64,000 nt of DNA from Gammaproteobacteria bacterium MOLA455 (GTDB taxonomy: Bacteria; Pseudomonadota; Gammaproteobacteria; Pseudomonadales; Porticoccaceae). The notes under the pieces are model-generated. The model saw only the letters and a list, made by a program, of their open reading frames with translations. It was not told the origin of the DNA and searched no databases. This document shows, one piece after another, positions 1 to 64,000 of this stretch (its first letter is position 1; the number at the start of each line of letters is the position of its first letter). The position numbers and the translations under genes are program-made. The DNA lies in the NCBI GenBank assembly GCA_000511875.1, contig AZIN01000001.1:584616-648615 (forward strand), in the 5' to 3' direction.

Positions 1-98
1 TTTTTTATTTGCCGGATCCTTGTGGGGTTGAGTTTAACGCTCCGGTTCACAAGGAGCAAAGCGACGCAGAACGCACTTTAGGGCGGCCCCGAAGGGGT
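1..98. repeat. Possible divergent, edge-cut copy of the tRNA-associated element
   Basis: The window opens with a T-rich tract like the one that ends the terminator next to tRNA-Lys. Read on the minus strand, the stretch begins with ACCCCTTCGGGGC near position 98 and ends in CAAATAAAAAA at the window edge. Those are the same boundary strings, at similar spacing, as the 99 bp repeats at 9712-9981, but the middle is only weakly alike. It may be a third, diverged member whose terminator hairpin and gene lie outside the window. The remaining bases up to the next gene (99-247) show nothing I recognise. Low confidence. Confidence 0.3.
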
Positions 99-247
99 GA
101 GGCCAGAGGCCGAATCATCCCGCAAGTAATCCGCCGCCACAGACTATAAGATACAATGCGATCTCACTAACTATTAGCCTTTTCTCACATCAGGCAAAAG
201 ACTCACAAGCCGGAGTCAATAATAAAAAAATATTCGAGAACAACATA

Positions 248-1237
248 ATGCGCATCTGGCTCAACAGTAAACGGCGATCGGCCCTTAAGAACTCCACCCA
301 AGACTGGCTAACCGAAGTTTGGATGATTTTCTCCAGCCTGATGAAAATCATGATCCCTGCCCTATTCGTTGTGCGCTGTATCGAATTGCTCGGCTGGGTT
401 GAAGCACTGGGTACAATGATCCAACCACTGATGCTATTAGTCGGCCTGCCAGGCGAAACCGGACTGGTGTGGATGGCCGCCATGATGGGCAATCTCTACA
501 CCGCCATGGTAGTGTTTTATCAGCTAGGCCTGGCAGAGCAGCTCAGCATAGCTCAGGTCAGTGTGATCAGCTCGATGATGCTTATCGCCCACTCTCTGCC
601 AGTAGAGGTAGCCATAGCGAGAGCAATTGGCATAAGTCTTTGGTTTACCCTGTTTCTGCGTATTGGCGGAGCATTTTTATTTGGCTTTATCACCTATCAA
701 GCACAGAGTAAGCTGGCGCTGCTGCAAGTACCTGCACCACAATTATGGCAGCCAGAAACTGCCGACAGCTCCTGGGTAGCCTGGCTCTTAACCCAGGGGC
801 AAACCATCGCTGTGGCCTTAGTCGTTATTGCCGCGCTGACCTTATTTTTGCGTATTCTGCGAGTGCTCGGCGTCGAGCGCCTGATTCACTTTTTATTGGC
901 GCCGGTGTTGCGATTGCTCGGCATAGCCAGGGTGGCGAGCAATATTATAATCGTCGGACTCACTCTGGGACTTTCGTTTGGTGGCGGCCTGCTAATCAGT
1001 GAGGCACGCCAAGGGCACATAGCTGGCAGGGATATCTTTTTGTCGATGGCCTTTTTAGGCCTCTGTCATAGCCTCATCGAAGATACGTTACTGATGATGT
1101 TATTGGGCGCAGATTTCGGCACCATCGTCTTCGCTCGACTGGTTTTTAGTCTGCTGGCAATTTTAGCCCTATCGCGATTATTAGACTGTCTGCCGGCAAA
1201 TAAACGCAGCTGGTTTTATCGACAATCTGCGCCTTAA
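248..1237 (+). CDS. Nucleoside recognition (Gate) domain membrane protein
   Basis: A 329-residue, very hydrophobic inner-membrane protein with about seven to eight predicted membrane segments. The pattern resembles the nucleoside recognition/Gate family (SpmA/SpmB, YjiG/YjiH, FeoB gate domain). Two halves can be seen, each with a Gly-rich segment such as GLTLGLSFGGGLLISEA near residue 240, followed by a conserved-looking CHSLIEDTLLMM stretch that is typical of the family. The ATG start is preceded only by a weak purine run. The transported substrate is unknown, and the family name does not prove nucleoside transport. It stands alone, with the YeeN-type gene about 200 bases downstream on the same strand. 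Confidence 0.7.
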   Translation: MRIWLNSKRRSALKNSTQDWLTEVWMIFSSLMKIMIPALFVVRCIELLGWVEALGTMIQPLMLLVGLPGETGLVWMAAMMGNLYTAMVVFYQLGLAEQLSIAQVSVISSMMLIAHSLPVEVAIARAIGISLWFTLFLRIGGAFLFGFITYQAQSKLALLQVPAPQLWQPETADSSWVAWLLTQGQTIAVALVVIAALTLFLRILRVLGVERLIHFLLAPVLRLLGIARVASNIIIVGLTLGLSFGGGLLISEARQGHIAGRDIFLSMAFLGLCHSLIEDTLLMMLLGADFGTIVFARLVFSLLAILALSRLLDCLPANKRSWFYRQSAP

Positions 1238-1438
1238 CCAGCTGCACCCTATCGACATAAAAAAAACGCCGCAGTATGCCGGCCTCCGAAATCATCAGCC
1301 AACCACTTCCACTAAACTCACCAACTAGACTCGCCAACTAAACATGACAAATCTTGTGCCAGCTGGGGATTTTTGAATGCTCTCAGCATCAGGCTGTTGT
1401 AGAATTACCGGCTTAAACTCGATGGATTGGAAATAGAT

Positions 1439-2158
1439 ATGGGCAGAGCGTACCAAAACCGCAAAGACTCAATGGCAAAGACTTCAGATGCCAAAGCCAA
1501 GGTGTACAGCAAATATGGTCGCGAGATCTATGTCTGCGCCAAGGCCGGCGGTCTCGACCCCACAGGTAATCTTGCGCTGCGTAGCCTCATAGAGCGGGCG
1601 AAAAAGGACCAGGTGCCAACTCATGTAATCGACAAGGCCATCGAAAAAGCTAAGGGCGGCGCTGGCGAAAATTTCGAACTGGCCCGCTATGAAGGCTATG
1701 GTCCGGGCAACTGCATGGTGATTATCGAGTGCTTAACCGACAACCCCAACCGTACCTTCGGCGATGTCCGCCAGTGCTTTACCAAGACTAAAACCAAGAT
1801 TGGCACACAGGGCTCAGTAAGTCATATGTTTGACCATCTGAGCATTCTGATGTTTTCCGGTCAGGATGAAGAGGCTGTTCTGGATGCCCTGCTGATGAGC
1901 GATGTGGACGTTATAGACTTAGAAAATGAAGAGGGTATGTTGACCGTGTTTGCGCCCCACACGGAATCCTTTAAAGCCAAACAAGCCCTTAGTGAAGCCT
2001 TTGGCGAGATCGATTATGAAGTGGACGAGATTCAGTTCATCGCCCAGAACACTGTATCTGTAACTGGCGATGACGTGGAGATGTTTGAGCGCTTTATGTC
2101 TATGCTTAACGACCTCGACGATGTGCAGGATATCTATCACAACGTCGAGCCTAGCTAA
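1439..2158 (+). CDS. YebC/PmpR-family protein, YeeN subtype
   Basis: A 239-residue YebC/TACO1-family protein. The N-terminus ([20 protein letters not shown]) and motifs such as [20 protein letters not shown] and YEGYGPGN match the E. coli YeeN branch rather than the classical YebC encoded next to ruvC. Family members are reported as transcriptional regulators, or as helpers of ribosomes at proline runs; which applies here is unknown. The three usual domains seem complete. An upstream in-frame TTG at 1427 exists, but MGR is the family's normal start. The canonical yebC is absent from the aspS-ruvC interval of this window, so this may be the relevant copy or a paralogue. Confidence 0.85.
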
Positions 2159-2175
2159 TCCATTTTTTTAAAACC

Positions 2176-2198
2176 CTCGCCGCCTTTCCCGCGGCGAG
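2176..2198 (-). terminator. Rho-independent terminator after the carboxyltransferase gene
   Basis: A perfect 8 bp GC-rich stem (CTCGCCGC/GCGGCGAG) with a 7-base loop. On the minus strand it is followed by GGTTTT, which fits termination of the biotinyl-carboxyltransferase gene. It may also stop transcripts from the converging YeeN-type gene. Confidence 0.7.
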
Positions 2199-2223
2199 TG
2201 AACAGGCTAAGTGAGCACCTCAG

Positions 2224-4011
2224 TTAGCCACAAAGTCCAAGCGCTCTGACAATCGCCGCACGGGTATCAGCCGGGTCGATCACGGCATCAATCTCCAAAT
2301 GAGCGGCCGCTTCAGTGGCTTTGCCCTTCTGATACATATTATCGACTAACTTATTGAACAACGCTTGCCGAGCAGCCGCATCAGTCTCTGCTGCCAACTC
2401 CTTTTTAAAGCCCAAGCGCACTGCCCCCTCAAGCCCCATAGCGCCAAATTCACCGGCGGGCCATGCAGCGCTGTAGCGCGGATGATGAAAGCTGCCACCA
2501 GCCATTGCCATGGCGCCCAAGCCATAGCCTTTACGTAAGAAAATGGTTACCAGTGGCACGCTGATTTTGGCGCCGGCGATAAACAGCTTGGTCATGCGCC
2601 GCACAGCTGCCTGCTCTTCACTGGCGGGGCCGACCATAAAGCCTGGCGTGTCGCAGAGTGACAGCAGCGGGATCGAAAATTGATCACAGAGACTGATAAA
2701 ACCTGCGGCCTTATCTGCGGCCTCCGCATCAATAGCACCGCCCAATACACGGCAGTCATTGGCGATTAGGCCCATGGCCACACCTTCAATGCGAATAAAG
2801 CCGGTGACAATGCCAGGGCCGTAGAGCTGAGATAATTCAGTAAAGCTATCAGTGTCCACAAGGCCCTCAATAATAGAGCGTATATCGTAAACAAAGCGCC
2901 GATCCAGTGGCATCATTTTGCGCAGTTCAGCTTGATCGGCGCAGTCCCAGGATTGCTTATTCCCTTGAAAATAGCTCAGGCATTGCTGCGCCAGTTGCGT
3001 GGCGTGAGACTCATTATCCGCTACCAAATCAACGACACCATTATCGCTTTGAATATCAATTGGCCCAATCTCTGTGGCCGCAAAACTACCCAGACCGCCG
3101 CCTTCAATCATTGCTGGGCCAGCCATGCCGATCCATGAGGTTTTTGTGGCAATACGGATATCAGCACAGCCAAATAGTGCGGCATTACCGGCAAAGCAGT
3201 AACCATTGTTCACCGCAATTAACGGCACTTGGCCACTGAGGCTTGCCCAACGAGCAAAGGTCGGAACATCGAGGCCGGCGATCTGAGTTTTCACATCAGT
3301 ATCACCAGGACGACCACCGCCGCCCTCGGTGTACATCACGACGGGAAGGTTGGCCTTGCCAGCCTGGTCCAGTATGCGATCAATTTTTTTGTGATGAAAA
3401 TACCCCTGAGTTCCAGCGAGTACCGAGTAATCGTTAACGATCACCGCCACCTGACTGGCCTGAACGCCAAACTCAGCACTGTTGATAGTTGCAAGCCCGG
3501 TTATCACCGCATCCCCGGGCGTTTCAACTCTTAATGACTCCGGGTCTTTGCGCTCGCGCTGAGCAGCAACGGCAAGCTGACCGTATTCGATAAACGAGTT
3601 CCGATCACAGAGATCGATGAGATTTTCTCGGGCACTGCGATAACCCTTTTTATGTCGACGTTGCAGCGCGTCGGGCCGCATAGCATCAGATGAATAGGCC
3701 AGTTGAGCCTGTAACTCTTCAACTAAGTTGCCAGAGCCTAGCTGCTCTGGAATCAATTGCTCAGTAGCCTCAGAAATGGCACTGGCAGCCTCAATTTCAA
3801 ATAGTAACTGACCCGCCTGGATGGTATCGCCAGCTGCGATCAGAATAGCTGAAATCACTGAGTCTTCAGGTGCGGTGATCAGGGTCTGCATCTTCATGGA
3901 TTCGAGGTTGGCCAGCGGTTGGCCTTTGGCTACTTGATCTCCGAGTTTAACGTCGACGCTAACCACCGCTGCCGCCAGTGGAGAAGTAATCTGCAAGGCT
4001 GGGCTGTGCAC
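2224..4011 (-). CDS. Biotinyl domain-carboxyltransferase fusion (acyl-CoA carboxylase)
   Basis: A 595-residue protein. Residues 1-75 form a biotinyl/lipoyl attachment domain with the canonical ESMKM motif (biotinylated Lys about residue 40). Residues about 110-595 form the two-part carboxyltransferase domain of acetyl/propionyl/methylcrotonyl-CoA carboxylases, with Gly-rich oxyanion regions such as MAGPAMIEGGGLG and KGYGLGAMAMAGG. It should transfer CO2 from carboxybiotin to an acyl-CoA; the substrate cannot be read from sequence. The biotin carboxylase that must load the biotin is not encoded nearby, so it must act in trans. The start is GTG, preceded by AAAAGGA and an upstream in-frame stop about 30 bases away, so the gene is not a truncated longer fusion. 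Confidence 0.8.
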   Translation of the reverse strand: MHSPALQITSPLAAAVVSVDVKLGDQVAKGQPLANLESMKMQTLITAPEDSVISAILIAAGDTIQAGQLLFEIEAASAISEATEQLIPEQLGSGNLVEELQAQLAYSSDAMRPDALQRRHKKGYRSARENLIDLCDRNSFIEYGQLAVAAQRERKDPESLRVETPGDAVITGLATINSAEFGVQASQVAVIVNDYSVLAGTQGYFHHKKIDRILDQAGKANLPVVMYTEGGGGRPGDTDVKTQIAGLDVPTFARWASLSGQVPLIAVNNGYCFAGNAALFGCADIRIATKTSWIGMAGPAMIEGGGLGSFAATEIGPIDIQSDNGVVDLVADNESHATQLAQQCLSYFQGNKQSWDCADQAELRKMMPLDRRFVYDIRSIIEGLVDTDSFTELSQLYGPGIVTGFIRIEGVAMGLIANDCRVLGGAIDAEAADKAAGFISLCDQFSIPLLSLCDTPGFMVGPASEEQAAVRRMTKLFIAGAKISVPLVTIFLRKGYGLGAMAMAGGSFHHPRYSAAWPAGEFGAMGLEGAVRLGFKKELAAETDAAARQALFNKLVDNMYQKGKATEAAAHLEIDAVIDPADTRAAIVRALGLCG

Positions 4012-4417
4012 AGTGTTGAATATCCTTTTATTAGTGCGCTAAGGCACTTTTATTATTATTTATTGCAGCCTTTACAAGATGCAACAATGGAATCAGAGAG
4101 CTTTAAACCGCGTTCAAGTGTAAGTGAGGCAGCGCAACAATCGCAACTTTATCCTTGGGCTGGAGTGCAAAGTGCACTGAGTCGTTAATAAATGAATTAT
4201 CATTTGCAGCTAACGTTTACAGTACAGCTGTTCTATAATTTTCAGGTCCCGACATGAATTTTTATTCAGCCCAACTTGATACAGTTTTGTCTGCTAACAG
4301 CGCCACTCAGTCACCCTCTTGTCATCTTTGATAGGGAGACTAGCACTGGATACTAGTGCAAGGTAATGGTCCCGAGAACACGCAATCTATAAAGAAACCC
4401 ATCAAAAGGAGCAATAC
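4012..4417. other. Intergenic region between divergent carboxyltransferase and usp genes
   Basis: About 400 bases between two divergently transcribed genes, so it should contain both promoters. A TATAAT string near 4231 is a possible -10 box for the stress protein, but I see no well-spaced -35. GGAG sits about 8 bases before the stress-protein ATG. A 33-codon open frame starting near 4087 has no other support. No RNA gene or repeat was recognised. Confidence 0.4.
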
Positions 4418-5251
4418 ATGAAGTCAGACCAAGAAAGAGTCTTTGTCGTCGTCGACCCTACCGCCAGCGAGCACATAGCCTTGCAACGCGCCATTATTAC
4501 GGCAGGTTTCCGCACCACTGCTCCTACACTCTATGTATTTATTGCTGTAGATAGCGAGAGCATCGACACTAGAGCCACCAATGACGCTCTGTTTAAAAAC
4601 AGCCAGTGGTTTGAAGATGAGATCCATGCGCCGCTAAAGAGAGAAGGACTGGATTATCAGATCGAAATTTCTTGGTCCAGTGAATGGCAGCGCTCGATTC
4701 TTAAATCCGCCAACCGTTTTGGCGCCGATATGATCTTGCTGCCGATTCAAAAAAAGAAGAAACACACGCTGCGCCTGACCTTTACCGAGTCGAAGTGGAA
4801 AGTCCTCAAAAAAGCCACCTGCCCAGTTATTCTGGTGCGCCCAGGCGCTGCAGCCCAGCGCAAAGTCATTTTGGCCGCGGTTAATTTTCAAGGTATTGCC
4901 GACCAGCAGAGGCTCTTGAATGCCAATATTCTCACTCGCGGAAAATGGCTTGCAGAGCACTATGGGGCTGAGCTACATGTGGTCAATGCCTGGAAAGATT
5001 CGATGAATTATCCCGACCGCGGCAACTTAGCCAAAGAGACTGGTCTGCCGTCAAAAAATATTCATGTGGTGCCTGGTTATACAGATGAAGCCGTCGCCAA
5101 GACCGCCAACGAGATTAATGCGGATCTAGTGATTATGGGTACCTTGGGACAGACTGGCCAGACAGACTCACGCAGAGGCAATACGGCTGAGCGGGTTATT
5201 TCAGGACTAGATGTGGATGTGGTTGTGGTCAATACCGAGTACCAGAGCTAA
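4418..5251 (+). CDS. Tandem universal stress protein (UspE-like)
   Basis: A 277-residue cytoplasmic protein made of two Usp domains (about residues 1-140 and 145-277), like E. coli UspE. The second domain ends in VIMGTLGQTGQ...GNTAERVISG, which resembles the ATP-binding G-2X-G-9X-G(S/T) signature. The first domain lacks a clear copy and has a Lys-rich stretch (IQKKKKHTLRL) in that place. UspE-type proteins respond to growth arrest and stress, but their biochemical role is not settled. A strong AAAAGGAG ribosome site precedes the ATG. It is monocistronic, with a hairpin downstream. Confidence 0.85.
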   Translation: MKSDQERVFVVVDPTASEHIALQRAIITAGFRTTAPTLYVFIAVDSESIDTRATNDALFKNSQWFEDEIHAPLKREGLDYQIEISWSSEWQRSILKSANRFGADMILLPIQKKKKHTLRLTFTESKWKVLKKATCPVILVRPGAAAQRKVILAAVNFQGIADQQRLLNANILTRGKWLAEHYGAELHVVNAWKDSMNYPDRGNLAKETGLPSKNIHVVPGYTDEAVAKTANEINADLVIMGTLGQTGQTDSRRGNTAERVISGLDVDVVVVNTEYQS

Positions 5252-5299
5252 GCCCTAGTGGCCAAATACTAACTCGTTAACAACCGATAATAAATCAAA

Positions 5300-5327
5300 G
5301 CCGTCAGCCTGTTTCAGGACTGGCGGC
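5300..5327 (+). terminator. Hairpin after the universal stress gene
   Basis: A 12 bp stem with one bulged A (GCCGTCAG-CCTG / CAGG-A-CTGGCGGC) and a TTT loop, about 50 bases after the usp stop codon. Only a short TTAAAT follows, so it may be a weak terminator or a bidirectional element. Confidence 0.45.
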
Positions 5328-5454
5328 TTAAATCAGCTACACCTGACGCGCTCGCGGATCAATAGCGATGACGGCAGCGGGCGCCAGCAGCTACAAGCCT
5401 TAAGTCTATTTAAAATACCTCTATCAGGTGTTAGTTGTAGTGAGAAGTAAGCCC

Positions 5455-5715
5455 CTACAGCAGGAAAATTAGGGCCCATAGCGCCAACCCAGAGACCAGC
5501 CCCAGGAGAAATCCAGCAATAAAACTGCCCCTTTTCAAAGCCCCCAAGGCACGCCCAACAATGGAGCCCGGCAATCTAGAGGTGGCGGCCGCCATATCAT
5601 CCGAACGGCTCTGAGCGGCAAAGGTCTCCTCAAGACGGCTGATTTCATCATCGGCCCAAGACTCGAGATTTTTCAATGACGCTCGAGTTTTATCCGTGCA
5701 GCGTTGCTCAGACAT
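5455..5715 (-). CDS. Small membrane protein coupled to an ECF sigma factor
   Basis: An 86-residue protein with a charged N-terminal half (about residues 1-45) and a single C-terminal membrane helix (about 64-86, GFLLGLVSGLALWALIFLL). Its ATG overlaps the sigma-factor stop by 8 bases, so the two are translationally coupled. The context suggests a membrane-bound regulator of that sigma factor, but there is no zinc-binding HxxxCxxC anti-sigma motif and no family match I recognise. The function is therefore unknown and the anti-sigma idea is inference. Confidence 0.65.
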   Translation of the reverse strand: MSEQRCTDKTRASLKNLESWADDEISRLEETFAAQSRSDDMAAATSRLPGSIVGRALGALKRGSFIAGFLLGLVSGLALWALIFLL

Positions 5716-6244
5716 CCATTAAGACAAATTCAGTTAGGGCCTTTTCTGTCTGTCCCTTGGCGCAATCGATATGGGTTGCGATAAGAGCCTCAGAAGCATC
5801 CAGCTGCCGGGCTATTTCACCTGCGGGCAAGCGTTTAAATTCATGGAGCAGATAGATATAGCGGGTCTTTTCCGGCAACTGGGCAATACTCTCTTTTAAT
5901 GTTTCACGCTTGAGTTCATCGAGAAGCACGCGGTAGGCACAGCTATCCAGCGTTGACAGTCGCGCCGACTCTTCTTTGTGCCCATAGTACTGACTATCCA
6001 TCTTGCGCTTGCGCAACACATTTAACGCCAGCCTCACGGCCATGCTAAACAGATAGTGGCGCAGATCGCCAACATCCTGATTATGCTTGATACGCAGCAG
6101 CTTGAGATAGGCATCCTGAGCCAGCGCCTCGGCGCCCTCTTTATCACCCAGCTTGCGCACTAGTAGGCGACGCAACTCATTGGAAGTGTCTTTGTAGAGC
6201 TGATCAATTTCGGTCTGGGTAATCCCAGCACCTGCAGCGGTCAT
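5708..6244 (-). CDS. ECF-type RNA polymerase sigma factor
   Basis: A 178-residue ECF (group IV) sigma factor. Region 2 covers about residues 18-85 (core motif AEALAQDAYLKLLRI), and region 4 covers about 125-172 with a helix-turn-helix (LPAGEIARQLDASEALIATH). The start is taken as the internal ATG at 6244, which has GAGGA upstream and gives a normal ECF length. A longer in-frame version starting at 6394 would add 50 non-homologous residues. The target promoters are unknown. It may be controlled by the small membrane protein whose gene overlaps its end. Confidence 0.82.
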   Translation of the reverse strand: MTAAGAGITQTEIDQLYKDTSNELRRLLVRKLGDKEGAEALAQDAYLKLLRIKHNQDVGDLRHYLFSMAVRLALNVLRKRKMDSQYYGHKEESARLSTLDSCAYRVLLDELKRETLKESIAQLPEKTRYIYLLHEFKRLPAGEIARQLDASEALIATHIDCAKGQTEKALTEFVLMDV

Positions 6245-6622
6245 ATTCAAAATAAGTTCCTCTATTTCGAGCCTGTCCCGATCCAGCAGAATCTGGCTAT
6301 CTGCTACCGGATCAAACTGCTCTCTGTGTTGCTGATTACGACTCACCTTGTCACCTATACATCCGTTTTCTAACCTAATTCCTGAGGCTAGCATTTACCC
6401 AATAATCCCTATTATGGTTTTCCCTTATTCGTCAGCTAGTGCGCAACGTACTAACGGGCATACCCTATAAGACTCCCAAACAGGCTTATTCCCCACCTTT
6501 ATTGAGAAATTTTTTGTTGACCATGTGGGTTGCAATCACAGTTGAAAGCGCTTGGGTAGGATCATATCTGGTCTACTATAAAGCCAAACTAACCTCAGAT
6601 ATCAGATTACAGGGAGATCGTT

Positions 6623-7861
6623 GTGCCCAACTCAAGCAATCAACTCAGACGTTCGTTAACCTTGCCTATGCTGATTCTCTACGGCTTGGGCACAACCATT
6701 GGCGGCGGCATCTACGCCCTAGTGGGTAAGGTTGCGGCTCGGGCCGGCATGCTCGCGCCGCTGTCCTTTGTCGCCGCAGCACTGCTCTCAGCCTTCACTG
6801 CCCTGGCCTTCGCAGAGCTGTCGAGCCGCTATCCCAAGAGCGCTGGCGAAGCGGTCTATGTGCAACAGGCCTTTAACAAAAAGAGTCTGACAGTCATTAT
6901 TGGAATTCTTGTGGTGTTCAATGGCTGTATTTCAGCCGCTGCACTGGCCAATGGCTTTGTTGGCTATCTTCAAGTATTTGTGCCGGTCCCAGACTGGATC
7001 GCCATTATCACGGTTACCGCAGCCCTTGGACTGCTGGCGATTTGGGGCATTGGCCAGTCAGTCATAACCGCAGCAGTGATCACAGTAATTGAAATAGCCG
7101 GTTTGATATTGATCGTTTGGGTAACGCGCAGTGACCTAGCCACCTTTCCTCTTCGCCTTAATGAATTCAATCCGGGACTCAACAGCACAATGTGGCTGGG
7201 AATTCTCAGTGGGTCCTTTCTCGCCTTTTATGCCTTTATCGGCTTTGAGGATATGGTGAATGTTGCTGAGGAGGTTGTCGACGTGGAGAGAAATTTGCCT
7301 CGAGCGATCATTGTCACTCTGGCGCTAACCACATTGATTTACTGTTTGGTGACACTCGCCGCGGTGTTGAGTGTGCCCCCCGAACAGCTCGGCCACCAGA
7401 GCGCACCGCTGACCTATATCTATGCCTCTAAAACCGGGTCCGATGCAATGTTGATTAGCCTGATCAGTCTTTTAGCCATTGTTAATGGTGGTCTGATACA
7501 GATGATTATGGCCTCGCGGGTTTTGTATGGCATGAGCCGTCAGTCCCTAATTCCCGCTCAATTAAACTTTATGGCGGATATCAATCCACACACCCAAACG
7601 CCGATCAAAGCCACGCTTTTGGTTATGTTGTTGGTGTCGGTTTTGGCCCTGAGTTACGCCATTGAAAGCCTTGCCGAAACCACTTCGCTAATGATTTTGA
7701 TCATAGCAGTGCTCGTCAATACGGCGCTGGTTCGGATCAAATTGAAGGCGGGAGCACGGTCAGAGACAAAGGGCATTCGGGTGCCAATAGCTGTGCCCAT
7801 TATTGGACTAATAATCAGCTTTGGCTTTGCCGTAATGATTGCATTTGATCTGATGAAGTAA
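6623..7861 (+). CDS. APC-family amino acid permease
   Basis: A 412-residue inner-membrane transporter with about 11-12 helices. The first helix carries the glycine-rich GLGTTIGGGIYALVG motif that binds the amino-acid backbone in APC-superfamily carriers. The next stretch, FAELSSRYPKSAGEAVYV, is also typical of APC members. It probably imports or exchanges an amino acid or amine; the substrate is unknown. The start is GTG with AGGGAG six bases upstream. It is divergent from the ECF sigma factor gene, so the region 6245-6622 probably holds both promoters. Confidence 0.8.
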   Translation: MPNSSNQLRRSLTLPMLILYGLGTTIGGGIYALVGKVAARAGMLAPLSFVAAALLSAFTALAFAELSSRYPKSAGEAVYVQQAFNKKSLTVIIGILVVFNGCISAAALANGFVGYLQVFVPVPDWIAIITVTAALGLLAIWGIGQSVITAAVITVIEIAGLILIVWVTRSDLATFPLRLNEFNPGLNSTMWLGILSGSFLAFYAFIGFEDMVNVAEEVVDVERNLPRAIIVTLALTTLIYCLVTLAAVLSVPPEQLGHQSAPLTYIYASKTGSDAMLISLISLLAIVNGGLIQMIMASRVLYGMSRQSLIPAQLNFMADINPHTQTPIKATLLVMLLVSVLALSYAIESLAETTSLMILIIAVLVNTALVRIKLKAGARSETKGIRVPIAVPIIGLIISFGFAVMIAFDLMK

Positions 7862-7916
7862 ATTACATTATTGCAGTTATTCTATAAGTTAAATTCAAGT
7901 TTATTGCCCTACTGTT

Positions 7917-8693
7917 TTACCAATTATCGCGCAGCGAGCGCAGCTTAATAAACACCTCTTTATCGGTTGCATTCACAGCCTTCAAACCCTCGCGAATCTG
8001 TGCATTGGACAACCGAAAGAAGCTATTAAATTCCCGCTCATCACCTATGCAGGTAACCACAGGCGTCACCCTAGGATCAGCAGCCATAACTCGAGGCAGC
8101 CAGGCCTGAGCTTGCTGATTGTCCGGTTCGACACTGAGGGTAAAGCGCAAATTATTCTCCAGATAGTCGTGGCCGGGATAGACCAGCACATTATTATCGA
8201 GACTGTGAAATTGCTCAGAAATAGTCTGATATAGCGAATCAACATCGCCACCGCGGCAGTGCCCCACCCCAGCATTAAATAATGTGTCACCAGTAAATAC
8301 GGCCGCCGCAGTGCCCTGATCAAGCAGCAGAAAACACAGGTGAGCGTAGGTATGGCCCGGCGTATCCAATACCCGCAACTGAGCGCCAGAATCTAGGTCA
8401 ATCAGCTCGCCAGCAGTCAGCATACGACTCAAGCCGGGAACCTTCCCCTGACCATTACTGTGCGCCCAAACCTCGCAGCCGTGTTCGGCCACCAGCTCAG
8501 GATTCCCTTGAATATGGTCCCAGTGTTCGTGGGTGTTGATAATCGCCTTAAGCCGCAGTTGCTTGTTCCGCAACAGGCTGTTGACCACAGCCGCATCCCA
8601 GGGATCGATTACCAGCGCAGAGCCATCGTCCAACTCGATTAGATAGGTAAAGTTGCGAAGTTCGCTTTCGGTATAGACCTGATGGATTTTCAT
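7917..8693 (-). CDS. gloB: Hydroxyacylglutathione hydrolase (glyoxalase II)
   Basis: A 258-residue metallo-beta-lactamase-fold enzyme that hydrolyses S-D-lactoylglutathione to D-lactate and glutathione, the last step of methylglyoxal detoxification. The metal motif THEHWDH lies at residues 54-60, with further metal ligands in DTPGHT, FTGDTLF and YPGHDY. The C-terminal glyoxalase II domain is present (residues about 165-258, ending near VFIKLRSLRDNW). The start at 8693 is chosen because AGAGG lies six bases upstream; the longer reading from 8735 has no such site. No glyoxalase I gene is adjacent. Confidence 0.88.
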   Translation of the reverse strand: MKIHQVYTESELRNFTYLIELDDGSALVIDPWDAAVVNSLLRNKQLRLKAIINTHEHWDHIQGNPELVAEHGCEVWAHSNGQGKVPGLSRMLTAGELIDLDSGAQLRVLDTPGHTYAHLCFLLLDQGTAAAVFTGDTLFNAGVGHCRGGDVDSLYQTISEQFHSLDNNVLVYPGHDYLENNLRFTLSVEPDNQQAQAWLPRVMAADPRVTPVVTCIGDEREFNSFFRLSNAQIREGLKAVNATDKEVFIKLRSLRDNW

Positions 8694-8821
8694 AGCCGCC
8701 TCTTGGGAGTGATTTACTCTTTGCAGCAAGGACAATAGCGACTTGTAGTGGTGAAATCTAGAGTCAGTTGAGTTTTAGGCCAACCAGTTACCCCGTATAA
8801 TTCTGAACTCATACAAATTGT

Positions 8822-8881
8822 CCTGAGCGCAGCCGAAAGATCTCAGCTAGCCGGCAAACAGACCCTCTGGCTGCGCTCAGG
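8822..8881. repeat. REP-like inverted repeat
   Basis: A perfect 13 bp inverted repeat (CCTGAGCGCAGCC at 8822-8834, GGCTGCGCTCAGG at 8869-8881) with a 34 bp centre. Its arms resemble the GAGCGCAGC-type palindromes common between genes in many bacteria. Related strings appear near 31534 and 42956 in this window. Confidence 0.65.
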
Positions 8882-8898
8882 GAGACAGTGAAGACCGT

Positions 8899-8938
8899 GG
8901 TAGTGAAGTTGGTAGTAGTGAAGTTGGTAGTAGTGAAG
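8899..8938. repeat. 15 bp tandem repeat
   Basis: The unit TAGTGAAGTTGGTAG is repeated about 2.5 times without mismatch. It lies right after the REP-like inverted repeat and downstream of the acyl carrier protein gene. The 15 bp period is a multiple of three, but no plausible coding frame runs through it. Confidence 0.7.
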
Positions 8939-8985
8939 CGGCATCAGATAGATCCTCATCAGACAACGTTTCACTTGGCAGATTG

Positions 8986-9258
8986 TCAACCACCGGGTTG
9001 GTCGCTTTTTTTGGCGATCGCCAGCTCCAAATAATTCACTATGTCTTGGATATTGGTAAACATCCCAATATCTTCATCTGGGATAAACAGATCAAAGTGA
9101 TCTTCTAAATCCATTGCTACCGACAGCTTCTCCAGAGAGTCCATGCCAACATCATCAAATGGCGTCTCGGCACTTAGCAGGCTGATTTTTTTCGGTGCCC
9201 GCTCGGTTACCTGCCTCTTAAAAAGCTCATACACCGTTTCATAAATTGTGTTTCCCAT
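8986..9258 (-). CDS. Stand-alone acyl carrier protein
   Basis: A 90-residue protein with the acyl carrier fold. The phosphopantetheine attachment serine lies in GMDSLEKL (about residue 42), followed by an acidic helix (AMDLEDHFDLFIPDED). It would carry acyl or aminoacyl chains as a thioester after 4'-phosphopantetheinylation. It is not the fatty-acid AcpP, which has a different sequence and sits with fabD/fabG/fabF. No ketosynthase, ligase or transferase partner lies beside it. The start at 9258 has GAGG five bases upstream; the frame could extend to 9327 but without a ribosome site. Confidence 0.78.
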   Translation of the reverse strand: MGNTIYETVYELFKRQVTERAPKKISLLSAETPFDDVGMDSLEKLSVAMDLEDHFDLFIPDEDIGMFTNIQDIVNYLELAIAKKSDQPGG

Positions 9259-9711
9259 AGCCACCTCAGCCTCATGCGGCATTACTTCATCCGCAACGCC
9301 AGATACCCACTCACTTGCTCCATTCATGGCAGTCTACCTTATGCTTATTAGCTTACTTATGAGTTCAAAAAATCGGCGTTCTATTAACGACACTGCCTTT
9401 AGTATAGGCAACATCTCTCCAAAATCTGTTACAAATAAGCCGCATATTTTCCCATAGGTGACACCAATATCGCAGACCAGGGCGATCGCCAACACGAGCC
9501 CTAGAACGTCTAACCGCGCCCCGATTATCTCTACCCAACTATAGGCGATGACTTAAGCCCTGACGGACAAAGCGGTTAAATTTCTCATTGCGGCGCGTCA
9601 AATGGTGCTAAATACACCGTTGTTTAGACTGTAAAGAGTGCTTTGATAGCGTAATCAGTGGCCCACAGACCCTACCTAGTAGGACTCCCTAGGGGCTGTT
9701 TTTTACCCTGC
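9259..9711. other. Long intergenic stretch left of the tRNA-Lys repeats
   Basis: About 450 bases with no convincing gene on either strand. It includes one GGCGATCGCC palindrome (9481) and the short inverted repeat CCTAGTAGGACTCCCTAGG near 9676-9693. The upstream promoter of the acyl carrier gene should lie near 9260-9400. Nothing else was recognised. Confidence 0.4.
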
Positions 9712-9810
9712 GGGCGCCTTTGGCGTCCAAAATGCATTCGCATTTTGTCGAATGGTGGTTCTTTCCAGACGAACCCGTCGGACAAATAAAAAAGCCACCC
9801 AATGGGTGGC
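9712..9810 (-). repeat. tRNA-associated 99 bp direct repeat, copy 1
   Basis: It is identical to 9883-9981 except for one base (T/C in GAAYGGTGG), with an offset of 171 bp. It contains the palindrome AAAATGCATTCGCATTTT and ends in the terminator stem GCCACCC/GGGTGGC, which here is not followed on the outer side by the T-rich tract. Translated, it gives a spurious protein-like string (GWLFYLSDGFVWKEPPF) that is also seen, from memory, as false ORFs beside tRNA genes of other marine gammaproteobacteria. Confidence 0.85.
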
Positions 9811-9848
9811 AGATCTGTGGATGCTGGAGGAGTGGGTGATGGATTGAT

Positions 9849-9873
9849 AGATAGCAGCTTTGGGCTGCTATCT
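9849..9873. other. Perfect 10 bp hairpin between the two repeat copies
   Basis: AGATAGCAGC and GCTGCTATCT are perfectly complementary around a 5-base loop. The hairpin is followed directly by a CCC-TTCG-GGG tetraloop hairpin (9876-9885). It lies where a second tRNA would be expected if the tRNA plus its flank had been duplicated. The decamer GTGATGGATT at 9836-9845 also matches the tRNA T-arm at 10004-10013. Confidence 0.55.
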
Positions 9874-9882
9874 ACCCCTTCG

Positions 9883-9981
9883 GGGCGCCTTTGGCGTCCA
9901 AAATGCATTCGCATTTTGTCGAACGGTGGTTCTTTCCAGACGAACCCGTCGGACAAATAAAAAAGCCACCCAATGGGTGGC
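9883..9981 (-). repeat. tRNA-associated 99 bp direct repeat, copy 2
   Basis: The second copy of the 99 bp element, directly next to the tRNA-Lys 3' end. Its last part forms the tRNA's terminator. The 171 bp offset between copies is close to the sum of one element (99) and one tRNA (75), as expected from tandem duplication followed by decay of one tRNA. Confidence 0.85.
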
Positions 9982-9991
9982 TTTTTTATTT
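9957..9991. terminator. Symmetric terminator of tRNA-Lys
   Basis: The stem AAAAAAGCCACCC/GGGTGGCTTTTTT around AAT, with A-run and T-run on opposite sides, works in both directions. On the minus strand it lies a few bases after the tRNA 3' end. Confidence 0.8.
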
Positions 9992-9994
9992 GTA

Positions 9995-10069
9995 TGGTGG
10001 GCCGTGATGGATTCGAACCATCGACCAATTGGTTAAAAGCCAACTGCTCTACCGCTGAGCTAACGGCCC
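9995..10069 (-). tRNA. tRNA-Lys (anticodon UUU)
   Basis: A 75-base cloverleaf read on the minus strand. It starts GGGCCGTTAGCTCAGCGGTA, has the anticodon loop CTTTTAA (anticodon TTT) and the T-loop TTCGAAT, and ends with encoded CCA. Acceptor, D, anticodon and T stems all pair. It lies just after queC, the same place as in Pseudomonas aeruginosa, where this tRNA gene is a known integration site for PAPI-1/pKLC102-type elements. No integrase or island is present here. Confidence 0.95.
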
Positions 10070-10108
10070 TTTAAAGAGGTGCGTATCATACTGACCAGCT
10101 GCGAGATT

Positions 10109-10789
10109 TCAAGCGTTTTTTTGATATCTGGTTGTGTCATTTATCCCAGCTTGCTCGAAGCCTTGTCGGCGCAGTCGGCAGCTTTCACATTTACCGCAGG
10201 CTTGGCCTTCTGAATCAGCCTGATAACAGGAAACTGTGGCGCTGTAATCAACCCCTAGGGCCACTCCAGACTGTACGATTTGCCCCTTGGTCATATTGAT
10301 AAGCGGGGCGTGAATAGTTAACTTCTGCCCTTCAACAGCGGCCTTGGTGGCTAGGTTGGCCATGGTTTCAAAGGCTTTTATAAACTCGGGGCGACAGTCT
10401 GGGTAGCCAGAGTAGTCAACGGCATTAACGCCGAGAAAGATATCGTTGGCGCCGAGTACTTCGGCCCAGCCTAGGGCGATGGAGAGAAATACTGTGTTGC
10501 GCGCTGGTACATAGGTAATAGGTATACCTGTTGTTTCGGATTCGGGTATTTCGATACTGCTGTCGGTCAGGGCTGATCCGCCAATACTACCGAGATCCAG
10601 TTTCACTACTTTGTGAGCGTGAACTGTCATTAACTCAGAGATTTTTTGAGCAGCAACCAGTTCTGAGCGATGACGCTGGCCATAATCGAAACTGAGGGTG
10701 TAGCAGTCATAGCCTTGGCTTTTGGCCATTGCCACTACGGTGGTGGAATCCAGTCCGCCAGATACGAGAATTACAGCTTTCTTTGACAT
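10109..10789 (-). CDS. queC: 7-cyano-7-deazaguanine (preQ0) synthase
   Basis: A 226-residue ATP-dependent amidoligase that converts 7-carboxy-7-deazaguanine and ammonia to preQ0 in queuosine biosynthesis. The PP-loop SGGLDS lies at residues 10-15. The C-terminal cysteines that bind zinc are visible in [17 protein letters not shown]. Length is normal. It sits downstream of queE with a gap of about 40 bases and probably belongs to the same transcript, which continues to tRNA-Lys. Confidence 0.95.
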
Positions 10790-10829
10790 GCTTTTTCGAT
10801 TGTCCTTGTTGAGTACTTGTTACTTGCAG

Positions 10830-11480
10830 CTAGTGGCCGGGTTGGTCGCCAAAAATATATTTATGGGTCTGAATCTGCATGCGCAGATTGAGCTTGTCAT
10901 GGAGCATCCATTTGGCCAGTTGCGCCGGTGGCAAGACGCCTTGGCTGGGTGAGAAGAGTATTTCAGCTACTCTGTCCTGTAAGCCTAGCTCGTCGATTTT
11001 CATGCAGCTCCAGTCATAATCCTGGCGATCACAGATAACAAACTTAACTTCGTCATGAGGCAAAAGATAGTCGATATTGCCATAGAGGTTTTTAGATACT
11101 TCCCCCGAGCCAGGTGTTTTTAGATCGACAATTTTAAATACCCGTGGATCTACGTCATCTATTGGCAGTGCGCCGCTGGTTTCTAGGGATACGCGATAAC
11201 CCAGATCGCAGAGTCTTTCCAACAGCTCAATGCACTGAGGCTGGGCTAAGGGCTCGCCACCGGTAACGGTGACATATTTGGCGCCATAGTCGGCTACGGT
11301 GCTGAGAATAGCACTGAGGGTCCATTTGCTACCGCCTTCAAAGGCGTAAGCGGTGTCGCAGTAGCCACAGCGCAGTGGACAACCGGTGAGCCGGACAAAG
11401 ACGGTAGGCAGGCCTACGCTGCTGGTTTCACCCTGCAGTGAATGGAATATTTCGGTAATACGAAGTTCGGTTTCGGGCAT
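10830..11480 (-). CDS. queE: 7-carboxy-7-deazaguanine synthase
   Basis: A 216-residue radical SAM enzyme that makes 7-carboxy-7-deazaguanine from 6-carboxy-tetrahydropterin. The cluster-binding cysteines lie in CPLRCGYCDTAYAF (about residues 34-47), and the SAM-binding region is VTVTGGEPLAQP. The N-terminus LRITEIFHSLQGET is typical. It is located between cpoB and queC, as in Pseudomonas. Confidence 0.94.
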   Translation of the reverse strand: MPETELRITEIFHSLQGETSSVGLPTVFVRLTGCPLRCGYCDTAYAFEGGSKWTLSAILSTVADYGAKYVTVTGGEPLAQPQCIELLERLCDLGYRVSLETSGALPIDDVDPRVFKIVDLKTPGSGEVSKNLYGNIDYLLPHDEVKFVICDRQDYDWSCMKIDELGLQDRVAEILFSPSQGVLPPAQLAKWMLHDKLNLRMQIQTHKYIFGDQPGH

Positions 11481-11533
11481 GTGATTATTTTCTGGTTGCT
11501 AACGCGAGGTGTTAAATGGCGGATTGCGAGTAA

Positions 11534-12349
11534 TTAAAAATTATTTTTTAGATAACTCTGAGCTTTACTGGCAGCACCACCCGTACCTTTCGAGGCTTTT
11601 TCCAGTAGGTCAAGGGCACGATCTGTCTCTCCCAGCTGGTGGTATATTTTGCCGAGTTTAAAGGTCGCGTCCATCGCCTTGCCATGATTTTGGTGTTGCT
11701 CGACTACTAGAGTGAAGGCCTGGCGGGCCATTTCATCCTGTCCTTGAAGTAAGTAGATCTCTCCGAGCCAATAATAGGCATTGGCTGTGTACGGGCTCGC
11801 TGGATAGTCAATAACATGCTGTTTAAAAGCCAGGGCCGCAGCGTTGATATCACGTTCTTTGAGCAGCAGGTTGGATGCCTGTGCATAGTTTTGTGCGATC
11901 TCTTGATTGTTGATGATCGGTGCAATTGATGGGGGCTGAGACTCTGCATCCAGGGCCTGTTCTAAAGGCTGCTCTTGAATAACCTCATCGGGCGATCCGG
12001 CTATCACTGCTGGCGTCTGGTTATCGGCATCGACCGCAAACTCATCCGGTGTGGCGCCAGAAAGCAGTGCACTGAGCCGTCGATCTAGATCTAGGTAATC
12101 GTCCATCTGGCGCTGCTTAACGCGCTGTAACTCATAGCTGAGCTGCTCTACCAAGCCGCGTAGTTCGCGCACTTCATTTTGTATCATCTGTGACTGGTTA
12201 TAACGGCCATCAGCTGGCTGAGCCGATGGTGTTGAGACGCCGTAGGTCAGATCCACTACGGGTGCGGTCTGGGCTACCACATTGCTGGCTAAGACTGGCA
12301 ATAGCAGAGAGGTGGCAAGAGCAATGACCGATACAATAGAAGATTTCAT
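11534..12349 (-). CDS. cpoB: Cell division coordinator CpoB (YbgF)
   Basis: A 271-residue periplasmic protein of the Tol-Pal system. A signal peptide covers about residues 1-26 (cleavage near VVAQ). A trimerising coiled coil follows (about 50-97, VRELRGLVEQLSYELQRVKQ), then an acidic linker, then three or so TPR repeats (about 150-271: ANAYYWLGEIYLLQGQ, ATFKLGKIYHQLGE). CpoB links outer-membrane constriction with peptidoglycan synthesis by binding TolA and PBP1B. It is last of the tol-pal genes and precedes queE. Confidence 0.92.
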   Translation of the reverse strand: MKSSIVSVIALATSLLLPVLASNVVAQTAPVVDLTYGVSTPSAQPADGRYNQSQMIQNEVRELRGLVEQLSYELQRVKQRQMDDYLDLDRRLSALLSGATPDEFAVDADNQTPAVIAGSPDEVIQEQPLEQALDAESQPPSIAPIINNQEIAQNYAQASNLLLKERDINAAALAFKQHVIDYPASPYTANAYYWLGEIYLLQGQDEMARQAFTLVVEQHQNHGKAMDATFKLGKIYHQLGETDRALDLLEKASKGTGGAASKAQSYLKNNF

Positions 12350-12461
12350 GGCGAGTAGAGAATAATCCTGTTTATAACAAATAGAGAAACGGCCAGAGTA
12401 TATCGCAACCCCGGCCGCACACTAAAATCATTTGACTTAGGTTAACCAGCCAAAGGATTTT

Positions 12462-12962
12462 TTACTTCAGTTCAACTCGACGGTTGAGGCCCCAGGCATC
12501 ATCGTTGCTGCCATAAGCTGCTGCGCGTTCTTCGCCGTAGCTGATAACTTCGACCAAACCGGGAGAAACACCTTGTAGAACCAGGAATTCCTTAACTGCA
12601 TTGGCGCGTCGCTCGCCGAGTGCCATGTTGTACTCGCGAGTGCCGCGCTCATCGGCATGACCTTCGAGACGCACATTGCGCGGGCTGTTCTGCAGTGATG
12701 CAGAGTGCTCGAGCAGCGCTGCGCGGGACTCAGGCTTGAGCAAGGCTTTGTCGAAGTCAAAATAGAATACCGTGTCGGCACTCATCACTTCAACAGTGGC
12801 GTCGTCAATTGCCGAGGTATCAACCTGGCCAGTCTGTACAGACGTATCTTCAATATCCGTTGAAGTCTGCTGCTCTTCTACTACTGGATTGCTACTGCAA
12901 CCGGTCAAAACTGCAGCTAGAAGCAGCGTACTAAGGCCCGATTTGATAAAAGATGTTTTCAT
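12462..12962 (-). CDS. pal: Peptidoglycan-associated lipoprotein
   Basis: A 166-residue outer-membrane lipoprotein. The lipobox LTGC marks acylation at about Cys 22, followed by a Glu/Asp/Thr-rich linker. The OmpA-like domain (about residues 60-166) contains the diaminopimelate-binding motifs YFDFDKALL and LEGHADERGTREYNMALGE. Pal anchors the outer membrane to the wall and is released by TolB. The start at 12962 has AGGAG six bases upstream; the frame could extend to 12995 but without support. Confidence 0.95.
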   Translation of the reverse strand: MKTSFIKSGLSTLLLAAVLTGCSSNPVVEEQQTSTDIEDTSVQTGQVDTSAIDDATVEVMSADTVFYFDFDKALLKPESRAALLEHSASLQNSPRNVRLEGHADERGTREYNMALGERRANAVKEFLVLQGVSPGLVEVISYGEERAAAYGSNDDAWGLNRRVELK

Positions 12963-13119
12963 TTGAAACTCCTGATTTGCAAAGATGTTAATCATCGTAA
13001 GGTTGTACTGTTTGTACTGTTTGTAATTCTATAAGTCTTTTGCCTGTGTATGGCCTTAAATAAGCCACGTCCTATAAGCAACTCGCTTAGACCTGCAACT
13101 AACAGGTTACCCAAAAAGC

Positions 13120-14430
13120 TTAACGCAAAAATGGCGACCATGCTGGCTCTCTCACATCTCCGCGACTGGACGGCAATACGTAGCGCACTCCGGCGTCCAA
13201 TGATACAGCAGCTAGAACCCCGCGGTCACCCTGTTTAGTGGCATACATTAGCATAGCCCCATTGGGCGCCACCGTCGGAGATTCATCTAGTCTGGTTTCG
13301 GTCAGTTCAATCATTCGGCCTGTCTTGAGATCGAACGAGGCTATGTGAAAAGTGTCTCGCAGACGATGCACCATGGCCATTGTGCGGCCGTCTGGCGCCA
13401 GACTTGGGCGAGCGTTGTAGTTGCCGCGGAATGTTAGGCGCTCAGTGGCCTTGCTGGCAATGTTTAATTTATATATTTGAGGGGTGCCGCCACGATCTGA
13501 GGTAAACAACAGATGTTTACCATCGGGCATCCAGGTGGGTTCTGTATCAATAGCAAAGTGCCGGGTTAGGCGGGAAAATTTCTTGCTCTGCAGATCCAGC
13601 AGATAGATCTCCGGGTTGCCGTCTTTGGACAGCACTAGCGCCATCTGGGTGCCATCGGGAGACCATGAGGGTGCGCCGTTAAGACCAGTGAAATTTGTTA
13701 ACTGCTCCCGCTGAGCGCTGACCAGGTTCTGGCGAAAAATCGCTGGGCGACCGGTTTCAAAAGACACATAGGCGAGCTCTTTGCCATTGGCAGACCAGGC
13801 TGGAGACATAATCGGTTCGCCGGATTCCAAGACTAGCTTCTCCCGGGCACCGTCGGCATCGGCAACATTTAATCTGTAGGTGTACAGGTCATTACTGCGT
13901 ATGGCGGTAACATAGGCGAGTCGCGTGGAAAAGGCACCGCGGATGCCGGTGATTTCCTCATAGACTTTGTCACTGATGAGGTGGGCTAGATCGCGCATCT
14001 GGTTGATGGAGCCGCTAACCTTGTGGGTAAATACTGTTTTTTGGCCGCTGACATTTAATAGGCTAAATTCTATTTGATAGCGACCTTCGGCTATGGCGCG
14101 CATATTTCCGACAACCAGATACTCAGCGCCCAAAAGACGCCAGTCGCGGTAGTAGACCTCTGAAGCCGAACTCGGAAAGGCGAGCATATCGCGGCGTTCC
14201 ATGGGGGCGAACAGACCGCTGCGAGCCAGGTCGGCTTCGACAATAGAGCTGATATCCTCAGAGGACTGGATAGCGGCCATGGCGATGGGCGCTATGGCAA
14301 TCTTGGTCGGCTGGTCATTGCCTTGAGTCACTCGGATAACCAGTTCGCTGTAGCTTGGAGAGGCAACCGCTAACAGCAATGCGACCAGCAGTCCGCGAAC
14401 GATTAACGATTTGGCTATTCTAACTGTCAT
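13120..14430 (-). CDS. tolB: Tol-Pal system translocation protein TolB
   Basis: A 436-residue periplasmic protein. A signal peptide (about residues 1-28, [15 protein letters not shown]) precedes the N-terminal domain and a six-bladed beta-propeller whose repeats show WSPDG/WMPDG/LAPDG motifs. It binds Pal and the TolA C-terminus and relays proton-motive-force-driven movement to the outer membrane. Length and order (after tolA, before pal) are normal. Confidence 0.95.
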
Positions 14431-14442
14431 GACGTCTCCACC

Positions 14443-15198
14443 TTATAATCTGAGATCTTCGGGACTAAATGCAACATCCACCTGGCGAAATTTGCGTTCA
14501 AATAGATCCGGCTTCATGCCCTGCAATTCAACAAATTGTTCTACTTTTAATGCTGCCTGCTCCACAGACCGATCAAAGGCCGTATCACCGCTGGATGTCA
14601 GTATGGTGACGCCTACTATTCGCCCAGTGGGCACCAGACGGATGCGGATCAAGGTCTCCATACCAAGTCGTGCGCTGGGGGGACGGCTCCAGTTCTCCGA
14701 CAGGCGCTGCTGAATAAGCTGGCGATAACTGTTGGCGACGCGCTCATCTTCCTGAGCATTAATCTCGGCCTGCTCTGCTGCGACAGCCTCGGCAAATTCT
14801 GTCTCTATACGTTTGCGCTCGGCTTCTTTGGCAGCTTCTTGCTCATCTCTGAGGCGCTGCTCTTCAGCAAGGCGCAAAGCTTCTAAACGTTTTTTTTCAC
14901 TCAGCGCTGCAATACGTTCTTGCTCACGCTTTTTATCTTGAGCTTTTTTCTGCGCTGCGAGCTTGTCTTTGCGTTTCTTCGCCTCGCGCTTCTGCTTAGC
15001 AATATCCGCCTTCGGCTTGGCCTTTGCTTGAGCGACTTTTTTCGGCGCCAATTCCACTAGCTTAGCCTCAATATACTGGGGCTGAATCATTACTCTGGTA
15101 GTTTCAGGCTCCCAGCCGACAAAGAGTATCGCAAGCAACCCTAAGTGCAGTGCGAGACTGACCAGAACGGCGACTGAGTAACTGAAAAAACTGCCCAT
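14443..15198 (-). CDS. tolA: Tol-Pal system protein TolA
   Basis: A 251-residue inner-membrane protein. One N-terminal helix (about residues 5-28) is followed by a long Lys/Glu/Ala helical domain (about 45-160) and a small C-terminal TonB-like domain (about 165-251). It transduces TolQR motor energy to Pal and TolB. The ATG at 15198 lies one base after the tolR stop codon, so coupling to tolR is likely. A TTG at 15231 is a less likely start. Confidence 0.92.
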   Translation of the reverse strand: MGSFFSYSVAVLVSLALHLGLLAILFVGWEPETTRVMIQPQYIEAKLVELAPKKVAQAKAKPKADIAKQKREAKKRKDKLAAQKKAQDKKREQERIAALSEKKRLEALRLAEEQRLRDEQEAAKEAERKRIETEFAEAVAAEQAEINAQEDERVANSYRQLIQQRLSENWSRPPSARLGMETLIRIRLVPTGRIVGVTILTSSGDTAFDRSVEQAALKVEQFVELQGMKPDLFERKFRQVDVAFSPEDLRL

Positions 15199-15199
15199 A

Positions 15200-15622
15200 T
15201 TAATTTGCTGGTGGCTCCGTGACCAAACCAACAGAGGGGGCTCCGGCGGCCTGTAGCTCGCTCATCAAATTAACCACTACGCCATAATCGACCTTGCTGT
15301 CACCCCAAACCAGTACTGGAGTTTTCGGCGTCTGACGAAGTATTTTTGCAACTCGGTCTTTGATCACCTCAAGACTCTGACCCCGATTCTCGCCTTTCAC
15401 ATCGATCCAGTAACTACCATCAGCTTTAATCGAAACAATAAAGGGCTCTTGGTCCTTGGCATCCATAGGCGCTGAATTGGCCTCGGGCAGGTCCACCTTG
15501 ACGCCCTGCATCAGCAGCGGCGCCGTGATCATAAATACCACCAGTAATACCAGCGTCACGTCTATATAGGGTACGACGTTTATCTCGGCAACCAGTTTTC
15601 GTTTTGTTCGTTTTGTCTTCAC
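15200..15622 (-). CDS. tolR: Tol-Pal system protein TolR
   Basis: A 140-residue ExbD/TolR-family protein. One membrane helix near residues 18-38 carries the essential aspartate (Asp 21 in VPYIDVTLVLLVVF) that takes part in proton flow. The rest is periplasmic and ends in a fold that can bind peptidoglycan. It works with TolQ as the motor that energises TolA. Confidence 0.95.
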   Translation of the reverse strand: MKTKRTKRKLVAEINVVPYIDVTLVLLVVFMITAPLLMQGVKVDLPEANSAPMDAKDQEPFIVSIKADGSYWIDVKGENRGQSLEVIKDRVAKILRQTPKTPVLVWGDSKVDYGVVVNLMSELQAAGAPSVGLVTEPPAN

Positions 15623-15670
15623 TTATCGAGCCTCAAAAGCTTATCCATTTGCTAACTGCGCTTGAGCCAA

Positions 15671-16345
15671 TTAGTTGGCGCGAATCTGGCGGTGCAAAAT
15701 ACTCGAAAACTCCTCGGCGAAGGTTTCGTAGCTGCTGTTCATGGTCTCCACTATGGCGGCATAGCGGTTATAGGCTATGAGTGCGGGAATCGCGGCAAAC
15801 AGACCCATGGCGGTGGCGATCAGTGCTTCCGAGATTCCGGGAGCCACTGTAGCTAGGGTTGCCTGTTGCACCATGGCGAGGCCACGGAAAGAGTTCATAA
15901 TTCCCCAGACTGTGCCAAAAAGACCTATATAGGGGCTTACTGAGGCGACACTAGCAAGAAATGGTAGGCTGATATTGAGTTTTTCATCTTCCCGGGATAG
16001 AGCCACACGCATGGCGCGATCAGCGCCTTCCATGATCGCGTCGGGATCGGATTTGTCGGTTTGGGCTAGACGGTTAAACTCACGAAAGCCGGCGCGAAAG
16101 ACATTTTCTACACCGTCTCGGCCGCCATGTTCTTGGGCTTCTTGAGTGAGCTCGCTGTAAAGTTTGTTGAGATCTACGCCAGACCAGAAGGCATCTTCAA
16201 ACTGACGGAATCCACGCTGGGCGGCGTTGAGAAAAATCCCTCGCTGCACAATCATCATCCACGACATAACTGAGGCGATAAACAAAGTCCCCATTACAAT
16301 TTGCACTAGTACGCTGGCGTTAGAGATGAGGTGCCAAATGGACAT
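15671..16345 (-). CDS. tolQ: Tol-Pal system protein TolQ
   Basis: A 224-residue inner-membrane motor subunit with three helices (about residues 12-35, 125-150, 160-190) and a cytoplasmic loop between the first and second. The family motif ATVAPGISEALIATAMGLFAAIPA is present. The ATG at 16345 aligns with E. coli TolQ. A TTG at 16360 has a better-spaced AGGGAG and may be the true start, adding five residues. Confidence 0.93.
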   Translation of the reverse strand: MSIWHLISNASVLVQIVMGTLFIASVMSWMMIVQRGIFLNAAQRGFRQFEDAFWSGVDLNKLYSELTQEAQEHGGRDGVENVFRAGFREFNRLAQTDKSDPDAIMEGADRAMRVALSREDEKLNISLPFLASVASVSPYIGLFGTVWGIMNSFRGLAMVQQATLATVAPGISEALIATAMGLFAAIPALIAYNRYAAIVETMNSSYETFAEEFSSILHRQIRAN

Positions 16346-16445
16346 GTTTTCTTCTATCAACTGTATAACTCCCTGTTTAGCTAAATTGGGTTTTTAAATT
16401 CTTTTATTACACGAGCTTATTAAAACCTTTGGTTAACGCTCGAGA

Positions 16446-16868
16446 TTAAGCTTGTTGGTTAAAATTTTCAGTTAACGCATTAAACATAGGTTTGGGCATA
16501 CCCTGAGGCCGCTTGCTGGTGGAATTGATGCAAGCCACTTTGACCCACCCCTCGACCAACAGTTCATCGCCGCGAAAAACGTGCTGCGTCATTTCAAAGG
16601 TGACGCGACTGGCTTTGCTTAATACTGCGGTAACGCTTATCTGGTCATCGAGTATCGCTGGGCTATGGTATTTCAGGGACACTTGGCTAACCACAAACTG
16701 CATATCATCAAATAGCGCTGGTTTATCAAAGCCTAGACTGCGCATCAGTTCGGTGCGCGCCCGTTCCATATATTTGAGATAGTTAGCATAGAAAACTATG
16801 CCGCCGGCATCGGTATCTTCAACGTAGACGCGGATCGGCAGACGAAATTCTGCCAGTGACTCAGGCAT
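16446..16868 (-). CDS. ybgC: Tol-Pal-associated acyl-CoA thioesterase YbgC
   Basis: A 140-residue hotdog-fold thioesterase. The catalytic aspartate is Asp 18 in [20 protein letters not shown]. YbgC hydrolyses short or long acyl-CoA and interacts with acyl carrier protein and phospholipid enzymes; its link to Tol-Pal function is mostly genomic. Its start overlaps the end of ruvB by 8 bases, which ties the ruv and tol genes into one transcription unit here. Confidence 0.93.
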
Positions 16869-17961
16869 CGCGCGCGCCCTGCTCAGGGCTTTGGTCGACT
16901 GGCTGAAGGCCCTCTAATGATGGCTGAAGGCTCTCTACTGGCTGAAGGCTCTCCATCTTCTGCGGCGTCTGCAAACCAAAATACTCGTAGGCCATGCGTG
17001 TTGCCATGCGACCACGAGAGGTACGCATGAGATAGCCCTGCTGAATTAGATAGGGTTCCAATACATCTTCGATGGTACCCCGCTCCTCGCTCATTGCTGC
17101 GGCGAGACTATCGACTCCCACCGGGCCGCCTTCAAATTTTTCCATCAATGTTAGTAGCAAGCGCCGATCCTGATGATCAAAGCCTCGTTGATCTACGGCC
17201 AGCATATTCAATGCCGCGTCGGCAATTTCTGCGCTAACCGAACCATCACCTTTGACTTCGGCATAGTCCCGAACACGGCGCAATAGACGATTGGCAATTC
17301 GCGGTGTACCCCGAGAACGACGGGCAATTTCACCAGCGCCCTTGGCATCTATTGAAACATTTAAGATCGCGCCGGCACGAACAACAATTCTCGTGAGGTC
17401 GGCTTCTGAATAAAATTCCAAACGCTGAACAATGCCAAAGCGATCTCGCAATGGTGCCGTAAGAAGACCGGCTCTGGTGGTCGCCCCTACCAGTGTAAAA
17501 GGCGGCAGATCCAGCTTGATTGAGCGTGCAGCTGGCCCCTCGCCGATGACTATATCGAGCTGGTAGTCTTCCATAGCCGGATAGAGAATCTCTTCCACGA
17601 CTGGACTGAGGCGGTGTATCTCATCGATAAACAGCACATCGCCAGGTTCGAGATTGGTCAATAGTGCCGCGAGGTCGCCGGCTTTTTCAAGCACTGGACC
17701 GGAGGTGGTTTTAAGCGCCACCTGCATCTCATTGGCGATAATATGGGCGAGCGTGGTTTTACCTAGCCCGGGAGGACCAAAAACCAGAGTGTGATCTAGG
17801 GGTTCGCTGCGCTTGCGCGCGGCTTCGATAAAGATGCCCAGCTGTTCAACCACAACTGGCTGACCGACATAATCTATTAGGCTTACCGGACGCAGTGCGC
17901 GATCAAAGCGCTCTTCGGCAACAGACATCTCGGGGGATATTATGCGGTCGGGCTCTATCAT
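16861..17961 (-). CDS. ruvB: Holliday junction branch migration ATPase RuvB
   Basis: A 366-residue AAA+ hexameric motor. Walker [10 protein letters not shown] lies at residues 62-70, Walker B is [10 protein letters not shown] (about 109-118), and the sensor is GATTRAG. The C-terminal winged-helix DNA-binding domain ends near [11 protein letters not shown]. About 25 residues beyond it repeat [17 protein letters not shown], a low-complexity tail not usual for the family. RuvB drives branch migration with RuvA. Confidence 0.95.
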
Positions 17962-18052
17962 CTGACACCATGGTGGTTTTGTCCCGTAGCATACATTGAT
18001 GGTTAGATTTTTTCACTAGTGAGCCGGAGGTTTATTGTGAATAAACCCTCCG

Positions 18053-18652
18053 CTACGAGGCCATACTTTTAAGCGCCAAACGAATCAACTCACCGGCATC
18101 GCTAACCGATTCATTGGCCACGCGACTGATAATTTTCGCCGCATCCGTGGGTTTATAACCCAAGGCGATCAAGGCACTCTCAGCTTCCTGAGAAACATCT
18201 GCCTTGCCCGCATTTGAACCAGCTGCAGAACCGCCGGCGGTAGCATCCACATCACCGATCTTGTCACGCATTTCAATAAGCAGGCGCTCGGCGGTCTTTT
18301 TGCCCACACCGGGCAGCTTCACCAGAGTGGCGATATCATTATTGTGCACACAGATGGCAAAGTCATTTGCCGACATACCGGACAGAATGGCCAGAGCCAT
18401 TTTCGGGCCCACGCCATTGACCTTAATCAGATGACGAAACAGTTGACGCTCAGACTGAGTACCAAAGCCATAGAGCTGCTGCACATCCTCACGCACCACA
18501 AAATGAGTGTGCAGAGTGACAGCTTCGCCAGCCGCAGGAACACCAAAAAAGGTGTTAAGTGACACCAGCACTTCATAGCCCACGCCCTGCACATCGATCA
18601 AAAGATCCGGCGCCTGCTTTTCGATTACCTTACCCTGAAGTCGTCCAATCAT
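18053..18652 (-). CDS. ruvA: Holliday junction DNA-binding protein RuvA
   Basis: A 199-residue protein that binds four-way junctions as a tetramer and loads RuvB. The N-terminal OB fold starts MIGRLQGKVIEK, the two helix-hairpin-helix motifs are in HLIKVNGVGPKMALAIL and LVKLPGVGKKTAERLL, and the flexible C-terminal RuvB-binding domain covers about residues 155-199. It is followed by ruvB after a gap of about 90 bases. Confidence 0.95.
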   Translation of the reverse strand: MIGRLQGKVIEKQAPDLLIDVQGVGYEVLVSLNTFFGVPAAGEAVTLHTHFVVREDVQQLYGFGTQSERQLFRHLIKVNGVGPKMALAILSGMSANDFAICVHNNDIATLVKLPGVGKKTAERLLIEMRDKIGDVDATAGGSAAGSNAGKADVSQEAESALIALGYKPTDAAKIISRVANESVSDAGELIRLALKSMAS

Positions 18653-18676
18653 TTTCGCTATAAATCCTGAGTTTGT

Positions 18677-19192
18677 TTATTTGAGTCGCCCGCGGGCATA
18701 ACCTTTGGCCCCTGTTGCCGCCAGTGCTTTGGAGGTCTGAGCATGACAGAGTGCAACAGCCAGAGCATCTGCTGCATCTTCCGCTGGCGCGCTAGAGAGC
18801 TTTAATAACTGCACAATCATCATCTGCACCTGGGCTTTGTCCGCAGTACCGGTTCCGACCACAGCCAATTTAATACTCCGGGCAGAGTACTCACCGACCG
18901 AGAGCCCGGCATTTACCCCACCCACAATTGCGGCACCACGAGCCTGACCCAGTTTTAGCGCGGAACTGGCATTGTGGGATAAAAACACTTCTTCGATGCC
19001 CATTTCCTCTGGCCCATACTGCTCAACCAGCTGGCTGATACCATTAAAGATAATCTTTAAACGCTCGGGAAGTGACCCTTCGGGTAGGCGAATAATACCG
19101 CTGGTGACATAGGTCATTTTACCCGCCACGGCGTCGATAATGCCGTAGCCAGTGCGTCGTGATCCTGGGTCTATACCAATTATTCGCGTCAT
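18677..19192 (-). CDS. ruvC: Holliday junction resolvase RuvC
   Basis: A 171-residue RNase-H-fold endonuclease that cuts Holliday junctions. The catalytic acidic residues are visible: Asp 7 in [11 protein letters not shown], Glu about 66 in MGIEEVFL, and the Asp pair in [16 protein letters not shown]. It is first of ruvCAB. Upstream the usual yebC is missing and an ABC exporter is present instead. Confidence 0.95.
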
Positions 19193-19307
19193 ATTATTCT
19201 ATTGCTTGTCGGTGGTGAGGAGTAATGTTCGAGAGTGTTGCAATCCCCTTGCAGGGAGTCAACAACTATACACAGCTCAAAACATCCACGCGTTTATCCA
19301 AGCTTCG

Positions 19308-20504
19308 TTATTCAGCCCGCAGAGCGTCAATTGGCGTCATTTTCGCGGCGCTGGCAGCAGGCTGACTGCCGGCAAGCAACCCAATCAACATTGAAATCCC
19401 CAGCGCCCCAAGCACAATGGTCGGACTCAGAGCCACAGGCAGTGCCGGCACAAACAGATGTATAAGTAGCAGTAAAAAGGCGACCAACAGAACCCCACAG
19501 ACACCGCCAATTAGACCTAGCACCAGCGCTTCACCTAGAAACAGTAGGCGCACAGTCCGAGTAGTACCACCCAGGGCGCGCAACAGCCCTACTTCGCCGG
19601 TGCGCTCGGTAACTGTGATCATCAGAATCGTGGTGATCCCCACGGCACCCACTAGAAGCGATATAGCCCCCAGCCCGGCGCCAGCAAAGGTGAGAATACT
19701 GAGAATATTGTCCATAGTGACTAACACCTGATCCTGTGTGGTCAGAGTAAAGTCCTCAAAACCATGGCGTTCGATTAACAGTTGGCTGATCTTATCCGCC
19801 ATCGCCTCACTGGTGGATCTGGGGTTAAAAAAGATATCGATCTCCATCAAACTCTGACGATTAAACAGCTGCATACCTTTGCCCGCAGGGATAAATACCA
19901 TATCGTCGAGATCCGTGCCGAGGAATTCGCCCTTGGGCGCAACCACTCCAACAACACGAAAGCGTTCACTGCCAATGCGCACAAAACTGCCCACCGGATT
20001 GACCCCGGCGAAGAGCTCCTCTTTCACCTTGCTGCCCAACACCACAAGAGCCCGAGCGCGCTGTAAATCGTCCTGGGGTAAAAACTTTCCCTGTGCAACC
20101 TCCAGCTTCCAGGCTTTATCCGCTGCCCCGCCGACTCCGGCGACATCGGTGTAGCGGGCTCGCTGATGATATTTAACCTTGGCATTGCCCATCACCAGGG
20201 GCACCACTTCTTCCACATTGGGCATCTGACTGATGGCGGTGGCATCGCTCAGTGACAGGGGCCTGGTGGTATTGAGCAGGCCACTGAGCCCAAATGTTTC
20301 GGTCTTGCCCGGATTCACCGCGATAATATGGCTGCCAAACTGAGTGAACTCATTGAGCACAAAAACCCGCAGGCCTTCCCCGAGGGCGCTGAGTATCACC
20401 ATTGCCGCAATACCAATAGAGAAGCCAACAATGGTGAGTAAGGTTCTGGTGCGCTGCATCCACAGCGCCCTGAAAATCCAGCTGTTAGTGTCGCGAAAAT
20501 TCAT
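19308..20504 (-). CDS. MacB/FtsX-type ABC transporter permease (second)
   Basis: A 398-residue permease with an N-terminal membrane helix, a large periplasmic MacB-like core domain (about residues 45-260) and three C-terminal helices (FtsX domain, about 275-395). The conserved end of the coupling region, RTGEVGLLRALGGTTRTV, is clear. It overlaps the preceding permease by one base, so it is the last gene of a four-gene exporter operon. It probably forms a heterodimer with the other permease. The substrate is unknown. Confidence 0.85.
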   Translation of the reverse strand: MNFRDTNSWIFRALWMQRTRTLLTIVGFSIGIAAMVILSALGEGLRVFVLNEFTQFGSHIIAVNPGKTETFGLSGLLNTTRPLSLSDATAISQMPNVEEVVPLVMGNAKVKYHQRARYTDVAGVGGAADKAWKLEVAQGKFLPQDDLQRARALVVLGSKVKEELFAGVNPVGSFVRIGSERFRVVGVVAPKGEFLGTDLDDMVFIPAGKGMQLFNRQSLMEIDIFFNPRSTSEAMADKISQLLIERHGFEDFTLTTQDQVLVTMDNILSILTFAGAGLGAISLLVGAVGITTILMITVTERTGEVGLLRALGGTTRTVRLLFLGEALVLGLIGGVCGVLLVAFLLLLIHLFVPALPVALSPTIVLGALGISMLIGLLAGSQPAASAAKMTPIDALRAE

Positions 20505-21712
20505 TATTGCTGCCCTCGCAGTGCCAATACTGGATCCAATGCCGCGGCCCGTTTAGCCGGTATAACAGAAAACACCAGCCCGGTAGCAAAAGCCACCAGC
20601 AGTGAGGCGGGCACTGCCCAGACCGGTGGCTGCATAGGAAAGCTGGGCCACAGGCCCGCAAAAAGAGTAATAAGAGCAAAGGCAAAACTGATACCCGCAG
20701 CAGAACCCATAGAGATCAGCATCAATGACTCGCCGATAAAGAGTTGTTTAATCTTGCGACTGCTGGCACCTATGGCTTTTAGCAGGCCAATCTCTTGGCG
20801 TCGCTGACTCACCGAAATCAGACTGATATTCATAATCAAAATGCCCGCCACTAGCAGACTAATAGACGAAATCGCGGCGATAGCCATGGTCAGCGTCGCA
20901 AGAATATTATCGAAAGCTGCGAGCATGGAATCCTGACTAATCACGGTGACATCTTCCTCGCCGTCGTGGCGCTTGCGAATCACATTGACGATTTTGTGTT
21001 TAATTTTGTCACTGTCGGCACTGGGGGCAATATCCAGCAGAATGCGAAATAGGCTCGGGGAATCAAATAGCTGTTCAGCGGTGCGCACCGGAATCACCAG
21101 CATATCGCGCATATCCAGGCCCAGAGATTCACCGCGCTCCTCGAGCACACCAATCACCCGCATACGCCGGTCACCGACCCGCACCCAGCGACCCAGTGCG
21201 CGGCTGCTACCAAACAGTTCTCGCTTGACTTTAACCCCGAGTACAGCGACCGCCAATGGTTCGGATTCGGCGCGAGCACTGAGCAGACTTCCTGTGCCCA
21301 CCTGTAACTGTCGCACGGCAAAAAACGTGGCGGTGCTGCCCAGGGTTATAACCTCCCTAGAGAGACTGGAATGTGAAATAGTGGTGGTGCCGGCAACAAT
21401 TGGCGCCACTGCCAAAACCCCGGGAATACGCTCAAGGGCGCTGGCATCTTCCAGGGTCAGATCGCGAGGCGATGCGCCATACATCGGCGGACCGCCACCG
21501 GTAGTCTCTTTGCGTCCGGGCAGAACAATTAAGATTCGATTGCCCAGGGCTGAAAACTCGCGATCCACGTAGCCCCGAGCCCCCTCACCCAAACTGGTCA
21601 GCAGGATCACCGAGGCCACTCCTATGGCCACCGCCAGCAACATCAACACTGTGCGCACCCGATGGCGCAAAAAGACTTGCCGGTTGAATAGCAGCTGATC
21701 AATTAGTTTCAT
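20504..21712 (-). CDS. MacB/FtsX-type ABC transporter permease (first)
   Basis: A 402-residue permease with the same layout as its neighbour: helix 1 (about 22-44), a periplasmic domain (about 45-270) and three helices (about 285-395). The coupling motif is RRQEIGLLKAIGASSRKI. The pair looks like an old duplication. Its start overlaps the ATPase gene by 14 bases. Confidence 0.85.
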   Translation of the reverse strand: MKLIDQLLFNRQVFLRHRVRTVLMLLAVAIGVASVILLTSLGEGARGYVDREFSALGNRILIVLPGRKETTGGGPPMYGASPRDLTLEDASALERIPGVLAVAPIVAGTTTISHSSLSREVITLGSTATFFAVRQLQVGTGSLLSARAESEPLAVAVLGVKVKRELFGSSRALGRWVRVGDRRMRVIGVLEERGESLGLDMRDMLVIPVRTAEQLFDSPSLFRILLDIAPSADSDKIKHKIVNVIRKRHDGEEDVTVISQDSMLAAFDNILATLTMAIAAISSISLLVAGILIMNISLISVSQRRQEIGLLKAIGASSRKIKQLFIGESLMLISMGSAAGISFAFALITLFAGLWPSFPMQPPVWAVPASLLVAFATGLVFSVIPAKRAAALDPVLALRGQQ

Positions 21713-22430
21713 TATTGCTCTTTATCGTCTGATTGATATTTTCCGGCGTTAGCGAAAAGTCGCCCTGGTCTCTGTCGATCATCCCATCGACCATACGAAT
21801 ATGACGTCTGGCTCTATCACCGAGCTTCTGATCATGAGTCACTGTAATCAGAGTGATACCGTCCTGGTTGAGCCTCTCCAATACACCAATTACCTCAGCG
21901 CCAGAACGAGAGTCGAGATTACCGGTAGGCTCATCTGCCAACAGCAATCTTGGCCGCATAACAATTGCCCTCGCTATAGCCACACGCTGCAACTGGCCAC
22001 CAGATAGCTGATTGGGTTTGTGAGAGGCGCGGTCAGAGAGACCCACCATGGCCAATACATCCGCCACTGCGCTGCGCCGCTGTTTTAGTGATCGTCCCGC
22101 CAGCATCATCGGCAGCTCAATATTTTCGAAGGCGGTGAGCCGATTAATCAGATGAAAGGATTGAAAAATAAACCCGATATTCGCACCTCGCAGATGGGCA
22201 CGGCGCTCTTCATTAAGTTCTTCAGTGGCAATCTGATCAAACCAGTAGCGCCCAGAATCGGGACGATCGAGCAGCCCAATCATGTTCAATAATGTCGACT
22301 TGCCCGAACCTGACGGACCCATAACGCTAAGGTACTCACCAGACTCTATGTCCAAGCTCACATCAGCCAGTGCGCGCAGCGGCGAATCACCCACCTGATA
22401 GGTCTTATTAATCTTCTCTAGTTTGATCAT
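21699..22430 (-). CDS. ABC transporter ATPase (MacB/LolD type)
   Basis: A 243-residue nucleotide-binding subunit. Walker A is [12 protein letters not shown] (about residues 38-49), the signature is [14 protein letters not shown], Walker B is [13 protein letters not shown], and the H-loop is TVTHDQ. The closest family is MacB/LolD/YknY, which powers mechanotransmission rather than classical transport. It overlaps the adaptor gene by four bases (ATGA). Confidence 0.92.
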
Positions 22431-23563
22431 GGCGCGTCGACAACCCGAACCTCAGCGCCATCAACCACCGCCTGAGTGCCTATATTGCCAATGATTCGAT
22501 CGCCTTCTAAGGCGCCGCTGATCACTTCGCTAAAGTGCCAGTTAGACAGCCCCAACACTAGCTCACGGCGCTCAACACGACCGTCTTGATTGACCATCAG
22601 CACAAATTTCTCATCCACCAACATTTCTGTGGGGACTCTCAAAGCTGAGCTTTTGGCATCCAAAATAATGTCCATATCGGCGCTATAACCGGCCAATAGA
22701 ACCGGCATCTGCTCATCACTATCGAGCTCGGCTTCCACCTCAACCGTGCGCGCCTGCTTTTCTAAATCCAGCACATAGGTGGAAATACGTCTGACCACTG
22801 CCGGAAAGTTGCGCTCGCGAAAGGCATCCATAGTGACGCGAACTGGCATGCCTACAGCGACTTGAGAGGCATCCACTTCATCTATGGGTGCGCTGATGTA
22901 ATGGCAATTGTCTGTGAGCAGGTCAATGGCCGGAGGCGTCTGAACCCCAGGTGGCGACGGCGTGGAAAACTCCCCCAGCTCGCCGGTGACTTCGGCAACT
23001 CGCCCGGCAAAGGGAGCGTGAAGATAGGTCTGAGCTAACACCGCCTCGGCCAATTTGACACTGGCTTTGGCCTGCGCAATCCTGGCCTTGGCAGCTTCAC
23101 AGGCCGCCGCGCTGGAATTGGACTTAGCCAAAGCGAGATCGGCACGCTCAGAGGAAACCAGTTTTTTGTCCAGCAGTGCCGTCAAACGCTCAGACTCATG
23201 GCGGTCCGAGGTAGAGCCTATACAGATGCTCTGCCGCTCTTTAACCAGAGCTCTGGCTGTTGCCTTGGCTTGCTCCACCTGGGCTCTGCGATCATCGTTC
23301 CACAGTGACATTAACAACTGCCCTTCGCTAACCTCTTGCCCCTCATGCACATAGAGCTCTGCGATCTGACCACCGATGGGCAGTGACAATTTTGAACGCT
23401 GGCAGGCTTTTACGGTTCCGGCTCTGGTGTTAGAGACGCTGTTCTCCACCAACCCCAGAGAGAGTTCCACCAGATGCACCTCTGGACGTGTGGGCCGCGA
23501 AAGAAAGTAAACAAGCGCGATCAACAAACTCAGCGCCGCGATCCAAATCCATCTGCTTTTCAT
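22427..23563 (-). CDS. Periplasmic adaptor (HlyD/MacA-like) of an ABC exporter
   Basis: A 378-residue membrane fusion protein. An N-terminal anchor helix (about residues 5-22) is followed by a split lipoyl domain, an alpha-hairpin (about 95-190, Lys/Ala/Glu-rich) and beta-barrel domains. It should bridge the permeases to an outer-membrane channel, which is not encoded nearby. First gene of the operon. Confidence 0.85.
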   Translation of the reverse strand: MKSRWIWIAALSLLIALVYFLSRPTRPEVHLVELSLGLVENSVSNTRAGTVKACQRSKLSLPIGGQIAELYVHEGQEVSEGQLLMSLWNDDRRAQVEQAKATARALVKERQSICIGSTSDRHESERLTALLDKKLVSSERADLALAKSNSSAAACEAAKARIAQAKASVKLAEAVLAQTYLHAPFAGRVAEVTGELGEFSTPSPPGVQTPPAIDLLTDNCHYISAPIDEVDASQVAVGMPVRVTMDAFRERNFPAVVRRISTYVLDLEKQARTVEVEAELDSDEQMPVLLAGYSADMDIILDAKSSALRVPTEMLVDEKFVLMVNQDGRVERRELVLGLSNWHFSEVISGALEGDRIIGNIGTQAVVDGAEVRVVDAP

Positions 23564-23738
23564 AGTCCTACCTCTTTAGTGGTGATGCTATAAAAAGTAG
23601 TAAAGCGCAGTCGAGATTTCTATTGCATTGGCGCGGCGAGGCTAACATTTGACTGTTGAATACTGATTGACTGACACAGAACAATCACAAAGCAAATTCG
23701 ACGCTATAAAAAGGCGAATTTGGGGAAAAATTTGAGGC

Positions 23739-23771
23739 AAAAAAAAGCCCCTTGGTGCAATACCAAGGGGC
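23739..23771 (-). terminator. Rho-independent terminator after the AAPKAK-repeat gene
   Basis: A perfect 10 bp stem (GCCCCTTGGT/ACCAAGGGGC) with a 5-base loop, followed on the minus strand by a run of seven T. It lies about 30 bases after the repeat-protein stop codon and separates it from the exporter operon. Confidence 0.9.
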
Positions 23772-23799
23772 CTTATTTATAGCGGTAACGTTCAGTCGC

Positions 23800-24315
23800 C
23801 TAGTCGTCAGCTTTGTTTTCGGCTTTGGCTTTAGGGGCAGCCTTAGCTTTTGGTGCCGCTTTCGCCTTCGGAGCAGCCTTGGCTTTAGGCGCAGCTTTGG
23901 CTTTAGGCGCAGCTTTAGCCTTGGGAGCCGCCTTGGCTTTAGGCGCAGCTTTTTTGGCCGGTGCTTTTTTCTCAGCTGGAGCTGCTTCAGCAGCGGGCTC
24001 TTCTGCTACGGGCTCTTCTATTGCGGGCTCTGCAGACGCTTCTTCGGCTACCGGCTCTTCTTGCGCCGCGGGCGCTTCTTGGGCCGCAGGCTCTTCTTGC
24101 GCCGCGGGCGCATCCACTACTTCAGATGTAGCTTCTACCACCTCTTCGACAACAGGTGCTGGAGTCGGTGCGGCTTTTTTAACCAACCCTTCGGCCTGCA
24201 AAATAGCGACTTTATCGTCGCCATTGACCCAGTTGTGCTCGCGATTCTTAACTGCAAAACGACCAGAGCCCTTTTGATACACTGTATATTCTTTTGTTCT
24301 TTTAATAACTTTCAT
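23800..24315 (-). CDS. Small conserved domain with Glu/Ala linker and AAPKAK-repeat tail
   Basis: A 171-residue protein in three parts. Residues 1-47 are a compact domain (MKVIKRTKEYTVYQKGSGRF...) that I have seen as a short conserved protein in related bacteria but cannot assign. Residues about 48-115 are acidic and Pro/Ala/Glu-rich. Residues about 122-163 are seven exact AAPKAK hexapeptides, encoded by an 18 bp tandem repeat at 23824-23949. The basic tail resembles histone-H1/AlgP-type tails that bind nucleic acid. A nucleoid or RNA-binding role is inference. The codons vary among repeats at third positions, so the repeat is kept at protein level. Confidence 0.8.
   Translation of the reverse strand: MKVIKRTKEYTVYQKGSGRFAVKNREHNWVNGDDKVAILQAEGLVKKAAPTPAPVVEEVVEATSEVVDAPAAQEEPAAQEAPAAQEEPVAEEASAEPAIEEPVAEEPAAEAAPAEKKAPAKKAAPKAKAAPKAKAAPKAKAAPKAKAAPKAKAAPKAKAAPKAKAENKADD
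23824..23949 (-). repeat. Seven 18 bp coding repeats (AAPKAK)
   Basis: Seven units in frame inside the preceding gene. The bases differ mainly at synonymous positions while the encoded hexapeptide is unchanged, which suggests selection on the protein sequence or gene conversion with drift. Copy number is likely to vary between strains. Confidence 0.8.
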
Positions 24316-24440
24316 CGCTACTTCCTCTTCTGATTACTCGCTTGAATTTATAGTATTTTACAAACCTACCTCTTGCTTAAATCCGATCTAGATACTAAGT
24401 CAATTTCTCCGGAACAGAGTCCGAACTCTCTGCGTTGATA

Positions 24441-24461
24441 CAGAGCTGCGGCACAGCTCTG
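24441..24461. other. Perfect 8 bp hairpin downstream of aspS
   Basis: CAGAGCTG and CAGCTCTG pair around a 5-base loop. It lies between aspS and the AAPKAK gene, about 140 bases after the aspS stop, without a T-run on either strand. Its role is unclear (a processing site or a weak terminator). Confidence 0.35.
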
Positions 24462-24597
24462 CGTCTTTGCAATCTTCAAAGTGTCTTCTAATCAAAGGTA
24501 CTACCAGCCTGCAATATCCTACAAGCTGGCAATCCAAGTCAATAGCAGGTTAAAACTCTTAATATTGACAGTCAGGATTTACAGTCAGGCTTCAATA

Positions 24598-26373
24598 CTA
24601 AGCACTGGGCTCTTTAGTGCGCAGCTTGATACTCAGGTCACGCAGCTGGTTGTTATCCACCACGCCAGGGGCATCAGTGAGCAGACAGGCAGCAGACTGT
24701 GTTTTCGGGAAAGCAATCACGTCGCGAATAGAGTCAGCGCCGCTCATCAGCATCATCAGACGATCGAGACCAAAGGCCAAGCCACCGTGCGGGGGAGCAC
24801 CATGCTTCAGTGCGTCCAACAGAAAGCCAAACTTTTCGCGCTGTTCTTCGGCATTAATACCCAACACGTCGAAGACTGTCTGCTGCATGTTCTGATCATG
24901 GATACGAATCGATCCACCACCCAACTCACAGCCATTGAGAACCATATCGTAAGCGCGAGACAGAGCCCCTGCCGGATTAGCTTTAAGCTCTTCTTCAGTA
25001 CATGAAGGCGCAGTGAACGGATGGTGCAATGGTGTCAGGGCGCCAGAATCAGTGACTTCAAACATGGGGAATTCAATCACCCACATCGGTGCCCAGGCAC
25101 AGGTATAGAGATCCAGATCCGCGCCTACTTTACAGCGCAGCGCACCCAGCGCCTCTGAAACAATCGAAGACTTGTCGGCACCAAAGAAAACGATATCGCC
25201 ATTCTTGGCATCGAGACGCTGCATAATATCCATGGTTACTTCGTCACCGAGGAATTTAATAATCGGCGACTGTAAACCTTCTACACCATTCTCAATGGCA
25301 TTGACCTTAATCCAAGCCAGACCTTTGGCACCGTAGATGCTGACAAACTTGGTGTACTCGTCGATTTTCTTGCGCGAAATCTCTGCGCCTCCAGTCACTT
25401 TTAATGCAGTAACCCGACAGGCTGGATCATTGGCTGGACCCGAAAAGACTTTAAATTCAATGTCTTTAAGCAGATCTTTGATCTCGACCAGCTCCAGGGG
25501 AATACGTAAATCTGGTTTGTCCGAACCGTATTTGTGCATAGCATCGGCATAGGTCATGCGCGGGAAGCGTTCAAAATCCACACCCATATGCTCAGAAAAA
25601 ATACCGCGAATCATAGTTTCAGTGGTCGACATAATGTCCTCTTCATCAACAAAAGAGGCCTCTATATCAATCTGGGTGAATTCTGGCTGACGATCGGCGC
25701 GCAGATCTTCATCGCGAAAACATTTGGCAATCTGGTAGTAGCGATCAAATCCGGCGACCATCAACAACTGCTTGAACAGCTGCGGCGATTGCGGCATAGC
25801 GAAAAACTGTCCGGGATGAGTTCGCGAAGGAATCAAATAATCACGTGCCCCCTCTGGAGTGGCTCTGGTCATAATCGGCGTTTCTATATCTAAAAAGCCA
25901 TCGTCTACAAGGTAATTGCGAATAGAGGAACTAATCTTGGAGCGGAAGCGCAGGCTGTTCTGCATCTCTTTGCGACGCAGATCCATGTAGCGATACTTGA
26001 GTCTGACATCTTCACCGACGGTGACATGATCATCTAACTGGAACGGCGGCGTCACTGCGCTGTTAAGGATTTCCATGGCGGTGCCATAGACTTCGATCTC
26101 ACCGGTAGCCATATTGCTGTTGACTGTCGCAGCACTACGAGCACGGACTATACCTGTGACTTTTAGTACATATTCAGAGCGAACACTGTCGGCCTGCTCA
26201 AAGAACTCACCAGCATCGGGATCAAATACCACCTGCACAATGCCTTCGCGATCGCGCAGGTCGACAAAGATAACGCCACCGTGATCGCGGCGACGATCCA
26301 CCCAGCCGCAAAGTGTCACTTCTTGATCAATATGTTCGCTGGTGAATAATCCACAATAGTTAGATCGATACAT
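24598..26373 (-). CDS. aspS: Aspartyl-tRNA synthetase
   Basis: A 591-residue class IIb synthetase of bacterial type. An N-terminal OB-fold anticodon-binding domain (about residues 1-110), the class II core with motif 2 [18 protein letters not shown], a GAD insertion domain (about 290-420) and motif 3 [11 protein letters not shown] are all present. It is of the size seen in organisms where AspRS may also charge tRNA-Asn; that cannot be decided here. It precedes the ruv-tol block as in Pseudomonas, but with five genes in between. Confidence 0.96.
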
Positions 26374-26453
26374 CTGTTGTCTTTCCCTACTCTAATTTGC
26401 TTTGGTTAAATTTAGATGAGTTCTTACATTAAGCTCGTAAAATACGCGCCGAT

Positions 26454-26705
26454 TTAAGAGCTACTGGCATCAGTAGTAGATGTCTTGGAGCCACCACCAC
26501 TGTCGCTAAGATTCTTTTTGTTACCGGTTTTAAAGTCGGTCTCATACCAACCGCTTCCACTGAGGCGAAAGCCTGCCGCGGACAGCTGTTTTTTAAGCTC
26601 GGGTTTTCCACAGGCTGGACAATCAACCAGCCTGTCATCACTCATTTTTTGTATGGCTTCGAGCTCATGCTCACAGGCCGCGCAACGATAGTCATAGATG
26701 GGCAT
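26454..26705 (-). CDS. FmdB-family zinc ribbon protein
   Basis: An 83-residue protein with the FmdB/CxxC zinc ribbon at its N-terminus (MPIYDYRCAACEHELEAIQK; second pair CPACG), a short conserved segment (LKKQLSAAGFRLSGSGWYETDF) and a Ser/Thr/Gly-rich tail. FmdB proteins are small putative regulators of unknown mechanism, often placed upstream of aspS as here. The ATG at 26705 is preceded by AGGA. Confidence 0.88.
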   Translation of the reverse strand: MPIYDYRCAACEHELEAIQKMSDDRLVDCPACGKPELKKQLSAAGFRLSGSGWYETDFKTGNKKNLSDSGGGSKTSTTDASSS

Positions 26706-27019
26706 AGATTTGTTTCCTAACACTATAAGACGCTAAAAGTAAGCTTATTCAGTAGCCGCAAACGGTCGAGATATTTTAAATATCAAACTTAATGACGCGC
26801 TACCGGGCCGAAAAAGCGTCGCATTATACCCCAGCGCTAGCACTTGTAGAATGGCCGCAGATAAGCTGAGCCCGCCGGAGATTAAAAAAAACACGAAAAA
26901 CATTGCCATTTTTGGCAATACCGGAAAACAGCGGCTATAAATGATTGCGAGGCTCTGCTGGCCGCTGGTCGCAATACAGCAGGGATGAAATCGGATTTAC
27001 GTTTATAAAGGACAATGTG
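26706..27019. other. Intergenic region between fmdB-like and HU-like genes
   Basis: A divergent promoter region. It contains a 7 bp palindrome GATATTT-T-AAATATC (26770-26784) about 65 bases upstream of the FmdB gene and a small hairpin TTGCCA-TTTT-TGGCAA (26903-26918). Either could be a regulatory site. Nothing else was recognised. Confidence 0.4.
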
Positions 27020-27583
27020 ATGGCTGTTAAGAAAGGATCTGCGAAAGCAACCTCAACTGCAAAAAAGGCTAAAAAGTCGGTAAAGGGAAAGACTCTATCC
27101 GCGGCTAAAAAAACTACCAGTGTTAAAAAATCTGCTGTGAAAAAAGCCCCCAAAAAAGCTACTGCGAAGAAGGCTGTAGCGAAGAAGCCCCTGGCCAAAA
27201 AGACCGTAGCCAAAAAGCGTGTAACGAAAAAAGCGCCAGCACAGAGCGCAGCAACAGCTAAAAAAGCCACAGCTGTCCGCGAACGCTATAGCAAGACTCA
27301 AATCATCAGTGAACTGGCCGCCAACTCAGACTTAACACGCAAACAAGTCAACACTCTGCTCACTGAACTAGCCACACTAGTAGAACGGCATGTTAAAAAG
27401 CGCTCCGTGGGCGAATTTGTTCTAGCTGGTCTGATTAAAATTCACACCGTAAAACGACCCGCCAAGAGAGCCTACAAAGGCATCAACCCCTTCACCGGCA
27501 AAGAAACCACCTTTAAGGCACGCCCTGCTTCAGTCGCAGTGAAAGTGCACGCCCTAAAAGGTCTAAAGGACATGGCGCAGTAA
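27020..27583 (+). CDS. HU-like protein with histone-H1-like Lys/Ala tail
   Basis: A 187-residue DNA-binding protein. Residues about 1-90 are almost only Lys, Ala, Thr, Ser and Val, like eukaryotic H1 or AlgP tails. Residues about 95-187 form an HU/IHF-like domain (YSKTQIISELAANSDLTRKQV; GINPFTGKETTFKARPASVAVK). It probably compacts or bridges DNA in the nucleoid. The start at 27020 has AAAGGACA eight bases upstream; the longer frame from 26945 adds an unrelated N-terminus. Its tail composition parallels the AAPKAK protein on the other side of aspS. Confidence 0.85.
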   Translation: MAVKKGSAKATSTAKKAKKSVKGKTLSAAKKTTSVKKSAVKKAPKKATAKKAVAKKPLAKKTVAKKRVTKKAPAQSAATAKKATAVRERYSKTQIISELAANSDLTRKQVNTLLTELATLVERHVKKRSVGEFVLAGLIKIHTVKRPAKRAYKGINPFTGKETTFKARPASVAVKVHALKGLKDMAQ

Positions 27584-27639
27584 TCTCCGCCACATCTGAC
27601 GCCAATCAAGGCTGCTAACAAAAAGCTGCTAACAAAAGG

Positions 27640-28062
27640 CTACTCAGTAGCCAAGCCTAAAGGTACCAGCGCAGTGACAATTCGATCAGCTGTTTCAATT
27701 AACAGTTGCTGCGCATAGGTCTCTGCAGCCACCGCTCCCCAGACAGGTCCAGGCCAGGCTGCATCAGTTTTAAATCTCACCACATGGTGCAGATGCAGTT
27801 GCGGGACCATATTGCCTATAGCGGCCACATTGATTTTATCCGCAGCAAAAAGCTTATTTAAGGTCTCGGCAACGAGACAGGACTCATCCAACAGCTGCCG
27901 TCTATCGGTCTCATTGAGCTGGTAGATCTCGCGTACATCTTCACGCTGAGGCACCAAAATACACCAGGGGTAATTGGCATCTTTGCTGAGCAACAATAAA
28001 CTCAGTGGAAAGGCTCCCAGCAACTGGGTATCCGCTTGTAGTCGATGATCTAATTGAAACAT
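27640..28062 (-). CDS. HIT-family (histidine triad) nucleotide-binding protein
   Basis: A 140-residue HIT-superfamily protein. The active-site motif reads [12 protein letters not shown], with the first His of the usual triad replaced by Gln, as in the proteobacterial diadenosine-tetraphosphate-hydrolase-like subgroup. The ending [10 protein letters not shown] is typical of that subgroup. It may hydrolyse dinucleoside polyphosphates or adenylates. It is convergent with the HU-like gene and divergent from proS. Confidence 0.82.
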
Positions 28063-28164
28063 TTTATCCTCATCTCGGCTTATCTCTGTTTGCTCTCTGT
28101 ACGGCGACAGCTTAGCGCCGTAAAATGGCCGCTCAAATCATCCACCAGTAGTGTAAGAGAAACT

Positions 28165-29889
28165 ATGCGCGCCAGCCAATACCTGATTTCAACAAAAAAA
28201 GAATCTCCCGCCGATGCTGAAGTCATCAGCCATCAATTGATGCTGCGTGCCGGTATGATCCGCAAAGTTGCCTCTGGACTCTATACCTGGCTGCCTCTTG
28301 GTCTGCGCGTATTTCGCAAAGTTGAAGCCATTGTTCGTCAAGAGATGGACAGATCCGGTGCATTAGAAGTGATGATGCCCGTAGTACAACCCGCCGACCT
28401 CTGGGAAGAATCTGGACGCTGGGGACAGTTTGGCCCCGAATTACTGCGTATCAAGGACCGTCATGGTCGCGAGTTCTGCCTCGGGCCGACTCACGAAGAA
28501 GTGATCACCGACATTGTGCGCAATGAAATTCGCAGCTACAAACAGTTGCCGGCTAACTTCTATCAAATCCAAACCAAGTTTCGCGATGAGCGCCGTCCAC
28601 GATTTGGTGTTATGCGCACCAGAGAGTTTTGCATGAAGGATGCCTATTCCTTTCATACAGACAATGTGTCACTGCAAGAGACTTACGACCTGATGTACAA
28701 GACCTATTCAACGATCTTCGATCGCACCGGTCTGGTCTATCGCGCAGTGTTGGCCGACACCGGCAGCATCGGTGGCAGTGTCTCCCATGAATTTCATGTG
28801 TTGGCAGATTCCGGGGAAGACGCAATCGTCTTTTCCAGCGAGAGTGATTACGCCGCTAATATAGAGAAAGCTGACGCACTGGCACCCAGCGAAACAGCCC
28901 TGCCCGGCACAGAGGAAATGGCCGAATTGGCCACTCCGGGCGTGCACACGATTAAGCAGCTCTGCGAGTTTATCGACACTAGCGCTGAGAAAACGCTAAA
29001 GGCCCTAATTGTTAGCGCCGAAGATAAAGAGGGTAAAACTCAACTCTATGGTCTGATGATCCGTGGTGATCATGAGCTCAATGAAGTCAAAGCTCAGCGC
29101 GCCTTGGGTCTCGAAACCGAAGTCACCTTCGCCAGCGAAGAACAGATTAAAAGCACGCTGAACTGCTCACCGGGATCCATTGGCCCGGTTAATCTCAATC
29201 TGCCCACAGTGGTGGATCACTGGGCCGCACAGCTCAGCGACTTTGTCTGTGGCGCCAATCGCGACGGCTATCACCTCACCGGCGTGAACTGGGAGCGCGA
29301 CTGCGGCGAATTTACCGTAGCCGATATTCGCAATGTCATCGCTGGCGATCCAAGCCCAGACGGAAAAGGCGTATTGGAAATTAAGCGCGGTATTGAAGTG
29401 GGCCACATCTTCCAACTCGGCACCAAGTACAGCGAAGCCATGAAAGCCACAGTGCTCGATGAGAACGGTAAAGACCGCGCCATGTCCATGGGCTGCTATG
29501 GTATAGGAGTGAGTCGCATTGTTGCCGCCGCTATAGAACAGAACCACGATGACAACGGCATTATCTGGCCAGAGTCCATCGCACCGTTCCAAATCGCTAT
29601 AGTGCCGATCAATATGCACAAGTCTGAGCTGGTTTCTGAAACCTGTTTGACGCTCTACAACAAATTAGTAAACGCTGGTTATGAAGTGCTATTTATGGAC
29701 GAGCCCAAAGCCCGTCTCGGTGGCATGTTAGCGGATATCGAACTGATTGGTATTCCCCACCGAATCGTTATTGGCGATCGTGGTTTGGCCGAAGGAAATG
29801 TCGAATACCGCAACCGCAGGGAACCAGAAAATCAACATATAGCTATGGATAAGCTGGATGATTTCATTGCCGAGAAAATTACAAAGTAA
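28165..29889 (+). CDS. proS: Prolyl-tRNA synthetase
   Basis: A 574-residue class II synthetase of the bacterial type that contains an editing (INS) domain (about residues 225-400) between motifs 2 and 3. The N-terminus [20 protein letters not shown], the motif-2 region [20 protein letters not shown] and the C-terminal anticodon-binding domain are complete. The start at 28165 matches the family; a frame reaching upstream to 28054 is not supported. Confidence 0.96.
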
Positions 29890-30463
29890 ATATTTATTGT
29901 GGCCACAGTGGATTGCTGTGGCCACGATTCTGCTGTCTATTTCAACCGCCGCAGTATCTCTCGAGAAACCCTCTGTAGACCCAGCACTTTTGTCCCTGCT
30001 TAAACAGGCCGCCGCCGAAGCCGACAGCTTTGACGATCAGTACGACGCCCAAGTGTGGCTGGTGGAAAAAGAGCCGGCACTGGCTCGATTAGTTAAAGAC
30101 CCTGCCCAGCGCATCTTCCTGCTAAGGCTCATTCATAGCGAAGCCACCCGTGCGGGACTGTCTCCTGAAATTGTTCTGGCATTAATTGAAGTGGAAAGTC
30201 ACTTTGACAGCTATGCGGTCTCCTCCGCCGGGGCCCAGGGCATGATGCAAATAATGCCCTTCTGGAAACACGAGATCGGACGTCCAGAAGACAACCTGAT
30301 CAATATACAAACCAACTTGCGCTACGGCTGTACCATCCTCAAATACTATCTCGACCGAGAAAAGGGTAAATTGGCAGACGCCCTAGCCCGCTATAATGGT
30401 AGCCATGGACAATACTGGTATTCAGAGCGGGTCCTCGATAGCTGGGCAAAACACTGGCGCTAG
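29858..30463 (+). CDS. Lytic transglycosylase (SLT family)
   Basis: A 201-residue exported enzyme. The signal/anchor helix is at about residues 14-36 and the SLT lysozyme-like domain at about 85-201. The catalytic glutamate lies in [16 protein letters not shown], followed by the substrate motifs [10 protein letters not shown] and LARYNGS. It cuts peptidoglycan to 1,6-anhydromuropeptides. Its ATG lies inside the end of proS (32-base overlap), so the two genes are probably cotranscribed. Confidence 0.86.
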
Positions 30464-30565
30464 CCTATGATCACCTCTAACGACATCACTAACACCTCTG
30501 GTTTACAGCCAATGAGTTCATCCAGAAGGGTTGGTAGACTCGCCCAATATTAGTTGGAATTGCCT

Positions 30566-31393
30566 ATGAAAGAGCCCAATAACAGCGTCGAGCAGTCTCT
30601 TACCGAACAGGCGCTGTCACCACAGCAGCTACGCAAAAAGATTCGCAGCGGCGAGCACAGCGGTAATACCTCCGGGCATTGCAATGGCTATGTGCAGTGC
30701 AATTTGGTTATTCTGCCTGCTGATTCAGCAGCGGATTTTCTGCAATTCTGTAACAACAACCCCAAACCCTGTCCCCTAATAGCCACATCAGAGCCAGGCG
30801 TATTTAGCCTGCCGACACTGGGTGAAGACATTGATATCCGCACTGATATACCCAGCTATAAAATCTTCGAGCATGGTCTTGTGGTCAGTGAAGTCAGCAA
30901 CATCTCGGCACTCTGGCGAGATGATCTAGTCGCCTTTTTACTCGGCTGCTCCTTTTCATTTGAAGAAGCATTGATTGCCGACGGCCTCGACGTGCGCAAT
31001 GTCAGCGAAGCAGTCAATGTCCCTATGTACAGAACCAATATAGACTGCACCCCCGCCGGTCCTTTTGCCGGTGAGATGGTTGTTAGCATGCGGCCATTTG
31101 TCCCAGAAGACGCACTGCGCGCTGCGGAAATTTGTAAACGCTATCCCTCGGTGCATGGCGAGCCAATCCATTATGCCAACCCAGAACATATAGGCATTGC
31201 TGACATTAACCATCCAGATTTTGGCGATGCGGTAACGATTAAAGACGGCGAGATGCCGCTATTTTGGGCCTGCGGTGTGACACCGCAGGTTGCTTTGGAG
31301 GCAGCGAAGTTGCCCTTTTGTATAACCCATAGTCCTGGTTGTATGCTGGTGACCGATTTGAAGAATAGCGATCTTGCAGTGGAGGTTGAATAG
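30566..31393 (+). CDS. DUF1445/YcsI-family protein (putative D-glutamate cyclase-like)
   Basis: A 275-residue cytoplasmic protein of the DUF1445 (YcsI) family. Its hallmarks are [35 protein letters not shown] and [15 protein letters not shown]. In Bacillus YcsI sits with the kip/pxp genes. In the human enzyme DGLUCY, DUF1445 is the N-terminal half and DUF4392 the C-terminal half; the whole enzyme converts D-glutamate to 5-oxo-D-proline. Family members are often labelled putative hydro-lyase. Start at the ATG; an upstream TTG is in frame. A 450-base gap with a MITE-like element separates it from pxpA. Confidence 0.85.
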
Positions 31394-31844
31394 CTTTTTG
31401 AATTGGAGTGTCTGGTGAACTGGGGGCGATGTTAAAGACAGGCTGGTAGTGAGAGTTTTGAGATCTCTCACATTCGCTTGAGATGACAGAGTTTATCTAT
31501 TTTGCCGACGCTACTTTTTTGTCCTCCCGACAGAGCGCAGCGACGAGGGATCTGCTTAGAGGATGGCACCAGTAACTCAAAAGAAGTATTGAATTGCCTT
31601 CAGCATCAATTAGGCTGTGCTTTTGACTTGATTTGTTACCGCAAAGCGCGAGGACCTGTTTGAGCGATAGCGAGTTCCGCAGCGTAGGTAACAAATCAAA
31701 ACATGCAGTCGATGCTGAAGGCAATTTAATACTTCGCCGCATCGAACTGTTTTAGAGAGCGCTATCTACTGCAAAGCTATCGAATAAAGAGCGATCCAAT
31801 ACAAAGCAACCCGACAACAAACCAGCAGCATTTAGGAACCCAAC
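31394..31844. other. Intergenic region with REP-like motif inside the 5-oxoprolinase cluster
   Basis: About 450 bases without a gene. It holds the 153 bp palindromic element listed separately, an upstream GAGCGCAGCGACGAGGGATCT string (31534) like the REP-type motif near 8824, and TCGCTTGAGATGACAG (31475), which recurs near 42866. The promoter for pxpABC must lie here if DUF1445 transcription ends. Confidence 0.55.
31583..31735. mobile_element. MITE-like 153 bp palindromic element
   Basis: Outer arms of 25 bp (31583-31607 and 31711-31735) match as an inverted repeat at 24 of 25 positions. Inner 13 bp arms TTGATTTGTTACC/GGTAACAAATCAA (31628-31640, 31687-31699) are perfect. The centre (31641-31686) contains GAGGACCTGTTTGAGCGATA. 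There is no coding capacity. The structure is that of a non-autonomous, hairpin-forming insertion; no matching transposase is in the window, and target-site duplications are not obvious. Confidence 0.6.
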
Positions 31845-32579
31845 ATGGCACTACTATTAAATTGCGATCTCGGCGAAAGCTTCGGCGCCTGGACCATGGG
31901 CCTCGACGACCAAGTCATGCCCCATATAGATCAAGCTAATATCGCCTGCGGTTTTCACGCCGGCGATCCAGTGGTCATCAAAAAGACCCTGCTCTCTGCC
32001 AAACGCAACAATGTCATTGTCGGTGCGCATCCCAGCTACCCAGACCTCGCTGGTTTTGGCCGTCGTTCAATGAACCTGCCAGCCATCGAAATCATCGCCA
32101 TAGTTCAATACCAAATCGCCGCCCTCACCGGCATGGCGCAAAATCTCGGTGTCCCCGTGACCTACGTCAAACCCCACGGCGCCCTCTACAACGACATGAT
32201 GGTCAACGGTCATATTCGCAGCGCCATCATGGAAGCCATCGCCGAAACACACCTACCCCTCGCCTTTATGCTTCAGGCGACACCAGATGCCGAAACACAC
32301 CGCGAAGAAGCCAAGATGTTTGGCCTCGAGGTTATCTTCGAAGCCTTTGCCGACCGCTGTTACGACGACAACGGCGCCCTCCTCTCAAGAGCCAAAGAAG
32401 GTGCAGTACACAGCCGTGAAAAAATGCTCGCACAGGTCGAGCAACTGAAAACCGAAGGCTGCGTCACCAGCGTCAGTGGTCACCGCCTTGAACTGCAAGC
32501 TGACTCCCTATGTGTGCATGGCGACAACTCAGAAGGCGTCAAAGCCATCCAAGAAATTCGTCAGCTCATTAATTCGTAA
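31845..32579 (+). CDS. pxpA: 5-oxoprolinase subunit A (LamB/YcsF family)
   Basis: A 244-residue TIM-barrel-like protein with the family motifs NCDLGESFGAW, ANIACGFHAGDP, YVKPHGALYN and CVHGDN. With PxpB and PxpC it forms the ATP-dependent prokaryotic 5-oxoprolinase, which opens 5-oxoproline to glutamate. Full length. Its stop overlaps the pxpB start by one base (TAATG). Confidence 0.93.
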   Translation: MALLLNCDLGESFGAWTMGLDDQVMPHIDQANIACGFHAGDPVVIKKTLLSAKRNNVIVGAHPSYPDLAGFGRRSMNLPAIEIIAIVQYQIAALTGMAQNLGVPVTYVKPHGALYNDMMVNGHIRSAIMEAIAETHLPLAFMLQATPDAETHREEAKMFGLEVIFEAFADRCYDDNGALLSRAKEGAVHSREKMLAQVEQLKTEGCVTSVSGHRLELQADSLCVHGDNSEGVKAIQEIRQLINS

Positions 32580-33283
32580 TGCCTAGTCTGAAAAACATCT
32601 CCATCGCGGGAGAGAATTCTCTGATTGTCAATTTTGGCGATGCGCGCACTCAAATTATTAGCCAGTCAATCGCCGCAGAGGTAGCCGCTACCGCCGCACA
32701 ACTGCGCACCAGTCTCGGCGCGCAGCTGATCGACCTTGTGCCCTCCTACGCTTCCCTGCTAGTGATTTACGATCCCTTTAAAACCGATCATCATGCAGTG
32801 CGCGCCGCTATTCGCCGTGCATTGGCTGACCCCATAGATACAGATATCAGCCAATCCGGAGCATTGGTCACACTGCCGGTTTACTACAGCACTGAGTCAG
32901 GACCTGACCTAAAAGCACTGGCCGACAACGCCGGCCTCTCTATTGAAGCAGTCATCAATATTCACCAGCAATCGGAATACAGCGTCTATGCCATCGGCTT
33001 TGCCCCAGGCTTTGCCTACCTCGGCGAACTTGACCCCCGTATAGCTGCACCGCGACTCGCCACCCCGCGACAAAAAGTCCCTAGAGGTGCAGTTGCAATC
33101 GCCGACCGCCAGACAGCTGTCTATCCGGCAGAGTCGCCAGGCGGCTGGAATCTGATTGGCCTCTGCCCAGAGTTAATGTTCGACCCCAGTGCTGAGCCGA
33201 GCATGCCAGTTCAAGTCGGCGATCGGGTGCGCTTCAACGCCATAGACAGGGAAACCTATCTGGGTATGGGCGGCCTCTTATGA
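32579..33283 (+). CDS. pxpB: 5-oxoprolinase subunit B (KipI-like)
   Basis: A 234-residue protein of the carboxyltransferase C/D domain family. Typical motif: AIGFAPGFAYLGELDPRIA, then PRQKVPRGAVAIADRQTAVY and SPGGWNLIG. In Bacillus the homologue KipI also inhibits the sporulation kinase KinA; here, in a gammaproteobacterium, the metabolic role is expected. ATG overlaps pxpA; its stop overlaps pxpC by four bases. Confidence 0.93.
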   Translation: MPSLKNISIAGENSLIVNFGDARTQIISQSIAAEVAATAAQLRTSLGAQLIDLVPSYASLLVIYDPFKTDHHAVRAAIRRALADPIDTDISQSGALVTLPVYYSTESGPDLKALADNAGLSIEAVINIHQQSEYSVYAIGFAPGFAYLGELDPRIAAPRLATPRQKVPRGAVAIADRQTAVYPAESPGGWNLIGLCPELMFDPSAEPSMPVQVGDRVRFNAIDRETYLGMGGLL

Positions 33284-34245
33284 CAACTAACAGCGGATTT
33301 AAGGTGATTAAGCCAGGTATATTTAGCCTGATTGAAGACGCAGGACGCTTTGGCCAGCACGGTATTGGCCTCACCACTGGCGGCCCCTTGGATAGAGAAG
33401 CCTTTCGCTGGGCTAATCGTCTCTGCGGCGATCAGCAAACCGCTGCCGCTATCGAAATCACCGTCGGCGGTTTGGTTTTAGAATCGACGGTCAATACCAC
33501 TATTGCCGTCACTGGCGCGACTATTCCATTGAGTATCAACAGACAATCCCGAGCGCTATGGCAGAGCCACCAAGTGAAAGTCGGCGATCGCATCGAACTG
33601 GGATTTGCCTCATCAGGCAGTCGTGGCTACCTAGCCGTCGCCGGTGGATTCACCATTAATCCTATTTTCAATAGTGCCGCCACAGTGCCCAGAGAAGCCT
33701 TAGGCGGGTTACATCGCGATGGCACGGCACTGCAAGCCGGAGACTTTATACCCTGTTCACAGAGCCACTCCGCAGCGCAGCAGCGCGTCCCCGATAGCCA
33801 CCGTCCAGACTACAGCAGCAACAGTGCAGTCTTGCGAGTGGTGCTGGGTTACCAGCAACAGGCTTTTAGCAATACTAGTAAACAGCTATTTTTCAGCTCT
33901 GACTATAAGGTCACCGAGAGCAGCGACCGCATGGGTTTCAGACTCAAAGGTCCAGGGATTAAATCGACTCTCGACGGCATTCTCTCTGAAGGCATTTGCC
34001 TTGGTGCTATTCAAGTCCCTGCAGACGGTCAACCCATAGTGCTGCTCAATGATCGTCAAACCATCGGCGGCTACCCCAAACTAGGGTCAGTGCTGTCCCT
34101 CGATATTGGCAAGCTCGCACAACTCTTGCCCGGCGCTGTTCTGCGCTTTGAAGCGATCAGCATAGAGCAGGCGCACAATCTATTACTGCTCGATCAACAG
34201 CGCTTTGCCGACACAGTTCTGGAGCAAGTTGGGCTCGATGAATAA
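33280..34245 (+). CDS. pxpC: 5-oxoprolinase subunit C (biotin-dependent carboxyltransferase-like)
   Basis: A 321-residue CT_A/B-family protein (KipA homologue), partner of PxpB. Motifs include TTGGPLDREAFRWANRLCGD near the start, and later SSDRMGFRLKGP and LLNDRQTIGGYPKLG. Despite the domain name no biotin is used. It ends eight bases inside the start of the DUF4392 gene, so the operon continues. Confidence 0.92.
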   Translation: MTTNSGFKVIKPGIFSLIEDAGRFGQHGIGLTTGGPLDREAFRWANRLCGDQQTAAAIEITVGGLVLESTVNTTIAVTGATIPLSINRQSRALWQSHQVKVGDRIELGFASSGSRGYLAVAGGFTINPIFNSAATVPREALGGLHRDGTALQAGDFIPCSQSHSAAQQRVPDSHRPDYSSNSAVLRVVLGYQQQAFSNTSKQLFFSSDYKVTESSDRMGFRLKGPGIKSTLDGILSEGICLGAIQVPADGQPIVLLNDRQTIGGYPKLGSVLSLDIGKLAQLLPGAVLRFEAISIEQAHNLLLLDQQRFADTVLEQVGLDE

Positions 34246-35074
34246 TCTACTCCTCAGCACCCATATCGAAAACCTTTTAGTGGCGCGCAATCCCCGGGGC
34301 ATGCAAACACTGCAAGCAGCTCTGGTACCCGGTTACTATTTGCGCGCCGCCCAACTGCTGTTAAGTGCTAAAGGGACAGTATTAATCGGCACCGGCTTTC
34401 CCGTTGCGGGCACTTATGAAACCGATGGGCCAGTTGGGGCTATCGCTCTTTATAACGTTTTAGAAACCCTAGGCACCACACCAGTGCTTGTCTGTGGCGC
34501 ACCATTGGCTGATGCTATCTCCAGTGACTTTCGGGTGCACAAAATTAGCGTCGGCGAACCCGCTGTCAGTAAGGTTGAAGCCGAAAATGCCCTGCACCAT
34601 TATCAGCCCTCTCTGGTGATATCTATTGAACGTCCGGGCATGGCCGCAGATGGCAGGTACTACAATATGCGCGGCGAAGATATAAGTTCTGCCTGCGCCA
34701 GCTTCGACTACTTTTTAAGCACCGCCAGTTGTCCCACTATCGGCATTGGCGACGGAGGCAATGAAATCGGTATGGGCAATGTTGCCAGGACTCTTGAACA
34801 GCTCAATATTATCCCCTCAGTCACCTGCTGCGACGAACTGGTTATTGCCGATGTATCCAACTGGGCAGCCCATGGTTTGATCGCTATGCTGTCAGCATTA
34901 AAACAGCAAGATATGCTACTGGGCTGGGATAATTTGGCTACACTGCAATATCTTTCGGCGCGTGGCAGTGTCGATGGCGTGAGTAGAAAAAACAGCCTAA
35001 CCGAGGACAGTTTACGCTCTGATATTAGCGAGAAACTGATTAGAGAGCTGAGAAAACTAGGTGGATTTTGCTGA
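34238..35074 (+). CDS. DUF4392 protein, D-glutamate cyclase catalytic-domain homologue
   Basis: A 278-residue cytoplasmic protein of the DUF4392 (glutamate cyclase) family. Motifs: GTGFPVAGTYETDGPVGAIAL near residues 50-70, SIERPGMAADGRYYNMRGEDI and GIGDGGNEIGMGN. This family is the C-terminal half of human DGLUCY. A role in making 5-oxoproline from D-glutamate fits the neighbouring 5-oxoprolinase genes. The ATG at 34238 overlaps the pxpC stop. A TTG at 34205 would enlarge the overlap and is less likely. Confidence 0.88.
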   Translation: MNNLLLSTHIENLLVARNPRGMQTLQAALVPGYYLRAAQLLLSAKGTVLIGTGFPVAGTYETDGPVGAIALYNVLETLGTTPVLVCGAPLADAISSDFRVHKISVGEPAVSKVEAENALHHYQPSLVISIERPGMAADGRYYNMRGEDISSACASFDYFLSTASCPTIGIGDGGNEIGMGNVARTLEQLNIIPSVTCCDELVIADVSNWAAHGLIAMLSALKQQDMLLGWDNLATLQYLSARGSVDGVSRKNSLTEDSLRSDISEKLIRELRKLGGFC

Positions 35075-35210
35075 TCACAGGTTATTTTCTCGCCAAGCTT
35101 AGAATCAGCCCGACAAAACACCGTTTTAGCAGAAAATAAGATCTTTATACCAATCAATTTGCTTTGCGTGCAATCCGCCTCGCTGATACCATTTTTAAAC
35201 CACCAGTAGG

Positions 35211-35226
35211 TTAGTAAAAGTACTAA
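35211..35226. promoter_or_regulatory. Small palindrome upstream of the D-amino-acid aminotransferase gene
   Basis: The arms TTAGTA/TACTAA with a 4-base spacer, within GGTTAGTAAAAGTACTAAACC, lie about 55 bases before the start codon. It could be an operator. No regulator can be assigned. Confidence 0.3.
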
Positions 35227-35278
35227 ACCAAAGCCTTACAATAAGCACTAAATTGCCCCAGCCCAACAAGGTATCAAT

Positions 35279-36136
35279 ATGAGTATTGCGTTTTTAGATG
35301 GCGAATATATGCCCATAGAACAGGCCAAAATATCGCCAATGGATCGCGGTTTTTTGTTCGGTGACGGCATCTATGAAGTGGTGCCCTCCTATGCTGGGAA
35401 AATGGTCGGCTTTGCTCCTCATATAGCGCGCATGCAAGAGGGTCTCGAGGCGATCGGCATTCAGCTGGACTGGTCAGTAGACGACTGGGCTGAACTCTGT
35501 AATCGCTTGATCGCGGAAAATGCTGCCGGCAATTTAGGTATCTATCTGCATGTAAGCCGTGGCACCGACACAAAACGCTTTCACGCTTTTCCAGAAAATG
35601 TAGCGCCGACTGTGTTCGCCTATACTTTTGAAATAGCCCCCGCACCCATAGCGGACAAGCGCACTGTTAAAGCCAAGAAAGTCTCCACCACTCGCGACCT
35701 TCGCTGGGAGCGCTGCCAGATAAAATCCACTGCGCTACTCGGCAATGTGCTGCATTTCCAGCATGGCTACGCCCAAGGCAGTGACGAGACGCTGCTGTTT
35801 AATGCAGACAATCAGCTCACCGAAGCAAGTGCCTGTAATGTCTTTGTTGTTAAAAATGGCACCGTGATAACGCCACCTTTGGACAATCAAAAACTCCCTG
35901 GAATCACCCGCCAGATTATTCTCGATGTACTGCGCAACGATGGCCAGATTGCTGTAGAAGAGCGCATAGTCACCATGGATGAGGTAGCCAATGCAGACGA
36001 AGTCTGGATTACTAGCTCCTCAAAGGAAATCGCCCCGATTACTGAGATCGACGGCAAGCCAGTTGGCGACGGCACCATTGGCGACATCTGGCTGGCGGCT
36101 CAGACGCTCTATTCCGCCGCAAAATTTGATTACTAG
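35279..36136 (+). CDS. dat: D-amino acid aminotransferase (class IV)
   Basis: A 285-residue PLP enzyme of the fold-type IV family. It matches Bacillus-type D-alanine aminotransferase in the N-terminus (SPMDRGFLFGDGIYEVVPSY), the PLP lysine region (RCQIKSTALLGNVL, Lys about 146) and the C-terminus (WITSSSKEIAPITEIDG). It interconverts D-alanine + 2-oxoglutarate and pyruvate + D-glutamate. Because it supplies D-glutamate, it links the neighbouring cyclase/5-oxoprolinase genes to D-alanine use. It starts about 200 bases after the DUF4392 gene. Confidence 0.85.
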   Translation: MSIAFLDGEYMPIEQAKISPMDRGFLFGDGIYEVVPSYAGKMVGFAPHIARMQEGLEAIGIQLDWSVDDWAELCNRLIAENAAGNLGIYLHVSRGTDTKRFHAFPENVAPTVFAYTFEIAPAPIADKRTVKAKKVSTTRDLRWERCQIKSTALLGNVLHFQHGYAQGSDETLLFNADNQLTEASACNVFVVKNGTVITPPLDNQKLPGITRQIILDVLRNDGQIAVEERIVTMDEVANADEVWITSSSKEIAPITEIDGKPVGDGTIGDIWLAAQTLYSAAKFDY

Positions 36137-36178
36137 CGTTGACTAGCAGATTTGATTATTTGACTAATAGGTAACAGC

Positions 36179-37255
36179 ATGTCCAGACCCACCAGAGCGG
36201 TTATCGACCTTCAGGCACTGCGCCACAACTATCAGTTGGCGCAATCATTGGCACCGGAGTCAAAGACTATCCCCATGGTCAAGGCCAATGCCTACGGCCA
36301 TGGCGCAGTGAAAGTCTCCCGGGTTCTTGAAGATATTGCCCCAGCCTTTGGCGTTGCCTGCATTGAAGAAGCACTGGAACTGCGCGATGCAGGAATTAAA
36401 CAACCCATGCTGCTATTGGAAGGCGCCTTTGAAGCCTCAGAGCTCAAGCTGGCAGCCACTAAAGGCTTCTGGGTGATGGTTGAAAATCATCAGCAAAAAG
36501 AAGCGGTCATTAATGCAGACCTGCCTGCACCCCTAACTGTTTGGCTCGGCGTCGACACCGGCATGCACCGCCTGGGATTTCAGCCTGACGAAATCAATCA
36601 GGTGTATCAAACCCTCAGCAGCAGCCGCAATGTTAGCCAGCCCATCGTCGTTACCTCGCACTTTGCCTGTGCCGATGATTTGCACAGTGATGCGACCGCC
36701 AAGCAAATCGCTACCTTTAAAGCCTGCGCGCCAGTAACTGCACTGCAGAGCCTAGCCAACTCAGCGGCCATTTTGGCCTGGCCCAAAGCTCGGCGGGAAT
36801 GGCAGCGCCCGGGTTATATGCTCTATGGCAACTCACCCTTTGCTGGACCCCAAGAGAATGCCGATAAACTGCAGCCGGTAATGGCATTTGAATCTGCAGT
36901 GATTTCCCTGCGCAGTATTGCTGCTGGTGAGTCCGTGGGCTACACAGCAAACTGGACTGCCGAGCGAGACTCAACTATCGCCACCATTACCGTTGGCTAT
37001 GGCGACGGCTATCCGCGCAATGCCAGCAATGGCACGCCAGTGCTGATAAATGGTGTTCGCTACCCGCTCGTGGGTCGTGTCTCTATGGATATGATTACAG
37101 TCGACGTTACAGAGTTAAGCGACGTTGCCATTGGTGACAAGGCCGTACTCTGGGGCCCAGAGTTGCCGGTCAATGAAGTGGCCAGCTACTGCGGCACCAT
37201 CGGCTATGAACTGCTCACCCGTATACCAGCGCGAGTACCTCGGATTTATTTATAA
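36179..37255 (+). CDS. Alanine racemase
   Basis: A 358-residue fold-type III PLP enzyme that interconverts L- and D-alanine. The PLP lysine is Lys 35 in MVKANAYGHG, the catalytic tyrosine region is SVGYTANW, and the C-terminal beta domain is complete (VGRVSMDMITVDV). It could be the biosynthetic (Alr) or catabolic (DadX) form; position next to the aminotransferase favours a catabolic role. About 40 bases separate it from dat, so cotranscription is likely. Confidence 0.92.
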   Translation: MSRPTRAVIDLQALRHNYQLAQSLAPESKTIPMVKANAYGHGAVKVSRVLEDIAPAFGVACIEEALELRDAGIKQPMLLLEGAFEASELKLAATKGFWVMVENHQQKEAVINADLPAPLTVWLGVDTGMHRLGFQPDEINQVYQTLSSSRNVSQPIVVTSHFACADDLHSDATAKQIATFKACAPVTALQSLANSAAILAWPKARREWQRPGYMLYGNSPFAGPQENADKLQPVMAFESAVISLRSIAAGESVGYTANWTAERDSTIATITVGYGDGYPRNASNGTPVLINGVRYPLVGRVSMDMITVDVTELSDVAIGDKAVLWGPELPVNEVASYCGTIGYELLTRIPARVPRIYL

Positions 37256-37284
37256 ACTAGGCTATGCATAAAAATAGATCGGCC

Positions 37285-37761
37285 CTAGGGATTAATTTTA
37301 ATCGCCGTCTCAGACTTCACGTCATGGATCACCACATAGGTATGGGTCTGACTAATCCCTTTAATACCAGATAGTTTGCCCCCGAGAAAACGCTGGTAAT
37401 GCTGCATATCCTCCACTCGAATCTTGATCAAATAATCGAAGCCACCAGCCACAAGCTGACATTCCAGCACCTCATCTAGGGCCAGCATCTGCTGATCAAA
37501 TAAGGCAATAGCCTCAGTGGTTGTGCTCTCCAGCTGCACTTCAATATAGGCGGAGAGCGAGGCATTGGCTTTCACTGGGTCCAGCAGCGCCACATATTGG
37601 GTGATAAAACCCTCTTTCTCCAGTCGCTTAACGCGTTCAAGGCAGGGTGTCGGAGTGAGATTGACCTGCTTCGCCAGCTCTACGTTGGCGATACGACCCT
37701 GGCGCTGCAATATATTAAGAATCCGTCGATCAGTACGATCTAGATCAGTTACTGTTTTCAT
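37285..37761 (-). CDS. Lrp/AsnC-family transcriptional regulator (PutR-like)
   Basis: A 158-residue regulator. A winged helix-turn-helix (about residues 10-60: RRILNILQRQGRIANVELAKQVNLT) is followed by the RAM ligand-binding domain (about 75-150, with GGFDYLIKIRVEDMQHY). It is divergent from putA. Lrp-type activators of putA (PutR, for example in alphaproteobacteria) use proline as signal; the same is inferred here. The ATG at 37761 has GGGAG eight bases upstream. It may also read the alanine/D-amino-acid genes that converge on it. Confidence 0.85.
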   Translation of the reverse strand: MKTVTDLDRTDRRILNILQRQGRIANVELAKQVNLTPTPCLERVKRLEKEGFITQYVALLDPVKANASLSAYIEVQLESTTTEAIALFDQQMLALDEVLECQLVAGGFDYLIKIRVEDMQHYQRFLGGKLSGIKGISQTHTYVVIHDVKSETAIKINP

Positions 37762-37784
37762 TTTCTGCACTCCCTAAAACGCGT

Positions 37785-37820
37785 CATAAAGCACTCCATA
37801 AAACATTCCATAAAACGACC
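37785..37820. promoter_or_regulatory. Three 12 bp repeats in the lrp-putA intergenic region
   Basis: CATAAAGCACTC, CATAAAACATTC and CATAAAACGACC follow each other head to tail right next to the regulator gene start. Such phased, degenerate repeats are a reasonable candidate for binding of the Lrp-type regulator, which wraps DNA around an octamer. No promoter boxes were assigned. Confidence 0.4.
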
Positions 37821-37969
37821 AAAAGCCATATACCCTAGCAGCACAATAGTCTATTAAATCTAAATTGGCAGTTTATTTAACTGGATTACTACAAACTATG
37901 GAGACATATACTGCAATGATTAAGTGAAAATGCCATATCTTAATTAGCTTAAAAGATAGGTAGACACCC

Positions 37970-40900
37970 ATGAACCAGGCTGCGCTGCGCGATAAAATAC
38001 GTCAGGCCACTCTTCAGGAAGAGCATCAGGCTGTAACTCGGTTGCTCCACAGCAATCCACTCTCTGGCGCCAGTCGCGAGGCCATTTTGCAGGACGCTCG
38101 CAATCTGGTCACTCAGTGTCGCGCAGACAAATCCAGCAGTGGAATATTGGATGCCTTCCTGCTTGAATTTGGCCTTTCTAATGCTGAAGGCGTGGCATTG
38201 ATGTGCCTGGCAGAAGCGCTGCTGCGAGTGCCGGATAGGTTAACCGCAAATCGCTTAATTGCCGAAAAAATCAAGGCCGGCAACTGGAACAGCCATCGCA
38301 ATAAGTCTAAGTCCCTGTTTGTAAATGCCTCAACCTGGGGGCTAATGCTTACCGGCCAGTTGGTGAGTCTCGACGCGGAGATCACGGAAAACACCGACAA
38401 CTGGGTCAGACGACTCGCCGCCAGCGCTGGCGAACCGGTTATTCGCGCCGCAGTGATGCAGGCGATGAAAATAATGGGCGGTCAATATGTCCTGGGACGC
38501 GATATTAAAGAAGGCCTCAAGCGCGGCGCCACAGAAAATGACAATAACACTAAATTCTCCTTTGATGTGCTCGGCGAAGGTGCCCGCACCGATTCCGATG
38601 CACGTAATTATTTAACCGCCTATGCCAACGCCATTGACAGTATTGGTCAGCGTTCAGACGCCACTGATGTCAACAGCGCCAACGGCATCTCGGTGAAACT
38701 CTCAGCTCTGCACCCACGTTACTATTTTGCCCAGTACGATCTAGTGATGACTGAATTGCTGCCACGCATTAAGCAGCTCTGCGTCCAAGCGGCGAAATAC
38801 AACATTGGCCTCTCCATAGATGCTGAGGAAGCCTACAGACTCGACATCTCCATGGACATCTTTGAAGCCCTCGCCAAAGACAGTGATCTCGATGACTGGC
38901 AGGGTCTCGGCTTCGTGCTGCAGGCCTACCAAAAGCGCGCCCCAGACACCGCCAAGTGGTTGATTGGCCTGGCCCGCGAGACCAATCGTCGCCTCATGGT
39001 ACGCCTTGTTAAAGGCGCCTACTGGGATGCCGAAATCAAACATGCCCAAGAACTGGGACTTGCCAGCTATCCAGTATTCACCCGTAAAGCTAACACCGAT
39101 CTCTGCTATCAGCACTGCGCCGGCATTTTGCTCGACGCACAGGATGCGGTGTACCCGCAATTCGCCACCCACAATGCCTACACCGCGACCATGATTCTAC
39201 ATATTGCCGGGGACCGTGAATTTGAGTTTCAGCGCCTTCATGGCATGGGCCATATTCTCTATGACAACCTAAGGCTGTCTATATCAAAAACCGCTAATTC
39301 AAAAACATCCAACGCCATCCCTGTGCGTGTCTATGCTCCCATAGGCAACCACAGCGATCTGCTTCCCTATCTGGTACGACGACTACTGGAAAATGGCGCC
39401 AACAGCTCCTTCGTCAATCGCTTCCTCGATGAACAGACAGCGGTAGAAGAGCTCCTTGAGGATAACCGCAAGCAGGTCAATAGCTGCTTCCCCTATCAGC
39501 ACAAAGGCATTCCTGTGCCACCAGAGATGTTTAGGGCCGTGGGAGAAGAGCGCAAGAATGCCCATGGCATAGATCTCGATTCAATACTGGAAGCCGAGCA
39601 GCTCTTAGGCCAGGTTGCCAAGACGCCGCGGCTGCTATCGCAACCGATTATTGACGGCGTGGATTTGGACAGAGAACTGACACCCAGCTACAGCCCAAGT
39701 GATCAGACTCAGTTGATTGGCCACAGCGCCCGAGTTAACGATGAGGATATTCTCCGCGCCCTCGCGTCGGCCAATCAAGCCTATCCGACATGGAATGGTG
39801 TAGGTCATAGTGCTCGAGCAACGATTCTTGAGAAAGTCGCAGATCTAATGGAACGAGACTTTGGAGAGTTGGTTGGCGTGATCAGCCTTGAGGGTGGACG
39901 CACCGTTAATGACGGCATCTCCGAAGTTCGCGAGGCCATCGACTTCTGCCGCTACTATGCAGTGCAAGCTCAATCATTACAGGGTTTAATCGGACGCGGC
40001 GTATTTTTCTGCGTCAGCCCATGGAATTTCCCCCTCGCCATTACCGTTGGCCAGATTGCCGCCGCCTTAGCAGCAGGCAACACAGTGCTGGCCAAACCCG
40101 CAGCCCAAACACCGGCCATTGCCGCCTATGCAGTGCGTCTGTTTCATCAGGCCGGCGTGCCGGGCGCAGCATTGCAGTTACTGCTCGGCAGCGGCTCGCA
40201 GATTGGCAACCTAGTACTGGGCGACAGCCGCATTGCCGGCATTGCCTTCACCGGTTCCACTGGCACCGCGCAACATATCAACCAGCAGCTGGCCCTGCGT
40301 TGCGGCCCACCGATTCCTTTTATCGCTGAAACGGGCGGCCAAAACTGTATGGTCGTGGACTCCAGCGCCCTGCCAGAACAGGTAGTGGATGACGTCATCA
40401 TGTCGGCCTTCCAGAGTGCCGGACAGCGCTGCTCAGCCCTCCGCGTATTATTTCTCCAATCCGATATAGCCGACAATCTACTGCACATGCTTAAAGGCGC
40501 CATGGCCTTACTGAAGGCCGGCGACCCACGCTTGCTCAGCAGTGACCTGGGTCCAGTTATCGATTCCGGGGCACAGAAAGAACTCCAGACTCATATAGAT
40601 CGCATGAATCGCGAAGCCAAGCTGATTGCAAAAGTCGAGCTGGACAGCAGCTGTGTCAATGGCAGCTTCATCGCACCCCATGCCTTTGAAATTGATTCCC
40701 TCGACCTGCTGACAGACGAAGTCTTCGGCCCAATACTTCATGTGGTTCGCTTTGACTCTGATCAGCTGGGCCAGGTGATTGAACAGATTAACGACACCGG
40801 CTTTGGTCTTACCCTAGGCGTTCACAGCCGCATTCAGGCCTTTGCACAGAAGGTATTTAGCAACACCATTGCCGGCAATACCTATATCAACCGCAATATG

Positions 40901-41713
40901 GTTGGTGCTGTGGTTGGGGTTAATCCATTCGGTGGTCGAGGGCTCTCGGGCACAGGCCCAAAGGCCGGTGGTCCCAACTATCTGCAGCGTTTCTCCCAGG
41001 CAGATATCCCAGTCACTGCAGGCAGATCATTTGATGTGGCGATTAATCTATCTAACACCCGACAGGACACCGCAGCCTCAAGTGCTCACCATGCCCTGAA
41101 AAAATGGCAGTCCAGCTCTATAGATTCGCGGCTGATTATTTTGCAACAGGTCACTGCAGATCAGACATGGCTGCGGCAGATCGGTGCAGTCGCCAGAGAA
41201 AAGTTAGCCAACCCTATAGCGCTGCCGGGACCCACAGGGGAAGAGAATAAACTATCAATGCAAGGCCGTGGTGTATTGACACTGATTGTTACCCAACGGG
41301 ACAGATTCGCCGATGCAGAGAAACAAATTGCCAGCGCCCTGCTCTGTGGCTGCTCCTTAATTGTCACCGCTGACAGCTGTCACCAAGTGACATTACAAAG
41401 TCTGCAGGATCAGTATGCACGGGCTGGCTTGCCGAGAAATCTTCTGCACACTGCCCCTCTGGATATGCTTGGCAATCTCGTTCTGGATAATCAGGTGGAA
41501 GGCGTGCTGGCCAACAGTCTGAATGCGGATAGCTCAAGCCTCAGACAAGTGATGGCCAAGCGTACCGGGAGTATTATTCCGCTAATTGAATGGCCTCAGC
41601 GCGACCAAGATTACAGCTATCACTGGCTGCTTGGGTTTTTAAGTGAGCGCACGCGTACGGAGAACTTGGTCGCTCGAGGCGGTAATACGGCACTATTTAA
41701 TCTAGAGGAATAA
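37970..41713 (+). CDS. putA: Bifunctional proline dehydrogenase/P5C dehydrogenase PutA
   Basis: A 1247-residue enzyme that oxidises proline to glutamate. The FAD proline dehydrogenase domain (about residues 170-480) carries RLVKGAYWDAEIKHAQ, ATHNAYTATMI and APIGNHSDLLPYLVRRLLE. The aldehyde dehydrogenase domain (about 560-1000) carries SPWNFPLAI and the catalytic Cys 821 in SAGQRCSALR. A further C-terminal domain (about 1040-1247) is present. The N-terminal ribbon-helix-helix repressor domain of E. coli PutA is missing, so this is a type-B-like PutA, in keeping with control by the divergent Lrp-type gene. Confidence 0.95.
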   Translation: MNQAALRDKIRQATLQEEHQAVTRLLHSNPLSGASREAILQDARNLVTQCRADKSSSGILDAFLLEFGLSNAEGVALMCLAEALLRVPDRLTANRLIAEKIKAGNWNSHRNKSKSLFVNASTWGLMLTGQLVSLDAEITENTDNWVRRLAASAGEPVIRAAVMQAMKIMGGQYVLGRDIKEGLKRGATENDNNTKFSFDVLGEGARTDSDARNYLTAYANAIDSIGQRSDATDVNSANGISVKLSALHPRYYFAQYDLVMTELLPRIKQLCVQAAKYNIGLSIDAEEAYRLDISMDIFEALAKDSDLDDWQGLGFVLQAYQKRAPDTAKWLIGLARETNRRLMVRLVKGAYWDAEIKHAQELGLASYPVFTRKANTDLCYQHCAGILLDAQDAVYPQFATHNAYTATMILHIAGDREFEFQRLHGMGHILYDNLRLSISKTANSKTSNAIPVRVYAPIGNHSDLLPYLVRRLLENGANSSFVNRFLDEQTAVEELLEDNRKQVNSCFPYQHKGIPVPPEMFRAVGEERKNAHGIDLDSILEAEQLLGQVAKTPRLLSQPIIDGVDLDRELTPSYSPSDQTQLIGHSARVNDEDILRALASANQAYPTWNGVGHSARATILEKVADLMERDFGELVGVISLEGGRTVNDGISEVREAIDFCRYYAVQAQSLQGLIGRGVFFCVSPWNFPLAITVGQIAAALAAGNTVLAKPAAQTPAIAAYAVRLFHQAGVPGAALQLLLGSGSQIGNLVLGDSRIAGIAFTGSTGTAQHINQQLALRCGPPIPFIAETGGQNCMVVDSSALPEQVVDDVIMSAFQSAGQRCSALRVLFLQSDIADNLLHMLKGAMALLKAGDPRLLSSDLGPVIDSGAQKELQTHIDRMNREAKLIAKVELDSSCVNGSFIAPHAFEIDSLDLLTDEVFGPILHVVRFDSDQLGQVIEQINDTGFGLTLGVHSRIQAFAQKVFSNTIAGNTYINRNMVGAVVGVNPFGGRGLSGTGPKAGGPNYLQRFSQADIPVTAGRSFDVAINLSNTRQDTAASSAHHALKKWQSSSIDSRLIILQQVTADQTWLRQIGAVAREKLANPIALPGPTGEENKLSMQGRGVLTLIVTQRDRFADAEKQIASALLCGCSLIVTADSCHQVTLQSLQDQYARAGLPRNLLHTAPLDMLGNLVLDNQVEGVLANSLNADSSSLRQVMAKRTGSIIPLIEWPQRDQDYSYHWLLGFLSERTRTENLVARGGNTALFNLEE

Positions 41714-41747
41714 GCCAGGGGGCAAAAGTCTCACGCGAGTGGCTTAG

Positions 41748-42224
41748 TTAAAAGCGCCACTCATTGCGTGATGAAAAGCCATCGGCATTGTTAATGAAGC
41801 GCACAAACGACGGCGTTACGCGAAAAAAGTGGCTCTTGCCAAAGGCCGCGCCAATACGCTGCTCCTGTTCGTTGGCCGGATTATCGATCAGCGCCTTCAC
41901 TTCAGGAAAACGCTGAAAATAACGGCCCGCAGCGGCGGCTCGGTCAGCCTCGTCAACCCGGCTGATATGCGCCTCCATCTGCACACCGCAGATCCCCAGC
42001 CAATCACCTTTGTAATCACTGTAAATAGACGCCGCAATACGACCATCATCGGGCAGGCTAGCAATATGTCGAGTCGAAGAAGAGGAGAGAAAATAGAGAT
42101 TTAGATCCTCGTCAGCGACATAGAGTACCGGTGCAGTCCAAGGCCCCTGATCGTCATTGACTGAGAGAGTCAAAACCGATTCTGCCTGCAAAAAGGCCTT
42201 TAATGGCGCGGTATCAGCCGCCAT
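41748..42224 (-). CDS. Pyridoxamine 5'-phosphate oxidase-like FMN-binding protein
   Basis: A 158-residue split-barrel flavin-binding protein. Motifs: SVNDDQGPWTAPVLYVADED at the start, FLSSSSTRHIASLPDDGRIA and YKGDWLGICGVQ. These are typical of the PNPOx-related/heme-utilisation family rather than true PdxH. Its substrate is unknown. It overlaps ubiX by one base (TAATG), so coupling to a flavin-modifying enzyme may be meaningful. Confidence 0.78.
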   Translation of the reverse strand: MAADTAPLKAFLQAESVLTLSVNDDQGPWTAPVLYVADEDLNLYFLSSSSTRHIASLPDDGRIAASIYSDYKGDWLGICGVQMEAHISRVDEADRAAAAGRYFQRFPEVKALIDNPANEQEQRIGAAFGKSHFFRVTPSFVRFINNADGFSSRNEWRF

Positions 42225-42790
42225 TAACTGCCCTGTCCTTGCCAGCGTTTAAGGCTGGCAGTTTCAATATCAAATAGATCCAAGACCCGGGCCACAGAGT
42301 GATTGATAATATCGTCGACGCTTTGCGGGTTGGTGTAAAACGCTGGTGAGGGTGGGCAGATAATCGCGCCGTATTGGCTAGCCTTAAACATCAGTTCGCA
42401 GTGACCAGTGTGCAAAGGCGATTCACGGGGCACAATCACCAGCCTACGGCGCTCTTTGAGGATCACATCGGCAGCCCGAATCAAAAGATTGTCGGCGTAC
42501 GAATTAACGATCCCGGAAAGGGTTTTCATGGAACAGGGAACCACAATCATGCCGGCAGTTTTAAATGAACCACTGGCGATGGTGGCACCAATATTTTTAT
42601 TGTTATGCACTTCATCCGCAAGGGCTTCGACATCCTCCACAGCCCAATCGGTTTCGATACCAATGTTCATGCGCGCCGCTTGGCTCATCACCAGATGGGT
42701 TTCGATTTCAGGTTTATCGGCGAGCATCTGCAGCATGCGAACACCATAAATCACACCGCTCGAGCCAGACATACCAATAATTAAACGCAT
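42224..42790 (-). CDS. ubiX: Flavin prenyltransferase UbiX
   Basis: A 188-residue Rossmann-like flavoprotein. It attaches a dimethylallyl group to FMN to make the prenylated cofactor of UbiD-type decarboxylases, needed for ubiquinone. Motifs: GMSGSSGVIYGVRML near residue 5, SGSFKTAGMIVVPCSMKTLSGI, and RESPLHTGH. No ubiD is adjacent. Confidence 0.92.
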   Translation of the reverse strand: MRLIIGMSGSSGVIYGVRMLQMLADKPEIETHLVMSQAARMNIGIETDWAVEDVEALADEVHNNKNIGATIASGSFKTAGMIVVPCSMKTLSGIVNSYADNLLIRAADVILKERRRLVIVPRESPLHTGHCELMFKASQYGAIICPPSPAFYTNPQSVDDIINHSVARVLDLFDIETASLKRWQGQGS

Positions 42791-43066
42791 AGAAGTTCCT
42801 TGCTAATTTGCTGAGTATTTTGCCCTGTTTGGCCGACTCTGGATAGTGATAAGTTGCAGGTCATTGAACGTCGCTTGAGATGACAGCCGGGGCGTTCGAG
42901 AGGGCAACATTCTGCACAGCCCGCACAATTAACGCTAACGGTCATGCCAACAAAGCAGCGCAACGCAGGATCTCGCACTTGGCGCCCCACTCAACACGAA
43001 CAATACTATTCTTCGAAACACTCTCGAAACACATTCAAAACACTTTCAAAACACTGCGGCATAGTG
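42791..43066. other. Intergenic region between prlC and ubiX
   Basis: It contains TCGCTTGAGATGACAG (42866), also found near 31475, and the string GCAGCGCAACGCAGGATCT near 42957, similar to REP-type motifs elsewhere in the window. The 11 bp tandem repeats listed separately are at its right end. Confidence 0.5.
43013..43056. repeat. Four 11 bp tandem repeats after prlC
   Basis: TCGAAACACTC, TCGAAACACAT, TCAAAACACTT and TCAAAACACTG follow one another, about 10 bases from the prlC stop codon. The period is close to one turn of DNA. Too short and without spacers to be a CRISPR. Confidence 0.65.
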
Positions 43067-45100
43067 CTAAGCAATGCCTCTGTGCCTCAACAGCGCGTCA
43101 TTAGAAGGCTCTCGACCACGGAACTGGACAAACAGAGTCATGGCCTCATCTGAGCCGCCCTTCTCGAGAATCGCAGCGCGGAAGCTATCGCCTGTGGCTT
43201 GATCGAAAATACCCTGTTCCTCAAATAGCGAAAAGGCATCGGCAGAGAGTACTTCGGCCCACAGATAACTGTAATAACCGGCTGAATATCCACCGGCGAA
43301 AATATGCCCAAAGCCATTTTGAAAGCGATTGTATTCGGGGACTTTAATCACAGCGATGTGCTCGCGCACCTCATCAAGCAACTCTTGAGAGCTGCGCGGA
43401 TTGCTCGGGTCGTATTCTAGATGCAGGCGAAAATCGAAGGTGGCGAACTCGAGCTGGCGAGCCAGAGCCATACCTGACTGAAAGTTCTTTGCCGCCAATA
43501 ATTTATCCAACATGGCTTTGGGCAGTGCTTCGCCACTTTCAAAATGGGCCGATATCAGCTCAATACTCTCTTCCTGCCAACACCAGTTCTCCAAAAACTG
43601 GCTGGGCAGCTCTACCGCATCCCAAGCGACGCCATTAATACCTGACACCGCTAAGACCTCAACCTGTGTCAGCATATGATGCAGACCATGGCCAAACTCA
43701 TGGAATAATGTGGTCACTTCGTCATGGGTTAACAGCGCAGATTTGCCCGCGACAGGAGGGGTAAAGTTACAGGTGAGATAGGCAACCGGAAGCTGAACAG
43801 TCTCAGCCACTTTACGTCGCGATCTACAGACATCCATCCACGCCCCGCCCTGCTTCTTTTCACGGGCATACAAATCCAGATAAAAACTCGCAATGGCTTG
43901 GCCGTTGCGCGAAATACGATAAAACCTAGCATCCTTGTGCCACAGATCGACACTGCGGTCTTGTTCAATACTGATATCGAACAGTCGGCCGGCAATGCTG
44001 TAGAGACCCTCCAAAACACGCTCGACAGGAAACCAGGGGCGCAGCTCTTCAACACTGATAGCATAGCGTTGAGTGCGCAGTTTCTCCGACACATAGGCAA
44101 TATCCCAAGCCTCGAGATGATCGATCTGCAGCTCTGTTTTAGCAAAAGCGGAGAGTTCGGCAAATTCTTTTTCCGCCTGGGGTTTAACCTGTTTGGCGAG
44201 GTCGTTTAGAAAGCTCATCACCTGACTGGTTGAGCTGGCCATCTTCGGCGCCAGTGAAACCTCGGCAGCGTTACCTAGACCTAGTATCTGGGACAGTTCA
44301 TGGCGCAGTTTTAAGGTCTCATCAATGATTGCACTGTTATCCCACTGCCCAGCATATGGACCTTGATCAGAGGCGCGTGTGGTAAAGGCCTGATACATCT
44401 GTTCACGCAATGGGCGACTGTCGGCATAAGTCATGACAGCGATAAAACAGGGCTGATCCAGAGTGAGTAAATAACCGCTCTGATCTTTTTCTGCAGCGGC
44501 CTGCGCGAACAGCGCCAGGGAGCTGTCGGTGACTCCGGCAAGTTCTTCAGCGTCGCTGATGAGCAGGTTCCAAGCTTGAGTCGCATCCATAAGATTATCG
44601 CCAAACGTGCTGCTAAGTTCGGCTAATCGTTGGGTTAATCTGGAAAATTGCTGTTTTTTGTCTTTGGGCAGTGAAACGCCGGAAAGGTGAAAACTTTGCA
44701 GCGCCAGCTTGATGCTGTGACGTTGGGCCTGGGTTAACCGAGCAAAATGTTCGCTTTCCGAGAGGGTTTTATAAGCCTGAAAGAGCCCTTGATTCTGCCC
44801 TACTTCGGTCTCCCATTGGGCCAACTTTCCAACACAATTATTATAGGCTTCCCGCAACGCATCAGAATTTACCACACTGTTTAAATGGCTTACCGGAGAC
44901 CAGGCTTGATTGAGCATATCATTGCGCGTATCAATTGGCTCAATAAGGGAATCCCAAGTAACCTCTTTTAGACCGGCGAGCTGTGCTTCGAGAGCATTGC
45001 GATTTTCATCGATCAGTTTTTCGATGGCAGGCTCGACCTGCTCAGGGCGAATATCAGTAAAAGGCGGTAATTCATGAGTTTCTAAAAGTGGGTTGGTCAC
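43067..45100 (-). CDS. prlC: Oligopeptidase A (M3 family)
   Basis: A 677-residue cytoplasmic zinc metallopeptidase that degrades signal peptides and short peptides. The zinc motif is TLFHEFGHGLHHML (about residues 460-473), with the distal metal-binding glutamate region EFATFDFRLH. The length is normal for PrlC. No yhiQ (rsmJ) partner follows. Confidence 0.93.
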   Translation of the reverse strand: MTNPLLETHELPPFTDIRPEQVEPAIEKLIDENRNALEAQLAGLKEVTWDSLIEPIDTRNDMLNQAWSPVSHLNSVVNSDALREAYNNCVGKLAQWETEVGQNQGLFQAYKTLSESEHFARLTQAQRHSIKLALQSFHLSGVSLPKDKKQQFSRLTQRLAELSSTFGDNLMDATQAWNLLISDAEELAGVTDSSLALFAQAAAEKDQSGYLLTLDQPCFIAVMTYADSRPLREQMYQAFTTRASDQGPYAGQWDNSAIIDETLKLRHELSQILGLGNAAEVSLAPKMASSTSQVMSFLNDLAKQVKPQAEKEFAELSAFAKTELQIDHLEAWDIAYVSEKLRTQRYAISVEELRPWFPVERVLEGLYSIAGRLFDISIEQDRSVDLWHKDARFYRISRNGQAIASFYLDLYAREKKQGGAWMDVCRSRRKVAETVQLPVAYLTCNFTPPVAGKSALLTHDEVTTLFHEFGHGLHHMLTQVEVLAVSGINGVAWDAVELPSQFLENWCWQEESIELISAHFESGEALPKAMLDKLLAAKNFQSGMALARQLEFATFDFRLHLEYDPSNPRSSQELLDEVREHIAVIKVPEYNRFQNGFGHIFAGGYSAGYYSYLWAEVLSADAFSLFEEQGIFDQATGDSFRAAILEKGGSDEAMTLFVQFRGREPSNDALLRHRGIA

Positions 45101-45142
45101 TGTGTGGTCCTTGATGGTTGATCGCTGCTGGATGACTGCAGA

Positions 45143-45163
45143 CGTAACTTACCTTAAGTTACG
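45143..45163. promoter_or_regulatory. Perfect 9 bp palindrome upstream of prlC
   Basis: CGTAACTTA and TAAGTTACG flank CCT, centred about 53 bases upstream of the prlC start. The shape is that of a dimeric repressor site (TetR-like). The regulator is unknown. Confidence 0.45.
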
Positions 45164-45534
45164 TTACCGTAATAGCCTAGTCGTTGCTGGAGACTACAAG
45201 AGGTTTTTTTAGATAAGGCCACAGCTCTGCTTAGGCCAGACGCCAGAGAAAGTGGCGATAAAAAACCCAACAAATCATATTTTTGGTGCCTATTGATTTA
45301 CATGCACAAATCAAGATGCCTTTTAACGGAGCATAGGCCCCTAAAGGCCATTAGAGGTGCAGCCAGTAGCCCAAAAAAATATCAGGGAGAAGGTTGTGTG
45401 CCGAGAAGCCAAAAAGAGCGCGTCACTGCGAGCCCAACTTATCTCTTCTCGACCCTAGTAGAGAAATCTCCTGCATCGGCAGCAAACGTTTAGCGTCGAA
45501 CGCTTTCCATGCTGCAGGCGCCATGCAGCGGCAC
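45164..45534. other. Intergenic region between prlC and the lipocalin gene
   Basis: About 370 bases to the lipocalin stop codon. Open frames here are short and lack support. No terminator with a clear T-run, and no RNA gene, is seen. Confidence 0.4.
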
Positions 45535-46065
45535 TTAGTCGCGCACCTGCTGAGGGGCTTTCTGCAGCAGGGTTGGGTCATAGCCAAGGTCGATCACAAC
45601 GTCGCGCAACTCAGCGTAGGTCTGATCCGGAATCTGCGCACTGCGCGCCATAATCCATACATAGTCGCGACTGTTGCGGCCAATCACCGTGTATTGATAA
45701 TCCTCATCTAAATAGACAATGCGGTAGTCAGCCTTAATCGGCCAGACGAATTGCATTCCCCATTCCGCATTACTCTCAGTATTGCGAATAAAACCCTGGG
45801 GATGATAGACCTTCTCTTCGCCCTCAAAAGACCCCGCATTAAATCTAAAAGTAGTGGCAATAGTGCCATCTGCATTGAGTGCATAAGACTCCACCGGATT
45901 GTGGGCATCTCTCTCGAGAAAGGTTGGGATATTCGCAATCACATACCAGTCACCCATAAAGCGCGGCAGATCCACCTCATCTACCGTAGCCATTGGCGGC
46001 TGACTGCTGCAGCCGGTGAGCACGAACATCAACGCAGCTGTCGCCACTAGTTTACATATTTTCAT
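45535..46065 (-). CDS. Lipocalin-family outer-membrane lipoprotein (Blc-like)
   Basis: A 176-residue lipoprotein. The lipobox is VLTGC (Cys about 19). The lipocalin signature follows: DLPRFMGDWYVIANIPT, then later DYQYTVIGRNSRDYVWIMAR. Bacterial lipocalin Blc binds lysophospholipids or fatty acids at the outer membrane. It is last of a three-gene minus-strand unit with DUF6134 and DUF1295 genes. Confidence 0.88.
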   Translation of the reverse strand: MKICKLVATAALMFVLTGCSSQPPMATVDEVDLPRFMGDWYVIANIPTFLERDAHNPVESYALNADGTIATTFRFNAGSFEGEEKVYHPQGFIRNTESNAEWGMQFVWPIKADYRIVYLDEDYQYTVIGRNSRDYVWIMARSAQIPDQTYAELRDVVIDLGYDPTLLQKAPQQVRD

Positions 46066-46099
46066 TTTTTACGCTCTCTGATCATGTCAATGCTGTCGA

Positions 46100-46720
46100 C
46101 TAAAAAACCCGCTGGTAGCGCAGGGTTCCACCAATTAAGAGCTCGGTCTGCAGCGACAGCCACTCGCCTGCAGCACTGTATTGAAGATCTATATCGGCCT
46201 TAGCTAAGGCAATTTTTATATGGGTAGTATTGTCCTGCTCAGAAACGTCAGAACTTATTTCTACTGGACTATTGATCCCCGTCTCCGCGTTTAACAGCTT
46301 TTCACCCTCTAACCACTGCGGGTTCCAATAGGAAAAACCACGCACACAGCCAGTGATCGTTTCTACCCCTTCGGGTCGCTGAATTACAAGTCCGCTTTGA
46401 TCCCTAACGGCTTCGACAGCCACCGTTTTGCCCTGTTTTTCAGTTTCGCTCTGCAGTCCTACCAAACAACCGGCCTGCCAGATCTCATTGGCCTGATGCC
46501 TGTAGGTAACAGACTTTATTTTAAACAGTTTGAAATCCAGCGACATGGTCGATGAGACCGCTACCGACTCACCCTGCTCCAGCAGTTCAAACCTATGTTT
46601 ACCCACTTCGCGGTCGTTTAGAAACACGTCAAAATCTAACACTCTCAAGTTGCCAGACCCGCTGGCGACTGCCTGGCCAACGGAAAGAGAAAGGAACAGA
46701 GCAATTAAACTGCGAATCAT
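46100..46720 (-). CDS. DUF6134-like exported protein
   Basis: A 206-residue protein with a signal peptide (about 1-19, ending QAVASG). The beta-rich body (DFDVFLNDREVGKHRFELLE; SFWNPQWLEGEKLL-like segment) resembles the DUF6134 family, of unknown function. Its start overlaps the DUF1295 gene by four bases (ATGA), so the two are coupled. The company of lipocalin and DUF1295 suggests a lipid or fatty-acid process in the envelope; this is inference. Confidence 0.65.
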   Translation of the reverse strand: MIRSLIALFLSLSVGQAVASGSGNLRVLDFDVFLNDREVGKHRFELLEQGESVAVSSTMSLDFKLFKIKSVTYRHQANEIWQAGCLVGLQSETEKQGKTVAVEAVRDQSGLVIQRPEGVETITGCVRGFSYWNPQWLEGEKLLNAETGINSPVEISSDVSEQDNTTHIKIALAKADIDLQYSAAGEWLSLQTELLIGGTLRYQRVF

Positions 46721-47589
46721 AGATCTAGGCCTATTTTTTGTGCTGGCTTCCAGGGAATAAATGCACTGGTGGTTTCAATATATCGCCGGTAGTCAGGGCG
46801 GCGCTGAGTGATGCCCCGCTCCATATGACTAATCCCCGATAGTTTTAACAACAGCGCCATCATAATCATCGGCGCAAGCAATAGCCAAGGCAGGGTCGCG
46901 GCGCTGGCGGAGGGAATGGCGAACACAACCCAGCCACACCAGACACAGCACTCGCCAAAATAATTCGGGTGGCGAGAATAGCGCCACAGGCCGCTGCTTA
47001 GAGTCTCGGAATCACGCACTACCAACTGATTAAATCGATACAGCTGCAAATCTGCTAGAGCCTCCATGGAAAAGCCAAACAACCAGAGTGCTGCACCTAC
47101 AGTGTGCCAGTGACTCCAGCTGAGGCTCGGCACTGAACTCAGTGCTACAACAAACAGCGAGCTGAGCAGCCAAATCAAAAGCGCCCGAAGCAGGAAAATA
47201 TTTACCAAACTCTTTATCGCAAAACTAGATGATAACTTTTTTCGCATCGCCTGATAGCGGCGCTCTTCCCCGCGGTTGCGTCCACGGAGAATTAAAAAAG
47301 CGCTCAGCCTCAGGGCCCAAACTGCGACCATAAGCAGAAGAACTACATTGACAGTGCTGAGACTCTTTTCAAAACCGATCCGGTAAGCATAGGTGCCTAC
47401 GCTGCCCAAAAGCATTATCGACCAAAGACAGTCGACAATGCTGATGTCCTCAATCACAAGGCTCACCAACCAGGCGCTCAAGGCGATTGCAACCAGTAGT
47501 GGAATCGCCTCGAACATCAGTTGAATATCGAGACCCATAAACAGATTCATAAGGTGACCCAGTAACGCTGACCCGGTGCTTCGGGTCAT
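46717..47589 (-). CDS. DUF1295 (steroid 5-alpha-reductase-like) membrane protein
   Basis: A 290-residue inner-membrane protein with about six helices. The family signature is SSGLWRYSRHPNYFGECCVWCGW, which resembles the NADPH-binding end of steroid 5-alpha-reductase and methyltransferase-like membrane enzymes. In some bacteria DUF1295 genes sit with cyclopropane/furan fatty-acid genes; none is seen here. Start uncertain (47589 or internal ATGs at 47550/47538). Confidence 0.8.
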   Translation of the reverse strand: MTRSTGSALLGHLMNLFMGLDIQLMFEAIPLLVAIALSAWLVSLVIEDISIVDCLWSIMLLGSVGTYAYRIGFEKSLSTVNVVLLLMVAVWALRLSAFLILRGRNRGEERRYQAMRKKLSSSFAIKSLVNIFLLRALLIWLLSSLFVVALSSVPSLSWSHWHTVGAALWLFGFSMEALADLQLYRFNQLVVRDSETLSSGLWRYSRHPNYFGECCVWCGWVVFAIPSASAATLPWLLLAPMIMMALLLKLSGISHMERGITQRRPDYRRYIETTSAFIPWKPAQKIGLDL

Positions 47590-47663
47590 GCTAATTAATA
47601 TTGAGCTAATACGCTGGGTTTAACGAAAAAGATCAAACGACGCTACTGCTATAAGCTTGGGTC

Positions 47664-48305
47664 TCAGGGTTTATAGTGACCCGCCTGCTCGAGTTTTTCA
47701 CTGGTATTTTGACGGGCAGCACTGCCCTTTTTAATCAATACATAGGTGGCGCCCAAGCCACCGTGATACTTCTGCGCTGTATGAAAAGCCAGCACCTGAT
47801 CAAACTGTTTTAACCAGTGATTGACACAGCTTTTAAGCACCGCAGGTCGCGCAAGATGTTCACCCTTGCCATGAGTAATCAGCGCACAGCGCACCGAGTG
47901 CCTCTGGCAATCATCAACAAAATTCCACAGCGCCGTGCGCGCTTGCTCCACTGTATGACGATGCAGATCGAGGCGCGACTGAATCTCATACTTACCCATG
48001 CGCAGATTTTTATACACACCATGCTGTACACCGGGACGAGAAAACTCCAGGGGGTCCAATGCAGCAACCTGCTCAATAATGCTATCCGGATCGAGGAAGT
48101 TACCCTCACCCTCAATCTCTAGCTGAGCAGCCTCGCGCCGGGCCAATACACCAGGCGTCAGCTGAGCGGGCTTAGCGACAAAGGCCGCGCCTTTGCCACG
48201 CAGTGGCTCAACGGAATCGCCAAACAGCACATCAAAGCCCTCCTCGAGATCGTCTTGGCTGCCACCGCCGACATTTATTTCGCAGTCTTTACTTGCCCCT
48301 GACAT
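47664..48305 (-). CDS. Smr-domain protein (SmrA/YdaL-like)
   Basis: A 213-residue protein. The C-terminal Smr domain (about residues 115-195) has the LDLHRHTVEQA and THGKGEH motifs, related to the MutS2 C-terminus. Smr domains are endonucleases acting on DNA or, in several bacteria, on mRNA at collided ribosomes. The N-terminal part is acidic and unstructured. Start at 48305 chosen because AAGGAG is about nine bases upstream; the ATG at 48314 is too close to it. Confidence 0.85.
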   Translation of the reverse strand: MSGASKDCEINVGGGSQDDLEEGFDVLFGDSVEPLRGKGAAFVAKPAQLTPGVLARREAAQLEIEGEGNFLDPDSIIEQVAALDPLEFSRPGVQHGVYKNLRMGKYEIQSRLDLHRHTVEQARTALWNFVDDCQRHSVRCALITHGKGEHLARPAVLKSCVNHWLKQFDQVLAFHTAQKYHGGLGATYVLIKKGSAARQNTSEKLEQAGHYKP

Positions 48306-48467
48306 AACGGCCATTCTCCTTCGCTCGATTACTTAGATTGGTTTGCAGAACGTAGTGCCTAGTATTTGCTATTTAGAACTTGGTATTTAGTGCTTGCGGC
48401 AATGTTGCAGGCGGCACAACTGCTGTAGACTGCAGGCCTCAGAATTCTTGCACCGGAGGTCAGCATA

Positions 48468-48953
48468 ATGCTCGTCAAACACAATCACGTTATCACCCTT
48501 CACTATCAGCTCAAAGATGATAATGACTTGATCCTCGATAAAAGTTACGACAGCCAAGAGCCAATGGTTTATCTCCATGGCCACCGACAGATGATTCGCG
48601 GTTTTGAAGCGGCCATTGCCGGCGCTGAAGAGGGTGAAAAGCGTTCTTTCAGTGTTAGCCCAGCCGAGGGATATGGACTGCGTAACGTCAACAATATGCA
48701 GCGCATCCCAACTAAATACCTCAAGCATGAAGGCAAGTTATCCGTGGGTCAGGCGATTAACGTCAACACTGAAAACGGAGTTAAACCCGGCACCATTGTC
48801 AAACTGGGGAAATTTAATGCCGATGTGGATATGAACCATCCGCTGGCGGGCAAAAACCTACACTTTGAAATCGAAGTAATCAGCATTCGCCCTGCCACCG
48901 ACGACGAAATAGGCCACGGCCATGTTCATGGTAGCGGCGGCTGTGGTCACTAG
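48468..48953 (+). CDS. SlyD-type FKBP peptidyl-prolyl isomerase
   Basis: A 161-residue cytoplasmic isomerase/chaperone. The FKBP domain is interrupted by the insert-in-flap chaperone domain (about residues 70-125), as in SlyD: ending VSPAEGYG, then the flap. The C-terminus GHGHVHGSGGCGH is a short His/Cys metal-binding tail, shorter than that of E. coli SlyD. It may help nickel delivery; no hydrogenase or urease genes are near. Confidence 0.9.
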   Translation: MLVKHNHVITLHYQLKDDNDLILDKSYDSQEPMVYLHGHRQMIRGFEAAIAGAEEGEKRSFSVSPAEGYGLRNVNNMQRIPTKYLKHEGKLSVGQAINVNTENGVKPGTIVKLGKFNADVDMNHPLAGKNLHFEIEVISIRPATDDEIGHGHVHGSGGCGH

Positions 48954-48978
48954 AGCAGCTATTAGAAAGGCGACTTAG

Positions 48979-49761
48979 ATGGACTTGGATTTCCACTGGT
49001 ATCAGTACGCACTGATTGTTATCGTCTTTATCTGGAGCGGCTTTGTGCGCGCCGGATTTGGCTTTGGCGGCGCGCTGTTTACTATTCCCTTTCTACTGCT
49101 TATCCACAATGATCCGCTATTTTTTCTGCCGATTATCTCCCTTCATTTATTGTTTTTTGCAGCCCTAACACTGCTCTTATCCAATCGCGCCGCTGCCTCG
49201 GGAGAACAGCCTGAGGTGCTCCAAGCCACCATTAACTGGCCCTTTGTACGCTACGCCTTACTGATAATGCTGATTCCGAAACTGGCCGGTGTTTTGGGCC
49301 TATTGATTTTGCCCAGCAACCTGATGAACGGCATTATCTTTTTGCTAATTGGCGCCTATGCCATCACCTACATCGTCGGCAGGCCACTGCAGAGCAACAG
49401 CCGCCTGCTGGATACGGTCTTTCTGATACTGGGCGCCTATATCAGCGGCACCTCCCTGATCGGCGGACCACTAGTGATTGCCGTGGCCATGCGCCATATC
49501 CAAGCCCATGAGTTTCGCAATACGCTTTTTGTGCTCTGGTTTGTGCTCGTCAGCATCAAGCTCTTTGCCTTTGCCCTAGCAGGAGTCGATCTTCAGCTAA
49601 TGGCGTCACTCTGGTTGCTACCCTTTGCCGGAATCGGTCATCTGGTCGGACAAAAATTCCATCAGCGCCTGCTGCAAGCCAGCAATGCGCGCTTTTATCA
49701 AATTCTCGGATGGGTCCTGTTGAGCACTAGTCTAGTGGGGCTCCTGCAGATCCTGGTTTAG
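48979..49761 (+). CDS. TauE/SafE-family permease
   Basis: A 260-residue inner-membrane protein with about eight helices, DUF81/TauE-SafE type. The typical start is FIWSGFVRAGFGFGGALFTIPFLLL. These carriers export sulfite, sulfoacetate or related organic anions; the substrate here is unknown. It starts 26 bases after the SlyD-type gene and may share its transcript. Confidence 0.82.
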   Translation: MDLDFHWYQYALIVIVFIWSGFVRAGFGFGGALFTIPFLLLIHNDPLFFLPIISLHLLFFAALTLLLSNRAAASGEQPEVLQATINWPFVRYALLIMLIPKLAGVLGLLILPSNLMNGIIFLLIGAYAITYIVGRPLQSNSRLLDTVFLILGAYISGTSLIGGPLVIAVAMRHIQAHEFRNTLFVLWFVLVSIKLFAFALAGVDLQLMASLWLLPFAGIGHLVGQKFHQRLLQASNARFYQILGWVLLSTSLVGLLQILV

Positions 49762-49828
49762 CGTCATCAGGCATAAAAATTGACTACTATTAAGCGAATA
49801 ACCCTTAAGAAGCAGTGAGCCGGTTTTT

Positions 49829-51076
49829 ATGTTATCGACAATTGTGCGTCTTCTATTGCCGCTAACCTGCGCGGTGGCCGCTTTACTGTTACGTTACCTA
49901 CATGCCGATCACCCCCTAAACAGCAACAACCAACTAGACTTTTTACTCCTGCAGCTACCCTATATTTTACTCGGGCTGGCAACCCTGTTGGCGCTCCTCA
50001 GTAATCATGCGCTGGAGGCAGGCATTAGCATCAGTCTGCTATGTGCCTATTGGCTGATTCAAACTTATCTGCAGTCGCCGCTAAACGGCCAGCCCGCCAG
50101 TCAGGTTTTTTATTTGCTAACCTTGCTCAGCCCGGCGCTGATGATTACCTATGCACTGCTGCCACAGAGCAACTGCCTGCAGCTACAGGCATTGCTGCCG
50201 ATACTGCTAGCGCCATTGATTGTTCTTGTGGTCGCTGGCCTATTGGCAATCAATCAGCAGCTGTTTTCAACCTCAGCCAGCAGTGCTCTGAGCAACGGCC
50301 TTATGGGTAGCTACCTCTCAGCCCTGAGTTGGCTCCTCTATTTTACTGCCATCGGCCTATCCCTAGGCTTAAGCGTCTATCGGCAGCAGAGCATTGACAA
50401 TTCCGTGCTCGGCTGTTCGCTGATGAGCCTAATTACCTATGGCTGGATCCAGCTCAATAGCATCTCGGCGTTTATGTTTTCCGGCATGGGTCTGCTGCTG
50501 GCGATCAATCTCACTGTGAGCCTATTACAGATAGGCTACCGTGATGATCTAACCCAGATTGGCAATCGCCGCGCCCTGCAACAGACCGCCAAGACATTGC
50601 GCGGGCCCTATGCTGTGGCCATGGTGGATGCGGATTATTTTAAGAAAATCAACGATCAGTTTGGTCATGATCTGGGAGATCAAGCGCTGCGAGTGATTGC
50701 CAGTCTACTCAAACAAACCGCTGAGGGCGGCAAACCGTTTCGCTATGGAGGTGAGGAGTTCTGTCTGCTATTTAAGGGTAAAAGCCAACAGGACGTATTG
50801 GATGCTCTGGAAGCCTGCCGTCAAGCCATAGCCAACTACGACATGGTAGTGCGGGATAAACAGCATCGTCCAAAAAAACTCAAAGAGGGGCAGACCAGGC
50901 GCGGCGCCAGCAGGCGAAAAAGTAATTTGCGTCTGACTGTGAGTATTGGCGTTGCCAGCAGTGACAGCGCAAATCTAAACGGCAGTTTTAATCCATTTGA
51001 ACAGGTTTTAAAAAGTGCCGACCAGGCCCTCTATAAGGCCAAAGCATCAGGCCGAAACTGCATTCAGGCGGCCTGA
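49829..51076 (+). CDS. Membrane diguanylate cyclase (GGDEF)
   Basis: A 415-residue protein with about six to seven helices (residues 10-230) and a GGDEF domain (about 240-415). The active site reads RYGGEEF, an accepted active variant, so it should make cyclic di-GMP from GTP. The inhibitory RxxD site five residues before it is missing (AEGG occupies the place). A basic insertion of about 30 residues (near residues 345-375, QHRPKKLKEGQTRRGASRRK) is unusual. It is monocistronic. Confidence 0.9.
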   Translation: MLSTIVRLLLPLTCAVAALLLRYLHADHPLNSNNQLDFLLLQLPYILLGLATLLALLSNHALEAGISISLLCAYWLIQTYLQSPLNGQPASQVFYLLTLLSPALMITYALLPQSNCLQLQALLPILLAPLIVLVVAGLLAINQQLFSTSASSALSNGLMGSYLSALSWLLYFTAIGLSLGLSVYRQQSIDNSVLGCSLMSLITYGWIQLNSISAFMFSGMGLLLAINLTVSLLQIGYRDDLTQIGNRRALQQTAKTLRGPYAVAMVDADYFKKINDQFGHDLGDQALRVIASLLKQTAEGGKPFRYGGEEFCLLFKGKSQQDVLDALEACRQAIANYDMVVRDKQHRPKKLKEGQTRRGASRRKSNLRLTVSIGVASSDSANLNGSFNPFEQVLKSADQALYKAKASGRNCIQAA

Positions 51077-51104
51077 TTGTGGTCGAAAATTGCGCTCAAA
51101 AAAC

Positions 51105-51773
51105 CTAATTATGAAAGGTCGTAGACTGCTCTAAAGCAGCACGATCAGTACGCAGATTGTTGGCGCTGTCAGTATCATCCACATAGCCGAAAGAGAGGCC
51201 CATCATCAATTTAAAGCGGCTCTCTATACCCAACTCTTCACGAACTAGATCCGGATAACAGCTCACAGAGGTCTGTGGACAAGAACCCAAACCGGCATTT
51301 TCTAGCGCCAGCATCAAAGTCTGAGCATACATACCCGTATCCCCGGCCAGACGAACTGTTTCGGGAAATTCATCGGTGACAAAGATAAAGGCAATATGGG
51401 GTGCATCGAAGAATTCAAAGTTGCGCATCCATGACCAGGCGCGCTTTTCTCTATCTTCCCGGGTGACGCCCTGATGCTCCCAGAGTCCCAATGCAGAACA
51501 GATCTGACGTTCGCGGTAGTCGCCGGTAAACTTGCCCTGCCAAGGAAAATCTGGATTGCCGCTGGGATCTTTCATCGCCGCCGCTTTCATTTTCTCGCGC
51601 ATGCGATTGCAGGCGTCAGCGGACAAAACATGCACATGCCAAGGCTGGACATTGCAGTTGGAGGGTGCCCAGCTGGCCAGTTCAAAAATCTCTTTTAAGG
51701 TTTTCTCATCCACCGCTTTGGGCAAAAATCCTCGATACGAATGGCGCGCCTTAACCACATCTGCAAATTCCAT
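51105..51773 (-). CDS. Nitroreductase-family flavoprotein
   Basis: A 222-residue FMN-dependent NAD(P)H oxidoreductase. The N-terminus MEFADVVKARHSYRGF and the PW-motif SNCNVQPWHVHVL are typical, as is ALENAGLGSCPQTS near the end. The substrate is unknown. ATG at 51773 is preceded by AGAGGAAGAG. Confidence 0.88.
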   Translation of the reverse strand: MEFADVVKARHSYRGFLPKAVDEKTLKEIFELASWAPSNCNVQPWHVHVLSADACNRMREKMKAAAMKDPSGNPDFPWQGKFTGDYRERQICSALGLWEHQGVTREDREKRAWSWMRNFEFFDAPHIAFIFVTDEFPETVRLAGDTGMYAQTLMLALENAGLGSCPQTSVSCYPDLVREELGIESRFKLMMGLSFGYVDDTDSANNLRTDRAALEQSTTFHN

Positions 51774-51879
51774 TATCTCTTCCTCTAACAACCTTATTTG
51801 CGCTGGACTGTAGCAATGCTGCTGCAGCCTGTCACTTATTTCGACCCTATATTCGGTATTAAAAACTGCGGACGTAAAA

Positions 51880-51907
51880 AAACCCTGCAGAGAACACTGC
51901 AGGGTTT
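51880..51907. terminator. Bidirectional terminator between nitroreductase and acyl-CoA dehydrogenase genes
   Basis: The stem AAACCCTGCAG/CTGCAGGGTTT with a 6-base loop and a T-run on either strand. On the minus strand it lies about 50 bases after the acyl-CoA dehydrogenase stop codon. Confidence 0.85.
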
Positions 51908-51959
51908 TTGAACTGTTGTTTCTAAGCTCTTTTTACGAGCTTTTTTTACCCGTTAGCCT

Positions 51960-53771
51960 CTACTCAAAGTAGCTAGTCGGCATAGCCATCAGGCTTTCAA
52001 TATTGGCACTCAGAGTTTGAGCATGAGCATCGGCTCTGGGCAGCATACGCTCAAAGAAAAACTCTGCACTGTGCAACTTGGATTCTAAGAAGTTTTTATC
52101 CCCTTCACCGGCAGCTAACTGCTTGTGCGCGGCGAAACTCATCTGCGCCCACATAAAGGCCATGTAGGCATAGCCGGAGTACATCAGGAAGTCCACCGAG
52201 GAAGCACCCACATTGTCTGGGTTTTTCTTCGCTCTCATGGCCATGCGATAAGCCAGATAGCGCCACTTAATCGCTAGCTTGGCAATGGTCCAAGCCTGCT
52301 TGCGCATCTGCTTGGCCTGGGGTGCTTTCTTCCAGGGCAAAAACTGCCCGGCAAAGCTGAGCATCTCGCCGGTAAAGACATTGAGCTGTTTAAACTTGTC
52401 CATTAATACTTTGCGGCCGACCAGATCCAAGGCCTGAATACCTGTAGTGCCTTCATACAATGTGGCAATGCGGCTGTCGCGAAGAATCTGCTCCATGCCC
52501 CACTCTTTGATATAGCCGTGGCCGCCAAATACCTGGACACCATGGTTGGCTGCTTCAACACCCAACTCAGTGATAAAACCTTTCAAAATGGGGGTACAAA
52601 AACCCAAGCGGACTTCCGCAGCATCGCGCTCCGCTTGACTGTTGCCGGCACGGTAGACATCGGCAAACTGGCTGGCGTAAGTCACCATGGCACGCCCGCC
52701 CTCGGCAATAACCCGCTGGGTCAGCAACATGCGACGGACATCTGGGTGCTCGACAATGGCGTCAGCTGGGCCATCTGGATTCTTGACACCAGAGATAGAC
52801 CGCATGGCCAGACGCTCGCGAGCGTACTTAGCGGCACCCTGATAAGAGCGCTCAGCTGCAGCAGCACCCTGGCTGGCTGTGCCAATACGGGCCACATTCA
52901 TGTACGTAAACATCGCCGCCAAGCCCTGATGCGGTTCACCGATCAAAAACCCTTTGGCATCATCGAAGTTCAGCACTGCAGTACCGTTTCCGTGAATACC
53001 CATCTTGTGCTCGATAGAGCCACAGCGAACGCCATTGCGCTCTCCAGCAGAGCCATCTTCAGCAACCAGAAACTTGGGAATAATAAACAGCGACAGACCT
53101 TTGGTGCCCTTGGGCGAATCCGGCAACTTGGCCAGCACAATGTGGACAATATTTTCAGTCAGGTCATGCTCACCAGCACTGATAAAAATCTTCGTGCCAT
53201 TGACCTTATAGCTGCCGTCATCATTGGGCACAGCTTTGGTTTTCATCAACCCAAGATCAGTACCACAGTGAGGCTCGGTGAGGCACATAGTGCCACTCCA
53301 GACGCCGCTGATCAGCTTGACCAAATAGTCTTGCTTCTGCTGCTCAGTACCGCTGGTTTCAAGAGTTGCAACCGCGCCTTCACTGAGACCCGGATACATG
53401 GCCCAAGCCCAGTTGGCAGTGGTCATCATTTCATTGATAGCGATACCAATAGACGACGGCAAGCCCTGGCCACCCATTTCGGTGCTGCCAGTCAACGTGG
53501 TCCAGCCAGCTTCAATAAACGTCTGATAGGCCTCTTTAAAGCCTGCAGGTGTGGTAACTACACCATCATCCCAAGTACAGCCAACGTCGCCGCTCTGATA
53601 GATCGGCGCCAATTCGTTTTCACAGAACTTAGCTGCTTGGGTAAAGATCGCCTCCACCATATCAGTGGTGGCTTCGCCTCCGCCCTGCACGTCTTTGTAT
53701 TTGCTCTGCATGTCGAGCACATCATTGAACAGAAACAGGTAATCATTTACCGGGACTTTATAATCAGGCAT
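51960..53771 (-). CDS. Acyl-CoA dehydrogenase (long form, DmdC/FadE5-like)
   Basis: A 603-residue flavoprotein. N-terminal (about 40-160), middle (160-280) and catalytic C-terminal (290-460) acyl-CoA dehydrogenase domains are followed by an extra C-terminal domain (470-603). Motifs: CLTEPHCGTDLG and TLYEGTTGIQALDLVGRK. The length and C-terminal extension fit the family that includes 3-methylmercaptopropionyl-CoA dehydrogenase DmdC and FadE5. The substrate is unknown. It is preceded by the MaoC gene with a gap of about ten bases. Confidence 0.92.
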   Translation of the reverse strand: MPDYKVPVNDYLFLFNDVLDMQSKYKDVQGGGEATTDMVEAIFTQAAKFCENELAPIYQSGDVGCTWDDGVVTTPAGFKEAYQTFIEAGWTTLTGSTEMGGQGLPSSIGIAINEMMTTANWAWAMYPGLSEGAVATLETSGTEQQKQDYLVKLISGVWSGTMCLTEPHCGTDLGLMKTKAVPNDDGSYKVNGTKIFISAGEHDLTENIVHIVLAKLPDSPKGTKGLSLFIIPKFLVAEDGSAGERNGVRCGSIEHKMGIHGNGTAVLNFDDAKGFLIGEPHQGLAAMFTYMNVARIGTASQGAAAAERSYQGAAKYARERLAMRSISGVKNPDGPADAIVEHPDVRRMLLTQRVIAEGGRAMVTYASQFADVYRAGNSQAERDAAEVRLGFCTPILKGFITELGVEAANHGVQVFGGHGYIKEWGMEQILRDSRIATLYEGTTGIQALDLVGRKVLMDKFKQLNVFTGEMLSFAGQFLPWKKAPQAKQMRKQAWTIAKLAIKWRYLAYRMAMRAKKNPDNVGASSVDFLMYSGYAYMAFMWAQMSFAAHKQLAAGEGDKNFLESKLHSAEFFFERMLPRADAHAQTLSANIESLMAMPTSYFE

Positions 53772-53781
53772 TACTACGCTC

Positions 53782-54690
53782 CTATGAGATTTGGCCTAGC
53801 AAGTGGAGCACTCCACTTTTTTTATTGGTTAATGAGAAATTCTCACCCTGTTGGTTTACGGCGCTGTTAAAGACTACCTCAGAGGGTAAAAACAATGGTC
53901 GGTGAAATGCCACATCCACGCTGTAGCCAGACGTCGGCAGCTTTTCTTCAAGTGCGGCCAAACAGCGCGCTTTCGACCACATGCCGTGGGCAATCGCCTG
54001 TTTAAAGCCAAATAATTTAGCGGTGATATCCGAAAGATGAATGGGATTGTAATCAGCCGAAACTTTCGCGTAACGGCGACCAATATCTGCTTCAACGACC
54101 CAGTCTTGGGCATTTCCCTGTGGCGTCACTTCTTGCTGTCGCACTGCAGCTATGCCTGTTTTACAGCGATTCAGGTAAGTTGAGGTGCTAGACCACACCA
54201 GCTGATTGTCCACCAAAGCAGTCACATCTATATCCCACTCGACACCGCGGCTGGTCAGTTCACTGCTACCAATTGTAGCTTTCATACTGATCGACGCCCG
54301 CAGATCGAACTCTTCCAGCACCGAGATCTGATTGCGCAGATGAACCTGGCCCATGGCTTTCATCGGAAAATCCTGCTGAATCAGCAGATTCAATGCCAGG
54401 GGAAAGGAGAGCATATGCAGATAGGTCGCTGGCAACACTGAGTTATCAGTGAAACCACAGAGTACTCGATAAGCCTGCAAATCATGTTCGCGAATACGCA
54501 GGTGATTAATCTCTGTGCTCAGGGCCGGCAGCACATCACCGAGCTGATAGTAGCCAGACTTAAACGCCGCGCGACCCAACAGTGAAGGCATATTGGGCAA
54601 ATGGTCGAGCATGATGGGCGTCAGGCCAGTATTTTCTGGGTCGCTATGCGTATTGTTGGATTGCGACTTAGGACTATTCATGTTTTTCAT
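53782..54690 (-). CDS. MaoC-domain acyl dehydratase
   Basis: A 302-residue protein with a hotdog-type MaoC dehydratase domain at its C-terminal half (YNPIHLSDITAKLFGFKQAIAHG, with the catalytic Asp/His region), and a less conserved first half. It should hydrate enoyl-CoA or act on 3-hydroxyacyl-CoA, in step with the dehydrogenase encoded next. The ATG at 54690 has GGGAGG about 11 bases upstream; an ATG at 54681 is also possible. It is divergent from the AraC regulator. Confidence 0.83.
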   Translation of the reverse strand: MKNMNSPKSQSNNTHSDPENTGLTPIMLDHLPNMPSLLGRAAFKSGYYQLGDVLPALSTEINHLRIREHDLQAYRVLCGFTDNSVLPATYLHMLSFPLALNLLIQQDFPMKAMGQVHLRNQISVLEEFDLRASISMKATIGSSELTSRGVEWDIDVTALVDNQLVWSSTSTYLNRCKTGIAAVRQQEVTPQGNAQDWVVEADIGRRYAKVSADYNPIHLSDITAKLFGFKQAIAHGMWSKARCLAALEEKLPTSGYSVDVAFHRPLFLPSEVVFNSAVNQQGENFSLTNKKSGVLHLLGQIS

Positions 54691-54835
54691 TCTGCTTGAA
54701 ACCTCCCTGGTAATCATTGGCAGTAATAAAACTCTATATTGTCATTTCGGCCAATCGTGTATGATAGAGGCCTTCGTCAATATCTTAACGCCTTAAAAAG
54801 TCGTCAAGAATCATTAAGAGTCAGTAGGTAAGTGT

Positions 54836-55843
54836 ATGCCAGGTTTAACCGATGCGGGAACTTTAGTCAGACTGGCATATCAAGGTTTAGCCAATCTGGG
54901 TGTCGACGCCGACGCCGTGCTGCGCCGCAGTGGATTGGATCCCGAGCAACTCTACCAAAGTAACCTGCGCACTCAATTCTCGGGCCAACCGCTTTTTTGG
55001 AAAGCCGCGGTGGAGCTTTCCGGAGACCCCTGTATCGGCCTCCACCTGGGGGAGAAAATGCCTGTCTATAAGGGCCAGATTCTCGAGTATCTATTTCTCA
55101 GTAGCGCCACCTTTGGCGATGGCCTGCGCCGGGTAATTAGTTATCAGCGGCTGATCAGTGATGCGCTCCACGGTCAGCTCAGCGAACAGCCAAGGCCCTG
55201 CCTGACCAGCTATTTTACCGAACATCAATACGCCACATCCCATTTGGCTGAAGCCATGGTGTTGGGGCTGATTAAATCCTTTCAAGCAGTTACCGACGGC
55301 GCGTTCAAGGCGGAAAAAATTGTCTTTAACCATCACCCCAATACGGACCTAGCCGAGTATCAGCGTATATTTCAGTGCGAGGTAGAGTTTAATGCGCCCT
55401 CATTTCAACTCTACTTTTCTCCGGAGATACTCAACTACCGCTCGCTGAATGCGGAGCCCGAGCTACTCAACTTGCACGTTAAGGCCGCCGACCAGCATCT
55501 GGCTCGATTGCAGCAGCAGGATTTTGTTCGTTTGGTACGCACGCAGATTGCCGCCCTACTGGAAAGTGCTGAGGTGACTTTGGAGCGAGTTGCCGACCAG
55601 CTCGATATTACCCCGCGCAATCTCAGACATCAGCTCAATATAGCTGACACCAGCTTTCAAAGACTGCTCAACGACCATCGTCGTTCATTGGCCAAACGAT
55701 TGCTGTCGAGAACCGACGAAGAGATCAGTGAAATTGTCTATCTCACCGGCTTCTCTGAACCCAGTACCTTTTATCGTGCTTTTAAACGCTGGGAGGGAAC
55801 CACCCCTATTGAGTATCGCAGGCGGACCAAAGCCAACATTTAA
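54836..55843 (+). CDS. AraC-family transcriptional regulator
   Basis: A 335-residue regulator. The N-terminal arabinose-binding-like ligand domain (about residues 20-200) resembles the OruR/ArgR-like group; the C-terminal double helix-turn-helix spans about 235-335 (LERVADQLDITPRNLRHQL; LTGFSEPSTFYRAFKRWEGTTP). It probably controls the divergent MaoC/acyl-CoA dehydrogenase genes. The inducing ligand, possibly a fatty acid or its CoA ester, is unknown. Confidence 0.88.
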   Translation: MPGLTDAGTLVRLAYQGLANLGVDADAVLRRSGLDPEQLYQSNLRTQFSGQPLFWKAAVELSGDPCIGLHLGEKMPVYKGQILEYLFLSSATFGDGLRRVISYQRLISDALHGQLSEQPRPCLTSYFTEHQYATSHLAEAMVLGLIKSFQAVTDGAFKAEKIVFNHHPNTDLAEYQRIFQCEVEFNAPSFQLYFSPEILNYRSLNAEPELLNLHVKAADQHLARLQQQDFVRLVRTQIAALLESAEVTLERVADQLDITPRNLRHQLNIADTSFQRLLNDHRRSLAKRLLSRTDEEISEIVYLTGFSEPSTFYRAFKRWEGTTPIEYRRRTKANI

Positions 55844-55963
55844 AATGAAGAGCCAAAGCCAGCAACTATTGCCCGGCGGCATTTCCCCCACCAGCCACAT
55901 GCAGTAGAATGCAGCTGGTTGAATTTTTCTACCTCACAGAGCAATCCACAGAGCAAAGCCCCT

Positions 55964-58876
55964 ATGACCCAACATCCAGCGTTTGAGCTTTTGCGCGAGC
56001 AAGAGATACCGTCCCTTAATGTCTGCTACCAAGAATATCGTCACCGAGTTACAGGTGCGCAACATATTCACCTCGCGGCCGATAATAAAGAGAATGTATT
56101 TCTCGTCGCTCTGCGCACTGTGCCTATGGACTCCACTGGCGTAGCGCATATCCTCGAGCACACCGCGCTCTGTGGCAGTGAAAAATATCCGGTGCGAGAC
56201 CCCTTCTTTATGATGATCCGACGCTCACTCAATACCTTTATGAATGCCTTCACCAGTTCTGACTGGACTGCTTATCCCTTTGCCAGCCAGAACAAAAAAG
56301 ACTTTAACAACCTGCTCGACGTGTATCTGGATTCGGTATTTTTTGCCCGCCTGGATCCCTTGGACTTTGCCCAGGAAGGCCATCGTTTAGAGTTTGCCGA
56401 TGCAACCGATGCCAGCTCCGAACTGACCTATAAAGGTGTAGTGTTCAATGAAATGAAAGGCGCTATGAGCTCGATCAACTCGACCCTGTGGCAGACCATG
56501 AGCAAGCACCTCTATCCCACCAGCACCTACCACTACAACAGTGGCGGCGAGCCAGCGGATATTCCAAATCTGAGCTACGAGCAATTTAAGGCCTTCTACA
56601 AGACGCACTATCACCCGAGCAACGCGATCTTTATTACGTTTGGCGATATTGCTGCCGCCGAACACCAAGCGACCTTTGAAACCAATGCCCTGAGTCGCTT
56701 TGAAAAGCTCGACTGCCATATAGCCGTGACCGACGAACAGCGTTACACCAGTCCACAGTATTTCGAAGAGTTCTACGCCGCCGATGACCAAGAGCCATTG
56801 CAGGACCACACCCATATAGTCATATCCTGGCTGCTCGGGGATTCAACCGACCTAGAAGCCACTATGCAGGCGCGCCTTCTCGCCAGCGTGCTCCTCGACA
56901 ATAGCGGTTCGCCATTACTGAAAGCCCTGGAAACCACTGATCTGGGCACTTCGCCCTCGCCCATGTGCGGCCTCGAAGATTCCCAGAAAGAGCTGTGTTT
57001 TGCCTGTGGTGTCGAAGGCTCCAATCCTGAGCAAGCAGATGCAGTGGAAAAACTGATTCTCGATGTACTGCAAGATGTGGCCGACAATGGCCTGCCCCTG
57101 GAACAGGTGGCTGCCAGTCTGCACCAGTTGGAACTGTCTCAGCGTGAAGTGTCTGGTGGTGGCTATCCCTATGGTCTCAACTTAATTCTCACCTCACTGA
57201 CCAGCGCCACTCATCGCGGCGATCCGGTGGCGCTGTTAAATCTGGATCCGGTATTAGAAAAGCTGCAGCAGCAGATCCAAGATCCAGAGTTTATTAAGTC
57301 TCTGGCGCAGAATTTGCTGATCAATAACCAGCACCGTATTCGTCTGGTGATGAAGCCCGATCACCAGCTGGCCAACAGCAAAGATCAGGCCGAGAAAGAT
57401 CAGCTGGCAGCCATTCAGGCCAAGCTGAGCGACGGCGAAAAACAGGCCATAGTGGAAAGAGCCGCAGCCCTTAAACAACGCCAAGAAATGGAAGAGAACC
57501 TGGATATTTTGCCCAAGGTGGGCATTGAAGATGTGCCAGTGGATATTGCCTATGCCGAGCGTCAAAGTGTCGATAGCGCACCATTGCCCCTAACCAGTTA
57601 TAGCGCTGGCACCAATGGCCTCGCCTATCAGCAGATCATTATGCCGATGCCCGCTCTAACTCAAAAGCAGATGGATCTGCTGCCCCTCTACAGCACCTGT
57701 GTAACTGAAATGGGCGTTGGCAACAGAGACTACCAGGCCACTCAGCTATGGCACTCCAGCGTGGTGGGCTCCTATTCCGCCTCTGCCTCAGTGCGCAGTG
57801 ACAAAGATCACTTGGATCAACTACACGGCAATATTAGCTTCTCGGCCAAAGGTCTGGCCCGCAACCAAAGCGCCATGAGCGATCTGATGCATGAGTCGAT
57901 GCAAAATACGCGCTTTGATGAGCTCTCGCGACTGCGAGAACTGGTGTCGCAGATACGCACTCACCGTGAGTCGTCAATTGTCGGCAGTGGTCATGTTCTG
58001 GCGATGACTGCAGCGGCCAGCGGTCTCTCAGCCAATGCCTATTTAAACCAGCGTTGGGGCGGCATGAGTGGCCTGGCACAGATTAAAGCGCTCGACCAGA
58101 GCCTTGAGACCCAAGCCGGTCTAGAGTCTCTCGCAGCCCAGCTGGAAGAGATTCATCAGCTGGTGCTGGGTCAGCCGCGAGAGTATCTACTGGTGGCCGA
58201 AGAACATCGACTGGAGGGCTTTAAGCAAAGTATCAACCGCACCTTTGGCGGCGACCATCAAATGGCCGCCCTGGCCAATAATCTGATCGACTACCAGCCC
58301 ACACTGAAGCCGGTTAAGCACTGCTGGACCGCCAATACTCAGGTGAGCTTCTGTGCCAAAGCCTATGCCACAGTGCCCTCAAGTCATGCTGATTCGGCGG
58401 CCCTGACAGTACTGGGTGGCGTGTTGCGCAATGGCTATCTGCACCGCACCATTCGCGAACAGGGTGGTGCCTACGGTGGTGGCGCATCACAGGATAATCA
58501 GTCTGGTGCATTCCGCTTTTACTCCTACCGCGATCCGCGCATTGAAGGCACATTGACCGACTTCGACGACTCGATTAAATGGCTGATGGACAAACCCCTC
58601 GGCGGCGATAGCGTCGAAGAAGCCATTTTGGGTGTGATTGGCGGCATGGATAAGCCCGCCTCCCCCGCTGGCGAAGCCATGCAGGCATTTCACGGTGAAC
58701 TCAACGGTCGCAGCAAAGCCTCGATCAGTGATTTTCGCAATCGTGTGCTAGCCGTAACTGATGCGGATCTAAAACGGGTTGCGGCTCACTATCTGCGGCC
58801 TGAAGTGGCTCAAACAGCGGTGATTACCAACAGCGATCTGGCCGCTAAAACAGGTCTGGATATTATTGCGGTTTGA
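55964..58876 (+). CDS. PreP-like M16C zinc metallopeptidase
   Basis: A 970-residue two-halved pitrilysin-type peptidase of the presequence protease (PreP/Cym1) family. The inverted zinc motif HILEH is at residues 62-66, in the first of four homologous domains. The following text CGSEKYPVRDPFFMM is conserved in the family. No signal peptide is seen, so it is cytoplasmic; bacterial homologues degrade unfolded peptides up to about 70 residues. ATG at 55964 is used; a TTG at 55919 lengthens it by 15 residues. Confidence 0.9.
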   Translation: MTQHPAFELLREQEIPSLNVCYQEYRHRVTGAQHIHLAADNKENVFLVALRTVPMDSTGVAHILEHTALCGSEKYPVRDPFFMMIRRSLNTFMNAFTSSDWTAYPFASQNKKDFNNLLDVYLDSVFFARLDPLDFAQEGHRLEFADATDASSELTYKGVVFNEMKGAMSSINSTLWQTMSKHLYPTSTYHYNSGGEPADIPNLSYEQFKAFYKTHYHPSNAIFITFGDIAAAEHQATFETNALSRFEKLDCHIAVTDEQRYTSPQYFEEFYAADDQEPLQDHTHIVISWLLGDSTDLEATMQARLLASVLLDNSGSPLLKALETTDLGTSPSPMCGLEDSQKELCFACGVEGSNPEQADAVEKLILDVLQDVADNGLPLEQVAASLHQLELSQREVSGGGYPYGLNLILTSLTSATHRGDPVALLNLDPVLEKLQQQIQDPEFIKSLAQNLLINNQHRIRLVMKPDHQLANSKDQAEKDQLAAIQAKLSDGEKQAIVERAAALKQRQEMEENLDILPKVGIEDVPVDIAYAERQSVDSAPLPLTSYSAGTNGLAYQQIIMPMPALTQKQMDLLPLYSTCVTEMGVGNRDYQATQLWHSSVVGSYSASASVRSDKDHLDQLHGNISFSAKGLARNQSAMSDLMHESMQNTRFDELSRLRELVSQIRTHRESSIVGSGHVLAMTAAASGLSANAYLNQRWGGMSGLAQIKALDQSLETQAGLESLAAQLEEIHQLVLGQPREYLLVAEEHRLEGFKQSINRTFGGDHQMAALANNLIDYQPTLKPVKHCWTANTQVSFCAKAYATVPSSHADSAALTVLGGVLRNGYLHRTIREQGGAYGGGASQDNQSGAFRFYSYRDPRIEGTLTDFDDSIKWLMDKPLGGDSVEEAILGVIGGMDKPASPAGEAMQAFHGELNGRSKASISDFRNRVLAVTDADLKRVAAHYLRPEVAQTAVITNSDLAAKTGLDIIAV

Positions 58877-58881
58877 GCATT

Positions 58882-59625
58882 ATGAGTGACAAATCTAAAC
58901 CGGACGACCTATTTGCCAGCCCATTGGGAAATGTCCCCCGCTTCGCTTTCGACGAAGCGGTGGTGGATGTATTCCCCGATATGATTCAGCGTTCGGTGCC
59001 CGGCTATCAGACAATTATTAATCTCTGTGGTGAACTGGCGGCGCGCTACGTGCAGCCAAACAGCAACTGTTATGACCTGGGTTGTTCACTGGGTGCCTCA
59101 TCTCTGGCTATAGCACAGCACGTCAAGCAGCCAGGCGTTAGCATCGTGGCGGTAGATAACTCAGCGGCCATGCTCGCCCGCTGCGACGCCGTATTAGAAA
59201 AACAGCACTCCACAGCCACAATCCAGCTGGTAGAAGCGGATATCTGTGATATTGAGATCAGCAATGCCTCACTGGTGGTGATGAATTTCACTCTGCAGTT
59301 TATTGCGATTGAAAAGCGTCAGGCGCTGCTGGAAAAGATTTATGCCGGATTAAATCCCGGTGGCTGTCTGGTGATTTCTGAGAAGTTACTATTTGAACCT
59401 GAATCCTTAAACCAACTGCTGTCGGAACTGCATCATCAGTTTAAAAGTGCCCAGGGTTACAGTGATTTGGAGATTAGTCAAAAGCGTGACTCCCTAGAAA
59501 ACTTTCTGCTTCCAGAAACCCTTGAGACCCATATCAATAGAATAAAGGCCTGCGGATTTAGCGCCGCAAGCCCTTGGTTTCAATGTTTTAACTTTGCCTC
59601 ACTAGTGGCTATTAAACAGCACTAA
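58882..59625 (+). CDS. cmoA: Carboxy-S-adenosylmethionine synthase
   Basis: A 247-residue enzyme, the same length as E. coli CmoA. It makes carboxy-SAM from SAM and prephenate, the donor for CmoB. SAM-fold motifs: NCYDLGCSLGASSLAIAQ, and DNSAAMLARC. The start at 58882 lies a few bases after the PreP stop codon. It is separated from cmoB by about 1.9 kb with two minus-strand genes between. Confidence 0.94.
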   Translation: MSDKSKPDDLFASPLGNVPRFAFDEAVVDVFPDMIQRSVPGYQTIINLCGELAARYVQPNSNCYDLGCSLGASSLAIAQHVKQPGVSIVAVDNSAAMLARCDAVLEKQHSTATIQLVEADICDIEISNASLVVMNFTLQFIAIEKRQALLEKIYAGLNPGGCLVISEKLLFEPESLNQLLSELHHQFKSAQGYSDLEISQKRDSLENFLLPETLETHINRIKACGFSAASPWFQCFNFASLVAIKQH

Positions 59626-59633
59626 TTAAGTCT

Positions 59634-61067
59634 CTAGCGACTGACCAATCCAGTAATTGTCTTGATCAGCTTGCGTACCTTCGGCGTGTAGGGAGGGTGC
59701 ATCATATGACCGCTGGCCCACTTATCCTGCAGCACACTGCGCTCGTGGGAAAATGCCTTGTAACCCCATTCGCCGCCAGACTTGCCAATACCGCTGTTGT
59801 TAACACCGCCAAAGGGCAAGTTGGGATGCACAAAGTGCATTACCACCTGGTTGATACAGGTATCACCAGCACTGGTTTCTTCCAGCACTTTATTGATCGC
59901 GGCTTTGTCGCGACCGAAAAAGTACAGCGCCAATGGCTTCGGCTTATCATTGATATAGCCAATCACTTCATCGAGATCGCTAAAGGTCATAATCGGCAGT
60001 ACTGGGCCAAAAATTTCTTCGTTCATAATGCGCGAGTCAGCTGTCATGCCCTGAAGCAGCGTGGGTGCAATAAAGCGCTCAGCATCATCGACCTGACCAC
60101 CAGTAATTAACTCAGCGCCACCGGCCAAGGCCTCAGACAAAAGCCCAGAGATGCGACCGTGATGGCCTGAATTGACCACCTGGCAGTAATCGCCATTGGC
60201 TTGCGCATCGCTGCCTTCGCCATACTGTTTCGCCATGCTGGCCTTGAGCTCAACCATCAGCTCGTCTTTAATGCTCTCGTGAACAAACAGATAGTCCGGC
60301 GCAATACAGGTCTGACCATTGTTATTGAACTTGCCCCAGGAAACACTGCGCGCAGTCTTCATCAGATCTGCACTCTTGTCGACAATCACCGGGCTCTTGC
60401 CACCCAGTTCTAGCGTTACTGAAGTAAGATTTTTTGCCGCCGCAGCCATAACATGTTTGCCAACAGCTGGGCTACCGGTAAAGAAGATATGGTCAAAAGG
60501 CAGACTGGTTAAGTAGCTAGAAACATCCGCTTCCCCCTGAAACAGGCTCACTTCTTCCGGGCGAAACGCCTCTTCAACAATCTCCGCAATCACCTGAGAC
60601 ATATGCGGCGTCATTTCCGAAGGCTTGATAATCACAGTACAACCGGCAGCAATCGCCGAAATCATCGGGCCAAAGGTCAGGTTAAAGGGATAGTTCCACG
60701 GCGAGATCACCAGGCTAGTCCCCTTGGGCTCGGTAACAATTTTTGAAGAAGTACCAAGCATAGTCATGGACGCGCGCACGGATACCGGCTTCATCCACTT
60801 TTTCAATTTCTTGCGCGTATGGGCCAGCTCAGACAGCACAATCATAATTTCAGCTATATCGACTTCCGCTCCCGGCTTGCCAAAATCCGCTAGGGCTGAG
60901 GCATAAATTTTATCGTAGGAGTTTTTAAATACTGTTTCAAAGCGCGCCAGCACTTCGAGACGCTGGGCACAGGTTGACTTGCGCAGCTTCAAAGCATAGG
61001 CCTTGTGGGCTGCAAATGAAGCATCAATAGCAGTTTTATTCTCTGCACTCAGCTGTGGAGTCGTCAT
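59634..61067 (-). CDS. Aldehyde dehydrogenase (coniferyl aldehyde type)
   Basis: A 477-residue NAD(P)-dependent dehydrogenase. The family motifs are SPWNYPFNLTFGPMI, LELGGKSPVIVD and the catalytic cysteine in NNGQTCIAPDYLF. It lies in the group that contains coniferyl-aldehyde dehydrogenase and fatty-aldehyde dehydrogenases; the natural substrate cannot be fixed. The C-terminus is long and basic, which may help membrane contact. Confidence 0.9.
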   Translation of the reverse strand: MTTPQLSAENKTAIDASFAAHKAYALKLRKSTCAQRLEVLARFETVFKNSYDKIYASALADFGKPGAEVDIAEIMIVLSELAHTRKKLKKWMKPVSVRASMTMLGTSSKIVTEPKGTSLVISPWNYPFNLTFGPMISAIAAGCTVIIKPSEMTPHMSQVIAEIVEEAFRPEEVSLFQGEADVSSYLTSLPFDHIFFTGSPAVGKHVMAAAAKNLTSVTLELGGKSPVIVDKSADLMKTARSVSWGKFNNNGQTCIAPDYLFVHESIKDELMVELKASMAKQYGEGSDAQANGDYCQVVNSGHHGRISGLLSEALAGGAELITGGQVDDAERFIAPTLLQGMTADSRIMNEEIFGPVLPIMTFSDLDEVIGYINDKPKPLALYFFGRDKAAINKVLEETSAGDTCINQVVMHFVHPNLPFGGVNNSGIGKSGGEWGYKAFSHERSVLQDKWASGHMMHPPYTPKVRKLIKTITGLVSR

Positions 61068-61209
61068 GGGGTTCCCCTGTGGAATTGATTATTATTTTTA
61101 TCGTTGTCCGCTGGTAACGAACTATCTTTTAAAGGTTTTAGATTACACCATCGCGGCCGTTAATTGTGTTGAATTGCGACTCGACGGTATTAGACTTTAT
61201 TAGAGTGTT

Positions 61210-61431
61210 TTAATAGTGCGGAGGCTTCTCGTTTTGGGAGCCATCTCCCTCGGCTGCCACATCCTGCAATGCTTCCATTCGCTGCACCATGGATTGGTGG
61301 GCAAGGGTCAGGGTATCGATCTCTTTCTGCTGACGAAAGATCTCTTCACTCAACTCGGCATTGGTCATTTCTTGGTAAGCCAGCTTCTCTTCGAGCTGCT
61401 CAAATCGCTGTTCTATTGTATCGCTGTTCAT
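61210..61431 (-). CDS. slyX: SlyX-family protein
   Basis: A 73-residue coiled-coil protein (FEQLEEKLAYQEMTNAELSEE). The C-terminus ends in EKPPHY, as in E. coli SlyX. Its function is unknown. It lies between the aldehyde dehydrogenase and cmoB, which is divergent. Confidence 0.88.
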   Translation of the reverse strand: MNSDTIEQRFEQLEEKLAYQEMTNAELSEEIFRQQKEIDTLTLAHQSMVQRMEALQDVAAEGDGSQNEKPPHY

Positions 61432-61522
61432 TGACTTAAAACTCTCATTACTATTTGTTTACTAAGCCGCAAACCATAGCTGAAATGCCTTATAATTTGC
61501 CACTAAAATTTTAGGTGTGCGC

Positions 61523-62512
61523 ATGATCCCCACTTCTCTCGATTATGGACCGCTGTTCTCTTGGCTCGAAGAGTCCGAACTCAGTCATTGGGGCCAAGAC
61601 CTGCCCCAACTAGTTGCCCAACAACTGCGCCCCGAACGCTGGGGCGATATGCCCGAGTGGGAAGAAACTCTGCGGCGTCTCCCGGAAATCGACCCCCTGT
61701 TTACCGACTTTAGCAACGGTGTGCAGATCGGTGATATCAGCCTCATGGACAAAGGCCGACGTCTGGCTCTGCAAGCCACTTTGATGGGTCTGCACCCCTG
61801 GCGCAAAGGGCCGTACAATTTATTTGGTATGCCACTGGATACCGAATGGCGCTCTGATTGGAAATGGGATCGCGTGCTACCCCACCTGGCCCCGTTAAAA
61901 GGTCGTACCATTCTCGATGTTGGCTGTGGCAATGGCTATCACTGTTGGCGCATGCTCGGTGCTGACGCCGAGCGTGTCATTGGCATCGACCCCTCAGCAA
62001 AATTTGTCTTTCAGTTTTACGCCATCAAACGCTTTGCCGGCAATCACCTGCCCATCGACGTGTTGCCACTGGGCATTGAGCACATGCCGGAAAAAATGGC
62101 CGCCTTCGATACAGTATTTTCCATGGGTATTCTCTACCACCGTCGCTCCCCCATGGACCATCTGCGGGAGCTGCGCCAGCTACTCAAGCCCGGCGGCCAG
62201 CTAGTATTGGAGACCCTAGTGATAGAGGGCGCCGAAGATCAGCTATTAGTGCCACAGGATCGCTACGCAAAAATGCCCAATGTCTGGTTTATCCCCTCAC
62301 CGGATATGCTGATTAGTTGGATGAGCAAGAATGGCTTGAAGAATGCACGTATGGTGGATATCAGCACCACTACCATCGAAGAACAACGCTCCACAGACTG
62401 GATGAAATTTGAATCACTGGCGGATTTTTTGGACCCCAACGATTCGAGCAAAACCATCGAAGGTCACCCGGCGCCAGTGCGAGCGGTCTTTGTTGCGGAG
62501 GCACCCTACTAA
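61523..62512 (+). CDS. cmoB: tRNA U34 carboxymethyltransferase
   Basis: A 329-residue enzyme that transfers the carboxymethyl group from carboxy-SAM to 5-hydroxyuridine at tRNA position 34. SAM-binding motif: GRTILDVGCGNGYHCWRMLG. The TTAGGT site lies seven bases upstream of the ATG; a GTG at 61517 is also in frame. Confidence 0.94.
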   Translation: MIPTSLDYGPLFSWLEESELSHWGQDLPQLVAQQLRPERWGDMPEWEETLRRLPEIDPLFTDFSNGVQIGDISLMDKGRRLALQATLMGLHPWRKGPYNLFGMPLDTEWRSDWKWDRVLPHLAPLKGRTILDVGCGNGYHCWRMLGADAERVIGIDPSAKFVFQFYAIKRFAGNHLPIDVLPLGIEHMPEKMAAFDTVFSMGILYHRRSPMDHLRELRQLLKPGGQLVLETLVIEGAEDQLLVPQDRYAKMPNVWFIPSPDMLISWMSKNGLKNARMVDISTTTIEEQRSTDWMKFESLADFLDPNDSSKTIEGHPAPVRAVFVAEAPY

Positions 62513-62587
62513 ATTAGTGCTACATTTACTGCAGCCTCTAAAGCGCCGAATTTCTTCCCGCAGAGAACCACACGAAAAGGAATTACT

Positions 62588-63151
62588 ATGCACAAACTTA
62601 TTGTTAGTCTCGCTATCGCCGCGCTGATATTCGTCAGCGGATGCAGCAATAATCCTAGTAAAACGCCCATCGAAAAGCGCCAAATCATAATCGACATGCG
62701 CAATCAGGTACTTCGGGATCTGTTTAAAATCAAACCCGACGTCAAAGCTCAGATTGATAGCGCCGCGGGCTATGCAGTTTTCAGCAATGCCAACATCAAT
62801 CTTATCTTCGCCAGTGTCGGCGCCGGTCACGGTGTAGTTCGCGACAATAACAGCGGCCAAAACACCTTTATGAAAATGGGCGAAGCAGGTCTTGGCCTGG
62901 GAATTGGGATCAAAGATTTCCGTGCCGTATTTGTCTTTCACAGCCGCGACGCACTCACGCAGTTTATTGAGCATGGTTGGGCCTTTGGTGTTAATGCCGA
63001 CGCCGCAGCCAAAGCCAGTGAGAAAGGTGCAGCCGTGGGTGGCGAAGCGACCTTTGACAATATCACTGTGTATCAGCTCACCGAATCGGGATTAGCTCTT
63101 CAGGCTACTGTAAAAGGGACTAAATTCTGGCAGGATAGCGAGCTCAAATAA
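62588..63151 (+). CDS. SYLF-domain lipoprotein
   Basis: A 187-residue lipoprotein with a VSGC lipobox (Cys about 19). The SYLF/YSC84 lipid-binding domain covers about residues 60-187 (AAGYAVFSN; GEAGLGLGIGIKDFRAVFVF; EATFDNITVYQLTESGLALQ). The ATG is preceded by AAAGGAATT. It may bind phospholipid at the outer membrane. Confidence 0.85.
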   Translation: MHKLIVSLAIAALIFVSGCSNNPSKTPIEKRQIIIDMRNQVLRDLFKIKPDVKAQIDSAAGYAVFSNANINLIFASVGAGHGVVRDNNSGQNTFMKMGEAGLGLGIGIKDFRAVFVFHSRDALTQFIEHGWAFGVNADAAAKASEKGAAVGGEATFDNITVYQLTESGLALQATVKGTKFWQDSELK

Positions 63152-63187
63152 TTCAACCCAGTTCGCTAAGGTTGCAGAGAGTCTGCC

Positions 63188-63901
63188 ATGATCACCACCT
63201 CCATTGCCAAGCGTTTCTGCGGGCCACCCCAATCTGGTAATGGCGGCTACAGCTGCGGCCTACTGGGCAAACAATTTGACGGCCCGAGCAAGGTGCGGCT
63301 GCATGTGCCGCCACCGCTGGACAGTGACCTGACCATCGAACAAGACGCGGAAAGCTGGGTATTGATGCAAGGTGGGCAGCTGATCGGCACTGCCATAGCA
63401 GCGTCATTGGATATGACCCCGCCGCAACCGCCGACCTTAGAGCAGGCGCGAGCAGCGCGAAACAATTACAAAGGCCTTAGAGAGCACAGTTTTCCGCACT
63501 GTTTTGTCTGCGGTCCAGGCCGCGAGCAAGGGGATGGATTAAGGCTGTTTACCGGCGCTGTAAAGGGTCAGGAAATGGTCGCCTGTGACTGGGAGCCAAC
63601 GGCGGATTTACTCGACACCAGCGGTCAAGTTAAAGCCGAGTTTATCTGGTCAGCTCTAGACTGTCCGAGCTACTTCGCACTGAATGTCCCAATGGATCCC
63701 AACGCTGCCTGTCTGCTGGGTGAGATGACCGCCAGCATCGATAAACCTGTGCCCGGCGATCAAGCCTTAATTGTCTATGCCTGGAAACGCTCAATAGAAG
63801 GCCGCAAGCATTATTCCGCCGCCGCCCTCTGCACTGCGCAAGGCGAGGTGTTGGCGAGAGCAGAACACCTTTGGATCAGGCTTAACAAGTCACCCAGTTA
63901 A
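63188..63901 (+). CDS. Hotdog-fold thioesterase-like protein
   Basis: A 237-residue protein that looks like two hotdog domains (about residues 1-105 and 110-237), related to the acyl-CoA thioesterase-like group. The middle segment HCFVCGPGREQGDGLRL is a feature I have seen in such proteins. A catalytic residue is not obvious. No clear ribosome site precedes the ATG, apart from GCAGAGAG. Confidence 0.65.
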   Translation: MITTSIAKRFCGPPQSGNGGYSCGLLGKQFDGPSKVRLHVPPPLDSDLTIEQDAESWVLMQGGQLIGTAIAASLDMTPPQPPTLEQARAARNNYKGLREHSFPHCFVCGPGREQGDGLRLFTGAVKGQEMVACDWEPTADLLDTSGQVKAEFIWSALDCPSYFALNVPMDPNAACLLGEMTASIDKPVPGDQALIVYAWKRSIEGRKHYSAAALCTAQGEVLARAEHLWIRLNKSPS

Positions 63902-63928
63902 GCCGCTTTCTTCTGTCTACCTGTATTT

Positions 63929-64000
63929 TTAAACTTTCAATGCTTCACCTGCAGGCACATAGGCATAACCCAGTGCGTCTGCCACGGCTTTATAGGTCAC
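63929..64000 (-). CDS. C-terminal fragment, probable alanine dehydrogenase
   Basis: The last 23 residues and stop codon of a minus-strand gene that continues past the window: VTYKAVADALGYAYVPAGEA and three more. The pattern V-x-AVADALG-YVP-EAL is typical of the end of L-alanine dehydrogenase. Such an enzyme would oxidise L-alanine to pyruvate and ammonia. Only the tail is visible. Confidence 0.55.
   Translation of the reverse strand: MTYKAVADALGYAYVPAGEALKV

Follow-up and report, generated by a model that had tools for sequence, protein, structure and literature searches.

A putative D-glutamate cyclase made of two proteins and tied to 5-oxoprolinase in a marine SAR92-type bacterium

In a marine bacterium of the SAR92 type, the halves of animal D-glutamate cyclase (DGLUCY) have their counterparts in separate genes, one on each side of pxpABC. 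We consider it fairly probable, from comparison of the locus across related genomes, that the two proteins, DUF1445 and DUF4392, together make up a D-glutamate cyclase that is coupled to 5-oxoprolinase and sets the D-glutamate pool. The cyclase reaction, its direction and its role in the cell wall are what we infer, not direct observations. A preliminary description of the same DNA had proposed that the halves are partners in D-glutamate metabolism and had left undecided which of them is catalytic; the partnership and its ties to PxpABC and D-glutamate are upheld here, and the question of the catalytic half is answered in part.

Results

The genes lie within a 64,000-nucleotide window, in the order given in the preliminary description, and every one scores above its curated Pfam cut-off (Table 1): PF07286 at 218.1 bits (cut-off 25) for DUF1445, PF14336 at 237.1 for DUF4392, and PF03746, PF02682 and PF02626 at 291.5, 226.5 and 284.9 for pxpA, pxpB and pxpC. 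In NCBIfam, DUF1445 is recognized as a 'putative hydro-lyase' (400.6 against a cut-off of 324), PxpA scores 335.7 (cut-off 213) and PxpB 161.2 (cut-off 145.55). PxpC reaches TIGR00724 (256 against 230.2) and falls below the PxpC_5OPro equivalog NF045499 (210.4 bits against 500). For DUF4392, NCBIfam gave no match at 0.001. The overlaps described earlier from pxpA through DUF4392 are confirmed, at 1, 4 and 8 bases successively. DUF1445 does not overlap its neighbor but stands before a 451-base spacer that resembles an inserted repeat element; DUF1445 and pxpA are close together in HTCC2207. The genome holds one copy each of DUF1445, DUF4392 and the pxpC-type gene (PF02626). Directly 3′ of DUF4392, and part of the same conserved block, are a transaminase and an alanine racemase gene that the preliminary description did not include.

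Table 1. Features of the locus, in coordinates of the window
Feature	Coordinates	Strand	Length	Assignment
DUF1445	30566..31393	+	275 aa	PF07286 'D-Glu_cyclase'; N-terminal half of animal DGLUCY
Spacer	31394..31844		451 bases	25-nt inverted repeat inside
pxpA	31845..32579	+		5-oxoprolinase subunit (LamB/YcsF); Pfam and NCBIfam
pxpB	32579..33283	+		5-oxoprolinase subunit; Pfam and NCBIfam
pxpC	33280..34245	+		5-oxoprolinase subunit; Pfam and NCBIfam TIGR00724
DUF4392	34238..35074	+	278 aa	PF14336 GLUCM-like_C; C-terminal half of DGLUCY
Transaminase	35279..36136	+	285 aa	Class IV aminotransferase, D-amino-acid-transaminase type
Alanine racemase	36179..37255	+	358 aa	Alanine racemase

Evidence for a working pair comes from the distribution of the two halves in the family. 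Among the 112 family genomes surveyed, DUF1445 and DUF4392 are both present in 48 and both absent from 57, and the seven mismatches (DUF4392 only in six, DUF1445 only in one) all fall at contig ends. Ten genomes in two clades have lost both halves while keeping pxpABC and the transaminase, and tblastn found no remnant. That near relatives keep or lose the two genes jointly points to their working as a pair, in line with the partnership first proposed. Against this reading, the independent joint losses are few, with three supported pairs and a sign test p of 0.25.

PxpC and DUF4392 are joined in one frame at 16 of 54 family loci, which on the tree make up one clade and one separate row; a DUF1445-DUF4392 fusion was found at none of the mapped family and wider loci. 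For named relatives we used the best 80 of 577 confirmed loci, a set biased to near kin. Seventy of these 80 were readable upstream, and DUF1445 is present in 65 and pxpA, pxpB and pxpC in 69 each; the order of the block is conserved far beyond chance. Both this order and the PxpC-DUF4392 fusions support the proposed link to PxpABC. In the same best 80 of 577, 56 of the 65 readable loci have the transaminase at most 5 kb downstream; 26 have an alanine racemase downstream, and four have one upstream at a separate position. The other nine of the 65, with no transaminase inside 5 kb, weigh against the pair, as does the Pseudoalteromonas cluster, where PxpA lacks adjoining PxpB and PxpC. DUF1445 was absent inside 7.5 kb at five of the 70 loci from the best 80 of 577 (L172, where it lies 9.6 kb upstream, L192, L198, L199 and L221), and it was absent from the local neighborhood of DUF4392 in G043, G057, G108 and G139. 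Outside the family, strict pairing may not be guaranteed.

Two further sets of candidate neighbors were dropped. PutA, Lrp, ProS and SLT were left out as block members because they are not around the block in genus g222. Peptidoglycan genes were rejected as fixed neighbors of DUF1445: the upstream neighbors of 61 named loci (from the best 80 of 577) varied, as judged by eye from N-termini and a subset of proteins scanned for families. Neighbors of peptidoglycan type do occur, namely GH3 in Pseudoalteromonas and G320 and a lytic transglycosylase in SAR92.

As to the catalytic half, the six residues that form the dinuclear Mn site in TON_0340 are all conserved in DUF4392, with E61, D63, E131, D172, E176 and D246 invariant in 59 aligned sequences. 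Because it carries this site, DUF4392 is likely the Mn-dependent catalytic half of the cyclase; comparable evidence was not found for DUF1445. Against the pair, neither of the bacterial proteins has, to our knowledge, a known activity. The DUF4392 protein TON_0340 was reported as a weak Mn phosphatase, and the excerpted text of its report does not mention D-Glu (PMC5132392).

Several findings bear on how D-glutamate is supplied. MurI was found above its cut-off in none of 50 genomes of the genus (SAR92), and MurL was rejected as the SAR92 source of D-Glu, being absent from all 19 genus genomes among the 44 genomes searched. Dat-type D-amino-acid transaminases are a MurI-independent source of D-Glu. 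Across the family, 59 of the 64 genomes that lack MurI have the transaminase, as do 9 of the 48 that have MurI. Since the genus is without MurI, the wall D-glutamate of SAR92 is likely made by this transaminase. It tells against the pair that the enzyme scores below the cut-offs of its two best matches, TIGR01121 (230 against 277.45) and NF005209 (236.3 against 320). Aligned to D-amino acid aminotransferases in the PDB, with motif residues placed by eye, it carries the canonical carboxylate-trap motif as FGDGIYEVVP and RFH, and at the xYxQ position it has YLH, not Q. The canonical motif is given as F26, Y31, V/A33 and K/R/P/T35 plus RxH in the excerpts of PMC10003956. The alanine racemase reaches 359.6 bits for TIGR00492 (cut-off 168). 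The link to D-glutamate is strengthened in that both enzymes share the block and the genus is without MurI.

MurI absence was rejected as a general rule for DUF4392 and stays a weak lead. The cluster is co-resident with MurI in G126, G234 and nine family genomes, which also tells against the pair. Among 398 phylum genomes, MurI is absent from 5 of 10 DUF4392 carriers and about 81 of 388 others (p 0.04), where absence comprises 75 genomes without a match at 0.001 and 11 with E > 1e-12, counted by eye; at the curated cut-off, p is 0.15.

Discussion

In the mechanism that we propose, DUF4392, with its dinuclear Mn site in what may be a fold like that of the DHH phosphoesterase superfamily, would be the catalytic subunit, and DUF1445 would be required alongside it, perhaps in substrate binding or complex formation. 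PxpABC, coupled to the pair, would carry out the ATP-driven opening of 5-oxoproline and recover the lactam as glutamate, and the D-amino-acid transaminase and alanine racemase would exchange D-Glu with 2-oxoglutarate, D-Ala and L-Ala. For SAR92 itself, the transaminase likely supplies wall D-Glu, and the cyclase pair would be a valve that removes free D-Glu. Roles other than salvage of D-Glu to L-Glu may apply, including D-Glu disposal, use of 5-oxo-D-proline and D-Glu supply. It counts against the pair that a cyclase beside an ATP-driven ring opener would run a futile cycle were the two to accept one and the same enantiomer.

A broader scheme, which we put forward tentatively and hold to be doubtful, is that the handedness of glutamate is run here without glutamate racemase. 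Transaminase and alanine racemase would make wall D-Glu, and the two-protein cyclase, docked on 5-oxoprolinase or in some species fused to it, would return surplus D-Glu via the lactam to L-Glu with ATP. This irreversible, ATP-driven loop would replace the reversible MurI, and some lineages that need to save D-Glu would dispense with the cyclase pair while retaining the other genes.

Other explanations use the same genes differently. The pair might serve net conversion of D-Glu to L-Glu through the lactam, with one half or a partner inverting the product and PxpABC opening 5-oxo-L-proline with ATP. The fusions of PxpC with DUF4392 hint at a product that is handed on, and pxpA was found in all five phylum genomes outside the family that have both halves and were searched for it (G126, G234, G320, G328 and G348). 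In addition, on two Rhodobacterales plasmids, divergent DUF4392 genes adjoin genes for an Asp/Glu racemase family protein and an arylmalonate decarboxylase, which we take to belong to the same superfamily; 7 of 19 plasmid matches to DUF4392 were examined, and the distribution survey covered Proteobacteria. We nevertheless find this route doubtful: mouse DGLUCY is reported, in the excerpts of PMC5339696, to be without glutamate racemase activity. Nor does the scanned block hold a known glutamate or 5-oxoproline racemase. Use of external 5-oxoproline would account for both systems and the transaminase being together: PxpABC would open the L form and the pair the D form, giving D-Glu that transaminase and alanine racemase carry to 2-oxoglutarate and L-Ala. 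The cyclase reaction is reversible in principle, but lactam formation is favored without ATP and transporters were 0 of 10 among the proteins scanned around the block, which leaves this explanation quite unlikely.

It is more doubtful still that DUF4392 is no cyclase half at all but a phosphatase clearing gamma-glutamyl phosphate, or an acyl phosphate like it, leaked by PxpABC (or by MurD in genomes with MurL). On AMP, its best substrate, TON_0340 has a kcat/KM of only 190 per M per s; moreover, D-Glu itself is converted by DGLUCY, and the link to DUF1445 would be left unexplained. Operons do persist within families, and the gene order might be inherited synteny with no common function. This is very hard to reconcile with flanks that vary (ProS, SLT and PutA are not around the block in g222) while the block stays, with its occurrence in many gammaproteobacterial orders, and with the joint loss of two separated genes.

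Being split, and lost together, the pair offers, along with the fusions of PxpC and DUF4392, a direct way to assign roles to the halves of human D-glutamate cyclase. DUF1445 (the 'putative hydro-lyase') and DUF4392 are widespread, with little work outside animals among the literature matches listed. Loci of this type also allow 5-oxoprolinase to be tested on the D lactam, and they are an entry to the control of wall D-glutamate in marine bacteria that lack glutamate racemase. Among the same matches, none described a bacterial cluster of DUF1445 and DUF4392 with pxpABC, and we do not claim its absence from print.

Comparison with known systems

Animal DGLUCY (mouse 9030617O03Rik, human C14orf159, EC 4.2.1.48) has the same DUF1445 and DUF4392 domains, and the DUF4392 metal residues are kept here. 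According to the excerpts of PMC5339696, the recombinant mouse enzyme turns D-Glu into 5-oxo-D-proline. The present putative system, in contrast, consists of two proteins with pxpABC between them, and has links to 5-oxoprolinase, the transaminase and alanine racemase. Judged by its domains, which lie in separate genes, the locus is a split counterpart of DGLUCY and is for that reason not filed as DGLUCY itself. Among gut homologues of GLUCM_HUMAN, six split and no full ones are given in the excerpts of PMC11580864.

With PxpABC of B. subtilis (YcsF-KipI-KipA) and C. glutamicum (PxpTABC), the locus shares all three subunits in the same order; it differs by the added DUF4392 and D-amino-acid genes and by a PxpC below the curated equivalog cut-off. 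A PF07286 match is present in B. subtilis, and we take ycsI to be a DUF1445 gene, as did the preliminary description. The excerpts of PMC10448178 place ycsI in the Bacillus pxp operon. TON_0340 of Thermococcus onnurineus, which provides the DUF4392 structure, was assayed as a phosphatase, and DUF1445 is stated not to be found in archaea in the excerpts of PMC5132392. Finally, the transaminase shares the canonical carboxylate-trap motif with Dat-type enzymes, and most family genomes that lack MurI have it; unlike those enzymes, it stands in one block with the D-glutamate cyclase halves and 5-oxoprolinase.

Results

The gene block and its conservation

All five genes named in the preliminary description are real, lie in the order stated there on the plus strand, and exceed their Pfam cut-offs. 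The conserved block is larger, as it also includes a transaminase and an alanine racemase. A stretch related to the spacer between DUF1445 and pxpA occurs at the same place in one other locus (L042) and at other places in two more (L043 and L052), and the spacer thus looks like an inserted repeat element; in HTCC2207 (L156), DUF1445 and pxpA are near each other. The lytic transglycosylase-like gene precedes DUF1445 in many, not all, loci of the window's SAR92-type genus.

Features of the gene block and its surroundings (window coordinates)
Feature	Position	Strand	Remark
Lytic transglycosylase-like gene	29858–30463		102 bases before DUF1445
DUF1445 (PF07286)	30566–31393	+	over Pfam cut-off
Spacer DUF1445/pxpA	31394–31844		451 bases; 25-nt inverted repeat, 31583–31607 and 31711–31735
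pxpA	31845–32579	+	over Pfam cut-off
pxpB	32579–33283	+	over Pfam cut-off
pxpC	33280–34245	+	over Pfam cut-off
DUF4392 (PF14336)	34238–35074	+	over Pfam cut-off
Class IV aminotransferase, D-amino-acid-transaminase type	35279–36136		directly behind DUF4392
Alanine racemase	36179–37255		after the transaminase
Lrp-type regulator, then PutA		opposite (Lrp-type regulator)	beyond alanine racemase

DUF4392 is carried by 54 of the 112 family genomes, and the seven-gene order is kept around it as far as each stretch or contig extends, with broken frames in a few block genes (e.g. in genomes G453, G454 and G478). In genus g222, the flanking neighbours have changed and the seven genes are still there where present, which argues that the block is not plain regional synteny.

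We also examined 80 named gammaproteobacterial loci which, being the best 80 of 577 confirmed, are biased to near kin; the closest to the window among them are HTCC2207 and SAR92-type Porticoccaceae. Within these best 80, pxpA, pxpB and pxpC are each present in 69 of the 70 loci readable upstream, and DUF1445 in 65. Against strict pairing of the two halves of DGLUCY, five of the 70 (L172, L192, L198, L199 and L221) showed no DUF1445 within 7.5 kb when the locus itself was searched; in L172 it sits 9.6 kb upstream. For the 65 of the best 80 that are readable 5 kb downstream, the transaminase is found in 56 and the alanine racemase in 26. The nine in which no transaminase was found within 5 kb downstream count against a strict arrangement. 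Four loci, from Oceanobacter and Marinobacterium, have an alanine-racemase match (200–219 bits) upstream of DUF1445 instead.

Joint presence and loss of the two halves

The preliminary description proposed the halves as partners, and comparative support for this is strong within the family and looser beyond it. Genome-wide, 48 of the 112 genomes have both halves, 57 neither, six DUF4392 alone (G399, G410, G412, G418, G448 and G483) and one DUF1445 alone (G430); in all seven single-half genomes a contig end cuts the cluster. Both halves are gone from ten genomes (G417, G426, G431, G436, G438, G439, G452, G455, G456 and G457), where the transaminase directly follows pxpC and no DUF1445 precedes pxpA. 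The two vacant sites are 2.4–2.8 kb apart, with the intervening genes retained. No remnant of either half was detected by tblastn at these ten loci, nor was either found elsewhere by genome-wide search. Four further genomes (G472, G479, G463 and G464) have no pxp genes at the locus and no pxpA genome-wide.

On a 65-row tree of transaminase plus racemase, the ten genomes fall into two clades. Among the 55 rows readable on both sides, 41 have both halves, 14 neither and none a single half. Independent events are few: parsimony gives four changes per half, and a sign test over the three independent pairs that have support gives p = 0.25.

PxpC–DUF4392 fusions

At 16 of the 54 DUF4392-bearing loci in the family, PxpC and DUF4392 share a single open frame that spans 589–621 residues where complete; the frame is interrupted in the pxpC part in G420 and truncated by contig ends in G399 and G400. 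On the tree, the fused loci lie in one 14-row clade (genera g1 and g214) and in one separate row, G428, so DUF4392 seems to have joined the 5-oxoprolinase subunit at least twice. Parsimony counts three changes, because G420, with its broken frame, was scored as unfused. Five of the 80 named loci (best 80 of 577) are also fused, overlapping with the fused family genomes.

DUF4392 in other settings

Across the phylum, DUF4392 is uncommon, occurring in 10 of 398 genomes. It adjoins a relative of MurL, another D-glutamate route, in G057 (L099, 9517–11941); in G108 (L100, 9757–14717), it is in one operon with genes for MurD and a relative of MurL, and a 429-residue protein is also encoded there. 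The MurL relatives score 435 and 267 bits, respectively, below the curated cut-off of 700; MurI and pxpA were not found in either genome. All five extra-family phylum genomes seen with both halves (G126, G234, G320, G328 and G348) have pxpA, which is distant from the pair in all except G234. In G328 (L103, 5683–16440, minus strand, 70% GC), a 3586-codon open frame contains two matches to DUF4392 that flank a weak glutamate-racemase-like one (55 bits); the frame may encode a single large protein or simply run over several genes.

Pseudoalteromonas shows the order GH3–DUF1445–pxpA–DUF4392–transaminase, with no adjoining pxpB or pxpC. Loci L246 and L252 with this order are plasmids; in L246, genes for an MFS transporter and for a dipeptidase follow downstream. 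More distant DUF4392 genes (25–38% identity) lie on Rhizobiaceae and Rhodobacterales plasmids beside genes for serine/threonine dehydratase, RidA, Gfo/Idh/MocA, and Asp/Glu racemase family or arylmalonate decarboxylase proteins; their products may act on other substrates. In two Rhodobacterales plasmids (L249, 6867–7589; L251, 5099–5839), the immediate neighbors of the divergent DUF4392 genes are an Asp/Glu racemase family member and a gene for arylmalonate decarboxylase. A Sinorhizobium meliloti plasmid (L248, 1350–2165) carries a ‘putative hydro-lyase’, a name of the DUF1445 type; this gene stands 3.7 kb upstream of, and on the same strand as, a divergent DUF4392.

Discussion

Glutamate racemase MurI (TIGR00067) was over cut-off in none of 50 genomes of the genus, with two weak sub-cut-off matches, and MurL was found in none of the 19 tested. 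Across the family, 59 of 64 genomes without MurI have the transaminase, against 9 of 48 MurI-bearing ones (Fisher p = 4e-16, relatedness ignored); fragments in G462 and G470 were counted as present. On a simple reading, the transaminase took over D-glutamate supply and MurI was lost afterwards. The window transaminase has the canonical carboxylate-trap motif and scores below the curated D-amino-acid transaminase cut-offs. Other enzymes could also supply D-glutamate; a DapF with racemase activity is reported for Chlamydia (PMC5885031). Five family genomes have neither MurI nor the transaminase (G411, G425, G447, G460 and G400, the last at a contig end). The cluster is also found alongside MurI, both in G126 and G234 and in some g222 genomes, and is therefore independent of MurI loss. 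A second transaminase paralogue, 56–59% identical to that of the window, lies off-cluster in five genomes of the genus (L151–L155, from G412, G443, G419, G450 and G414), and G454 has a partial match with a stop.

The available text of PMC5339696 reports that recombinant mouse DGLUCY, as a whole protein rather than as single domains, converts D-glutamate to 5-oxo-D-proline, that it showed neither racemase nor oxidase activity, and that D-glutamate builds up in the heart of knock-out mice. PxpABC is described, in the available text of PMC13274462, as acting on 5-oxo-L-proline. If PxpABC accepted the D lactam, the pair and PxpABC would burn ATP in a futile loop if they were not separated. Should PxpABC take the L lactam only, the two would work in parallel or an inversion step would exist. 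The PxpC–DUF4392 fusions favor coupling of the pair with PxpABC. A role for the pair in consuming D-glutamate fits its joint loss where the transaminase is the sole evident D-glutamate source. The D-glutamate salvage proposed earlier is one of several possible readings. Relative to the literature searched, the joint loss of the halves, the PxpC–DUF4392 fusions and the link to MurI-free D-glutamate supply are new.
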